Below, in pieces: positions 1 through 64,000 of a stretch of 64,000 nucleotides of DNA (within the stretch, counting starts at the first letter, position 1; the number at the start of each line of letters is the position of its first letter). A program made the position numbers and the translations under genes. Origin of the DNA: Ascidia mentula. Taxonomy: Eukaryota > Chordata > Ascidiacea > Phlebobranchia > Ascidiidae. Below the pieces are notes generated by a model. That model saw nothing but the letters and a program-made list of their open reading frames with translations, did not search any database and was not told the origin of the DNA. The stretch spans positions 7,814,501 to 7,878,500 of the forward strand of contig OX387200.1 of NCBI GenBank assembly GCA_947561715.1, written 5' to 3'.

Positions 1-726
1 GGAGAATCATTTTTTGAATGTTCATTGAGGCTTGTGTGCGGTTCAGTCATTTCGCTTCGCACACATCCTGCCTTTCGGCCATTGGATATTCTACAAATAC
101 CACCGAAAAACAATTTGAAATGCTCAGGTGCGCTCCTGGCTGAATTCCAACCTGACCGGTGCTGTGTCCATTTTGTTAAAAATTTATTTTTGGTTCGGCC
201 AACATATTGTTCCTGACAGGTTATGCACGTCGCAACACAAATGCCGAAACTCGTACCCGTCAGATGTTGCAGCATTTTATATTGTTTTCCTGCTTTTGTT
301 GTTATTGTGGACGTTTCGTCAACCATGGATGTGTGATTACAATAGTGTCCGCACAATGCGCACCGCCCACAAGGGTAGGTATCAGGAGAGTCGTTGCAGT
401 CCGTTTGCAACGCTAGTTGCCGGTAAATTGTTAAAATGTTACCCAAGGAGGGTGGTCGTTTGTAAACTTGGGCCTAGCTCCGGTGTTAGAGAGCCTTGCA
501 CAACAACAGTGCAGTTCGCAGTTGTGTAGATGCAGTGGTAGGGGCCACAATGTTCACCATTTAGTTTTTTTATTTGCCTGTCTACTTTGTGTACAGGTAG
601 CTTCAAGTGCTTTAATTCATGTTATTTGCAGAAACTGATCATGCATTTGTAGGCGAAATCGATTTATCAAATTTCAAAAATAAACCGACGGACGGTAATC
701 AGACACACATTGTTTCCAACATTAGT
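1..726. mobile_element. Penelope-like element relic in SPH-0 intron 11 (right part)
   Basis: Right half of the relic seen complete in the other SPH genes. Minus-strand fragments match the C-terminal GIY-YIG endonuclease region of Penelope-like elements (an MTEP...LNEH-like stretch near 1-60). The segment about 480-726 is one long inverted-repeat arm, whose partner is the left arm seen at 13921-14167 in the paralogue. Within the arm at 633-655 is a decayed hammerhead-like core (CTGATCATG...AGGCGAAAT). Confidence 0.6.
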
Positions 727-770
727 TATTAACATTAATAAAAATTACTGAAAACCTGATTTTGTTGCAG

Positions 771-1357
771 CCACGACTGGACCAGTTTCCGACGTATTGC
801 TCCAACTTGCCTTTGACATCGTTCCAATCACAACTTGTTCTTCGTTAACTGCATCGTTGGGACCATTCCGTGTGTCTGCCGGAAACCCAAAGTTTTGTGG
901 TCAAAGCATGGTTACGGGAGGCCTTTGCGATGTGAGTACTTCTGATGCACAATAAAATGTTCAAGAGAAAATGCGCCACGACAAAAAAATAAAATGCGTT
1001 ATGTGCCAAAGAAAATAAGCTACACTAACTTGTCACCAGCAAAATTGCGACTAGCAAGAAGTTTTACATTGTAAGCAATTTCAAATGAAGCTATTTTATT
1101 CAATCCCGAACATTCAATGCAGGGCGACGTTGGAGATCCTCTTGTCTGCCGCCATTCCAATCAAGGAAATCAGCTCTTTCTTCATGGGGTTTCGTCCTAC
1201 AGTACTGAAACCTGCGGTAGCTTAAACATCTTTAACAAGGTTCGTCCTACTACTCCCAGTCCCAACTGTGAGTGAAAAACTTAATTTACTAATAGACAAT
1301 TTCCTCGCACAGGTAGCAGACGTGCGTGTGTGGATTGACGGGGTCATTTCTGCTTAA
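771..1357 (+). CDS. Serine protease homologue, 3' end only (SPH-0)
   Basis: Last three exons of an SPH gene whose 5' part lies before the window: 771-931, 1123-1239, 1313-1357. The reading frame is continuous across all three and ends in TAA; AATAAA follows at 1420-1425. The exons correspond to exons 12-14 of the complete genes further on. Exon 12 ends ...GGLCD and exon 13 begins GDVGDPLVC, which aligns with the chymotrypsin-family CQGDSGGPLVC, so the catalytic Ser is Val and the second Gly of GGP is Asp. Exon 14 encodes the C-terminal helix (VADVRVWIDGVISA). Donor after exon 13 is GTTCGT, with a stronger GTGAGT 28 nt later. Nearly identical to SPH-3 (36807-37393). The protein should be secreted and non-catalytic. 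Confidence 0.85.
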
Positions 1358-1657
1358 CATTACGACAGGACGCAACGCCACATCTGGCGGCTTGCGGGAA
1401 GCAACATATACTCAGATTTAATAAACAACGCACATGGCTAATGTTTGTCGTTTGCTTCAAGAGGTTAAAATAGAAATAAAATAGGTGAACGACCTGGTGC
1501 GGGGGTGCGGGGGACGGTTCCCCAGGGAACAAAAGCAATGAAAAGTAACCTATGTGAGCTAACCAATTAATCAATAATTTCGGGTTCAGTTGGTAGCCAC
1601 GCAATCTACAACCTACTACTTGAAGCCGATGTGGTAAACGCAAAAAGGCTGATTTCT

Positions 1658-1696
1658 TCTCGAGAAAAGCACGCATTTTTTCTCGAGTATATAAGG
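1658..1696 (+). promoter_or_regulatory. Palindrome plus TATA box module (copy 1)
   Basis: Inverted repeat CTCGAGAAAA / TTTTTCTCGAG around GCACGCAT (1658-1687), followed directly by TATATAAGG (1688-1696). The same module occurs at 16309-16317, 24448-24456 and 37724-37732, each time about 150 bp before a stand-alone exon-4-like SPH fragment. It looks like a core promoter, but no downstream initiation codon in a good frame was identified. Confidence 0.45.
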
Positions 1697-1848
1697 TCGG
1701 TGTGGTCTCCGCGTACAGCGTTAACAAAACTTGTGAATTTGCTGCGCCTTTCAATATACCACCCTGGTGCAAAGAAATTTGTGATTAGTAAATACGTTTT
1801 GTGCTCATTTTTGCAACAGAACAAGAGAACAACCGAACACAAAAATAG

Positions 1849-2786
1849 CCTATGTTGTGGAGAAGGGAGTGGCTCTGTGCCGTCCCGAGGTTCCATAAGA
1901 TTTCACCAAACCGTGAAAAGTGTGTAGCCAATGAGGTTACTGGTGAATGCGGAAGCTGCTGCAGACACGATATGTGCTTTACTGCTGATGAACTAGAGCC
2001 AAGCTGTCGTGCACATTTGGATGCTGTATGCCCAGGAAGTAGGCTTAGTCGCATACAGAAGCAGTTAAACAAGCTTTGTGGTATATTCCGCTCAGGATTG
2101 TGTTTCGCCCAGGAGCATCGTAACCTCGTAACCTTAGAAGAATACAATTTTGTGACTTGCGGGATTGAATTCGCAAACTTGAGACCAAATTTTCTAAAAA
2201 AAAAATTATTTATTATAAATCTTTTCGATAACATGTAAGATACTGAGTAAAAATGGCACACGCATGGTGCCAGTTTAATCTCTTAATTTTATTTCAAACA
2301 CTGAAAGAATATTTTAATAATCTGTCCTTCTGGCACAATTGAACGTAAGCTAGGCTTCTGAATTGCTGGTGAAAAGTCGGTCAATCAAAGTTATTTGTGA
2401 GAACGTAATCGATTGAAGAATTCCGGTACCGAACAATTTTTTACCTTGTCCGAAGTTATAATCCATCTGAGCTTTAGTCAATCAACTATTAGCTTCAATC
2501 TTGCACTTCTCAGGGTAAGCAAAGTGCAGGATGACGTTTAATGCAGGATGACGTTGGAGCTCCTCTTGTCTGCTGCCATCCCAATCAAGTAAATCAGCCC
2601 TTACTTCATGTGTTTTTTTTCCTACAATTATCAATCCTGCGGTAGCTTAAACGTCTTTAACAAGGTTCGTCCTACTACTACCAGTCCCAAGTGTAAGTGA
2701 AAAACTTTGGAAATTTACCAATAGGCAATTTCCTCGCACAGGTAGCAGACGTGCGTGTGTGGATTGACAGAGTGATTTCTGCTCAA
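1849..2786 (+). pseudogene. Relic SPH exons (exon 4-, 10-, 13-, 14-like), X1
   Basis: Exon-4-like sequence (1849-2078, Cys-rich GECGSCC...RHDMCFTADE) carries an in-frame TAA at 1896-1898. It is followed by an exon-10-like piece (about 2395-2516), an exon-13-like piece (about 2541-2663, with a stop after the VCCHPNQ-like stretch) and an exon-14-like piece (2741-2786) whose stop codon has become CAA. Exons 5-9 and 11-12 are absent. This is the debris of an earlier SPH duplicate, repeated in X2 and X3. Confidence 0.75.
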
Positions 2787-2849
2787 CATCAATACAGGAC
2801 ACAACGCCACATCTGGCGGATTGTGAGAAGCAACATTTACTCAGATTTA

Positions 2850-3768
2850 ATAAACAACGCACATGATTTTGTCGTTTGCTTCAAGGGTTAAAACAGAAAT
2901 AAAATAGGTAAACGACATGATTTGTTTTTCTTGAGACCTAGAACGCCAACGCCATATTAAGTTTCTTGAATTTTTTGCTTCTTCGATATCCGATAGTAGG
3001 ACTTGGCCTTCAACAATGCAAATTGATTTTACAATTAGCTATTTTTCGTCCTGTAGTCACCTGGGCCGAAAAGTTTTCAGAAAAGAAACATCGAATAAAC
3101 ATGTTTTCTTATTTGCCGGCTCGCTTCTGGCAAACAAGAATACTCAACATACACAAAACCAGAGCTTCCCAATTGGATCGTCGCAACGGATGTGTGCTTT
3201 GTTTTAACATTGTGAGGGCATCATAAACTATAAGGATAATGAAAATGTTAGCAAAAATCTGTTAATATTTCCCTTTTGTTACATTATATAAAAAGCCATG
3301 GAATACAAATTGACCTAATTTAAGGAAACGTCAATAACATTTACGAATATTGTTTAATCTTAAATGAATTGCTTTTGAAAAGTGTTTCAGCTCAACTCAG
3401 AATAGTTCGGTATTCTGACCAAGGATTTTGTGTTTTGGCCATCTAATCATTAATTTTTTAAAACAAATCATGCCTGCTTGACTTAAGCAAGGTGATGACC
3501 ATATATGGCTGGACAATGGGATCGCTACGGGTTTTAAGTCTTTACGCTGTAACTTTAGTTTTGGCAAATTTGCTTTAATTTATCTCGTCTTTTCAAGACA
3601 CTGTCTCAACTATAAGGCGTTGTTTTAGAAAATATGGTGATGAAACACTTGGCTTTTGTGGCCATAACTTAGAATGACACTAAAACTGTATTTTATTGAG
3701 TGCTGCAACTTGACAAGAGCTGCAATGCGATTTACTGTAACACAAAATATACTTTCAAGTATGGCGAT
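2850..3768. other. Non-coding spacer upstream of A1 3' end
   Basis: No exon or ORF conserved as protein among the three unit copies was found. It contains AATAAA-type sequence from the relic SPH end near 2850 and otherwise AT-rich unique DNA. Confidence 0.5.
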
Positions 3769-3791
3769 TTTATTCAAGATATCCGGCGATT

Positions 3792-4312
3792 TCAAGCGCT
3801 AATATCATTAATTTCTTCCATCCTTCGGAGAAACTCTTCAGCGTCGCTTTCGACAAGTTCCAACTTTTCAAACTCATCCAACAAGTTGATAATCTCTCGT
3901 TCCTGTTCTCCTGCAGCTGTGTAACAATAAATAAATATGTGCAAAGGTTGTGCCACAATACTTCATGAGCCTCTTTGTTTGCTGTTAGCTTTTTCAAAGA
4001 TAACAAAAGTTTTGTGAAATGAGAACGAATGGTAAAAAAAACAAAAAGAAAAACGCGTTACGAAAACACAAGCTTCATGCACTTACCATTAGTGGCGCCC
4101 TGTGCCGCACTGAAAAACAGAATAAGGCATTAAAAAAACATTTACATAGGGTTATAAGACAAATTCTGTTACCCCTTAAGAGCTGTTTTCCCGACACTCT
4201 TGGCAACGTTGGCAGCCTTTTTGGCAATTTTTTTAAGCTTCGACCAACCAGCCTCCACATCCAAGACAAGCAGGGCAGCGAAGACCACAACAATGATTGC
4301 CAACTTATTCAT
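3792..4312 (-). CDS. Cationic antimicrobial-type peptide precursor, family A (A1)
   Basis: Three exons on the minus strand: 4173-4312, 4087-4109 and 3792-3916; joined they give 288 nt (95 aa) with no stop. Exon 1 encodes a 21-residue signal peptide (MNKLAIIVVVFAALLVLDVEA) and the Lys-rich peptide GWSKLKKIAKKAANVAK..., an amphipathic cecropin/styelin-like sequence. The 23-nt microexon adds AAQGATN. Exon 3 encodes an acidic propiece beginning AAGEQEREIINLLDEFEKLE. Donors are GTAACA and GTAAGT; acceptors are TTTTTCAG and TTACACAG. AATAAA lies at 3769-3774 on the minus strand. Likely secreted, with the tail removed to free the peptide. Identity as an antimicrobial is inferred from the precursor layout. 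Confidence 0.85.
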
Positions 4313-5687
4313 TTTAATCTGCTAATGTAACTCTGGTGTATATGTTAGTACTCATATTTATCGTATGAAACGCTATATATTTAGTTTAAGTGTTCTGACG
4401 TATATATCTGAGTAAACGTAAAATCAACAGCACGGCGAAACAGGTTCTTAATATTTCCATCGACGACAAACTGCTTGATGCATTTCATTTTTCGGCTAAT
4501 AAAGCCTTCCAATCCACGACCAGCTGTCGCACTTTTCCGCAAAGAACAGCTTTTATGAGTCACGTGAAGCTGTTGAGTTAGATGGTAGTTACTCAAATAA
4601 CGTCCCTGTTTCATATTACCACCATACTGCATTATGGAATTTTGTTTTATGCATTTTGTGAAACAGGAAACCCTTTTCAGCAGTATATATGGTAAACACG
4701 CAGCAATACAGTTTTGCACAGTTTACAATTTTCAGTCAGTAAGCCACAAAACAATCGAATGTGGAAAGATTTTGTGATGAAACTTTTCTTTAGCAATATT
4801 TTTGCAGAGTGCAATATGTGACAACAAAAAATAACTCAAAATTATAATATAAAAACACATTTTCTATTAAAACACACCCTGGTTAATTTCGACCTTTGTC
4901 ACAAGAATGATTGTGGATTAGTTTGTGCGCCTTGACAAACGGTAACAGCAACGAAATAAGGGAAGAACATGAAATCATCTACACAACTAAGTAACAACTT
5001 TTGTGATGCCATTTACTATATTTGTGGGCACAAAACAAGCTGGTGTGCAAATTAACAAAAATATCCTTTGTCAGAGTTTTAAATTTGTCCGGAGTAATTG
5101 TTCAATGATTGAAACAAGGTTTGGAACTACTGTGCATCACCAAGTTTGTACTGACATACTGACCCGAAGCAGAGGAAGAACATTGGATCATTAAAACAGC
5201 TGTGCGGCAAGTTGCCTCATGCATGGGGTAATTCACTTCTCAGTTTGTGTGTGAGGATGGCGAAAGTAATTGTTGAACCAATGTTCTTCCGTTGCTTGTT
5301 GTCAAAACTCCTCTGCTTTTGTCAATGTATTTGTTAGAAAGTTTCTTTTTCATTTCTTTTCCTAACAATATTCAACTAAATTTTTTTGTTTCTATAAATT
5401 TTTGTTTTTTTTAATGAAGCACGCTTGGCGATGATTACTTTAGAAGGTCACTTGTGCATGGTGTCAACTCTCTGGCGCCACATAACAGTAAAATTCTTTG
5501 ATCAAGGTAACATCGTGTCTGCGAAAAACTACAGCAAATTATTCCAACGTATCAATTTGCAACAAAACGTAGCGCCTAAAAATTACAGCTGCGGCAAATT
5601 GTCCCTCCTTGCACGAATAACAGTCTGTGCTGATGAAATGTCTCAAATCATCTGTAACATTTTTTTGTTTATTAAAAATATTCATGC
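4313..5687. other. A1 5' flank and A-B intergenic region
   Basis: A splice-acceptor-like CAG lies 7 nt before the A1 ATG (minus strand, 4319-4321). Further upstream are TATATA runs near 4372-4380 and 4400-4406 (minus orientation) that could serve as a TATA box. The 3' part is AT-rich and holds no conserved ORF. AATAAA of gene B is at about 5671-5676. Confidence 0.45.
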
Positions 5688-6507
5688 TCAGAAATCAGAA
5701 TTGTTCAACAGATCATCAATATTGGTCATTTTGTCTCTCAGCTTGTTGTCGTCAATGTCAAACTTGTTCATTTCTTCAAGATCGTCCAGGAAGTCGATGG
5801 CTTCTCGTTCTTCTTCGCCTGTTGCAAGCGTTGCGTGGTTGTGTTAAATCGAGTTAAACAATAAAATTCCTCGTCTCAAAGGATTGTGTCGTATGTTGCG
5901 CACATAAGTGACAGCAAAACCGTTTTGATAAGCAAAGTGGAGCCAAAATATGAATTGTGTAAGCTGCATACAGATGGCCAACTGTTTCGACCTAAAAGGT
6001 CTCATCAGTGCAGCTGGTGTGACTATCAGACGACTTTGCCTACCAAACGGCCAAGCAAGCTGCACTGATGAGACCTTATAATTGGCCATCTGTATGAAGA
6101 TTACACGAAAAACCGTTTTGTTTTCAAACTATTTTTAATCAGACAAAAAGAAACAGTTTTAGGGATGAAGCTCACGTATCGGATGAAAATGCCCTCCACG
6201 AACTTAACATCAAACAATGGTTTTTCAAAGAAAACATTAGTTTTTTAAAGCAGGTCCATCAACCTGCGAATTGATATTTATCTTATTGCTTACCTGCTGC
6301 AGATAGAGCTGTTTTTAATCTGCAGCACATTTGAATCAATGTTAAAACGAGGCAACACAAAACTGAATTACCGCACAGTAAACCTGCAACTTACGCTTTT
6401 TTGGCGCTCTTCAAAGCAAAACCTTTTGTTTTGCTGAGCCACGAAGCTTCAACGTTTACCACGAGCATGAGAGCAAATACCACAACAAATATGGCACACT
6501 TACTCAT
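5688..6507 (-). CDS. Cationic antimicrobial-type peptide precursor, family B (B1)
   Basis: Three minus-strand exons, 6395-6507, 6294-6319 and 5688-5818, together 270 nt (89 aa). Exon 1 gives the signal peptide MSKCAIFVVVFALMLVVNVEA followed by SWLSKTKGFALKSAKK; the 26-nt microexon adds ALKTALSAAG, completing a short amphipathic peptide. Exon 3 is the acidic propiece EEEREAIDFLDDLEEMNKFD... ending NNSDF. Donors GTAAGT and GTAAGC, acceptors GCTGCAG and CAACAG. The start is the first ATG after an upstream TGA. Intron 2 (5819-6293) contains a 181-bp hammerhead-bearing insertion in sense orientation, see below. Phases (2, 1) match families A, C and D. Confidence 0.85.
5928..6108 (-). mobile_element. 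Hammerhead-bearing short retroelement in B1 intron 2
   Basis: A 181-bp insertion flanked by a 12-bp target duplication AAAACCGTTTTG (5916-5927 and 6109-6120). The orthologous intron in B3 (about 41930-41965) has one copy of this site and no insert, so it is an empty-site control. The insert has inverted ends (ATACAGATGGCCAA at 5968-5981 and its complement at about 6080-6096), a complete hammerhead on the minus strand and a decayed one on the plus strand (6063-6100, lacks GAAA). Confidence 0.85.
5962..6015 (-). ncRNA. Complete type I hammerhead ribozyme, sense within B1 intron 2
   Basis: Read on the minus strand: stem I strand AGCUGCA (6015-6009), CUGAUGA (6008-6002), stem II GACCU-UUU-AGGUC (6001-5989), GAAA (5988-5985), stem III CAG...CUG (5984-5971), UA before the predicted cleavage site (5970-5969), then UGCAGCU (5968-5962), which pairs perfectly over 7 bp with the first strand. 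All conserved core nucleotides are present. The gene is transcribed in the same direction, so the ribozyme would be in the pre-mRNA. Confidence 0.88.
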
Positions 6508-8560
6508 ATTCAATCCACAAAACGTCTTGATTTTAAAGCTTAATAAATTTATAAAGAAACGTTAATTGAAATGTAAATATGCACATCAAAATGCTCAGTT
6601 AAATTCCAATTAAAACCAGCATGTAATTCTAGTATTTGACCGTTGGTTGCGATGGGCAAACTAAAGATTTTTGCGCTCCTGTAAGTGTATAGTAACTGAC
6701 ATATGCTCGTTCCATTGCGCAAGCATAGTTATCTGCTCTTCGTCTAATTTGCACCACCAGTGTTACATTAAGACTTCAACACACACGCGAAGAAAAAATG
6801 CAAGACGATACCACAAAGACTGTCAAAATCTATTGTTTCATTGGTTGGCTGCTTCTCGTGGCACTGTCAATATTTACAATCATAGCAATGCCTTTTCGGT
6901 TAAGAATTGCCACAGTCTTCCTTAAATTTAGCCAATATGGCTCCATCCAAAACAAATTACCCTTACGATACACAAAATGATAATACAAACCACAACAGCA
7001 AATCACGCTAAGACAGGATCGCCGCACTTCAAAGGACTTTTACTTGCACATGTATAAATTCTTCTTTTGTAATCAAGCAACCGCTGTAATGTTCACAGAA
7101 TGAACGTTAACGATCCGAAGGTTCAAGAAGTTTAATAAAGTGCCAACATCAATTTACACGTGTTGTATTAGATATACAAAGTTGTTATAAAACGGCTAAG
7201 AATAACGAATGCCTCGGATTGCACTTCTGCACGTGAAAATACGTCCGACAACCACTTACAGGCGCGGCATGTTTATCAAAAAAACATCAGTACATTGGAC
7301 AGTTAGACAATACCCTGTGAGTTTTCGTGCAACTGGCAGCATTTGCTTATAATATCGCTCATGTCTTAAATCATCCGAGAATTGTCCCGATGAACTAACA
7401 TTTACATAAAATTGAAGATGAATTACATTTAGTCAGAACCACAAAATTGGAATCAGATAATTCTGTTTTGTTTTATTGTTGGCGTAACATGAGATCAAGG
7501 CTTTTTTGTTCCATGGTGCTGCATGCACACTTTTCGAACCACCAGGCACACATTGATTGCTGTTCCGCACCTCAACAGTTTGTATATGTTCTTACGTACA
7601 AGAAACATTTAGCGAATTACCGCCACAAATCACAACGCGGCAAACAGCAAAGGAAGTAATTGGACCATATGGTTCCTCTACATGATGTCGGTGCTCTAGC
7701 AGGATAAGCACGATCCCATAGTGCTTGCTCCAAACGATGAACATCGCAACGGACGAATTTGTAACTCTTCGGCTGACTTTGTTAATTCGTTTTCTGGCTA
7801 ATAAATGAGTTCCGTCAAAAAAAGATAGAGTAGGTGTCTCATAACCCGCTTTTATGCATATTTATGTAACCCCGTCCCCCTAGCGAACGCAAAGTTATAA
7901 TTAGTTTACACTTATGCTAAATTTTGTCGATTATAATAAGATTTTGTAAACTATAGCATCTGGAATCTATGATAATTTTCCCTCATTTATATTGCTTTTG
8001 TCCACGCATCTTCCGTTGGGGTTAAACAGGTCCATGGCCCATTGTTATGAAGGACATGTTAATCGTTTATATCATAAACTGTTGAATTCCCAGGAAACAT
8101 TTACCATGTTACTTTGGCACCAAAATCGTACAATACAATTTGTACAATATATCCTCGTTTGTTAATGCTTAACACGTTTTATGTAGCAAAATACACATAA
8201 CAATCAACAGCTTTCCCTGGAAATTGCTACGTCATTTGTTCTGTGGTCAGAAGCCGAACATGCACACCAGGTTTGATTTGATGAAAACATGTTCTTTGTG
8301 GACTAGATAAATATTGAGGTGGCTCCTCAACTTAATTATATTTTTTGGCTGAAAGGAAAGTATGTGCTTATGTCAGGCGCGAATGCTTTGCCTGTGCTTA
8401 TGTTCCTTTCTCTCCACAAGGAAAGTACACCATTACACACGAGTGACAAAACAACCCGATATCTAAGATTTTGTAGCATCCGTGAGGTAAAAATTTCCAT
8501 AAAATCATAACATTGTACGCTGCATCATAATAAAAGAAATCAAGTGGGCTACACAAATAA
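6508..8560. other. Non-coding spacer 5' of B1
   Basis: Conserved between unit copies as DNA but not as protein. A 60-codon frame at 6798-6980 is broken by an indel in X3. Positions 8320-8470 resemble the 5' flank of the C peptide genes (44890-45020), including a TGTGCTTATGTTCCTTTCT-like run and CACGAGTGACAAAA. This suggests that a C-type promoter fragment was left behind. Confidence 0.4.
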
Positions 8561-8566
8561 ACTCCA

Positions 8567-8805
8567 ATGAGGTTACTGGTGAATACGGAAGCTTCTTCCG
8601 ATACGTTATGTGCTTTACTGCTGACGAACTAGAGCCGAGCTGCCGTGCACATGTGAATGCTGCATGCCCAGGAAGTAGGCTTAGTCACAAAGAGCACCAG
8701 TTAAACAGCCTCTGTGGTATTTTCCGATCGGGATTAAATTGCGCCCAGGAGCATCGTCACCTCGTAATCATAGAAGAATATAATTTTGTGAAATTATCAC
8801 ATTTA
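8567..8805 (+). pseudogene. Exon-4-like SPH fragment upstream of SPH-1
   Basis: Translates as part of the Cys-rich module (MCFTADELEPSCRAHVNAAC) but lacks the 5' half, and no splice acceptor was found. A copy at 30433-30592 is more decayed (in-frame TAA after TAE). Confidence 0.65.
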
Positions 8806-9411
8806 TAGACTTTACCGCCTGTGTGGAAATTGCGGCAGACATACTTGGAGCAAAGTTTTTGCGGAAACATATTTGCGCGCACGCATGTTCCTTGACATTA
8901 TTCCAACACAATCAGAACATGGACGGAGTTAAGCATTCTGCAAAAAACACATACTGCAAGACGACATACCTTTCGTTCTTGCCGATGCCACGTGTCAAAA
9001 GAAAATTATAATGTTGGATTCATTTCTCTCTCCAACAAAGTTAGAAAAATAAGTCCAAAGTTTGAAAATATTTGTTTATACCTTTACACTGAATGATATT
9101 AGGCTTTTACATTCTTATTTCCAAGTTTGTCGGGGCAATTTTAAATCCAGCAATAATGTGGATGGATAAATGCGTTAGCTCGTGTTTTCAACGTGCTTAA
9201 AGCTGCATTATTACAATACGGGTATGAATCACGAAAATAATACTGTAAGGACGAAACATCCTGTTTAATTGTCCCTGGGTATTAACAGCCCGCGTGGCAA
9301 TGCAACAATTATCGATTTAGTATCCACGTACTGCGTTGAACAGGCAGTCCACATCAGAAGAAATTATTAAAATTTTTTGCAGGTTGCTTACTTTTGGTTT
9401 CTGAAAGAATC

Positions 9412-12400
9412 ATGAAGTGTGTTTGGTTTTTGGTTGCACTCTTCGTTTTCTTGGAATGTGCCGGAGCCCAAAGTAAGTTTTCTTTGTTAGTTTTATTACC
9501 GGGATGTTATTGTTTCAAAAAAGCTTCTTGAAAATTTTTATAAATACAAATGTTGGGTTTATTACCAGGGTGGGCAACATTAAGGAACGGGTATCGAACC
9601 AAAACATAACTTAGAAACTTCATAGTTTGACGAATGCTCAGAATCAAGTTTTACTGTCATATTCCTAAACGGTTTTTCAGTAAAAGGAAGTATAGGCAGT
9701 TTAAGCGCCCGCAATACCTGCAAGTACCTTTGGCTATTTTCCATAAGGAGCTATATATCTAACATACCCAGATTAAGCATAGCAACGTAAAAGCCGTGTG
9801 TGGAGAGGGCTATAAACTGTTCCTTAAAATAAATGTTATTATTCATCGTGCCAATCCAACAATTACAAATATTTTTGATACAGATGCTTGCGAATGGTGC
9901 TTCAGAGAGTTGTCATGTGAAAGGCCGAGCGCAGGCAATCCTAACAAAACATGCTGGAATTGCATCAGATCGGAATGCGGTATAACATTAGAATAGGATA
10001 TACGTAATGTGTGTGATTGGCATGCGGTTCTCAACTAATAATGAAGCATTGCGATAGAACGAGAACAGAAAGCAGTGTGTACGTGCGTTTAACATTAAGT
10101 CGGTACAACATTTTTATTTCGATATCATTTAATGTATCAGAGACGGAGTTTTCTTTTCAAAATTTGGCGTCGAGAGGAGTCGACTGCATCAAAACGAGTT
10201 GGATGAACGAAACCTTGTGTTCGTCTTCTTGTCCCAATTTTACAACTCAACACGAACAACGATTAATGGACTTCAAATCTTGTTTGGGTCCCTGTGTCGG
10301 TAAGTGCATATAGCATGATGTCCAATTTATTAAAGTAGTCGCCAGTGGGCGGTGTACAAAAACCTCCACAGAGTAGTTTCCCGTTGTCGTTACGTTTATG
10401 TGTAACATTTTACGCAATGGTCTTTAAACTTTGTAAAAGTGTTTACCTAAATATAATTTACGTTAACGTCAACCATTTTCTTGGACGAAATCACTCTTTT
10501 CTACGGCCACGCTTCTCCCCACCAAGCGCAGAATTTGCCCTTGTAATCATTCCAAAAAATATATTATCCTTCTTTTGAAAAATAGACTATGCTGTGGAGA
10601 ATGGAGTGGCTCTGTGCCGTCCCGAGGTTCCACAAGATTTCACCGACCCGGCGCAGCAGTGTGTAGCCAATGAGGTTACTGGTGAATGCGGAAGCTGCTA
10701 CCGACACGATATGTGCTTTACTGCTGATGAACTGGAGTCGAGCTGCAGTGCACATTTGGATGCTGCGTGTCCAGGAAGTATGCTTAGTCAGATAGAGCAC
10801 CAGTTAAACAGCCTTTGTGGTATATTCCGCGCAGGATTGTTTTTTCGCGCATCGTCACCTCGTAACCTTAGAAGAATAGAATTTTCTGACTTGCGGGATT
10901 AAATTCGCAAACTTGAGACCAAATTTTCTAAAAAAAAATGATTTATTACAAACCTTGTCAATACATGTAAGATACTGAGAAAAAATGGCAGACGCATGGT
11001 GCCAGTATGATCTTTTAATTTTTATTCCAAAAACTGAAAGAATATTTTAATAATCTGGCACAATTGAACGTAAGCTATAGGCTTCTGAATAGCTGATGAA
11101 AGTTACGTTTAATTGTACCAGAAGGGCTGAATATTGAAATATAATGTGCCTGGCAGCAACAGCAAATGAAATAATAATAATTTGTCTCATGCCATCGACA
11201 GTTTTCTTCTTGTTTAGACACAGTAAACCTCGAATATTTCCGATTCGGTTAAATACAGATGGTAGCGCTGATTCCATGAGCGCTAAATTGCTTGTAAATG
11301 TGAAATAGGACCTTTGTATTTAGGACATCCTTAATACTGAAACTGATCGTCTGCCGGTCTTTAATTTCGCATAACATTCTGATAAAAGTTACGTTTGCGA
11401 GATACGATGTTCAATTACAACTGACGCTTTCTTCCCAGGTTTTAATTCAACATGCATGATCCTGGCATGGCAAGACGGCGGTTCAACATGCGCACCTATA
11501 AACGACACTGTTACGAACCGTCTGACCGAATGCGGCATCTGTTTTGCCGAATGTGCTGGTACAAAACTTTGACTGTGTTTTACATTTCATCAAATGTTAC
11601 CCTACTGATACACATCACAAAATGTCACAATATTTGCTGCTTTTTAGGCATGTCAGCGTGTCTGAAATCCTGCAAAGATCAACGACCTCCTTTTCCTGAC
11701 GATGCTCCGTGTGCCCTCTGCCGTGCCTTGTGCGCAGGTGAGTTAGCGTCACCATACAACGATTTGACGGCCAAATTTTAAGGCAAAGATTAATAGAATT
11801 GCTTTCCGTCGCCACCTTGTAACTTGATGTAAGTATTTCCACTCTTGGAGTGCAGTTTGACCAATGCCTGTTCAGGAGGGGCAAACTTTGCGTATCTTGC
11901 TGTTATTGACACATAAGCGCCCGACCCATATACCTGGAGGAACACCCCTTTAGGATTCGTGGCTAGGATATCCTGGGTTCAAATCTCAGTGTGGTAAAAC
12001 AACAATCAAAATAAACAAATGAAGTTCACTGTTATGTTACAATTTAGTGAATAAACCGCATACATCTCAATTAGGTGATTTTGTTGTAGGTACCGCAGAT
12101 TCTACAGATTGCGTCACACAAAATTGTGATTGTACTAGCTGTGATGAATGTGTAGCAAGTTGCAAGTCGCAGCACGGTATGTAAACGTACTGGAAGTTGT
12201 TATTTATTGCAATACTGTTTGTAACTAGTTTTGCGCTGATATATATCTTCTACTTGTAACAACATTTACTGTTTTGTTTCAGGAACTAAATTTTTTAGTC
12301 TTCTGGATCCCTGCATTTGCCTGGAACGAGCAACTCCGTTACCCAGAACAACTTCATCTAGAATCCTTGGTAACCAATAAGGTTTCTTACATTTTTTTCA

Positions 12401-15400
12401 GTTGTAATTGTGATCTTTTTATTCAGTATGTAAAAAGTCTTTGCAGAAATATTTAAATCACAACCAAAGAATTACATTGATCTCTTTAACAATTTCACGT
12501 CCAAATCAATATTTCTTGAGTGAGCTGCAGACACGACCAATGTTTCGACCAATTAAGTTTCATAATGCAGCTTAGAGAGGGTGCTGATGGCCTTACCAGC
12601 CAAATCGCGAAGCAAAGTCTGACTTTGCAGTGGCTGTCATCCATTGGGTCCCAATATAAAGGACTAACCGCCGGTGATATACCTTGGTGGAAGGCACTAT
12701 GGCAGTATTTAAGTTAGCTGCAGACAAGTGCACCAATGCGACCATTTCGCTGTCATTACTGTAGCTGTGTGACTGAATATATAAGTTCTTGTTTTTGGAA
12801 TAATGCAGGTGGACGAGAAGCCTGTCAAGGAGATTATCCGTTTATGGCTTACACGTACCGAATTCCTAATGTGCAAAGTTTTTGGGTTGGAGGATCTCTT
12901 ATTTCCGACGAATGGGTGATCACAGTGGCTCTTGCCTTCAAGTAATTGTATTTCATTTGTTGTATTATAAATTACACAGCAAGATATTTTGTAGCTTGTC
13001 TGTATTCAATGATTTCCTAAACACAATTTCCTGAAAAACATATTCTTTGCGAACCAGCTCAGCTGACGCAGTCACAACGTATGGAGTTGTTTTGGGAGAA
13101 CATAATCGATTGAAGAATTCCGGTACAGAACAATTCTTCACCTTGTCTGAAGTTATACTCCATCCAAGCTTTAGTTCATCAACTTGGAGCTTCAACCTTG
13201 CACTTCTCAGGGTAAGCATAGTTTTGATCGGATTATACTAAAGTTAAAACAGGTGCAATCTGGGACATTGAAACGCTCATTTATCTAATTATGAGAAGAG
13301 AGTTCTATATCATTTTTCTGCATATGTGTTTTTTGGCCCCAAGAAAAGTTTGTTGCCAAAGAATGAACACAACTTGAGAGTTGACTGCTTACATTTTAGC
13401 ACTTGGTTTTCGTCGCAACACTCTTTCATTTCACAACTACAAATAGTTGTGTTGCTTGCGACAGACCATTGACGTTACAATAGAAAAGTGACCGCTTACT
13501 AATGAATGAAATTTGCGTAATTTTGGTTTACGTGAACTGTTTATTTGCCAGCTATCGAGAAAAGCCACGTTCAACCAGTTTGTGATGCCCGTCAATATGG
13601 TGCCAAGTGGAACTGAAACAGACGATGTTGGAGGTCCGTTTGCCGGAACAACTTGCTATGTGGCGGGCTGGGGAATCACAAGTTTGTATTTACAACTTTC
13701 GGAATTCCTGTTTCGGTTCAGCATTGGCGCTTGCAGAGAAACATGTGTATTAATCCTGCTTCTTCGACCTCTCTTCTAAATGCGAAATATTTTTAGTTGA
13801 AATCTTTACTTTACGACTGTTTTTTGATAAATAATTATTAACACCTAATCTTTAAAGTGGTCAGAATCCAGCCCCTGATGCGACACTGTTTTAAAACCAG
13901 CGACAGCAATAAGCGGATAGGAAATGTTTGAAACAAAGTGCTTCTGATTACGGTTTATTTTTGGTATTTGATAAATCGTTTTCGCCTACAAAGGCATCAT
14001 CAGTTTCTGCAAATAAAATGCAATAAAGCACTTGAAGCTGCCTGTACACAAAATAGGCAAGCAAATAAAATAAAACTAAATTGTGAACATTGTGGCCCCT
14101 CCCACTGCATCTACACAACTACGAACTGCACTGCTGTGCAAGGCTTACTAACACCGGAGGCAGAAAGATAAACGAGTGCGAATGACGTGAGCACGTAAAA
14201 TAGTACCCGCAAAATGAATTCACGACTTCATTGAACAACATTAAAAACAATGGTAAAAGATGAACTCCATCCACAAAAACACAACATCAAGCAAAACTAC
14301 CAGCAATTGCTAACGAGTTCGGGGGAGAATCATTGCTTAAATGTTTATTGAGGCTTTCGTGCGGTTCAGCCATTTTGCTTCGCACACTTCCAGCCTTTCG
14401 GCTATTGGCTGCTCTACAAATACCACCAAAAGGAGAGTCGTTGCAGTCCGTTTGAAGCGCAAGCTGTCGGAAATTTGTTAAACTGTTACCCAAGGAGGGT
14501 GGTCGATTGTAAACGACTTGGTTCTAACTCCGGTGTTAGAGAGCCTTGCACAACAGTGCAGTTCGCAGTTGTGTAGATGCAGTGACAGGGGCCACAGTGT
14601 TCACCATTTAGTTTTATTTTATTTGCTTGCCTACTTTGTGTACAGGCAGCTTCGAGTGTTTCATTGCATGTTATTTGCAGAAACTGATTTGTAGGCGAAA
14701 TCGATTTTTCAAATTTCAAAAATAAACCGACGGACGGTAATCAGAAACACATTGTTTCCAACATTAGTTATTAACACTACATTTATAAAAATTACTGAAA
14801 ACCTGATTTTGTTGCAGCCAATAATGGACCAGATTCCGACGTATTGCTCCAACATGCCTCTGACATCGTTTCAATCACAACTTGTTCTTCGTTAACTGCA
14901 TCGTGGGGATCATTCCGCGTGTCTGCCGGAAACCCAAAGTTTTGTGGTCAAAGCATGGTTACGGGAGGCCTTTGCACTGTTAGTATTTCTGATGCACAAT
15001 AAAATGTTCAAGGCAAGATGCACCACGACAAAAAAGAAAATATATTTTGTGCCAAAGAAAATAAGCTACACTAACTTGCCGTCAGCAAAATTGCGACTAG
15101 CAAGAAGTTTTACATTTTAAGCAATTCCAAATGAAGCTATTTTATTCAATCCCGAACATTCAATGCAGGGCGACGATGGAGGTCCTCTTGTCTGCCGCCA
15201 TTCCAATCAAGGAAATCAGCTCTTTCTTCATGGGGTTTTTTCCTACAATTTTCAATCCTGTGGTAGCTTAAACGTCTTTAACAAGGTTCGTCCTACTACT
15301 CCCAGTCCCAAGTGTGAGTGAAAACTTAATTTACTAATAGACAATTTCCTCGCACAGGTAGCAGACGTGCGTGTGTGGATTGACGGAGTGATTTCTGCAT

Positions 15401-15402
15401 AA
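9412..15402 (+). CDS. Cys-rich serine protease homologue SPH-1 (14 exons, pseudoprotease)
   Basis: Exons 9412-9472, 9884-9979, 10141-10299, 10586-10819, 11439-11558, 11648-11737, 12090-12176, 12283-12369, 12809-12941, 13058-13211, 13552-13681, 14818-14978, 15169-15285, 15358-15402; 1674 nt, 557 aa, open throughout. Residues 1-20 are a signal peptide (MKCVWFLVALFVFLECAGAQ). Exons 2-8 (about 21-311), all phase 1-1, encode Cys-rich modules with CxxC pairs that I cannot assign to a family. An activation-like site SSR|ILGG precedes the chymotrypsin-fold domain (about 308-557; LISDEWVITVA, LGEHNRL, GTTCYVAGWG). Catalytic His is Leu (VITVALAF), Asp is Asn (FNLALLR), Ser is Asp (GDDGGPLVC): no triad residue survives. 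Exon 3 could alternatively start at 10177. AATAAA at 15460-15465. Confidence 0.85.
13921..14768 (-). mobile_element. Penelope-like element relic in SPH-1 intron 11
   Basis: Two long arms in inverted orientation (about 13921-14167 and 14525-14768) flank an internal minus-strand remnant of a GIY-YIG endonuclease coding region. Such inverted flanking repeats and a GIY-YIG domain are known for Penelope-like elements. The reverse transcriptase is missing here. The insertion occupies the same intron in all four SPH genes, so it predates their duplication. Confidence 0.7.
13976..14010 (-). ncRNA. Hammerhead-like core in Penelope relic arm
   Basis: Minus strand reads CUGAUGA (14003-13997), a GCCU-UUGU-AGGC hairpin, then GAAA (13983-13980). 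This is the core form reported for hammerheads of Penelope-like elements. Stem I and III partners are not evident. The orthologous arms at 22341-22380 and 35785-35815 have lost core nucleotides. Confidence 0.6.
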
Positions 15403-17813
15403 CATTAAGACAGGACGCCACGTCTGGCGGCTTGCTAGAAGCAACATATACTCAGATTTAATAAACAACGCACATCACCAATGTTTGTCGTTTGCTTTAA
15501 GGGCTAAAACAGATATAAAAATAGGTGAACGACCTGGTGCGGGGGTGCGAGGGACGGTTCTCTAGGGAAGAAAAGCAACGAAAAGTAATCTATGTGAGCC
15601 AACCAATCAATCAATAATTTCGGGTTGATGTACCCAGTAGCAATGCGTAACATTGCTTATTTGACAATGAGCGGACCTAACTGTAGTTCACACAAGGGGC
15701 ATACGTTTGCACAATTTCATTTAATTTTTAATAAAATCATACCATTGTACGCTGCATCATAATAAAAGAAACATTGTAGGCGGTACAAGTAAACTCACCA
15801 CAGGGTAAATTGTGATGTTCAGAGTGTCCTACTGTTGCAGGTTATGTAGTTTGCCGCAGAATTACGACCCAAACACCAGTATGTCTGTAGAACAGTGCAG
15901 GCTTATTGGGTGTCGAGAATGAACCGTAGATGGAAATAAGGTACTGCAAGTATTAAGAGAATAAATTCCATTACGAAGACAGTATTTTGGGGTCGTTGTG
16001 TGTTTACATTTGCGATTTACACAACCAACTTCTGCTGCTTGCATTTAACCATGGTTCCGACTTCGCATCATCGATGGGTCTGGCGTTACAGTACTGCAGG
16101 TAAAGATTGGCGGAAAACGTATCAAGTAAGATTGTAGTTCTTTCATGAAACGTGTGCAGCGTTGAAGAATGTCCATTTCCTCGGTAAAAATATCTTTATT
16201 TTAGCCTCAGTTGGTAGCCTCACAATCTACAACCTACTACTTCAGGCCGATGTTGTAAACGCAAAAAGGCTGATTTTTACCCGAGAAAAGCACGCCTATT
16301 TTCTCGAGTATATAAGGTCGGTGTGGTTTCCGCGTGCATCGTGAACAAAACTTGTGAATTTGCTGTGCCGTTGAATACACCACCCTGGTGAAATTTGTGA
16401 TTAGTAAATACGTTTTGTGCTCATTTTTGCAACAGGACAAGAGAACAACCGAACAAAAAATAGCCTATGCTGTGGAGAACGGAGTGGCTCTGTGTCGTCC
16501 CGAGATTCCACAAGATTTCACCGACCCGGCGCATCAGTGTGTAGCCAATGAGGTTCCTGGTGTATGCGGAAGCTGCTGTCGACACGATATGTGCTTTATT
16601 GCTGATGTACTGGAGCCGAGCTGCAGTGCACATTTGGATGTTACGTGTACAGGAATTAGGCTTTTAATAACATAAAGCACACCAGATAAACCGCCTTGGT
16701 GGTGTATCAACAACGTCATATTTTTCATATATTATGTTGTGTTTTTGAGGCATTTTTTATTGGCGTCGGTTATTGGTCACGCTGCAAACACACATCAACT
16801 CATTCACGGCGAGCGCTATTCGTTCGTATGCACATGACACTTCAAGCAACATGCCACCTTTTCAATGAGTCTCGGGGTAATACAACTTAAATAACCCTGT
16901 ATGCATTTTTTATGTAAACCATGTATTTTCTGCGTAAAAACGGCCGTGATAAGAGATACGAGGCTCAAACATACGAAACACGAACATACGAAAGACGCAG
17001 ACGAACAGGCATACTTTTGTGGTTTGTAACCAAATGGATATACTTTTAATGCTCGTGCGATTGTTATTTAAGTGGTATATTCCACGCAGGATTATATTGC
17101 GCTGATAGGAGCATCGTCACCTCGTAATCATAGGAGAATATAATTTTGTAAAAATATTACATTTTTCGTCTCTTCCGCCTGTGTGGAAATTGCTTGGAGA
17201 AAATCTTATGCACGTTTTTGTGGAAAAATATTTGCGCGCACGCAATTCCCTGACTTTACTCCTACACAACCACAACATGGACGGAATTAAGGATGCGGAC
17301 GGAGATAAACATCCTGCAAAAAACTCCCACACACACCACGATCATCCGTTCAGTATCAGACCAAGCAATACAAAATATCAATACATTCCCCTCGATCGAC
17401 AAAAAGTAGCGTGTCAATAGTAAATAATAATGTTCGCTTCATATATTTCTGTGGTGGTTAACTAGTTTTGAAATATTTGTTTTAATCTTACCCTAAATAG
17501 TATTACGCTTGTACAATCTTTTTTCAAAGTTTGTCGGGACAAGTTTTAATCCAGCTTTAATGTCGACAGATAAGTGGGTTAGCTCGTGTTTTCAACGTGC
17601 TTAAAGCTGCATTATTACAATACGGGTATGAATCACGAAAATAATACTGTAGGGACGAAACATCCTGTTTAATTGTCCCTGGGTATTAACAGCCTGCGTG
17701 GCAATACAACAATTATTTATTTAGTATCCACGTACTGCGTTGAACAGGCAGTCCACATAAGAAGAAAATATTAAATTTTTTGCAGGTTGCTTACTTTTGG
17801 TTTCTGAAGAATC
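15403..17813. other. Spacer between SPH-1 and SPH-2 without peptide genes
   Basis: Short version of the inter-SPH spacer: it has the palindrome-TATA module (16280-16317), the exon-4-like fragment at 16464-16675 and an exon-4 tail near 17065-17150, but no A or B peptide gene. The final 240 bp are conserved with the 5' flanks of SPH-1 and SPH-3. Confidence 0.6.
16464..16675 (+). pseudogene. Stand-alone exon-4-like Cys-rich fragment behind a TATA module
   Basis: After an AATAG acceptor, the exon-4 frame runs open (YAVENGVALCRPEIPQD... through RHDMCFIADVLEPSC) to a TAA, but loses the last Cys and the donor. It lies 150 bp downstream of TATATAAGG (16309). No ATG opens the frame, so it is more likely a relic than a gene; a short secreted variant made from a cryptic 5' exon cannot be excluded. 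Confidence 0.6.
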
Positions 17814-20800
17814 ATGAAGTGTGTTTGGTTTTTGGTCGCACTCTTCGTTTTCTTGGAATGTGCCGGGGCCCAAAGTAAGTTTTTCTTTGTTAGTTTTATT
17901 ACCGGGATGTTATTGTTTCAAATAACGTTCGTGAAGATTTTTATACATACAAATGTTGGGTTTATTACCAGGGTGGGTAACATTAAGGAACGGGTATCGG
18001 ACCAAAACATAACTTAGAAACTTCATAGTTTGATGAATGCTCAGAATCAAGTTTTACTGTCATATTCCTAAACATGTTTTCAGTAATAGGAAACAGATCT
18101 CTTAAACGCTTTCAATGCCTGCCTTTGGCTAAACTATTGCTAAAAATAAATGTTTAGTTGTTTTTATTCATCGTGTTAAGCCAACAATTACAAATATTTT
18201 TTACACAGATGCGTGCGAGTGGTGCTTCAGAGAGTTGTCATGCGAAGGACCGAGCGCAGGCAACCCTAACGAAACATGCTGGAGTTGCATCAGATCGAAA
18301 TGCGGTATAACAATAGAATAGGATGCATGTAACGTGTTTGATTGGCATGCGGTTCTCAACTAATAATGAAGCATTGCTATAGAACGAGAAAAGAAAGCAG
18401 TGTGTACGTGCGTTTAACATTAAGTTAATACAATATTTTAATGTATTGTATTTTGATGTAACTTAATGTATCAGAGACGGAGTTTTCTTTTCGAAATTTG
18501 GCGTCGAGAGGAGTCGACTGCATCAAAACGAGTTGGATGAACGAAACCTTGTGTTCGTCTTCTTGTCCCAATTTTACAACTCAACACGAACAACGATTAA
18601 TGGACTTCAAATCTTGTTTGGGTCCCTGTGTCGGTAAGTGCATATAACATGAGGTTCAATTTATTAAAGTAGTCGCCAGTGGGCGGTGTACAAAAACCTC
18701 CACAGAGAAGTTTTCCGTTGGATGTGTTTGATGTCGTTACGTTTACCTGCAATTTATTACGCAGTGGTCTTTAAACTTTGTGTAAAATGTTTACTGATAT
18801 CTAATTTACGTTAACGTCAACACTTTTCTCATACGAAATCACGCTTTTCTGCGCTCACCAAAAGCAGAATTTGCCCTTGTAATCATTCCAAAAAATATAT
18901 TATCCTTGTTTTGAAAAATAGACTATGCTGTGGAGAACGGAGTGGCTCTGTGCCGTCCCGAGGTTCCACAAGATTTCACCGACCCGGCGCAGCAGTGTGT
19001 AGCCAATGAGGTTCCTGGTGAATGCGGAAGCTGCTACCGGCACGATATGTGCTTTACTGCTGATGAACTGGAGCCGAGCTGCAGTGCACATTTGGATGCT
19101 GCGTGTCCAGGAAGTAGGCTTAGTCACATAGAGCACCAGTTAAACAGCCTTTGTGGTATATTCCGCGCAGGATTGTTTTTTCGCGCATCGTCACCTCGTA
19201 ACCTTAGAAGAATAGAATTTTCTGACTTGCGGGATTAAATTCGCAAACTTGAGACCAAATTTTCTAAAAAAAAATGATTTATTACAAACCTTGTCAATAC
19301 ATGTAAGATACTGAGCAAAAATGGCAGACGCATGGTGCCAGTTTGATCTCTTAATTTTTATTCCCAAAACTGAAAGAATATTTTAATAATCTGTCCTTCT
19401 GGCGCCATTGAACGTAAGCTAGGCTTCTGAATAGCTGATGAAAGTTACGTTTAATTGTACCAGAAGGGCTGAATATTGAAATATAATGTGCCTGGCAGCA
19501 ACAGCAAATGAAATAATAATAATTTGTCTCATGCCATCGACAGTTTTCTTCTTGTTTAGACACAGTAAACCTCGAATATTTCCGATTCGGTTAAATACAG
19601 ATGGTAGCGCTGATTCCATGAGCGCTAAATTGCTTGTAAATGTGAAATAGGACCTTTGTATTTAGGACATCCTTAACACTGAAACTGATCGTCTGCCGGT
19701 CTTTAATTTCGCATAACATTCTGATAAAAGTTACGTTTGCGAGATACGATGTTCAATTACAACTGACGCTTTCTTCCCAGGTTTTAATTCAACATGCATG
19801 ATCCTGGCATGGCAAGACGGCGGTTCAACATGCGCACCTATAAACGACACTGTTACGAACCGTCTGACCGAATGCGGCATCTGTTTTGCCGAATGTGCTG
19901 GTACAAAACTTTGACTGTGTTTTACATTTCATCAAATGTTACCATACTGATACACATCACAAAATGTCACAATATTTGCTGCTTTTTAGGCATGTCAGCG
20001 TGTCTGAAATCCTGCAAAGATCAACGACCTCCTTTTCCTGACGATGTTCCGTGTGCCCTCTGCCGTGCCTTGTGCGCAGGTGAGTTAGCGTCACCATACA
20101 ACGGTTTGACGGCCAAATTTTAAGGCAAAGATTAATAGAATTGCTTTCCGTCGCCACCTTGTAACTTTCCACTCTTGGAGTGCAGTTTGACCAATGCCTG
20201 TTCAGGAGGCGCAAACTTTAGGATTCGTGGCCAGGATGTGTCTGTTATTGACACATAAGCGCCCGACCCATATACCTGGAGGAACACCCCTTTAGGATTC
20301 GTGGCCAGGATATCCTGGGTTCAAATCTCAGTGTGGTAAAACAACAATCAAAATAAACAAATGAAGTTCACTGTTATGTTACAATTTAGTGAATAAACCG
20401 CATACATCTCAATTAGGTGATTTTGTTGTAGGTACCGCAGATTCGACAGATTGCGCCACACAAAATTGTGATTGTACTAGCTGTGATGAATGTGTAGCAA
20501 GTTGCAAGTCACAGCACGGTATGTAAACGTACTGGAAGTTGTTATTTATCGTAATACTGTTTGTAACTAGTTTTGCGCTGATATATATCTTCTACTTGTA
20601 ACAACATTTACTGTTTTGTTTCAGGAACTAAGTTTTTTAGTCTTCTGGATCCCTGCATTTGCCTGGAACGAGCAACTCCGTTACCCAGAACAACTTCATC
20701 TAGAATCCTTGGTAAACAATAAGGTTTCTTACATTTTTTTCAGTTGTAATTGTGATCGTTTTATTCAGTATGTAAAAAGTCTTTACACAAAACTTTTAAA

Positions 20801-23800
20801 TCACAACCAAAGAATTACATTGATCTCTTTGACAATTTCACGTCCAAATCAATATTTTAATTACAATATTTCTTGAGTGAGCTGCAGACACGACCAATTT
20901 TTCGACCAATTAAGTTTTATAAATGCAGCTTAGAGAGACTGCTGATGGCCTTACCAGCCAAATCACGAAGCGAAGTCTGAGTTTCAGTGGCCGTCATCCG
21001 TTGGGTCCCAATATAAAGGACAAACTGCCACTGATAAACCTTGGTGGAAGGCACTTTGGCAGTATTTAAGTTAGCTGCAGACAAGTGCACTAATGCGACC
21101 ATTACGCTGTCATTACTGTAGCTTTGTGACTGGATATATAAGTTCTTATTTTTGGAATACTGCAGGTGGGCGAGAAGTGTGTCAAGGAGATTATTCGTTT
21201 ATGGCTTACTTTTACTCGATTCCTAACGTGCAAAGTTTTTGGGCTGGATGATCTCTTATTTCCGACGAATGGGTGATCTCGTCGGCTCGTGCCTTCAAGT
21301 AATTGTGTTGCATTTGTTGTATTCTAAATTACAAAGCAAGATATTCAGCAGCTTGTCTGTATTCAGTAACTTCCTAAACACAATTTCCTGATAAACATTT
21401 TCTTTGCGAACCAGCTCAGCTAACGCAGTCGCAACGTATGGAGTTGTTTTGGGAGAACATAATCGATTGAAGAATTCCAGTACAAAACAATTCTTCACCT
21501 TGTCTGAAGTTATATTCCATCCGAGCTTTAGTTCATCAACTTTGAGCTTCGATTTTGCTCTTCTCAGGGTAAGCGCAGTTTTGAATCGGAGTATACTAAA
21601 TTTAAAACAAGTACAAACTGGGACATTAAAACGCTCATTTATCTAATTTTGAGAAGAAAGTTCAATCACTATGTTCTGCATTTGTCATTTTTGCCCCAGA
21701 AGAGTTTGTTGTGAAAGAACTAGCACAACTTGAGAGTTGATTGCTTACATTTTAGCACTTGGTTTTCGTTGCAACACTCTTTCATTTTACAACTACAAAT
21801 AGTTGTGTTGCTTGCGACAGACCATAGACATTACAATAGAAAAGTGACCGCTTACTAATGAATGGAATTTGCGTTATTTTGGTTTACGTGAACTGTTTAT
21901 TTGCCAGCTATCGAGAAAAGCCACGTTCATCCAGTTTGTGATGCCCGTCAATATGGTGCCAAGTGGAACTGAAACAGACGATGTTGGAGGTCCGTTTGCC
22001 GGAACAACTTGCTATGTGGCGGTCTGGGGATTCACAAGTTTGTATTTACAACTTTCGGAGTTTACAATTCGTCTTTCGGTTCAGCATTGGCGCTTGCAGA
22101 GAAACATGTGTATTAATCCTGATTCTTCGACGCCTCTTCTAAACTACAAAATATTTTTTAGTTGAAATCTTTACTTTACGAATATTTTTTAATAAATAAT
22201 TATTAACACCTAATCTTTAAAGTGGACAAAATGTAGCCCCCAATGAGACACTGTCTTAAAACCAACAACAGGAATAAGCGGGTAGGAAATGTTTGAAACA
22301 AAATGTTTCTGATTACCGTCAGTCGGTTTATTTTTGAAATTTGAAAAATCGATTACGCCTACAAAGGCACCATCAGTTTCTGCAAACAAAGTGCAATGAA
22401 GCACTCGAATCTGCCTGTACACAAAGTAGGCAAGCAAGTAAAAAAAAACTAAATGGTGAAAACTGTGCCCTCTACCACTGCATCCACACAACTACGAACT
22501 GCACTGCCGTGCAAGGCTCTCTAACACCGGAGGCAGAAAGATAAACGAGTGCGAATCACGTGAGCACGTAAAATAGTAATGACGACCCGCCCATAAACAC
22601 CCAACATCCAGCAAAACTACCAGCAATTGCTAACGAATTCGGAGAAGCATTTTTTGAATGTTCATTGAGGTTTGTGTGCGGTTCAGTCATTTCGTTTCGC
22701 ACACATCCTGCCTTTCGGCCATTGGATATTCTACAAATACCACCGAAAAACAATTTGAAATGCTCGGGTGCGTTCCTGGCTGAATTCCAATCTGACCGGT
22801 GCTGTGTCCATTTTGTTGAAAATTTATTTTTGGTTCGGCCAACATATTGTTTCCGACAGGTTATGCACATCGCAACACAAATGCCGAAACTTGCACCCGT
22901 TAGATGTTGCAGCAGTTTATATTGTTTTCCTGCTTTTGTTGTTATTGTGGACGTTTCGTCAACCATGGATGTGTGATTACGATAGTGTCCGCACAATGCG
23001 CATCGCCCACAAGGGTAGCTATCAGGAGAGTTGTTGCAGTCCGTTTGCAACGCTAGTAATAAATAAAATTAAAATAAAATATGTTATGTGCCAAAGAGGC
23101 TAGTTGCCGGTAAATTGTTAAAATGTTACCCAAGGAGGGTGGTCGTTTGTAAACTTGGGCCTGGATTTGGTGTTAGAGCGCCTTGCACAACAGTGCAGTT
23201 CGTACTTGTGTGGATGCTGTGGTAGGGGCCACAGTGTTCACCTGTTAGTTTTTTTACTTGCTTGCCTAGTTTGTGTACGGGAAGCTTTGAGTGCTTTAAT
23301 GCATTTTATTTGCAGAAACTGATCATGCATTTGTAGGCGAAATCGATTTATCAAATTTCAAAAATAAACCGACTGACGGTAATCAGACACACATTGTTTC
23401 CAACTTTAGTTATTAACATTAATAAAAATTACTGAAAACCTGATTTTGTTGCAGCCACGACTGGACCAGTTTCCGACGTATTGCTCCAACTTGCCTTTGA
23501 CATCGTTCCAATCACAACTTGCTCTTCGTTAACAGTATCGTGGGGATCATTCAGCGTGTCTGCCGGAGACCCAAAGTTTTGTGGTCAAAGCATGGTTACG
23601 GGAGGGCTTTGCGCTGTGAGTACTTCTGATGCACAATAAAATGTTCAAGAAAAAATGCGCCTCGACAAAAAAGTAAAATGTGTTATGTGCCAAAGAAAAT
23701 AAGCTACACTAACTTGCCACCAGCAAAATTGCGACTAGCAAGAAGATTTACATTGTAAGCAATTTCAAATGAAGTTATTTTATTCAATCCTGAACATTCA

Positions 23801-24036
23801 ATGCAGGGCGACGTTGGAGGTCCTCTTGTCTGCCGCCATTCCAATCAAGGAACATTTCTCAATCCTTTTTCCTACAATTCTCAATCCTGCAGTAGCTTAA
23901 ACGTCTTTAGCAAGGTTCGTCCTACTACTCCCAGTCCCAAGTGTAAGTGAAAAACTTTGGAAGTTTACTAATAGACAATTTCCTCGCACAGGTAGCAGAC
24001 GTGCGTGTGTGGATTGACGGGGTCATTTCTGTTTAA
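17814..24036 (+). pseudogene. Cys-rich serine protease homologue SPH-2 with premature stop
   Basis: Exons 17814-17874, 18209-18304, 18475-18633, 18922-19155, 19781-19900, 19990-20079, 20432-20518, 20625-20711, 21166-21298, 21415-21568, 21908-22037, 23455-23615, 23807-23914, 23992-24036. All splice sites and frames match SPH-1, but exon 9 has TGA at 21249-21251 (codon 340) where SPH-1 has GGA. The predicted product is a 339-residue secreted protein made of the Cys-rich modules plus the first strands of the protease-like domain. Downstream exons are otherwise open. Exon 13 has a 9-nt in-frame loss. His is Arg (SSARAF), Asp is kept (FDFALLR), Ser is Val (GDVGGPLVC). It could be a recent pseudogene or a functional truncated protein. 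AATAAA at 24099-24104. Confidence 0.8.
22287..23408 (-). mobile_element. Penelope-like element relic in SPH-2 intron 11
   Basis: Most complete of the four relics. A minus-strand frame at 22556-23050 (164 codons) carries CxxC...YVGRTKNKFSTKW..HRSDW, the GIY-YIG motif region of Penelope-like elements, after a Cys-rich stretch (CGRCALCGHY). Inverted arms lie at about 22287-22535 and 23160-23408. The reverse transcriptase domain is absent, so the element is dead. Confidence 0.75.
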
Positions 24037-24176
24037 CTTTACGACAGGACGCAACGCCACATCGGGCGGCTTGCGAGAAGCAACATATACTCAGATTTAA
24101 TAAACAACGCACATCACCAATGTTTGTCGTTTGCTTCAAGGGGTTAAAACAGAAATAAAATAGGTGAACGACCTGG

Positions 24177-24286
24177 TGCAGGGGTGCGGGGGTGCGGGGG
24201 TGCGGGGGTGCGGGGGTGCGGGGGTGCGGGGGTGCGGGGGTGCGGGGGTGCGGGGGTGCGGGGGTGCGGGGGTGCGGGGGTGCGGG
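24177..24286. repeat. G-rich 8-bp minisatellite
   Basis: About 13 tandem copies of GGGGGTGC. The paralogous sites at about 1497-1515 and 37535-37552 have only two units, so this copy expanded after duplication. The G runs could form quadruplexes. Confidence 0.9.
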
Positions 24287-24608
24287 TTCAGTTGGTAGCC
24301 AAAAGTAACCTATGTAAGCCAGCCAATTAATCAATAATTTCGGGTTCAGTTGGTAGCCACGCAATCTACAACCTAATACTTGAGGCCGATGTGGTAAACG
24401 CAAACGGGCTGATTTCCACTCGAGAAAAGCACGCCTTTTTCCTCGAGTATATAAGGTCGGTGTGGTCTCCGCGTGCATCGTGAACAAAACTTGTGAATTT
24501 GCTGCGCCTTTCAATATACCACCCTGGTGCAGAGAAATTTGTGATTAGCAAACACGTTTTGTGCTCATTTTTGCAGCAGAACAAGAGAACAACCGAACAC
24601 AAAAATAG

Positions 24609-25308
24609 CCTATGCTGTGGAAAAGGGAGTGGCTCTGTGCCGTCCCGAGGTCCCATAAGATTTCATCGAACCGGGCAGCAGTGTGTAGCCATTGAGGTTA
24701 CTGGTGAATGCGGAAGCTGCTACCGACACGATATGTGCTTTACTGCTTATGAACTAGAGCCGAGCTGCCTTGCACATTTGGATGCTGCATGCCCAGGAAG
24801 TAGGCTTAGTCACATACAGCAGCAGTTAAACAGCCCGTGATATATTCCGCTCAGGATTGTGTTTCGCCCAGGAGCATCGTCACCTTGTAATCATAGAAGA
24901 ATATAATTTTGTGAAATTATCACATTTATAGACTTTACACCGCCTGTGTTGAAATTGCGGCAGACATACTTGTTATAATCCATCTGAGCTTTAGTCAATC
25001 AACTATTAGCTTCAATCTTGCACTTCTCAGGTTAACCAAAGTGCAGGATGACGTTTAATGCAGGATGACGTTGGAGCTGCTCTTGTCTGCTGCCATCCCA
25101 ATCAAGTAAATCAGCCGTTACTTCATGTGTTTTTTTTCCTGCAATTATCAATCCTGCGGTAGCTTAAACGTCTTTAACAAGGTTCGTCCTACTACTACCA
25201 GTCCCAAGTGTAAGTGAAAAACTTTGGAAATTTACTAATAGACAATTTCCTCGCACAGGTAGCGTCTGCAGACGTGCGTGTGTGGATTGACAGAGTGATT
25301 TCTGCTTA
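24609..25308 (+). pseudogene. Relic SPH exons (exon 4-, 10-, 13-, 14-like), X2
   Basis: Shorter version of the X1 relic. The exon-4-like part (24609-24838) has TAA in place of CAA early on and ends at TGA. The exon-10-like part keeps only its last 60 bp. The exon-13-like piece is interrupted by stops, and the exon-14-like piece (about 25258-25308) carries a 6-bp insertion and keeps TAA. Confidence 0.7.
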
Positions 25309-26291
25309 ACATCAAAACAGGACACAACGCCACATCTGGCGGCTTATACTCAGATTTAATAAACAACGCACGTGATTTTGTCGTTTGCTTCAAGGGGTAA
25401 AACAGAAATAAAATAGGTAAACGACATGATTTTTTTGAGACCTAGAACGCCAACGCCATAATAAGTTTCTTGATTTTTTGCTTCTTCGATATTCGTTAGT
25501 GGGACTTGGCCTTAAACAATGCAAATTGATTTTACAATTAGCTATTTTTCGTCCTGTAGTCACCTGGGCCGAAAAGTTTCCAGAAAAGAAACATTCTATA
25601 AAATGTTTTCTTATTTCCTGGCTCGCTTCTGGCATACAAGAATACTCAACATACACAAAACCAGAGCTTCCGAAAAGGATCGTCGCAACGGATGTGTGCT
25701 TTGTTTTAACATTGTGAGGGCATCATTAGCTATGAGGATAATGAAAATGTTTGCAAAAATCTGTTAATATTCCCCTTTTGTTATATTACGAAAACTCATG
25801 GAGTACAAATTGACCTAATTTAAGGAAACGTCAATAACAATTACGAATATTGTTTAATCTTAATTGAATTGCTTTTGAAAAGTGTTTCAGCTCAACTCAG
25901 TATGGTTCGATATTCTGACCAAGGATTTTGTGTTATGGCCATCTAATCATTAAATTTTTGAAACAAATCATGCCTGCTTGACGTAAGCAAGGTGGCGACC
26001 ATATATGGTTGAACAATGGGATAGCTACGGGTTTTAAGTCTTTACGCTGTAACTTTAGTTTTGGCAAGTTTGCTTTAATTTTTCTCGTCTTTTCAAGACA
26101 CTGTCTCAACTATATGGCGTGGATTTAGAAAATATGTTAATAAAACACTTGGCTTTTGTGGCCATAACTTAGAATGACACTAAATCTGTATTTTCTTGAG
26201 TGCTGCAACTTGACAAGAGCTGCAATGCGATTTACTGTAACACAAAATATACTTTCAAGTATGGCGATTTTATTCAATATGTCCGGCGATT

Positions 26292-26808
26292 TCAAGCGCT
26301 AATGTCATTAATTTCTTCCATCCTTCGGAGAAACTCTTCAGCGTCGCTTTCGACAAGTTCCAACTTTTCAAACTCATCCAACAAGTTGATAATCTCTCGT
26401 TCCTGTTCTCCTGCAGCTGTGTAACAATAAATAGATTTGTGCAAAGGTTGTGCCACAATACTTTATGAGCCTCTTTGTTGGCTGTGATCTTTTTTAAAGT
26501 TAACAAACGTTTTAAGAAATGCCAACAAATGGCGAAAAACAAAGGAAAAACGCATTACGAAAACACAAGCTTCATGCACTTACCATTAATGGCGCCCTGT
26601 GCAGCACTGAAAAACAGAATAAGCCATTAAAAAATATGTACATAGGGCTATAAAACAAATTCTGTTACCCCTTAAGAGCTGTTTTCCCGACACTCTTGGC
26701 AACCTTGGCAGCCTTTTTGGCAATTTTTTTAAGCTTCGACCAACCTGCCTCCACATCCAAGACAAGCAGGGCAGCGAAGACCACAACAATGATTGCCAAC
26801 TTATTCAT
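26292..26808 (-). CDS. Cationic antimicrobial-type peptide precursor, family A (A2)
   Basis: Exons 26669-26808, 26584-26606, 26292-26416 (288 nt, 95 aa), intact splice sites. Differs from A1 in the mature peptide by Lys for Asn (AAKVAK instead of AANVAK), which raises the net charge, and in the microexon (AAQGAIN). As in A1, a CAG acceptor-like site lies 7 nt before ATG. Confidence 0.85.
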
Positions 26809-27675
26809 TTTAATCTGCAAATGTAACTCTGGTGTATATGTTAGTACTCATATTTATCGTATGAAACGAAGGATATATATATTTAGTTTAAGTGTTCTGA
26901 CGTATATATCTGAGTAAACGTAAAATCAACAGCACGGCGAAACAGGTTCTTAATATTTCCATCGACGACAAACTGCTTGATGCATTTCATTTTTCGGCTA
27001 ATAAAGCCTTCCAATCCAGCTGTCGCACTTTTCCGCAAAGAACAGCTTTTATGAGTCACGTGAAGCTGTTAAGTTAGATGGTAGTTACTCAAATAACGTC
27101 CCTGTTTCATATCACCACCATACTGCATCATGGTATTTAGTTTTATGCATTTTGTGAAACAGGAAACCCTTTTCAGCAGTATGGCAAACACGCATGCAGC
27201 AATACACTTTTGTACAGTTAACAATTTTCAGTCAGTAAGCCACACAACAATCCAATGTGGGAAGATTTTGTGATGAAACTTTTCTAAGCAATATTTTTGC
27301 AGCTTGTAATATGTGACAACAGAAAATTAATCAAAATGAAAGTATTAAAACACCCTTTTTAGTAAGCGTATGAGTAGCCTACAAACCCCTTTTGTCACAA
27401 GAACGATCGTGGATTATACAATGCGCCTTGACAAACGCTAACAGCAACACAACAACTTTGGTAATGTCATATACTATATTTGTGGGTACAAAACAAACTG
27501 GTTTGCAATTTCTTACAAATTAACAAAATATTCGTTATGAGAGTTTTGCAACAAAAGGCAGCGCCTAAAAATTACAGCTGCGGCAAATTGTTCCTGCTTG
27601 CACGAATAACAGTCTGTGCTGATGAAATGTCTCAAATCATCTGTAAGATTTTTTGTTTATTAAAAATATTCATGC
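26809..27675. other. A2 5' flank and A-B intergenic region, X2
   Basis: Shorter than in X1 and X3 because of a deletion near 27480-27545. TATATATA at 26873-26881 sits about 70 bp before the A2 start in minus orientation. No conserved coding signal. Confidence 0.4.
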
Positions 27676-28980
27676 TCAGAAATCAGAATTGTTCAACAGA
27701 TCATCAATATTGGTCATTTTGTCTCTCAGCTTGTTGTCGTCAATATCAAACTTGTTCATTTCTTCAAGGTCGTCCAGGAAGTCGATGGCTTCTCGTTCTT
27801 CTTCGCCTGTTGCAAGTGTTACGTGGTTGTGTTAAATCGAGTTAAACAACAAAATTCCTCGTCTTAAAGAAATGTGTCGTATGTTGCGCACATAAGTGAC
27901 AACAAAACCGTTTTGATAAACAAAGTGGAGCCAATAATATGAATTGTGTAAGCTGCATACAGATGGCCAACTGTTTCGACCTAAAAGGTCTCATCAGTGC
28001 CGCTGGTGTGAGTATCAGACGACTTTGCCGACCAAACGGCCAAGCAAGCTGCACTGATGAGACCTTATAATTGGCCATCTGTATGAAGATTACACGAAAA
28101 ACCGTTTTGTTTTCAAACTGATAAGGTTCACAGGCTTCGCAGCCAAGGCATTGCAGCCAAGCTGGATCAGCCACTTTTCCCGACAGGTCGGAGCGAGATC
28201 TGAAAAATCAAGCTCCCGGTGAGGTTTGAACTCACGACCCTGGACTAACCAGGCATTACTTCTGCGTTGTCTGATTACGGTGGTGGAGATCCTCTACGCA
28301 TGCGAAGGTCGCCTGACAAGTTGTGCGCTTGCGCACCAGTGTACCTTGGCCACAATATACCCCGTGAAGCCACTGAGCTCCTGTAGCTCAGTTGGTAGAG
28401 CGTTGGGCCTGGTTAGTCCAGAGTCGTGAGTTCAAACCTCACCGGGAGCTTGATTTTTTAGATCTCGCTCCGACCTGTCGGGAAAAGTGGCTGATCCAGC
28501 TTGGCTGCAATGCCTTGGCTGCGAAGCCTGTGAACCTTATGATCAGAATATTAGAGTTGTGATCGCCAAATATAAAGGGCCTGCGCAGTGGGGCGATCCC
28601 GCCTTGCTATGCGTAAGCATGGCATTACTTTTGTTTTCAAACTATTTTAAACAGACAAAAAGAAACAGTTTTAGGGATGAAGCTCACGTATCGGATGAAA
28701 ATGCCCTCCACGAACTTAACATTAAACAATGGTTTTTCAAAGAAAACATTTTAAAGCAGGTCTATCAACCTGCGAATTGATATATATCTTATTGCTTACC
28801 CGCTGCAGATAGAGCTGTCTTTAATCCACAGCAAATTTGAATCAATGTTAAAACGAGGCAACACAAAACTTTTTTGGCGCTCTTCAAAGCAAGGCCTTTT
28901 AAGTTGCTGAGCCACGAAGCTTCAACGTTCACCACGAGCATGAAAGCAAATACCACAACATATATGGCACACTTACTCAT
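27676..28980 (-). CDS. Family B peptide precursor with intron 1 turned into coding sequence (B2)
   Basis: A 33-bp deletion removed the intron 1 donor, and the intron 1 acceptor changed from CAG to TGG. The remaining 42 nt of intron stay in frame without a stop, so former exons 1 and 2 form one exon, 28800-28980 (181 nt, phase 1 end), followed by exon 3 at 27676-27806. The joined frame is 312 nt (103 aa). The insert puts 14 residues with four Cys (VLCCLVLTLIQICCG) between SAKK and LKTALSAAG. Start is the ATG at 28980; upstream in-frame TTG is not needed. Intron 2 (27807-28799) carries the hammerhead element and a SINE. It may be a new Cys-containing variant or a gene on the way to loss. Confidence 0.7.
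27916..28097 (-). mobile_element. Hammerhead-bearing short retroelement in B2 intron 2
   Basis: Paralogue of the B1 intron insertion, with the same 12-bp target duplication AAAACCGTTTTG (27904-27915 and 28098-28109), so the insertion happened before X1 and X2 separated. Confidence 0.85.
27951..28004 (-). ncRNA. Type I hammerhead ribozyme, sense within B2 intron 2
   Basis: Core as in the B1 copy: CUGAUGA (27997-27991), stem II, GAAA (27977-27974), stem III CAG/CUG and the UA cleavage dinucleotide. Stem I has one mismatch (plus-strand TGCCGCT instead of TGCAGCT at 27998-28004), so activity may be reduced. Confidence 0.8.
28120..28628 (+). mobile_element. Fold-back tRNA-derived SINE in B2 intron 2
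   Basis: A 509-bp insertion with a 15-bp target duplication TTTTGTTTTCAAACT (28105-28119, 28629-28643); the B1 and B3 introns have the single site. Two arms of 134 bp, 28121-28254 and 28407-28540, are inverted copies with one difference, around a 152-bp spacer. The right copy starts with a full tRNA-like head; the left copy is cut in the anticodon region. The long target duplication fits LINE-driven insertion. Confidence 0.85.
28377..28449 (+). tRNA. tRNA-like head of the SINE (73 nt)
   Basis: Folds as a cloverleaf: acceptor GCTCCTG/CGGGAGC (one G-U pair), D arm GCTC...GAGC, T arm GTGAG-TTCAAAC-CTCAC. The anticodon arm TGGGC-CTGGTTA-GTCCA leaves an extra nucleotide before it and would give anticodon GGT, unusual for a nuclear gene. 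A box (TAGCTCAGTTGGTAG) and B box (GTTCAAACC) are intact. Its place inside an insertion shows that it is SINE-derived, not a resident tRNA gene. Confidence 0.75.
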
Positions 28981-31248
28981 ATTCAATCCACAAAAATCTT
29001 GTTTTTAAAGCCAAATAAAATCATAAAGAAACGTTAATTGAAATATAAATATGCACATCAAAAAGCTCAGTTAAATTCCAATTAAAACCAGCATGTAATT
29101 CTAGTATTTGACCGTTGATTGCTAACTACAGTGTAATTTTTTTGCGCTCCTGTAAGTGTATAGTAACTGACATATGCTCGTTCCATTGCGCAAGCATGGT
29201 TATTTGCTTTTGTAATTAAGCAACCGCTGTAATGTTCACAGAATGAACGTTAACGATCCGAAGGTTCAAGAAGTTTAATAAAGTGCCAACATCCATTTAA
29301 ACGTGCTGTAATAGATATACAAAGTTGTCATAAAGCGGCTAAGAATAACGAATGCCTCGGATGGCACTTCTGCACGTGAAAATACGCTCGACAACTACTT
29401 ACAGGCGCGGCATGTTTATCAAAAAAACATCAGTACATTGGACAGTTAGGCAATACCCTGTGAGTTTTCGTGCAACTGGCAGCATTTGCTTATAATATCG
29501 CTCATGTTTTGAATCAGTTCGAGAATTGTCCCGAACTAACATTTACACAAAAAGTGTAAATGAATTAGATTTAGTCAGAACCACAAAATTGGAATCAGAT
29601 AATTCTGTTTTGTTTTATTGTTGGCGTAACATGAGATCAAGGCTTTTTTGTTCCATGGTGCTGCATGCACACTTTTCGAACGATCAGGGACACATTGATT
29701 GCTGTTCCGCACCTTAACAGTTTGTATATGTTCTTACGTACAAGAAACATTTAGCGAATTACCGCCACAAATCACAACGCGGCAAACAGCAAAGGAAGTA
29801 ATTGGACCATATGGTTCCTCTGCATGATGTCGGTGCTCCAACAGGATAAGCACGATCCCATAGTGCTTGCTCCAAACGATGAACATCGCAACGGACGAAT
29901 TTGTAACTCTTCGGCTGACTTTGTTAATTCGTTTTCTGGCAAATTTTGTCGATTATAATAAGATTTTGTAAACTATAGCATCTGGAATCTATGATAATTT
30001 TACCTCATTTATATTGCTTTTGTCCACGCCTCTTCCTTTGGGGTTAAACAGGTCCATGGCCCATTGTTATGAAGGACATGTTAATCGTTTATATCATAAA
30101 CTGTTGAATTCCCAGGAAACATTTACCATGTTACTTTGGCACCAAAATCGTCCAATACAATTGCACAATATATCCTCGTTTCTTAATGCTTAACACGTTT
30201 TATGTATGTCAGGCGCGAATGCTTTGCCTGTGCTTATGTTCCTTTCTATTCACAAGGAAAGTGCACCATTACACACGAGTGGCAAAATAACCCGATATCT
30301 AAGATTTTGTAGCATCCGTGAGGTAAAAATTTCCATAAAATCATAACATTGTACGCTGCATCATAATAAAAGAAATCAAGTGGGCTACACAAATAAACTC
30401 ACCCACGGGTAGATTTTGATTTCCAGTATAGCCAATGAGGTTGCTGGTGAATGTGGAAGCTTCTACCGATACGATATGTGCTTTACTGCTGAATAACTAG
30501 AGCCGAGCTGCCGTACACATGTGAATGATGCATGCCCAGGAAGTAGGCTTAGTCACATAGAGCACCAGTTAAACAGTGGTATTTTCCGCTCGGGATTATA
30601 TTGCGCCCAGGAGCATCGTCACCTCGTAATCATAGAAGAATATAATTTTGTGAAATTATCACATTTATAGACTTTACCGCCTGTGTGGAAACTGCGGCAG
30701 ACATACTTGGAGCAAAGTTTTTGCGGAAAAATATTTGCGCGCACGCATGTTCCTTGACATTATTCCAACACAATCAGAACATGGGCGGAGTTGAGCATTC
30801 TGCAAAAAACACATACTGCAAGACGACATACCTTTCGTTCTTGCCGATGCCACGTGTCAAAAGAAAATTATAATGTTGGATTCATTTCTCTCTCCAACAA
30901 AGTTAGAAAAATAAGTCCAAAGTTTGAAAATATTTGTTTATACCTTTACACTGAATGATATTAGGCTTTTACATTCTTATTTCCAAGTTTGTCGGGGCAA
31001 TTTTAAATCCAGCAATAATGTGGATAGATAAATGCGTTAGCTCGTGTTTTCAACGTGCTTAAAGCTGCATTATTACAATACGGGTATGAATCACGAAAAT
31101 AATACTGTAAGGACGAAACATCCTGTTTAATTGTCCCTGGGTATTAACAGCCCGCGTGGCAATGCAACAATTATCGATTTAGTATCCACGTACTGCGTTG
31201 AACAGACAGTCCAGTCCACATCAGAAGAAACAATTAAAATTTTTGCAG
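28981..31248. other. Spacer between B2 and SPH-3
   Basis: Holds a decayed exon-4-like piece at 30433-30592 and the conserved 5' flank of SPH genes (about 30670-31248). A C-gene-like flank fragment is at 30205-30310. No intact gene seen. Confidence 0.5.
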
Positions 31249-31276
31249 GTTGCTTACTATTGGTTTCTGAAGAATC
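31249..31276 (+). promoter_or_regulatory. 5' UTR bounded by a splice acceptor (SPH-3; also 9383-9411 and 17786-17813)
   Basis: In all three SPH genes TTTTTGCAG ends 28-29 nt before the ATG. This is either the end of a 5' UTR intron or a spliced-leader trans-splicing site, a process known in ascidians. No TATA box was found near it. Confidence 0.5.
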
Positions 31277-34200
31277 ATGAAGTGTGTTTGGTTTTTGGTT
31301 GCACTCTTCGTTTTCTTGGAATGTGCCGGGGCCCAAAGTAAGTTTTTCTTTGTTAGTTTTATTACCAGAATGTTATTGTTTTACATAACGTTCGTGAAGA
31401 TTTTTATACATACAAATGTTGGGTTTATTACCAGGGTGGGCAACATTAAGGAACTGGTATCGAACCAAAACATAACTTACAAACTTCATAGTTTGATGAA
31501 TGCTCAGAATCAAGTTTTACTGTCATATTCCTAAACATGTTTTCAGTAATAGGAAACAGATCTCTTAAACGCTTTCAATACCTGCCTTCGGCTAAACTAT
31601 TGCTAAAAATACATGTTTAGTTGTTTTTATTCATCGTGTTAAGCCAACAATTACAAATATTTTTTACACAGATGCGTGCGAGTGGTGCTTCAGAGAGTTG
31701 TCATGCGAAGGACCGAGCGCAGGCAACCCTAACGAAACATGCTGGAGTTGCATCAGATCGGAATGCGGTATAACAATAGAATAGGATACATGTAACGTGT
31801 TTGATTGGCATGCGGTTCTCAACTAATAATGAAGCATTGCGATAGAACGAGAAAAAGAAAGCAGTGTGTACGTGCGTTTAACATTAAGTCAATACAATAT
31901 TTTAATGTATTGTATTTTGATGTAACTTAATGTATCAGAGACGGAGTTTTCTTTGCGAAATTTGGCGTCGAGAGGAGTCGACTGCATCAAAACGAGTTGG
32001 ATGAACGAAAGCTTGTGTTCGTCTTCTTGTCCCAATTTTACAACTCAACACGAACAACGATTAATGGACTTCAAATCCTGTTTGGGTCCCTGTGTCGGTA
32101 AGTGCATATAGCATGAGGTTCAATTTATTAAAGTAGTCGCCAGTGGGCGGTGTGCAAAAACCTCCACAGAGAAGTTTTCCGTTGGATGTGTTTGATGTCG
32201 TTACGTTTACCTGCAATTTATTACGCAGTGGTCTTTAAACTTTGTGTAAAATGTTTACTGAAATCTAATTTACGTTAACGTCAACACTTTTCTTAGACGA
32301 AATCACGCTTTTCTACGCTCACCAAAAGCAGACTTTGCCCTTGTAATCATTCCAAAAAAATATATTATTCTTGTTTTGAAAAATAGACTATGCTGTGGAG
32401 AACGGAGTGGCTCTGTGCCGTCCCGAGGTTCCACAAGATTTCACCGACCCGGCGCAGCAGTGTGTAGCCAATGAGGTTACTGGTGAATGCGGAAGCTGCT
32501 ACCGACACGATATGTGCTTTACTGCTGATGAACTGGAGCCGAGCTGCAATGCACATTTGGATGCTGCGTGTCCAGGAAGTAGGCTTAGTCACATAGAGCA
32601 CCAGTTAAACAGCCTTTGTGGTATATTCCGCGCAGGATTGTTTTGCGCGCATCGTCACCTCGTAACCTTAGAAGAACAGAATTTTGTGACTTGCGGGATT
32701 AAATTCGCAAACTTGAGACCAAATTTTCTAAAAAAAAATGATTTATTACAAACCTTGTCAATACATGTAAGATACTGAGCAAAAATGGCAGACGCATGGT
32801 GCCAGTTTGATCTCTTAATTTTTATTCCAAAAACTGAAAGAATATTTTAATAATCTGGCACAATTGAACGTAAGCTAGGCTTCTGAATAGCTGATGAAAG
32901 TTACGTTTAATTGTACCAGAAGGGCTGATTATTAAAATATAATGTGCCTGGCAGCAACAGCAAATGAAATAATAATAATTTGTCTCATGCCATCGACAGT
33001 TTTCTTCTTGTTTAGACACAGTAAACCTCGAATATTTCCGATTCGGTTAAATACAGATGGTAGCGCTGATTCCATGAGCGCTAAATTGCTTGTAAATGTG
33101 AAATAGGACCTTTGTATTTAGGACATTCTTAATACTGAAACTGATCGTCTGCCGGTCTTTAATTTCGCATAACATTCTGATAAAAGTTACGTTTGCGAGA
33201 TACGATGTTCAATTACAACTGACGCTTTCTTCCTAGGTTTTAATTCAACATGCATGATCCTGGCATGGCAAGACGGCGGTTCAACATGCGCACCTATAAA
33301 CGACACTGTTACGAACCGTCTGACCGAATGCGGCATCTGTTTTGCCGAATGTGCTGGTACAAAACTTTGACTGTGTTTTACATTTCATCAAATGTTACCC
33401 TACTGATACACATCACAAAATGTCACAATATTTGCTGCTTTTTAGGCATGTCAGCGTGTCTGAAATCCTGCAAAGATCAACGACCTTTTCCTGACGATGT
33501 TCCGTGTGCCCTCTGCCGTGCCTTGTGCTCAGGTGAGTTAGCGTCACCATACAACGATTTGGCGGCCAAATTTTAAGGCAAAGATTAATAGAATTGCTTT
33601 TCGTCGCCATCTTGTAACTTGATGTAAGAATTTCCACTCTTGGAGTGCAGTTTGACCAATGCCTGTCCAGGAGGCGCAAATTTTGCGTATCTTGCTGTTA
33701 TTGACACATAAGCGCCCGACCCATATACCTGGAGGAACACTCCTTTAGGATTCGTGGCCAGGATATCCTGGGTTCAAATCTCAGTGTGGTAAAACAACAA
33801 TAAAAATAAACAAATGAAGTTCACTGTTATGTTACAATTTAGTGAATAAACCGCATACATCTCAATTAGGTGATTTTGTTGTAGGTACCGCAGATTCGAC
33901 AGATTGCGTCACACAAAATTGTGATTGTACTAGCTGTGATGAATGTGTAGCAAGTTGCAAGTCGCAGCACGGTATGTAAACGTACTGGAAGTTGTTATTT
34001 ATTGCAATACTGTTTGTGACCAGTTTTGCGCTGATATATATCTTCTACTTGTAACAACATTTACTGTTTTGTTTCAGGAACTAAGTTTTTTAGTCTTCTG
34101 GATCCCTGCATTTGCCTGGAACGAGCAACTCCGTTACCCAGAACAACTTCACCTAGAATCCTTGGTAACCAATAAGGTTTCTTACATTTTTTTCAGTTGT

Positions 34201-37200
34201 AATTGTGATCGTTTTATTCAGTATGTAAAAAGTCTTTACACAAACCTTTTATATCACAACCAAAGAATTACATTGATCTCTTTGACAATTTCACGTCCAA
34301 ATCAATATTTTTGTTGCAATATTTCTTGAGTGAGCTGCAGACTGTTTCGACCAATTAAGTTTCACAAATCCAGCTTAGAGAGGCTGCTGATGGACTTACC
34401 AGCCAAATCACGAAGCGAAGTCTGACTTTGCAGTGACCGTCATCCGTTGGGTTCCAATATAAAGGACAAACTGCCGGTGATAAACCTTGGTGGAAGGCAC
34501 AATGGCAGTATTTAAGTTAGCTGCAGACAAGTGCACCAATGCGACCATTTCGCTGTCATTACTGTAGCTTGGTGACTGGATATAAGTTCTTGTTTTTGGA
34601 ATACTGCAGGTGGGCGAGAGGTGTGTCAAGGAGATTATCCGTTTATGGCTTACGTTTACTCGATTCCTAACGCGCAGAGTTTTTGGACAGTAGGATCTCT
34701 TATTTCCGACGAATGGGTGATCTCGTCGGCTCGTGCCTTCAAGTAATTGTATTGCATTTGTTGTATTACAAATTACACAGCAAGATATTTTGTAGCTTGT
34801 CTGTATTCAGTGACTTCCTAAACACAATTTCCTGATAAACATTTTCTTTGCGAACCAGCTCAGCTAACGCAGTTACAACGTATGGAGTTGTTTTGGGAGA
34901 ACATAATCGATTGAAGAATTCCAGTACAGAACAATTCTTCACCTTGTCCGAAGTTATACTCCATCCGAGCTTTAGTTCATCAACTTTCACCTTCGATTTT
35001 GCACTTGTCAGGGTAAGCGCAGTTTTGAATCGGATTATACTAAAGTTAAAACAAGTGCAAACTGGGACATTGAAACGCTCATTTATCTAATTTTGAGAAG
35101 AAAGTTGAATCACTGTGTTCTGCATTTATCATTTTTACCCCAGAAGAGTTTGTTGTCAAAGTACTATAGCAAAACTTGAGAGTTGATTGCTTACATTTTA
35201 GCACTTGGTTTTCGTCGCAACACTCTTTCATTTTACAACTACAAATAGTTGTGTTGCTTGCGACAGACCATAGACATTAAAATAGAAAAGTGACCGCTTA
35301 CTAATGAATGGAATTTGCGTTATTTTGATTTACGTGAACTGTTTATTTGCCAGCTATCGAGAAAAGCCACGTTCAACCAGTTTGTGATGCCCGTCAATAT
35401 GGTGCCAAGTGGAACTCAAACAGACGATGTTGGAGGTCCGTTTGCCGGAACAACTTGCTATGTGGCGGGCTGGGGATACACAAGTTTGTATTTACAACTT
35501 TCGGAATTCGTCTTTCGGTTCAGCATTGGCGCTTGCAGAGAAACATGTGTATTAATCCTGCTTCTTCGACGCCTCTTCTAAACTACAAAATATTTTTCAG
35601 TTCAAATCTTTACTTTACGATTATTTTTTAATAAATAATTATTAACACCTAATCTTTAAAGTGGACAGAATGTAGCCCCTAATGAGGCACTATCTCAAAA
35701 CCAGCGACAGGAATAAGCGGATAGGAAATGTTTGCAACCAAGTGCTTCTGATTACCGTCAGTCGGTTTATTTTTGAAATTTGAAAAATCGATTACGCCTA
35801 CCAATCAGTTTCTGCAAATAAAATGCAATAAAGCACTCGAAGCTACCTGTACACAAAGTAAGCAAGCAAATAAAAAAAACTAAATGGTGAACATTGTGAC
35901 CCCTACAACTGCATCTACACAACTACGAACTACACTGCCGTGCAAGGCTCTCTAACAGCGGAGGCAGAAAGATAAACGAGTGCGAATCACGTGAGCACGT
36001 AAAATAGTACCCGCAAAATGAACTCACGACGTCATTGAACAACATTAAAAACAATGGTTAAAGATGTACTCCATCCATAAAAACCCAACATGAAGCAAAA
36101 CTACCAGCAATTGCTAACGAATTCGGGGAGAATCATTTTTTGAATGTTCATTGAGGCTTGTGTGCGGTTCAGTCATTTCGCTTCGCACACATCCTGCCTT
36201 TCGGCCATTGGTTGAAAATTTATTTTTGGTTCGGCCAACATATTGTTCCTGACAGGTTATGCACGTCGCAACACAAATGCCGAAACTCGTACCCGTCAGA
36301 TGTTGCAGCATTTTATATTGTTTTCCTGCTTTTGTTGTTATTGTGGACGTTTCGTCAACCATGGATGTGTGATTACAATAGTGTCCGCACAATGCGCACC
36401 GCCCACAAGGGTAGGTATCAGGAGAGTCGTTGCAGTCCGTTTGCAACGCTAGTTGCCGGTAAATTGTTAAAATGTTACCCAAGGAGGGTGGTCGTTTGTA
36501 AACTTGGGCCTAGCTCCGGTGTTAGAGAGCCTTGCACAACAACAGTGCAGTTCGCAGTTGTGTAGATGCAGTGGTAGGGGCCACAGTGTTCACCATTTAG
36601 TTTTTTTATTTGCCTGTCTACTTTGTGTACAGGTAGCTTCAAGTGCTTTAATTCATGTTATTTGCAGAAACTGATCATGCATTTGTAGGCGAAATCGATT
36701 TATCAAATTTCAAAAATAAACCGACGGACGGTAATCAGACACACATTGTTTCCAACATTAGTTATTAACATTAATAAAAATTACTGAAAACCTGATTTTG
36801 TTGCAGCCACGACTGGACCAGTTTCCGACGTATTGCTCCAACTTGCCTTTGACATCGTTCCAATCACAACTTGTTCTTCGTTAACTGCATCGTTGGGACC
36901 ATTCCGTGTGTCTGCCGGAAACCCAAAGTTTTGTGGTCAAAGCATGGTTACGGGAGGTCTTTGCGATGTGAGTACTTCTGATGCACAATAAAATGTTCAA
37001 GAGAAAATGCGCCACGACAAAAAAATAAAATGCGTTATGTGCCAAAGAAAATAAGCTACACTAACTTGCCGTCAGCAAAATTGCGACTAGCAAGAAGTTT
37101 TACATTGTAAGCAATTTCAAATGAAGCTATTTTATTCAATCCCGAACATTCAATGCAGGGCGACGTTGGAGATCCTCTTGTCTGCCGCCATTCCAATCAA

Positions 37201-37393
37201 GGAAATCAGCTCTTTCTTCATGGGGTTTCATCCTACAGTATTGAAACCTGCGGTAGCTTAAACATTTTTAACAAGGTTCGTCCTACTACTCCCAGTCCCA
37301 ACTGTGAGTGAAAAACTTAATTTACTAATAGACAATTTCCTCGCACAGGTAGCAGACGTGCGTGTGTGGATTGACGGGGTCATTTCTGCTTAA
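31277..37393 (+). CDS. Cys-rich serine protease homologue SPH-3 (14 exons, pseudoprotease)
   Basis: Exons 31277-31337, 31672-31767, 31939-32097, 32387-32620, 33237-33356, 33446-33532, 33885-33971, 34078-34164, 34610-34742, 34859-35012, 35354-35483, 36807-36967, 37159-37275, 37349-37393; 1671 nt, 556 aa, open throughout. Same plan as SPH-1 with one Pro codon fewer in exon 6 (QRPFPDD). Activation-like site PR|ILGG. His is Arg with the neighbouring Cys Ala (SSARAF), Asp is retained (FDFALVR), Ser is Val (GDVGDPLVC), so it cannot act as a serine protease. The substrate-pocket region is preserved enough to fold (GTTCYVAGWG). Likely a secreted binding or regulatory protein. AATAAA at 37456-37461. 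Confidence 0.87.
35726..36760 (-). mobile_element. Penelope-like element relic in SPH-3 intron 11
   Basis: Inverted arms at about 35726-35965 and 36515-36760 around a shortened GIY-YIG coding remnant (minus frame within 36114-36482, CxxCxxQYVGRTKNKFST). Part of the endonuclease region present in SPH-2 is deleted. Confidence 0.7.
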
Positions 37394-37884
37394 CATTACG
37401 ACAGGACGCAACGCCACATCTGGCGGCTTGCGGGAAGCAACATATACTCAGATTTAATAAACAACGCACATGACTAATGTTTGTCGTTTGCTTCAAGAGG
37501 TTAAAATAGAAATAAAATAGGTGAACGACCTGGTGCGGGGGTGCGGGGGACGGTTCCCCAGGGAACAAAAGCAATGAAAAGTAACCTATGTGAGCTAACC
37601 AATTAATCAATAATTTCGGGTTCAGTTGGTAGCCACGCAATCTACAACCTACTACTTGAAGCCGATGTGGTAAACGCAAAAAGGCTGATTTCTTCTCGAG
37701 AAAAGCACGCATTTTTTCTCGAGTATATAAGGTCGGTGTGGTCTCCGCGTACAGCGTTAACAAAACTTGTGAATTTGCTGCGCCTTTCAATATACCACCC
37801 TGGTGCAGAGAAATTTGTGATTAGTAAATACGTTTTGTGCTCATTTTTGCAACAGAACAAGAGAACAACCGAACAAAAAAATAG

Positions 37885-38823
37885 CCTATGTTGTGGAGAA
37901 GGGAGTGGCTCTGTGCCGTCCCGAGGTTCCATAAGATTTCACCAAACCGTGAAAAGTGTGTAGCCAATGAGGTTACTGGTGAATGCTGAAGCTGCTGCAG
38001 ACACGTTATGTGCTTTACTGCTGATGAACTAGAGCCAAGCTGTCGTGCACATTTGGATGCTGTATGCCCAGGAAGTAGGCTTAGTCGCATACAGAAGCAG
38101 TTAAACAAGCTTTGTGGTATATTCCGCTCAGGATTGTGTTTCGCCCAGGAGCATCGTCACCTCGTAACCTTAGAAGAATACAATTTTGTGACTTGCGGGA
38201 TTGAATTCGCAAACTTGAAACCAAATTTTCTAAAAAAAAAAATTATTTATTATAAATCTTTTCGATAACATGTAAGATACTGAGTAAAAATGGCACACGC
38301 ATGGTGCCAGTTTAATCTCTTAATTTTATTTCAAACACTGAAAGAATATTTTAATAATCTGTCCTTCTGGCACAATTGAACGTAAGCTAGGCTTCTGAAT
38401 TGCTGGTGAAAAGTCGGTCAATCAAAGTTATTTGTGAGAACGTAATCGATTGAAGAATTCCGGTACCGAACAATTTTTTACCTTGTCCGAAGTTATAATC
38501 CATCTGAGCTTTAGTCAATCAACTATTAGCTTCAATCTTGCACTTCTCAGGGTAAGCAAAGTGCTGGATGACGTTTAATGCAGGATGACGTTGGAGCTCC
38601 TCTTGTCTGCTGCCATCCCAATCAAGTAAATCAGCCCTTACTTCATGTGTTTTTTTTCCTACAATTATCAATCCTGCGGTAGCCTAAACGTCTTTAACAA
38701 GGTTCGTCCTACTACTACCAGTCCCAAGTGTAAGTGAAAAACTTTGGAAATTTACCAATAGGCAATTTCCTCGCACAGGTAGCAGACGTGCGTGTGTGGA
38801 TTGACAGAGTGATTTCTGCTCAA
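37885..38823 (+). pseudogene. Relic SPH exons, X3
   Basis: Close copy of the X1 relic (1849-2786), with the same TAA in the exon-4-like part. It has an extra TGA (GAATGC to GAATGCTGA) and keeps the lost stop in the exon-14-like part. Preceded by the palindrome-TATA module at 37694-37732. Confidence 0.75.
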
Positions 38824-39828
38824 CATCAATACAGGACACAACGCCACATCTGGCGGATTGTGAGAAGCAACATATACTCAGATTTAATAAACAACGCACA
38901 TGATTTTGTCGTTTGCTTCAAGGGTTAAAACAGAAATAAAATAGGTAAACGACATGATTTGTTTTTCTTGAGACCTAGAACGCCATCGCCATATTAAGTT
39001 TCTTGAATTTTTTGCTTCTTCGATATCCGAAAGTAGGACTTGGCCTTCAACAATGCAAATTGATTTTACAATTAGCTATTTTTCGTCCTGTAGTCACCTG
39101 GGCCGAAAAGTTTTCAGAAAAGAAACATCGAATAAACATGTTTTCTTATTTGCCGGCTCGCTTCTGGCAAACAAGAATACTCAACATACACAAAACCAGA
39201 GCTTCCCAATTGGATCGTCGCAACGGATGTGTGCTTTGTTTTAACATTGTGAGGGCATCATAAACTATAAGGATAATGAAAATGTTAGCAAAAATCTGTT
39301 AATATTTCCCTTTTGTTACATTATATAAAAAGCCATGGAATACAAATTGACCTAATTTAAGGAAACGTCAATAACATTTACGAATATTGTTTAATCTTAA
39401 ATGAATTGCTTTTGAAAAGTGTTTCAGCTCAACTCAGAATAGTTCGGTATTCTGACCAAGGATTTTGTGTTTTGGCCATCTAATCATTAATTTTTTAAAA
39501 CAAATCATGCCTGCTTGACGTAAGCAAGGTGATGACCATATATGGCTGGACAATGGGATCGCTACGGGTTTTAAGTCTTTACGCTGTAACTTTGGTTTTG
39601 GCAAATTTGCTTTAATTTATCTCGTCTTTTCAAGACACTGTCTCAACTATATGGCGTGGATTAAGAAAATATGTTGAAAAAACACTTGGCTTTTGTGGCC
39701 ATAACTTAGAATAACACTAAAACTGTATTTTCTTGAGTGCTGCAACTTGACAAGAGCTGCAATGCGATTTACTGTAACAGAAAATATACTTTCAAGTATG
39801 GCGATTTTATTCAAGATATCCGGCGATT

Positions 39829-40347
39829 TCAAGCGCTAATGTCATTAATTTCTTCCATCCTTCGGAGAAACTCTTCAGCGTCGCTTTCGACAAGTTCCAA
39901 CTTTTCAAACTCATCCAACAAGTTGATAATCTCTCGTTCCTGTTCTCCTGCAGCTGTGTAACAATAAATAGATTTGTGCAAAGGTTGTGCCACAATACTT
40001 TATGAGCCTCTTTGTTTGCTGTGAGCTTTTACAAAGATAACAAAAGTTTTGTGACATGACAACGAATGGTAAAAAAACAAAAGAAAAACGCGTTACGAAA
40101 ACACAAGCTTCATGCACTTACCATTAATGGCGCCCTGTGCCGCACTGAAAAACAGAATAAGCCATTAAAAAAACATTTACACAGGGTTATAAAACAAATT
40201 CGGTTACCCCTTAAGAGCTGTTTTCCCGACACTCTTGGCAACCTTGGCAGCCTTTTTGGCAATTTTTTTAAGCTTCGACCAACTAGCCTCCACATTCAAG
40301 ACAAGCAGGGCAGCGAAGACCACAACAATGATTGCCAACTTATTCAT
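39829..40347 (-). CDS. Cationic antimicrobial-type peptide precursor, family A (A3)
   Basis: Exons 40208-40347, 40122-40144, 39829-39953 (288 nt, 95 aa). The first mature residue is Ser (VEASWSKLKK) instead of Gly, from a GGT to AGT change, and the residue four before cleavage is Asn rather than Asp. Other features match A2, including the Lys at the charge-raising site. Confidence 0.85.
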
Positions 40348-41725
40348 TTTAATCTGCTAATGTAACTCTGGTGTATATGTTAGTACTCATATTTATCGTA
40401 TGAAACGCGGGATATATATATTTAGTTTAAGTGTTCTGACGTATATATCTGAGTAAACGTAAAATCAACAGCACGGCGAAACAGGTTCTTAATATTTCCA
40501 TCGACGACAAACTGCTTGATGCATTTCATATTTCGGCTAATAAAGCCTTCCAATCCACGACCAGCTGTCGCACTTTTCCGCAAAGAACAGCTTTTGTGAG
40601 TCACGTGAAGCTGTTGAGTTAGATGGTAGTTACTCAAATAACGTCCCTGTTTCATATTACCACCATACTGCATCATGGTATTTAGTTTTATGCATTTTGT
40701 GAAACAGGAAACCCTTTTCAGCAGTATGGTAAACACGCAGCAATACACTTTTGTACAGTTAACAATTTTCAGTCAGTAAGGCACACAACAATCCAATGTG
40801 GGAAGATTTTGTGATGAAACTTTTCTAAGCAATATTTTGGCAGCTTGTAATATGTGACAACAAAAAATTAATCAAAATGAAAGTATTAAAACACCCTTGT
40901 TAGTAAGCGTATTAGTAGCCTACAAACTCCCGTCAATTTCGACTTTTGTCACAAGAACGATCGTGGATTATATAATGCGCCTTGACAAACGCTAACAGCA
41001 ACACAACAACTTTTGTGATGCCATATACTATATTTGTGGGCACAAAACAAGCTGGTTTGCAATTTCTTACAAATTAACAAAATATTCGTTATCAGAGTTT
41101 TAAATTTGTCCGGAATAATTGTTCGATGATTGGAACAAGGTTTGGAACTACTGCGCATCACCAAGTTTGCATTCACATACTGACCGGAAGCAGAGGAAGA
41201 ACATTTGTTCAACAATTTCCTTTAAAATCATTAAAACAGCTGGGCGGTAAGTTGCCTCATGCATGGGGTAATTCACTTCTCAGTTTGTGTCTAAGGATGG
41301 CGAAACAAATTGTTGAACAAATGTTATTCCGTTGCTTGTTGTCAAAACTCCTCTGCTTTTTTTATGTATTAGTTAGAAAGTTTCCTTTTCATTTCTTTTC
41401 CAAATAACATTCACCTGAATTTTTTTGTTTCTATAAATTTTTATTTTTTTTAATGAAGCACGCTTTGTGATTTTTACTTCAGAAGGTCACTTGTGCATGG
41501 TGTCAACTCTCTGCCGCCACATAACAGTAAAATTCTTTGATCAATGTAACATCGTGTCTGCGAAAAACTACAGCAAATTATTCCAACGTATCAATTTGCA
41601 ACAAAAGGCAGCGCCCAAAAATTACAGCTGCGGCAAATTGTCCCTCCTTGCACGAATAACAGTCTGTGCTGATGAAATGTCTCAAATCATCTGTAACATT
41701 TTTTGTTTATTAAAAATATTCATGC

Positions 41726-42352
41726 TCAGAAATCAGAATTGTTCAACAGATCATCAATATTGGTCATTTTGTCTCTCAGCTTGTTGTCGTCAATGTCAAA
41801 CTTCTTCATTTCTTCAAGGTCGTCCAGGAAGCCGATGGCTTCTCGTTCTTCTTCGCCTGTTGCAAGTTTTACGTGGTTGTGTTAAATCGAGTTAAACAAT
41901 AAAATTTCTCGTGTTAAAGGAATGTGTCGTATTTTGCGAACATAAGTGGCAACAAAAACCGTTTTGTTTTCAAACTATTTTTAAACAGACGAAAAGAAAC
42001 AGTTTAAGAGATAAAGCTCACGTATTGGATGGAAATACCCGCCACCAACTTTAACAAGAAACAATGGTTTTTCTAAGAAAACATTACTTTTTAAAGCAGG
42101 TCTATCAACTTGCGAATTGATATATATCTTATTGCTTACCTGCTGCAGATAGAGCTGTCTTTAATCTACAGCAAATTTGAATCAATGTTAGAACGAGGAA
42201 CAGAAAACTGAATTACCGCACAGTAAACCTGTAACTTACGCTTTTTTAGCGCTCTTCCCAGCAAAACCTTTTAATTTGCTGAACCACGAAGCTTCAACGT
42301 TCACCACGAGCATGAGAGCAAATACCACAACATATATGGCACACTTACTCAT
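41726..42352 (-). CDS. Cationic antimicrobial-type peptide precursor, family B (B3)
   Basis: Exons 42240-42352, 42140-42165, 41726-41856 (270 nt, 89 aa). Mature start SWFSKLKGFAGKSAKK. Intron 2 (41857-42139) lacks both the hammerhead element and the SINE and so shows the ancestral intron. The acidic tail has a Gly for Asp change (EAIGFLDD). Confidence 0.85.
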
Positions 42353-45160
42353 ATTCAATCCACAAAACGTCTTGATTTCAAAACTAAATAAATTTACAAA
42401 GGAACGTTTATGAAACGCAAATGTGCACATCAAAAAGCACAGTTAAATTCCAATTGAAACCAGGAAGTAATTCTAGTATTCGACCGTTGACTGCGATAGG
42501 CAAACTACAGGTTACTTCTTTTCATCTCCTGTAACTATATAGTAATTGACATGTGCTCGTTCCATTGCGCAACCACAGTTAACTGCTGATCGTCTAAGTT
42601 GCATCACCAGTTTTACATAAAGACTTCAACACACACGCGAAGAAGAAATGCAAGACGATACCACAAAGACTGTCAAAATCTATTGTTTAATTGTTTGGCA
42701 GCTTCTCGTGGCACATGTCAATATTTATAACTATAACAATGCCTTTTTGGTTAAGAATTGCCACAGTCTTCCTTAAATTAAGCCAATATGGCTCCATCCA
42801 AAACAAATTGCCCTTATACGATACACAAAATGATAATACAAACCACAACAGCAAATCAGGCTAAGACAGGATCGCCGCACTTCAAAGGACTTTTACTTGC
42901 ACATGTATAAATTCTTGTGATCAAGCAAACGCTGTAATGTTCACAGAATGAACGTTAACGATCCGAAGGTTCAAGAAGTTTAATAAAGTGCCAACATCAA
43001 TTTAAACGTGCTGTAATAGATATACAAAGTTGTCATAAAGCGGCTAAGAATATCGAATGCCTCGGATTGCACTTCTGCACGTGAAAATACGCTCGACAAC
43101 CACTTACAGGCGCGGCATGTTTATCAAAAAACCATCAGTACATTGGACAGTTAGACAATACCTTGCGAGCTTTCGTGTAACTGGCAGCATTTGCTTATAT
43201 ACAAGGAACATCGCTCATGTTTTAAATCATCCGAGAATTGTCCCGATGAACTAACATTTACATAAAATTGTAGATGAATTAGATTTAGTCAGAACCAAAA
43301 AATTGGAATCAGATAATTCTGTTTTGTTTTATTGTTGGCGTAACATGAGATCAAGGCTTTTTTGTTCCATGGTGCTGCATGCAGCACACTTTTCGAACCA
43401 TCAGGGACACATTGATTGCTGTTCCGCACCTCAACAGTTTGTATATGTTCTTACGTACAAGGAAATTTAGCGAATTACCGCCACAAATAACAACGCGGCA
43501 AACAGCAAAGGAAGTAATTGGACCATATGTCGGTGCTCCAACAGGATAAGCACGATCCATAATGCTTGCTCCAACGATGAACATCGCAACGGATGAATTT
43601 GTAACTGTTCGGATGACTTTGTTAATTCGTTTTCTAGCTAATAAATGAGTTCCGTCAAAAAATGATAGAGTAGGTGTCTCATATACGTGATAATAAGTAC
43701 CGTCACAAACGTAAAGCTAAAGTTTAACCCACTTTTAGGCATATTTATGTAACCCCGCCCCCCTAGCGAACACACAATTACAATTAGTTCCAAGACATTT
43801 GATTTGCAGATCTCGGGGTAACTTTGTTGCAAATTAAACGTAGAGCACAAACCTGCATAGTCATTTTAACATTTAATTCTTGGCACCAGCATGAGTAATT
43901 GGGCAGTATTGTGGTTTGACAACGAATAATTGGCAACACGAACTGGTGCAACTAAGCATGGTGTGTGTCCGTTTCACCGCCTTTTTTGTAGACCTGCATG
44001 GCGTAAGTTGACGTATTGCAATGTAAACTTATAATATTTAGGCCTTACTAATTTCTAAAGTTACAAACGTTGATTTGTCATCAACTGCAGGTGACGTGTG
44101 TTTGTTTTTTAGTGGTTTGACTTTTTAAGTACGCATTACATATACTTGCAGAAGTTTGTGCGTTAAAGCAGACTGCTGTTGAAAGCAGTGTAGATTTTCA
44201 GTCAAAACACAACATAATTTTGTCATGCTGTGCTGCATTTTCCTTTGTCAGTTAGTCACATATGGCAACTGTTTTGGTTTGAAAATCCCAACCGCCCTTA
44301 CATACAAATAATTGAGCAATAACAACGTGGTACTCATTTGCATACCACGCGAATTACGCGTTGGAAGAAAATGTTATCCTATGCCGACAGTCTGTGCGCT
44401 GCTTCTTTTTCGTTTGTTAATGCTTAACACGTTTTATGTTGCAAAATACACGATATAAACAACAGCTTTTCCTGGAAATTGCTACGTGATTTGTACTGCG
44501 GTCAGCAGTCGAACATGCACACGAAGTTTGATTTGATGAAAACAAGTCTTTTTGTGGACTAGATCAATATGGAGGGAGTGTGGAACCCTCTTCATAACAG
44601 GGAAGCAGTGATGGTGCATGTTTTTTTTCAATGGCAAATCTCCTCAGCCCAATCAATGGACAATTCAAATATCGGTCACCAAAACTTATATGACCTGCTG
44701 GCTGTTCGATTAGTAATTATTTCCCTCCATTAATAGGCAGCGACAGGAGGACGGAAACTGAACACTTACTTGTTTACATGATATACCCACTATGTTTCCA
44801 ACTTCCGCAATATTCCATGCGCGGGAAATTACACACGTGATACAATTTGCTTATTTTAAAAGGGAAATATACCTCAGATACATTACTTGCCATGTGGCTC
44901 CTCAACTTAATAATATTTTCTGGCTGAAAGGAAAGTATGTGCGAGTGCTTTACCTGTGCTTGTGTTCCTTTCTCGCCACAAGGAAAGTGCACCTTTCCAC
45001 ACGAGTGACAAAAAACTCGATATCCACATAGATTCCATTTCCACGCATTCGCTTCCTATTCACCTCCGCATCCCATTCCCGCAGAATGCAATTGTTTTTA
45101 TTCAGAGAACTGTCGATAAAAGGACGGTTGAGACTCACCTCCCGTCATTTTCGTGACGAC
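42353..45160. other. Spacer between X3 and the C/D peptide region
   Basis: 42353-43790 matches X1 6508-7880. From about 44000 to 45160 the sequence is an inverted copy of 53640-55000, the shared 5' flank of the C genes. No ORF conserved between copies as protein. A TATA-like GATAAAAGG sits at 45115-45123. Confidence 0.5.
45115..45123 (+). promoter_or_regulatory. TATA-like box of C1
   Basis: GATAAAAGG, about 45 bp before the ATG. Conserved in C2 (minus strand, about 53674-53682) but changed to GATAATAGG in C3. Confidence 0.5.
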
Positions 45161-45167
45161 AATCGCG

Positions 45168-45685
45168 ATGAATAAGCTCGCCATCTTTGCAATCGTCTTT
45201 TCTGTTCTGCTAGTCACCAATGTTCAAGGATGGTGGGGTCGTCGTCGCCGTCGTCGCATCAGTCGCCGAAGAAAGTTTTGGCGTAAGGTCTGGCATCATA
45301 CAAAGAAATACGTACCAAAGGTCTTGAAAATATTCGGGTAAGAAGTCGTTTGCATTAAAGTTCGAAATTCAACGACTAATTTATCATGTCTTTTCAGCGA
45401 CCGCAACATTGAGGATCTCACTGATGAGGGTAAGTCGATTTTCAATCCACTTTTGCTGTACTCCGGTAATAATTATTGTCTGATTTCTGGTAAATAATGA
45501 TATTAATCTTGTTCACAGAAATCGCCCTAATTCAAAAAGAAGACCCCGACATCGCCGAACTGCTAAAAGACCTGGAAGGAATGGAAAAGTTCAACTTCAA
45601 GGAAGACGGGTTTGAGGAACCGGATGAACTTTTCGTTGATCAAGAAGAAAAGAAGGAACCACTGGAGGGTCACGTACATGAATAA
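45168..45685 (+). CDS. Arg/Trp-rich cationic peptide precursor, family C (C1)
   Basis: Exons 45168-45337, 45398-45429, 45519-45685 (369 nt, 122 aa). Signal peptide MNKLAIFAIVFSVLLVTNVQG, then WWGRRRRRRISRRRKFWRKV followed by a His/Lys/Val stretch ending KIFG. The 32-nt microexon encodes DRNIEDLTDE. Exon 3 is a strongly acidic tail (EIALIQKEDPDIAELLKDLE... ending HVHE). The stop codon overlaps an AATAAA signal. Donors GTAAGA and GTAAGT. The net charge of the mature part is far higher than in families A and B. Convergent with D1 1.7 kb downstream. Confidence 0.85.
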
Positions 45686-46279
45686 AATATTAACATTGAA
45701 ACTGTAAGATCGTATTACCCGGAAGAAACTTGGCTTCGCAAATAAACAAATAATATTGAAAAGTATCAGAAAATAACTTTTGTTGTCAGGATCCCGCGTC
45801 CGTCGTTTTCAAAACCCTTTTGCCACAAAAGCAAACTCGGTGCCACGTTTACCAAAATTCGCCATCAAAACAATTCTTGTTTAATAGAATTTAGCGAGTA
45901 AATGTATTTGATTTATGAAACCTGGGCATATACTAAAATATAAACAGGTGACAATTCAGTAAAATCGCATTATTGAAAAATTAATATATACAAGTTATTT
46001 TGCATCAACAGTACTATATACTTAATCAGAAAAACGGCAATCACGTCTTGCCTCTATATAACTTATCCACATCAAAAACGCTTTAGGCCACATCGTGGAC
46101 TGTGCTAAATAAAACTTGTCGTCACTCACTGGCGTGATAAGTTTTACGCTTGCAGGTACGTGTCAATCGTAAAGTCGCATCAATATCATAAATTGTTTAT
46201 TCAAGAGGTTCATGCGTTTAAAATCAACAATTTGTACTTGCTAGTTTCGCTGGATTAGTGGTCGACAAACCAAGGATTC
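45686..46279. other. C1 3' flank
   Basis: Inverted copy of 52500-53110 beside C2. No gene seen; ends at the left target duplication of the hammerhead element. Confidence 0.5.
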
Positions 46280-46280
46280 A

Positions 46281-46332
46281 GACAGGGTGTGCACTCGCAC
46301 TGTTTCGACCTGTAAGGTCTCATCAGTGCAGC
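46281..46332 (-). ncRNA. Hammerhead ribozyme at left edge of the element
   Basis: Minus strand: CAGCUGCA, CUGAUGA (46326-46320), stem II GACCU-UAC-AGGUC, GAAA (46306-46303), CAG...CUG stem III and UC (46281-46282). The sequence after UC is host target DNA, so the element ends at the predicted cleavage position and the stem I partner is lost. Confidence 0.8.
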
Positions 46333-46641
46333 TGTTGAGTGGCACTGTGCTAGCTTTCACACTAGCAGGCACACTAGTCTCCACTTTGTGGTACCTTTCG
46401 GTCAACGTCGATCTGCAGGGTATCCTATACTAGGTACCGAACAACAGAGACGACGAACCACTGTGGAGCGCACTATATGGCCAAACGGAACTGCTTGGTA
46501 ACCGATAGTGCAAAAGGCAAAAACACCAATGTAATATATGTGCAAAAAAAGCCATATTATTGCAAAGCTGCAGACAGGGTGTGTACACGCACTGTTTCGA
46601 CCTGTAAGGTCTCGTAAACTGATGAGACCTTACAGGTAAAC

Positions 46642-46702
46642 AGCTGCACTGATGAGATCTTACAGGTCGAAACAGTGCGTGTACATACCCTGTCTGCAGC
46701 TT
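46642..46702 (+). ncRNA. Complete type I hammerhead ribozyme in the palindrome
   Basis: Plus strand: AGCTGCA, CTGATGA (46649-46655), stem II GATCT-TAC-AGGTC, GAAA (46669-46672), CAG (46673-46675) pairing with CTG (46690-46692), TC at the cleavage site (46693-46694), then TGCAGCT (46695-46701), which pairs perfectly with the first strand. A partner on the minus strand (46572-46616) has lost CUGAUGA. Confidence 0.85.
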
Positions 46703-46743
46703 TGCAATAATATGGCTTTTTTTGCACATATAACCAAGGATTC

Positions 46744-47358
46744 GTTTACTGACATAAATCTTTGTATTTACATTTTGGTCTGTAGCGTGAAAATAAAAAA
46801 ATGTCTTTCAAAACAACTATTCCTCAATTAGATTTACTCATGCATGCTTGTTCTGTTTACACCCATTAACCAGGCAGGATGACCAACCTTAAAATACTAT
46901 CGGGACAAACAAGTATATTTAGTTGGCTGGAAATGTGGCGCCGGCAGTCTACAGTTAATGAGACTTATCTGTTAATTAAAATATTACACATTTGCAGTAC
47001 ATTGTTTTTGAAAAACTAAAAGTACAGTAAGAATCGATATGAGAAGACATTTAATATAGCAGACTCAGACAAACCCGTGGATCACCATTATTCAACCATT
47101 GACTGGCATCCGTTTATAGCTTACTTTACTGAAGGCGCATGGCGGGCTGACAACTTGTGGGTCGCCTTTGGCCCCGTATCTCCCGGGTTTCAACTCATTC
47201 TATGAAGATATTACGCACTGGTTGGAGTTTTGTTCTAATATTTTGATGTAATTAACTTCGTGCTTGACAAAAGAACACACAAAGGTTTTTCCAGATTATT
47301 TATTTTCCTAATCCAGCAAAAAATCGACAGACCCGTTGAAACGTTAGATTTGCGCAGT
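46744..47358. other. Region between C1 and D1 3' ends
   Basis: Inverted copy of 51880-52490. AT-rich, no gene seen. Confidence 0.5.
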
Positions 47359-48025
47359 TTAGGAATCGTTTCCATTCCTCATTTTCTCGACCTCATCTGG
47401 TTTAGAGAAAAAATCATTCGGAACGTTAAGCTCATCCATCTTTTCGCTCAGCTCATCCTGCTCCTTAAGATCGTCCAACAACTCGGCAAAGTCAGGATCC
47501 AGCTCTTGCAGTTTGGCAATTTCTGCGGTCGGAAAATACAAGAATGATTACTATCGTAAATTCACTCACCTGTTTCATGTGAATTTGCAAAGTTCTCAAA
47601 CATAGACATACAATTGATTCAGGTTTAGCAAAATGGTTATTGCTGGTGTGTAACTATTTTAACATTTTGGGCCAAAAAAGTTCGAAAAAATAATTCGCAA
47701 ACCTCCATTCGAGAGATCTTCCAATTGTCGGTCTCTGCAAATAAAACAAGAAACAGTATTTTGCTAAATAAACTCGTTACAGGTAAAAGAAAGATTATTA
47801 TCACTATTGTTATATATTGTACCCTAGAGCTGCAACAATCGTTGGTCCGTATTTTATTGCATGTTTGGCAATAACGCCATATCTCTTTACGTGCCCCAAA
47901 GCAGCCCTCCAAAATCGTCTACGGCGTCGACTGCTGCGTCTACGGCGTCGTCGACCCAACCATCCCTCAACGTCGACCACGAGCAAAACAGCAAAGAGCA
48001 GAGCGAATATCGTTAGCTTGTTCAT
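47359..48025 (-). CDS. Arg-rich cationic peptide precursor, family D (D1)
   Basis: Exons 47823-48025, 47703-47734, 47359-47522 (399 nt, 132 aa). Signal peptide MNKLTIFALLFAVLLVVDVEG, then WLGRRRRRRSSRRRRRFWRA and a Lys/His/Gly helix-like segment to about residue 67. The microexon gives DRQLEDLSNG, and exon 3 an acidic tail (EIAKLQELDPDFAELLDDLK... ending NGNDS). The exon 1 donor is GTACAA, weaker than in the other families, and the exon 2 donor is GTTTGC. A TTTGCAG acceptor-like site ends 8 nt before the ATG. Sibling of C by exon structure and by microexon similarity (DRxxEDL). Confidence 0.85.
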
Positions 48026-48303
48026 TGCTAAATCTGCAAATACAAATAATGTCCTTTACAGAAATTTCCCCGGTGTTTCCTATGTCGTTCGGTGTGTAAG
48101 CTAATCTGTTAATAGCAGTGTCTGCGGCTCCTTTTACGAGTGACAAAACCACTCGATATCCAAACAGAGCCCACTTCCACGCCTTCGCTTCCTATTCACC
48201 TTTGCATCCCATTCTCGAAGAATGCAATTGTTTTGATTCAGGGAACAGTCGATTGAAGGACACCTGAGATCAACCTCAGGTCATTTTCGTGACGAAAATC
48301 GCG

Positions 48304-48459
48304 ATGAAAAAGTTCGCCATCTTCGAAATCGTCTTTTCTGTTGCTTTAAAGTTGGTGGGGTCGTCGAGAAACCGGATAAACTTTTCTTTGATCAAGAAGA
48401 AAAGAAGGAACCAGTGGAGGGTCACGTTCATGAATAAAACAGTAACATTGAAACTGTAA
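48304..48459 (+). CDS. Frame-swapped derivative of a C peptide gene (short cationic ORF), copy 1
   Basis: An intronless 51-residue frame: a C-type signal-peptide start (MKKFAIFEIVFSVALK), then a deletion joins the start of the Arg stretch to exon 3 sequence in another frame. The DNA that encodes the acidic tail in C genes is here read as a basic peptide (SLIKKKRRNQWRVTF...). Both introns are absent at the junction. The 5' flank still resembles the C promoter region. It may be only a relic, but the frame is open in both copies (second at 62289). Confidence 0.45.
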   Translation: MKKFAIFEIVFSVALKLVGSSRNRINFSLIKKKRRNQWRVTFMNKTVTLKL

Positions 48460-48479
48460 GATCGTATTACCCGTTGAGG

Positions 48480-50133
48480 GAATGAAGTTTCTTCATCAAG
48501 CTCGGAAGTTCTTGTACGATCAGCGGAAGTCGCGGAAAACATCACAATTTTCTGCACTGGATGGAATGGAAGACTTCAACTGCGCCCGTATGCGAAGCAT
48601 CTACCCAATCGTCAGTGGAGACAATGTCATCGTCAAGTGCAACTGTCAGCTGGACTTGCATGAGCACTCATGCGGAAAGCGTGTATTCTGGTATTGTTCC
48701 AGTAAAGGTTACGGGCAGTAATGGTAGGGAGCTGGAAACGTACGCCTTTTTGGATCAAGGAAAAGGCTGATAGCAGCAGGACATCGTGGGGGAATGACAA
48801 CGTACTCTTTCACTACTGTCAGTGACGTCGATTGATAGGAAGGATTGAATCGTGTAAGCAGTTTGCCGGTTTCTCCAAACAAAGTCCCAGAAGGATCGCT
48901 TTGGGAGTGGCCTTATTTCCGTAATGGTTTGCTGTTTTGCCCCATGGGGAAGTCATGCTGCTGATTGGAGCCAACGTTCCCGAGGTGTTCTGGATCAAGA
49001 TAAAAGTAGAGGCGGACGAAAGGAGCTAAGTACCGTGCGCTCTATGCTTGGTTGAACACTTGTGGGTCCATAACAACATTCAATATTTTCATTTCGAAAT
49101 CGACCTTTTCTAACGCCACTTGTTGTGCGTGACACAAGTGGAAACTTCACGTTTGCAGAACTACAATATGATAATATATTGTAACAATAAATGCGTTTCA
49201 CACAAATTTATTTTATATTGTAATTCTTGTGGGTCCATGTCATGGTTCAAGTGATTCACAGGTATGTGTGAATTTTGTAAACTCGCAGGACGAATTGTTG
49301 CACCAACAAATGAAGCGCATGTGGGACTTTGGTTCCAACGCGCTGTCACGTGGAACGACAATGCCGAAAGAACACAGGTACATGTTGAAAGTGATGGAAG
49401 GCTCAGTCGAATACCATGGACAATATCAACTGCGATTGCCATAGAGGCCAGGTGCTCCAAACCTACCGAATAACCGTTCTATGACAATATAGCGTTTATC
49501 ATATATCTAAAACGGCGATTGAAAAATAATTCACAGCTGCATGTAAAATACAAATAAACGTTGGATGAAGGAGGGATATGCCAGGCGTTTATTCTTGATT
49601 GATGGCGTTTTGCGCGTGGGTGGTCGTCTGCAAAGGACATCAATACCATTCGACTTGAAGCAGCCAATTGTCTTACCAAACGCATATCACATTACTACTC
49701 TAATGATACGCGAGTCTCACGTGAATGTTTGTTATGCTGGAATGTCGCACACTTGGTCAGATATTCGTCAAAAATACTGGATTGTGCGAGGTGGAGTTGT
49801 AGTGGGAAGAATCCTTTGAAATTGCGTACCTTGTCGAAGAGGACTCGGTCTCAAGGCAGAAAATGGCTGACTTACCTGTTCAGCGCACGATTCCGGGCGA
49901 GCCTCCGTTCTGTTGAAGTGGATTATTTCGGACCTTTGCTTGTCAAACAGGAAACAAGCAAGGTCAAAAGGTATGGTTGCATCTTCATATGTATGACTGC
50001 CGTGCATTTGAAGGTTGCGCAGACGCTATCTACCGACTCGTTTATTGATGCTTTTAGAAGGTTCATTGGGCGACGTGGGAAGCCAGGAGTGGAACGAACG
50101 GCGCAGGACCAGGCTGAGCACAAGCGGCCGTAA
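48480..50133 (+). mobile_element. BEL/Pao LTR retrotransposon relic, copy 1
   Basis: Fragments in element order: protease region (VPVKVTGSNGRELETYAFLDQG, 48680-48770, frame-broken), reverse-transcriptase pieces (about 48940-49010 and 49229-49480, with LPNNR), integrase zinc-binding region ([12 protein letters not shown]..., from 49565), and integrase core ([33 protein letters not shown], about 49910-50095). Many frameshifts and stops, large internal deletions, no LTRs recognised. Dead. Confidence 0.8.
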
Positions 50134-51201
50134 CATTGTGTCTGTAACAACTGTTTGTTGGACAAGAGGTGATTGCAGTTTATTTGATTAAATAGTCTTT
50201 AGAGTTTTGTTGATCTCAGATTTACCTGCCTACAATCCTTTATTTGGTCCGAAATTTTCAAAAATGGGGTTTTTAACAATTGAAAAATTTCCTTGATTAT
50301 GGCAAATTATGGAAAACATAGCAGCGAGTTCGATTTTGTGACAAAAGCAAAATTTGCTTGAAAAACCACAGGCGCGATCCTGGCCAAGATTCATTCCGAT
50401 ATTTTACAATATTAATGTTTAATTGCAAAGCAAACTTGCTTCCGGGTTAGCGATTTTACATGTTTCAATGTTACAGTTAAGTGTTCAATTTCCTTCCATC
50501 TGTCGATGCCTACTAATAGAGGAAAGTAATTACTATTTGAACAGCCAGCAGCAGGTCTTATGAATTTTGGTCACTAATATTTGAATGTCCTGTTTTTTGC
50601 TATTGAGCTGAGGAGATTTCCTTATACAATACATACGTTGTCACCCCTGTTTGTTATTCACCCCAGTCACCCCTAAATCGACGCCTATGGGTATTTTCAT
50701 CGGATACGTGAGCTTTATTCCTAAAACTGTTTGTTTTTGTCTGTTTTGATAGTTTGAAAATAAAACAGTTTTTGTTGCTATTTCTGTGCGCAAAATATGA
50801 CACAATTTCCTTTAACACAAGAATCCTAACACAACCTACTAAGCACAATCCTTTTCTCGACAGTTGCCTGAATCAAAACAATTCCATTCTGTGAGAATAG
50901 GAAACGTAGGCGTAGAAATGGAATCTATTTGGATATCGGGTTGTTTTGTCACTCGTTTGGAAAGGTGCAGTGCACAATTAGGGTACGATCAAGTAAAAGC
51001 TGGTTTCCTTATGGTGAGAAGGGAACATAAGGTCAGGTAAAGCATTCGCACCCAACATTAGCACATAATTTTTAATCAATGCGTTCTTGAGCGCAATTTA
51101 CAAGGAATCGCAGTTACTGCTATAAACAGATTAGCTTATACAACGAATGACATAGGAAACACCGGTGAAAATTTGTTAAAGGACATTATTTGTATTTGCA
51201 G
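50134..51201. other. Spacer between the BEL relic and D2
   Basis: Contains a C-gene-like 5' flank fragment (about 50860-51060, inverted relative to C1) and the D 5' flank. No gene seen. Confidence 0.4.
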
Positions 51202-51209
51202 GTTTAGCA

Positions 51210-51876
51210 ATGAACAACCTAACGATATTCGCTCTGCTTTCTGCTGTTTTGCTCTTGGTCGACGTTGAGGGATGGTTGGGTCGACGACGCCGTAAACGCA
51301 GTAGCCGACGCCGAAGACGGTTTTGGAGGGCTGCTTGGAAATACCCAAAGAAATATGTTGCATATATTGCCAAACATGGAATAAGATACGGGCAAACGAT
51401 TGCTGCAGCTCTAGGGTACAGTACATAACAAGTGACAATAACCTTCCTTTTACCTATGACAAGTTTAATTAGCAAAAAATAATATTGTCCCTTGTTTCAT
51501 TTGAAGAGACCAACAATTGGAAGATCTCTCAGATGCAGGTTTGCGAATTATATTTTCTCCTTTTTTTGGCCCAAATGCGAAAATAGTTGCACACCAGCCA
51601 TAACCAATTTGCCTTAAAACCAAAATCAATACCTATGTTTGAGAACTTGTCCAAACTCACATGAAACAGGTGTGTGAACGATATTAATCATTCTTGCATT
51701 ATCTGAGCGCAAAAATTGCCAAACTGCAAGAGCTGGATCATGACTTTGTCGGGTTGTTGGACGATCTTAGGGAGCAGGATGAGCTGAGCGAAAAGATGGA
51801 TGAGCTAAACGTTCCAGACGAATTTTCCTTGAAACCAGATGAGGTCGAGGAAATGAGGAATGGAAACGATTCCTAA
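51210..51876 (+). pseudogene. Family D peptide precursor with lost exon 3 acceptor (D2)
   Basis: Exon 1 51210-51415 (signal MNNLTIFALLSAVLLLVDVEG and Arg-rich WLGRRRRKRSSRRRRRFWRA), exon 2 51507-51538 (DQQLEDLSDA), exon 3 region 51713-51876. The exon 3 acceptor is AA at 51711-51712, where D1 and D3 have AG. The nearest AG (ctgAG, 51704-51706) would add 5-6 nt and break the frame. All three frames are otherwise open and would join to 402 nt. Either tail-less products are made or the gene is dying. Mature part differs (KYPKKYVAYIAKHGIRYGQT). Confidence 0.65.
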
Positions 51877-53117
51877 ACTGCACAAATCTAACGTTTCAAT
51901 GTGTCTGTCGATTTTTTTTGCTTGATTAAGAAAATAAATAATTTTAAAATAACATTGTTTGTCGAGCACGAAGTTAATTAAATGAATATTTTTGAACAAA
52001 ACTTTGACCAATGCGTAATACTCTCATAGAATGAGTTAAAACCCGGGGAATACGGGGTCAAAGGCTTCCCACAAGTTGTCAGCCAGCCATGCGCCTTCAG
52101 TAAAGTAATAAACGGATGTCAGTCAATGTTTGAATAACGGTGAACTATCAGTTTTGTATGAGTCTGCTATATTCAATGTCTTCTCATATCGATTCATGTT
52201 GTACTTTTAATAGTTTTATAAAAACAATATACTGTACCTGAGAACTTTTTTTAATTAACAAATAAGTCTCAGTCGATGTGAAATTTTACTGTACGCTGCA
52301 GACGCCGCATTTCCAGCCAACTAAATATACTTGTTTATCCCGATAGTATTTTAAGGTTGGTCATCCTGCCTGATCAATGGGTATAAACGAAACAAGCATG
52401 CATGAGTAAATCTAATTGAGGTAAAGTTGTTTTGAAAGACATTTTTTATTTTCACGCGGCAGACCAAAATGTATATACAAAGATTTTTTGTCAATAAACG
52501 AATCGTTTGTTTATCGACCACTAATCCAGCGAAACTATCATGTACGAATTATTGATTTTAAACGCATGAACCTCCTGAATAAACAATTTGTTATATTGAT
52601 GCGACTTTACGATTGACACGTACCTGCAAGCGTCAAACTTATTACGCCAGTGAGTGACGACAAGTTTTTATATAGCACAGTTCACGATGTGGCCTAAAGC
52701 GTTTTTGATGTAGGCAGATTGTATGGAAGCAAGAGGTTATTGCAGTTTTTCTGAATTAGTAAACTGTATTGTTAGAGTATTGTTGATGTAAAATAACTTG
52801 TGGTATATAATAAATTTTTAATGCGGTTTTGGTGAATTGTCATTATAGTTTATTGTTAGTATATACAGATGTTTCAAAAAACAAATACATTTACTCGATA
52901 AAACCCACAAAACACTTGCAAAATCATGTTGATGGGGAGTCTTGGTAAACTTGGCACCGAGTTTGATTTTGTGGCGATAGCGAAATTTGTTTTAAAAACG
53001 AAGGACGCGGAATCCTGACCACAATAGATTTTTTCTGATATTTTATAATATTATTGTTTAATTGCGAAGCCAACTTTCTTCCGGGTAATGCGATCTTACA
53101 GTTTCAATGTTACTGTT
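51877..53117. other. Region between D2 and C2 3' ends
   Basis: Uninterrupted inverted counterpart of 45700-47350. It carries the empty site of the hammerhead element at about 52495-52515. No gene seen. Confidence 0.5.
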
Positions 53118-53626
53118 TTATTCATGAACGTGACCCTCCAGTGGTTCCTTCTTTTCTTCTTGATCAACGAAAAGTTCATCCGGTTTCTCAAACCCGTCTT
53201 CCTTGAAGTTGAACTTTTCCATTCCTTCCAGGTCTTTTAGAAGTTCGGCGATGTCGGGGTCTTCTTTTTGAATTTGGGCAATTTCTGTGAACAAGATTAA
53301 TATAATTATTTACCAGAAATCAGACAATAATTATCACCGGAACACAGCAAAAGTGGATTGAAAATTACTTTACCTTCGTCATTGAGATCCTCAATGTTAC
53401 GGTCGCTGAAAAGACATGATAATTTAGTCGTTGAACTTCGAACTTTAATGCAAACGACTTCTTACCCGAGTATTGGCAGGACGTATTTCTTTGTATGATG
53501 CCAGACCTTACGCCAAAACTTTCTTCGGCGACTGATGCGACGACGGCGTCGACGACCCCACCATCCTTGAACATTGCTGACCAGCAGAACAGAAAAGACG
53601 ATTGCAAAGATGGCGAGCTTATTCAT
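53118..53626 (-). CDS. Arg/Trp-rich cationic peptide precursor, family C (C2)
   Basis: Exons 53466-53626, 53374-53405, 53118-53284 (360 nt, 119 aa). As C1 but the mature peptide ends KKYVLPILG instead of the longer Pro-Lys-Val-Leu ending, a 9-nt loss. The microexon reads DRNIEDLNDE. The stop codon overlaps AATAAA as in C1. Tail-to-tail with D2. Confidence 0.85.
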
Positions 53627-56034
53627 CGCGATTGTCGTCACGAAAATGACGGGAGGTGAGTCTCAACCGTCCTTTTATCGACAGTTCTCTGAATAAAAAC
53701 AATTGCATTCTGCGGGAATGGGATGCGGAGGTGAATAGGAAGTGAGTGCGTGGAAGTGGAATCTATGTGGATATCGGTTATTGTCACTCGTGTGAAATGG
53801 TGCACTGCACCATTAGGGGACGATCAAGTTAAAGCTGGTTTCTTTGTGGCGAGAAAGGAACATAAGCACAGGTAAAGCATTCGTGCCTAACAAAGCGCAC
53901 ACTTTTATTTCAGCCAGGGAAAATAATTGTGAAATATATCAAAACGTGGATTAAAAGTCGTTTAATTTGAGGAGCCACATGACAAGTAATGTGTTTGAGG
54001 TATATTTCCCTATTAAAAAAATCACATTGTCTGCAGTTTACCGCGCATGGAATATTCAGGAGTTGGAAACATATGTGGGCATATCATGGAAACAGGTATG
54101 AGTTCAGTTTCCTTCCTCCTGTCGATACCTACTAATGGCGGGAAATAATTACTAATCGAGCATCCATCAAATCTTACGAATTTTGGTGACTAATATTTGA
54201 ATTGTCCTGTTTTTTGCTATTGAGCTGAGGAGACTTCCCATTGAAATAACTTGCAGCATTAGTGCTTCCCTGTTATGGAGAGGGTTCTCCACTCACTCAA
54301 TATTGATCCAGTCCACAAAAAGACTGTTTTCATCTTCGTGTTCATGTTCGACTGCTGACCACAGGACAAATGACATGGCAATTTTCAGGAAAAGCTGTTG
54401 TTAATAACGTGCATTTTGCTACATAAACCGTGTTAAGCATCAACAAACGGAAAAAAGCAATGCACAGACTGTCTGCGTAGGATGAATTTTTCTTTCAACG
54501 CATAATTCGTGGTATGCAAATGAGTACCACGTTGTTTTTGCTCAATTATTTGTATGTGTGGAGTCGGTTGGGATTTTCAAACCAAAACAGTTGCCATCTG
54601 TGGCATTTCATTTCCAAAGGAAAATGCAGCACAGCATGACAAAATTATGTTGTGTTTTGAATAAAAAGCAATACTGCTTTCAACGGCAGTCTGCTTTACT
54701 GCACAAACAGCTCCAAGTATTTGTATCGTGTACAAAAATGCGATTGCGAGATTTGGCAACTAAAAAACTAAGTTAACACACAGTTACGAATCTCACGTCA
54801 AAACAAACACACGTCACCAGCAGTTGATGACGAAAAACGTTTGTGAGTTTAGAAATTAATATGATTTGCATATTGTAAGTTTACAATGCAATACATCAAC
54901 TTACGCCATGCAGGATCTACAAAAACATGCTTAGCTTTACCAGCTCGTGTTGCCAAAGCAGAATTTCCTCCCAATTACTCATGCTGGTGCCAAGAATGTG
55001 ACCTGTTGTTAATAGTATCCTGTACTGGTTAATAGCAGCTTTTGTTCGCAGGGCTTTTTTTGTCATCACCTGCAGGTGGCTTGTGTTTGTTTTCTGGTGA
55101 TTACGTAACTGTGTTTAGTTTCGGTTTTTAGTTGCCAAATCTCGTATTCGCATGAAAAAAATTGAACAGTTCTTTCGATAGTTTTGAAAATCACACAGCA
55201 TATACCTTCTATTTTGAGTTGCACGGCATGGCTCGCTTTTATGTATGCAGCAGTTTTATGTAATTTGATTATGTTAGGATGTGTAACATAGCGCTGCCGT
55301 CAATAGAATTTGTCTAGATCGAAAACGGGAAAGGCCGCATCGTGGACTGTGCTAAACAAAACTTGTCGTCACTCACAGGCGTAATAAGTTTTTCGCTTGC
55401 ACGTATCGTAAGGTCACATCATCATCACAAATTTTTATTCAAGATTTTCATGCGTTTAATATCAATCCTGCAATTTTTTGCACTTGCTAGTTTCGCCGGA
55501 GCAGTGTACCTCAATTACATTTACTCATGCATGCTTTTTTGGTTTATACCCATTGATCAGGCAAGATGACCAACCTTAACATACTATCGGGACAAACAAA
55601 TACACTTATTTGGCTGGAAACGTGGCGCCTGCATCCTACAGTAAATTTTACATCTACTGAGACTTTTGTTAATTAAAAAAATCTCATGTACAGTATATTG
55701 TTTTTGGAAAACTAAAAATAAAAAAAGAACCATATGAGAAGACATTTAATATAGCAGACTCAGACAAAACCGTAGTTCAACAGCATCATTCAAACATTGA
55801 CTGATTTTCGTTTATAGCTCACTTTACTGAAGGCGCATGGCGAGTCTTTGGCCCTGGGGCCCGGGTTTCAACTCATTCTATGAAGATATTACGCACTAGT
55901 CGAAGTTTTGCTCAAATATTCTCAAGTAATTAACTTTGTGCTCGACAACTATACACACAATGTTATTTTAAAATTATTTATTTTCTTAATCAAGCAAAAA
56001 AAATCGAAAGGCCCATTGAAACGTTAGATTTGAC
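53627..56034. other. C2 5' flank and truncated D-side flank
   Basis: Direct repeat of 58887-61335 (offset about 5260-5290) and an inverted repeat of about 44000-45160. The right end (CATTGAAACGTTAGATTT, about 56015-56034) is the 3' flank of a D gene, but the D gene itself is missing; a LINE begins at the break. Confidence 0.6.
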
Positions 56035-57935
56035 CCCAAGCACCAATAGCGTACTGAATATGGGAATATACAAATGAATAGTAAACGTTTCTCAACGTTT
56101 TAACGTCAAGATAATTTCGCAACTGAAAAAAAGTGCCCCATGCTTGTGACAATTTCTTTTCCAAATAATGAATGTGAGTTGTCCAGGTTAGTTTGTCGTC
56201 AATGTATACACCGAGGTACTTAATAATATCTGATCGCAAAAGTTTTTCATGTCCGATGGTGATGGTGAAATCGCTAGTGCTTGAGGTGGATGGGGGAAAA
56301 CAATAGGAACTTTGTTTTCCCAATGTTGAGGGAAAGTCGATTGTGCCTTAACCAGTTGTCAACATTTGTGAGTTGTTCGTTAACACGGAATTGTAAGTCA
56401 ATAAGTGATGAGGAGGTCATGGAAAGAACCGTGTCGTCAGCAAACAATTTGGTTGTGAAAGTGGATACTTGCGGAAGGTCATTAATGTACAATAAAAAAA
56501 GTAAAGGAGCTAATGGCGAACCCTATGGACAACCGCATGTTATGGGTTTAATATCCGACACAGAATTTCCTATTCTAGTACATTGACTTCTACCTACAAG
56601 GTAACTGCGGATTAATTGTAGGGTATTCCCCCTAATTCCATACCGGCGCTCTAACTTTTCCAACAACCTCTCGGGATTTACGGTGTCGAATGCCTTAGAC
56701 AGATCTAGAAAAATGGCGCATGTAAACTGTTTATTGTCAAAGGATTCTAGCAGCTTCTCGTAAATGTCGTAAATAGCGAGTGAAGTGGAATGTTTACTTC
56801 TAAATCCGTATTGATGCTGTGAAATTAACTTACTTTTTTCAAGGTAGTTATATAGGCGGCTGTGAATAATTTGTTAAAAAATTTTTGCAAAAGGGGACAA
56901 TAATGATATTGGCCTGTAATTAGTGCACTCACTCACAGAACCATTTTTGTGTATGGGAATTACTTCTGCCGACTTAAGAACTATGGGATATTCTCCATTA
57001 AGAATACACAAGTTATACACCTCCGACAGGAAGGGTGAAATTATGTATTTAACTAACTTAATGAACTTAATGGGGATGTCATGAGATGGAACCGATTTTG
57101 TTGCATCTAAAAGGGATATATACATTTCTATCTCATCTGGTGTTGTTTCATAGAAGAAGAAGGATTGCCACTTAAAGCAACAGCTGGAGACACATTGCCA
57201 CTTAAAGCAACAGCTGGGAGGGGCTTATCTGGAGGTGGTATTGAAAGTGCAATGCTATTTCCTATGCTTGCAAAGAAGGAATTAAAAGTGTTAGATATAA
57301 TTAAAGGGTCGTGTGACATATTTCCATAATTTGTTCTTACAACAGTTGGTTTATGGGGTTTGGACTGTTTACGCTGTAATATACTGTTGATTATTTTCCA
57401 TATTCCAGCAATATCTCTTTTACTACCTTTCAGTTTTTTCTTGTAAAAATTGATTTTCGCTTGTTTCATTACATGGTTCAAACGGTTTCTGTATGCCTTA
57501 TATTGATTATATTTGATAATATTGGAAAAATGTGATTTGCATAACATGTGAAAAAGTCTATTTTTTTCTTAATGGAAGTTTATATAGCTTTGCTTATCCA
57601 CGGTTTCTGTGTTAGTTTCCTTCTTCTTCTGGACAGGTGGGATAGTGGTGCATGATGTTGTAAAATGGAAATAAAGTTTTGGACAAAATGACTAAATTGA
57701 CCAATAGGGTTTTGGTTGGAATGAGTTAAGCTTTCAATCAGAAAGTTTATGTTGAACTTGCAGTTCGCACGCCAGTTTAGGTATGCTATCAACACGTGTG
57801 CAACTCAGAACGGCAAGTATCGAATGAGGGAAATTCCCACCGAGTATCCTGGAGTTTTCACTGGTATAGATGGGGTAATCCCCAAAGAGGGTTTGAGACC
57901 TGGCTGTGTTCTGGTGTAGTAGCATTTACCAGTTT
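56035..57935 (-). mobile_element. Truncated non-LTR retrotransposon (LINE, CR1/Jockey-like reverse transcriptase)
   Basis: Minus strand, in order: end of the endonuclease region (about 57930-57580), linker, then reverse transcriptase motifs VIPIHKNGS...NYRPISLL (about 57000-56890), DLSKAFDTVNPE (near 56690), GCP-stop-GSPLAPLLFLLYINDLP (56530-56470), FADDT (near 56430) and YLGVYIDDKLTW (near 56210). In-frame stops at about 56875 (TAA) and 56525 (TAG in place of the conserved Gln). Both ends are truncated; the 3' end abuts D-gene flank, the 5' end C-gene flank. Confidence 0.85.
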
Positions 57936-58377
57936 TATTTAGCACAGTCCACGATGTGGCCCAAAGCGTTTTTGATGTAGGCAAATGGTATGGAAGCAAG
58001 AGGTTATTGCAGTTTTTCTGATTTAGTAAGTTGTATTGTTAGAGTATTGTTGATGTAAAATAACTTGTGGTATATAATAAATTTTTAATAATGCGGTTTT
58101 GGTGAATTGTCATTATAGTTTATTGTTAGTATATTCAGATGTTTCGCAAAACAAATACATTTACTCGATAAAACCCACAAAACACTAGAAAAATCATGTT
58201 GATGGTAAACTTGGCACCGAGTTTGCTTTTGTGGCGATAGCGAAATTTGTTTCAAAAACGAAGGACGCGGAATCCTGACCACAATACATATTTTCTGATA
58301 TTTTATAATATTATTGTTTATTTGCGAAGCCAAGTTTCTTCCGGGTAATACGATCTTACAGTTTCAATGTTAATGTT

Positions 58378-58886
58378 TCATTCATGAACGTGACCCTCCA
58401 GTGGTTCCTTCTTTTCTTCTTGATCAACGAAAAGTTCATCCGGTTTCTCAAACCCGTCTTCCTTGAAGTTGAACTTTTCCATTCCTTCCAGGTCTTTTAG
58501 CAGTTCGGCGATGTCGGGGTCTTCTTTTTGAATTTGGGCAATTTCTGTGAACAAGATTAATACCATTATTTACCAGAAATCAGACAATAATTATTACCGG
58601 AACACAGCAAAAGTGGATTGAAAATTAACTTACCCTCGTCATTGAGATCCTCAATGTTACGGTCGCTGAAAAGACATGATAAATTAGTCGTTGAATTTCG
58701 AACTTTAATGCAAACGACTTCTTACCCAAGTATTGGCAGGACGTATTTCTTTGTATGATGCCAGACCTTACGCCAAAACTTTCTACGGCGACTGATGCGA
58801 CGACGTCGTCGACGACCCCACCATCCTTGAACATTGCTGACTAGCAGAACAGAAAAGACAATTGCAAAGATGGCGAGCTTATTCAT
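58378..58886 (-). CDS. Arg/Trp-rich cationic peptide precursor, family C (C3)
   Basis: Exons 58726-58886, 58634-58665, 58378-58544 (360 nt, 119 aa), protein nearly identical to C2. Two control changes: the stop is TGA, which destroys the overlapping AATAAA (the next AATAAA is about 60 nt further), and the TATA-like box reads GATAATAGG. Reading frame and splice sites are intact. Confidence 0.82.
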
Positions 58887-61343
58887 CGCGATTGTCGTCA
58901 CGAAAATGACGGGAGGTGAGTCTCAACCGTCCTATTATCGACAGTTCTCTGAATAAAAACAATTGCATTCTACGGGAATGGGATGCGGAGGTGAATAGGA
59001 AGCGAATGCGTGGAAGTGGAATCTATGTGGATATCGGGTTGTTTTGTCACTCGTGTGGAATGGTGCACTGCACAATTAGGGGACGATCAAGTTAAAGCTG
59101 GTTTCTTTGTGGCGAGAAAGGAACATAAGCACAGGTAAAGCATTCGTGCCTAACAAAGCCCACACTTTTATTTCAACCAGGGAACATAATTGTGAAATAT
59201 ATCAAAACGTGGATTAAAAGTCGTTTAATTTGAGGAGTCACATGACAAGTAATGTGTATGAGGTATATTTCCCCATTCAAAAAAGCTCATTGTGTTGAGT
59301 TTACCGCGCATGGAATATTCAGGAGTTGGAAACATATGTGGGCATATCATGGAAACAGGTATGAGTTCAGTTTCCTTCCTCCTGTCGATGCCTACTAATG
59401 GAGGGAAATAATTACTAATCGAGCATCCAGCAAATCTTACGAATTTTGGTGACTAATACTTGAATTGTCCTGTTTTTTGCTATTGAGCTGAGGAGACTTG
59501 CCATTGAAAAACTTTGCAGCATTAGTGCTTCCTTGTTATGGAGAGGGTTCTCCACTCACTTAATATTGATCCAGTCCACAAAAAGACTGTTTTCATCAAA
59601 CTAAAATTCGTGTTCATGTTCGACTGCTGATCACAGGACAAATGACATGGCAATTTTCAGGAAAAGCTGTTGTTAATAACGTGCGTTTTGCTACATAAAC
59701 CGTGTTAAGCATCAACAAACGGAAAAAAAGCAATGCACAGACTGTCTGCGTAGGATGAATTTTTCTTTCAACGCATAATTCGTGGTATGCAAATGAGTAC
59801 CACGTTGTTTTTGCTCAATTATTTGTGTATGGAGTCGGTTGGGATTTTCAAACCAAAACAGTTGCCATCTGTGACTAACTGCCAAAGGAAAATGCAGCAC
59901 AGCATGACAAAATTATGTTGTGTTTTGAATAAAAACCAATACTGCTTTCAACGGCAGTCTGCTCCAAGTATTTGTATCGTGTACAAAAATGCGATTGCGA
60001 GATTTGGCAACTAAAAAACTAAGTTAAACACAGTTACGAATCTCACGACAAAACAAACACACGTCACCAGCAGTTGATGACGAAAAAGTTTGTGAGTTTA
60101 CAAAATAATATGATTTGCATATTGTAAGTTTACAATGCAATACGTCAACTTACGTCATGCAGGTCTACAAAAACAAGGCGTTGAAACGGATGCACACCAT
60201 GCTTAGTTTCACCAGCTCGTGTTGCCAATTATTCGTTGCCACAGCAGAATTTCCTCCCAATTACTCATGCTGGTGCCAAGAATGTGACCTGTTGTTAATA
60301 GTATATCCTGTACTGGTTAATAGCAGCTTTTGTTCTTAGGGCTTTTTTTGTCATCAGCTGCAGGTGGCTTGTGTTTGTTTTCTGCTGATTACGTAACTGT
60401 GTTTAGTTTCGGTTTTTAGTTGCCAAATCTCGTATTCGCATGAAAAAAATTGAACAATTCTTTCGATAGTTTTGAAAATCACACAGCATATACCTTCTAT
60501 TTTGAGTTGCACGGCATGGCTCGCTTTTATGTATGCAGCAGTTTTATGTAATTTGATTATGTTACGATGTTTAACATAGCGCTGCCGTCAATAGAATTTG
60601 TCTAGATCGAAAACGGGAAAGTCTACATCGTGGGACTGTGCTAAGCAAAACTTGTCGTTACTCACTGGCGTAATAAGTTTTTCGCTTGCACGTATCGAAA
60701 GGTCACATCATCATCACAAATTTTTATTCAAGATTTTCATGCGTTTATATCCATCCTGCAATTGTTTGCACTTGCTAATTTCGTCGGAGCAGTGTACCTC
60801 AATTACATTTACTCATGCATGCTTTTTTGGTTTATACCCATTGATCAGGCAAGATGACCAACCTTAACATACTATCGGGACAAACAAATACACTTATTTG
60901 GCTGGAAATGCGGCGCCTGCAGCCTACAGTAAATTTTACATCGACTGAGACTTTTGTTAATTAAAAAAAATTCTCATGTACAGTATACAGTTTTTGGAAA
61001 ACTAAAAATATAAAAAGAACCCTATGAGAAGACAATTAATATAGCAGACTCAGACAAAACCGTAGTTTAACAGCATCATTCAAACATTGACTGATTTTCG
61101 TTTATAGCTTACTTTACTGAAGGCGCATGGCGAGACAACGTGTGGGTCGTCTTTGTCCCTGGGGCCCCGGATTTCAACTCATTCATGAAGAAATTACGCA
61201 CTAGTCGAAGTTTTCCTCAAATATTCTCGAGTAATTAACTTCGTGCTCGACAACTATACACACAATGTTATTTTAAAATGATTTATTTTCTTAATCAAGC
61301 AAAAAAAATCGAAAGGCCCATTGAAACGTTAGATTTGTGCAGT
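58887..61343. other. C3 5' flank and D3 3' flank
   Basis: Repeat of 53627-56034. Contains the T-rich and TATAAA-poor flank of C genes and no conserved ORF. Confidence 0.5.
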
Positions 61344-62010
61344 TTAGGAATCGTTTCCATTCCTCATTTCCTCGACCTCATCTGGTTTCAAAAAAAGTTC
61401 GTCCGGAACGTTAAGCTCATCCATCTTTTCGCTCAGCTCATCCTGCTCCTTAAGATCGTCCAACAACTCGGCAAAGTCAGGATCCAGCTCCTGCAGTTTG
61501 GCAATTTCTGCGCTCAGAAAATACAAGAATGATTACTATCGTAAATTCACTCACCTGTTTCATGTGAATTTGCAAAGTTCTCAAACATAGACATACAATT
61601 GATTCAGGTTTAGCAAAATGGTTATTGCTGGTGTGTAACTATTTTAACATTTTGGGCCAAAAAAGTTCGAAAAAATAATTCGCAAACCTCCATTCGAGAG
61701 ATCTTCCAATTGTCGGTCTCTGCAAATAAAACAAGAAACAGTATTTTGCTAAATAAACTCGTTACAAGTAAAAGAAAGATTATTATCACTATTGTTATAT
61801 ACTGTACCCTAGAGCTGCAACAATCGTTGGTCCGTATTTTATTGCATGTTTGGCAATAACGCCATATCTCTTTACGTGCCCCAAAGCAGCCCTCCAAAAT
61901 CGTCTACGGCGTCGGCTGCTGCGTCTACGGCGTCGTCGACCCAACCATCCCTCAACGTCGACCACGAGCAAAACAGCAAAGAGCAGAGCGAATATCGTTA
62001 GCTTGTTCAT
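61344..62010 (-). CDS. Arg-rich cationic peptide precursor, family D (D3)
   Basis: Exons 61808-62010, 61688-61719, 61344-61507 (399 nt, 132 aa). Mature peptide identical to D1 in exon 1. The acidic tail differs (DELFLKPDEVEE instead of NDFFSKPDEVEK). Acceptor GAGCGCAG is the intact counterpart of the D2 lesion. Confidence 0.85.
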
Positions 62011-62288
62011 TGTTAAATCTGCAAATACAAATAATGTCCTTTACAGAAATTTCCCCGGTGTTTCCTATGTCGTTCGGTGTGTAAGCTAATCTGTTAATAG
62101 CAGTGTCTGCGGCTCCTTTTACGAGTGACAAAACCACTCGATATCCAAACAGAGCCCACTTCCACGCCTTCGCTTCCTATTCACCTTTGCATCCCATTCT
62201 CGAAGAATGCAATTGTTTTGATAAAGGGAACAGTCGATTGAAGGACACCTGAGATCAACCTCAGGTCATTTTCGTGACGAAAATCGCG

Positions 62289-62444
62289 ATGAAAAAGTTC
62301 GCCATCTTCAAAATCTTCTTTTCTGTTGCTTCAAAGTTGGTGGGGTCGTCGAGAAACCGGATAACCTTTTCTTTGATCAAGAAGAAAAGAAGGAACCAGT
62401 GGAGGGTCACGTTCATGAATAAAACAGTAACATTGAAACTGTAA
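62289..62444 (+). CDS. Frame-swapped derivative of a C peptide gene, copy 2
   Basis: Same 51-residue open frame as at 48304, with substitutions (MKKFAIFKIFFSVASK start, NRITFSLIKKKRRN). The two copies lie in a duplicated segment (47260-50133 versus 61260-64000), so their openness is only weak evidence for selection. Confidence 0.45.
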   Translation: MKKFAIFKIFFSVASKLVGSSRNRITFSLIKKKRRNQWRVTFMNKTVTLKL

Positions 62445-62464
62445 GATCGTATTACTCGTTGAGG

Positions 62465-64000
62465 AAATGAAGTTTCTTCATCAAGCTCGGCTGTGTGATA
62501 ATTGGTTTATGAAAGGCCATATAGCAAGAAGTTGTAATTTGCCAAGTTCTTGTACGATCAGCGGAAGTCGCGAAAAACATCACAATTTTCTGCACTGGAT
62601 GGAATGGAAGACTTCAACTGCGCCCGTATGCGAAGCATCTACCCAATCGTCAGTGGAGACAACGTCATCGTCAAGTGCAACTGTCAGCAGCTGGACATCG
62701 TGGGGGAATGACAACGTACTCTTTCACTACTGTCAGTGACGTCGATTGATAGGAAGGATTGAATCGTGTAAGCAGTTTGCCGATTTCTCCAAACAAAGTC
62801 CCAGAAGGATCGCTTTGGCAGTGGCCTTATTTCCGTAATATGGTTTGCTGTTTTGCCCCATGGGGAAGTCATGCTGCTGATTGGAGCCAACGTTCCCGAG
62901 GTGTTCTGGATCAAGATAAAAGTAGAGGCGGACGAAAGGAGCTAAGTACCGTGCGCTCTATGCTTGGTTGAACACTTGTGGGTCCATAACAACATTCAAT
63001 ATTTTCATTTCGAAATCGACCTTTTCTAACGCCACTTGTTGTGCGTGACACAAGTGGAAACTTCACGTTTGCAGAATTACAATATGATAATATATTGTAA
63101 CAATAAATGCGTTTCACACAAATTTATTTTATATTGTAATTCTTGTGGGTCCATGTCATGGTTCAAGTGATTCACAGGTATGTGTGAATTTTGTAAACTC
63201 GCAGGACGAATTGTTGCACCAACAAATGAAGCGCATGTGGGACTTTGGTTCCAACGCGCTGTCACGTGGAACGACAATGCCGAAAGAACACAGGTACATG
63301 TTGAAAGTGATGGAAGGCTCAGTCGAGTACCATGGACAATATCAACTGCGATTGCCATAGAGGCCAGGTGCTCCAAACCTACCGAATAACCGTTCTATGA
63401 CAATATAGCGTTTATCATATATCTAAAACGGCGATTGAAAAATAATTCACAGCTGCATGTAAAATACAAATAAACGTTGGATGAAGGAGGGATATGCCAG
63501 GCGTTTATTCTTGATTGATGGCGTTTTGCGCGTGGGTGGTCGTCTGCAAAGGACATCAATACCATTCGACTTGAAGCAGCCAATTGTCTTACCAAACGCA
63601 TATCACATTACTACTCTAATGATACGCGAGTCTCACGTGAATGTTTGTTATGCTGGAATGTCGCACACTTGGTCAGATATTCGTCAAAAATACTGGATTG
63701 TGCGAGGTGGAGTTGTAGTGAGAAGAATCCTTTGAAATTGCGTACCTTGTCGAAGAGGACTCGGTCTCAAGGCAGAAAATGGCTGACTTACCTGTTCAGC
63801 GCACGATTCCGGGCGAGCCTCCGTTCTGTTGAAGTGGATTATTTCGGACCTTTGCTTGTCAAACAGGAAACAAGCAAGGTCAAAAGGTATGGTTGCATCT
63901 TCATATGTATGACTGCCGTGCATTTGAAGGTTGCGCACACGCTATCTACCGACTCGTTTATTGATGCTTTTAGAAGGTTCATTGGGCGACGTGGGAAGCC
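62465..64000 (+). mobile_element. BEL/Pao LTR retrotransposon relic, copy 2 (runs off the window)
   Basis: Direct counterpart of 48480-50133. It keeps a gag zinc-knuckle-like piece (CDNWFMKGHIARSCNLPSSC, about 62490-62550) deleted in copy 1, but has lost the protease stretch. The integrase region continues to the window end. Multiple frameshifts. Confidence 0.8.

Follow-up and report, generated by a model that had tools for sequence, protein, structure and literature searches.

Does a complete hammerhead ribozyme in the intron of a peptide gene act on the transcript that carries it, and how did it come to be there? The question is raised by a gene, here called B1, in a 64,000-nucleotide stretch of the Ascidia mentula genome (the window), where the original prediction placed a ribozyme that could cut the pre-mRNA. 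In our reading B1 has 3 exons on the minus strand, of 113 nt, 26 nt, and 136 nt (the last to just beyond the stop), and joining them across GT..AG introns yields an open product of 89 residues; its start is signal-like, its end is acidic, and it has a basic amphipathic stretch. Judging from this composition, our guess is that B1 encodes an antimicrobial-type precursor. The features of the window that bear on the question, including those of the paralogues B2 and B3, are the following.

5819..6293, minus strand: intron 2 of B1, host to the insertion; 475 nt with GT..AG ends, consistent with the joined exons
5916..5927, no strand: left target-site duplication AAAACCGTTTTG, 12 bp, with one copy at the empty site of B3
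5928..6108, minus strand: the 181-bp retrozyme insertion as a whole, made of two arms head-to-head, from flank and unit alignment
5928..6058, minus strand: long arm, a direct copy in gene sense ending 41 nt beyond the hammerhead cut, from alignment to the 285-bp unit
5962..6015, minus strand: type I hammerhead with predicted cleavage at 5969/5968 (GUA), from pattern and helix reading
6059..6108, plus strand: short arm, an inverted copy ending 14 nt beyond its own cut position, from alignment to the 285-bp unit
6109..6120, no strand: right target-site duplication AAAACCGTTTTG, from flank comparison with B3
27916..28097, minus strand: same insertion in paralogue B2, 97% identical, with stem I mismatch AGCGGCA, from alignment
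41955..41966, no strand: empty target site in paralogue B3, where the B1 flanks overlap by exactly 12 bp
46271..46732, no strand: retrozyme copies of family B with a GUC site, their inverted arms 79 and 66 bp long, from pattern and arm reading

The ribozyme motif itself is where it had been predicted to be. Core pattern and helix reading place a complete type I hammerhead at 5962-6015 on the minus strand, from which B1 is also read, so that it lies within intron 2 in the transcribed orientation. Read base by base, stem I pairs AGCTGCA (6009-6015) with TGCAGCT (5962-5968) over 7 bp, the CTGATGA core strand lies at 6002-6008, stem II (GACCT/AGGTC, 5 bp) has a loop of 3 nt, the GAAA core strand lies at 5985-5988, and stem III consists of CAG/CTG (3 bp) and the A15.1-U16.1 pair. 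These are the helix lengths originally given, and the UA at 5970-5969 reproduces the proposed cut, between 5969 and 5968 (GUA). The cleavage nucleotide deviates from that of the family unit described below by C17->A, giving GUA instead of GUC; the triplets of 131 sampled hammerhead rows, in which some copies are counted twice, include 116 GUC and 8 GUA.

The covariance-model search that had been suggested as a check was run, and the B1 motif fails the Rfam threshold, an outcome named beforehand as refuting, but other members of its family fail as well. No Rfam hammerhead family reaches its gathering score in the window; the best score is 24.6 bits with RF00008 (gathering 48.5), and Hammerhead_1 (RF00163) stays below its gathering cut-off. 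The best hammerhead scores of three other members, L011 (29.8 bits), L093 (28.3), and L070 (21.6), are all below gathering too, and the cleavage triplet of L011 and L093 reads GUC. Since these members also fail, the Rfam score has no power to separate good from bad copies here. Across the host genome RF00163 gave 0 matches among the 73 of 27,659 candidates that were scored; control genomes were likewise without signal, so this result carries little weight. Elsewhere in the window, a hammerhead-like string at 13946-14003 on the minus strand has a stem II and no visible stem I, and is probably a chance occurrence.

Comparison with the paralogues shows how the motif arrived. The left flank of the B1 element aligns to B3 at 41440-41966 and the right flank to 41955-42550, and the two overlap in the 12-mer AAAACCGTTTTG. 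Because this 12-mer is single in B3 and double around the B1 element, B3 retains the empty site and 5928-6108 is an insert, which agrees with the earlier remark that B3 lacks the element. The insert is made of two opposite arms of one unit that meet head-to-head at 6058/6059. The short arm has a net 9-nt deletion in which the GGTCGAAAC part is gone and the GAAA side of its hammerhead is removed; with that part lost, the short arm is no ribozyme. A third copy, 99% identical, lies upstream of the window in L002, and since the insert occurs in similar flanks at three places (L001, L002, and L003), it spread among them by duplication. The view that the hammerhead belongs to the peptide gene is not supported, since it is part of this mobile-element insertion. 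We consider it probable that a high-copy ascidian non-LTR retrozyme inserted itself, 5'-truncated and head-to-head (as a foldback), into an intron of the B1 ancestor and so gave rise to the B1 element.

B2 carries a second foldback insertion beside its retrozyme, at 28120-28628 (509 bp), with a 15-bp duplication TTTTGTTTTCAAACT and a site that is empty in B1 and B3. Its 134-bp arms are 99% complementary, and a tRNA-Thr lies at 28376-28451. Elsewhere the family of this foldback is arrayed in tandem with a 369-bp period, and some of these arrays have head-to-head partners. Neither Rfam nor the hammerhead-core pattern finds a ribozyme in the foldback. It may be related to retrozymes but based on a tRNA, and tRNA processing is perhaps what cuts it out.

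The family to which the B1 insert belongs was characterized in the genome that holds the window (195.8 Mb, 79 contigs), searched with a core pattern allowing up to 2 mismatches and with the reversed sequence as control. The mitochondrial code marks the host as an ascidian: 451 bases of its COX1 stay open when AGA/AGG are translated as glycine, and they do so at positions where glycine is conserved. There are 3,827 hammerhead cores (1,932 forward and 1,895 reverse) against 0 in the reversed control, so the motif is more than chance, and with thousands of copies in the family little is left of the novelty that had been attached to its peptide-gene context. Our sample comprised 95 loci, of which 8 were chosen for their likeness to B1 and 87 (30 + 57) for their core, the latter all on contig C1 and being the core places listed among the 3,827. 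Loci were thus chosen by a near-intact core or by B1 similarity, and copies without a core lie outside the sample. Two families emerged, A with a 285-bp unit and B with a unit of about 291 bp, and both form tandem arrays: seven hammerheads in L039 for family A and, for family B, at least 8 copies on '-' followed by at least 5 on '+' at a spacing of ~291 bp on C70.

These properties fit metazoan-type non-LTR retrozymes. The type I hammerhead is present by pattern and fold, with Rfam gathering scores not reached; the tandem periods of the families (285 and about 291 bp) fall within 150-450 bp; and low GC (47.4% for the 285-bp unit) is accompanied by target-site duplications (TSDs) of more than 4 bp. 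In B1, by contrast with the arrays, the copy is truncated and two-armed and forms no tandem. In our reading of L001:1512-1566 and of the family, helix III loops are self-complementary in both families despite their differing sequences (GGCC in A and GUAC in B). Such loops could serve dimer action, as in newts.

To see how copies are built, the 95 loci were grouped by similar flanks into 75 insertions, and orientation was counted on 74 of them, with the L038/L039 group left out. Runs of '-' (30), '-+' (28), and '+' (15) account for all but one insertion ('-+-'), and the junctions between opposite copies are head-to-head, with 3' ends outward, in 29 cases and tail-to-tail in 1. An overlap of 1-4 nt is found at 18 of the 29 head-to-head junctions. 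Six of these 29 come from loci found by B1 similarity, a choice biased to such a shape, and 23 from 68 core-picked insertions. Of the 95 loci, 43 lie between duplications of 10 bp or more, compared with 1.0% of 2,818 shuffled flank pairs, and 48 lie between duplications of 9 bp or more, compared with 1.9% of the same pairs; the remaining 47 loci have none of that length. In the 40 of 75 insertions with at least 9 bp, lengths run from 9 to 15 bp with a peak at 12-13 (25/40), and these TSDs are 75.7% AT against 60.5% in the window.

Where the arms stop is regular: there are two 3'-end classes about 30 nt apart, one per arm. For the end analysis of the 75 insertions, L039 stood for its group and a duplication of at least 9 bp fixed the borders. 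In 21 of 21 insertions with the cut position in both arms, the stretch beyond the cut measures 10-17 nt on one arm and 33-48 nt on the other, by a method that detects only ends beyond the cut and with short and long classes named after the distances seen. The long side varies between left and right, and 16 of the 21 insertions belong to the core-picked set. Were each arm equally likely to be short or long, independently of the other, such an outcome in all 21 would by our arithmetic have a probability of about 5 in 10 million. A second method, in which the last 70 nt of each end were aligned (n=40), gave 23 long/short pairs, 1 long/+3, 9 short/none, 6 long/none, and 1 none/none, with no short/short or long/long pair among the 40 insertions. 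L063, of family B, has ends at about +26 and +3, which are not exactly within the two ranges. Five loci beyond the sample agree with the rule as judged from match coordinates, with short ends at +16 to +23 and long ends at +44 to +50.

C71:2649700, C52:10536036, C52:2763815, C69:6510272, and C71:10702579: five agreeing loci, from match coordinates

Two arrays, C71:9048461 and C72:13915106, appeared long on both sides and so seemed to contradict the rule, but 3 of the 4 ends fetched from them continue into further units. The reading does not include the complex array at C70:6587299-6588221, in which a '-' match comes after a '+' match. The nearest listed family A end is +5 nt past the cut and none is at the cut; the 140 listed end distances count ends twice, owing to a doubled query unit, and were used for the nearest end only. 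This suggests that the family A template is no linear RNA ending at the cut.

The foldback shape also attracts matches to unrelated models. Those to RF02625 (33.1 bits, gathering 65.3) and RF03605 (53.1 bits, gathering 100) rest on the foldback hairpin and were rejected as artefacts. The family-B foldback at L093:1523-1646 scores 53.1 bits (E 5.7e-9) with the miRNA model RF03605, below its gathering score of 100, so head-to-head retrozymes could pass mistakenly for miRNA precursors.

Which enzyme would produce such insertions? Neither the 181-bp element nor the 285-bp unit is long enough to hold an open reading frame for a reverse transcriptase with a GIY-YIG domain. Matches to the GIY-YIG domain of Penelope-like elements (PLEs) occur at at least 121 places in the same genome, with 150 of 382 candidates scored; at least 16 lie in open frames of 766-892 codons, and they are often paired as '-' then '+'. 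In one PLE array the copies run - - + + +, and both sides repeat with a period of 2,870 bp. In all four head-to-head PLE insertions read at both ends (from 2 families), the duplication is 11-13 bp, and by our count a tail of about 34-41 bp is present on one arm only, the left in three and the right in one. For the PLE array on C67 the duplication, read by eye, is AGAATCAATAAT, 11-12 bp with an ambiguous border; an automatic repeat call there was set aside as a palindrome inside the element. PLE ends in L100, L101, and L103 read CTGAAGA .. GGCGAAACGT or similar, and we take these to be hammerhead-like cores of the minimal type that PLEs are described as carrying. The PLEs of the host genome follow the same insertion plan as the retrozymes.

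Published work on PLEs is in accord with this plan. In the available text of PMC3846280, PLEs have a head-to-head arm, an optional tail on one inverted pLTR, and TSDs of 8-10 bp, and in that of PMC11167929 both strands are cut by a purified PLE and extended, with reverse transcription beginning at two internal sites that bound the tail and with unprocessed RNA as the main template. The hallmarks of PLE-type insertion (head-to-head arms, a one-arm tail, an internal start, and a staggered TSD) are all seen in the retrozymes. A search for a driving PLE by sequence in common with the retrozyme unit gave none among the eight PLE fragments tested (best BLAST E 1.2). We regard the pattern as evidence from the genome that animal retrozymes are probably moved by machinery of the Penelope type, a reading drawn from the structure of the copies.

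Most simply, PLE machinery would insert the retrozyme RNA on both strands, with each start site used once. Retrozyme RNA, circular or uncut and multimeric, would be taken by a dimer of the PLE-type GIY-YIG/reverse-transcriptase enzyme, which would make a staggered cut, mostly of 12-13 bp. Both strands would then prime reverse transcription, the inner start (+10-17) serving one of them and the outer start (+33-48) the other, and we infer that each enzyme of the dimer takes a different start site on the same RNA. The two cDNAs would run through the ribozyme, sometimes more than once round the unit, and be joined head-to-head, often at the 1-4 nt overlap. We lean slightly toward a broader model in which animal retrozymes are parasites of PLEs: one circular RNA would be copied by the dimer from both cut strands at starts ~30 nt apart, tandem arrays would spread in one step, and the mirror arm would silence many of the ribozymes.

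Movement by a LINE, with head-to-head copies arising via twin priming, is an improbable alternative. Twin priming also yields inverted 5' parts with microhomology. Against this, both arms start within about 30 nt of each other and copy the same stretch, an unsystematic look at the ends inspected saw no poly(A), and the PLEs of this genome display the same asymmetry as the retrozymes.

The mirror arm of the B1 element bears directly on whether the ribozyme can act. The 181-nt element transcript is predicted to fold to -81.7 kcal/mol, 9.8 standard deviations below shuffles, in a structure that pairs stem I, CUGAUGA, and half of stem II with the opposite arm. That antisense arm lies upstream of the ribozyme and is transcribed earlier. 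In terms of ensemble energy, imposing the hammerhead fold costs 33.3 kcal/mol for the element and 26.9 for a 461-nt part of the intron, compared with only 1.0 for the isolated motif; these energies ignore proteins, kinetics, and tertiary contacts. On this modelling the hammerhead appears competent by itself but is very likely silent where it sits, and self-cleavage of the B1 pre-mRNA, which the original prediction considered possible, is unlikely with the catalytic core predicted to be buried. The intronic hammerhead would thus probably be held mostly inactive in B1, as a passenger and not a regulator.

A functional ribozyme that cuts the B1 pre-mRNA co-transcriptionally, and so tunes splicing or frees a small RNA, seems to us very improbable. 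Its core is complete and in sense, the hammerhead fold of the isolated motif comes to within 1 kcal/mol of its ensemble, and the element is present at three places. However, the upstream arm that worsens the fold is the one transcribed first, the cleavage nucleotide carries the C17->A change, stem I is mismatched in B2, and B3 does without the element. Since the copies share the hammerhead by duplication, its retention is no evidence of selection. The idea that the foldbacks are MITE-like terminal-inverted-repeat DNA transposons with an incidental hammerhead is hardly credible, for although some copies have inverted arms at both ends together with duplications, 45 of the 74 insertions have a single orientation, other copies are long direct arrays, duplication length varies from 9 to 15, and the two ends are unlike each other with no fixed terminal sequence.

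The original observation was therefore right, its gene-level interpretation is not well supported, and the insertion rule was unexpected. What is new here is the manner in which the family inserts, head-to-head with one short and one long end and with 9-15-bp duplications. This bears on the choice of reverse transcriptase for animal retrozymes, for which a PLE role is so far only a proposal in the available literature (PMC7229834). The rule of one short and one long end is a sequence signature that can be searched for in any genome with retrozymes, and biochemically it predicts two start sites on one RNA. The B1 case also illustrates that a perfect-looking intronic ribozyme need not be active.

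Intronic hammerheads are known from amniotes, where HH9 and HH10 are conserved, isolated intronic motifs. The B1 element resembles them as a type I hammerhead in an intron and in sense, and differs in being a repeat copy; neither HH9 nor HH10 is among the Rfam entries listed. A short helix III with a self-complementary loop is shared with the newt and salamander satellite hammerheads covered in the available text of PMC7229834, with 3-4 bp in the ascidian families against 1-2 there. Among ascidians, 9 type I hammerhead loci are reported for the Didemnum genome in the available text of PMC8704543. At the level of its listings, a literature search showed no report of ascidian retrozymes or of the short/long end rule; a single listed paper, PMC11620745, contains both 'retrozyme' and 'tunicate'.

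The closest relatives are the metazoan non-LTR retrozymes described by Cervera and de la Pena (2020, PMC7229834). As far as its available text goes, the resemblance extends to the type I hammerhead, a unit size in the range of 170-400 bp, an arrangement in tandem arrays, a GC content under 50%, TSDs of more than 4 bp, the lack of room for a long ORF, and the presence of PLEs in the same genome. The ascidian host, the head-to-head foldbacks, and the short/long end rule set our families apart, and the word 'inverted' has 0 occurrences in the main text of that paper. It also describes mussel retrozyme copies in which the nucleotides conserved for tertiary contacts between loop 1 and loop 2 are mostly missing, and calls PLEs 'a strong candidate' for moving animal retrozymes; a 2024 review (PMC11722881), in its available text, names LINEs or PLEs as the movers. 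Unlike PLEs, the retrozymes have no reverse transcriptase or endonuclease, carry a full and not a minimal hammerhead, and share no sequence with the eight fragments tested. Their mode of insertion is nevertheless that of PLEs as these appear in the available texts of PMC3846280 and PMC11167929: a head-to-head inverted arm, a tail on one arm, tandem copies, an internal start of reverse transcription past the hammerhead, and an AT-rich target.
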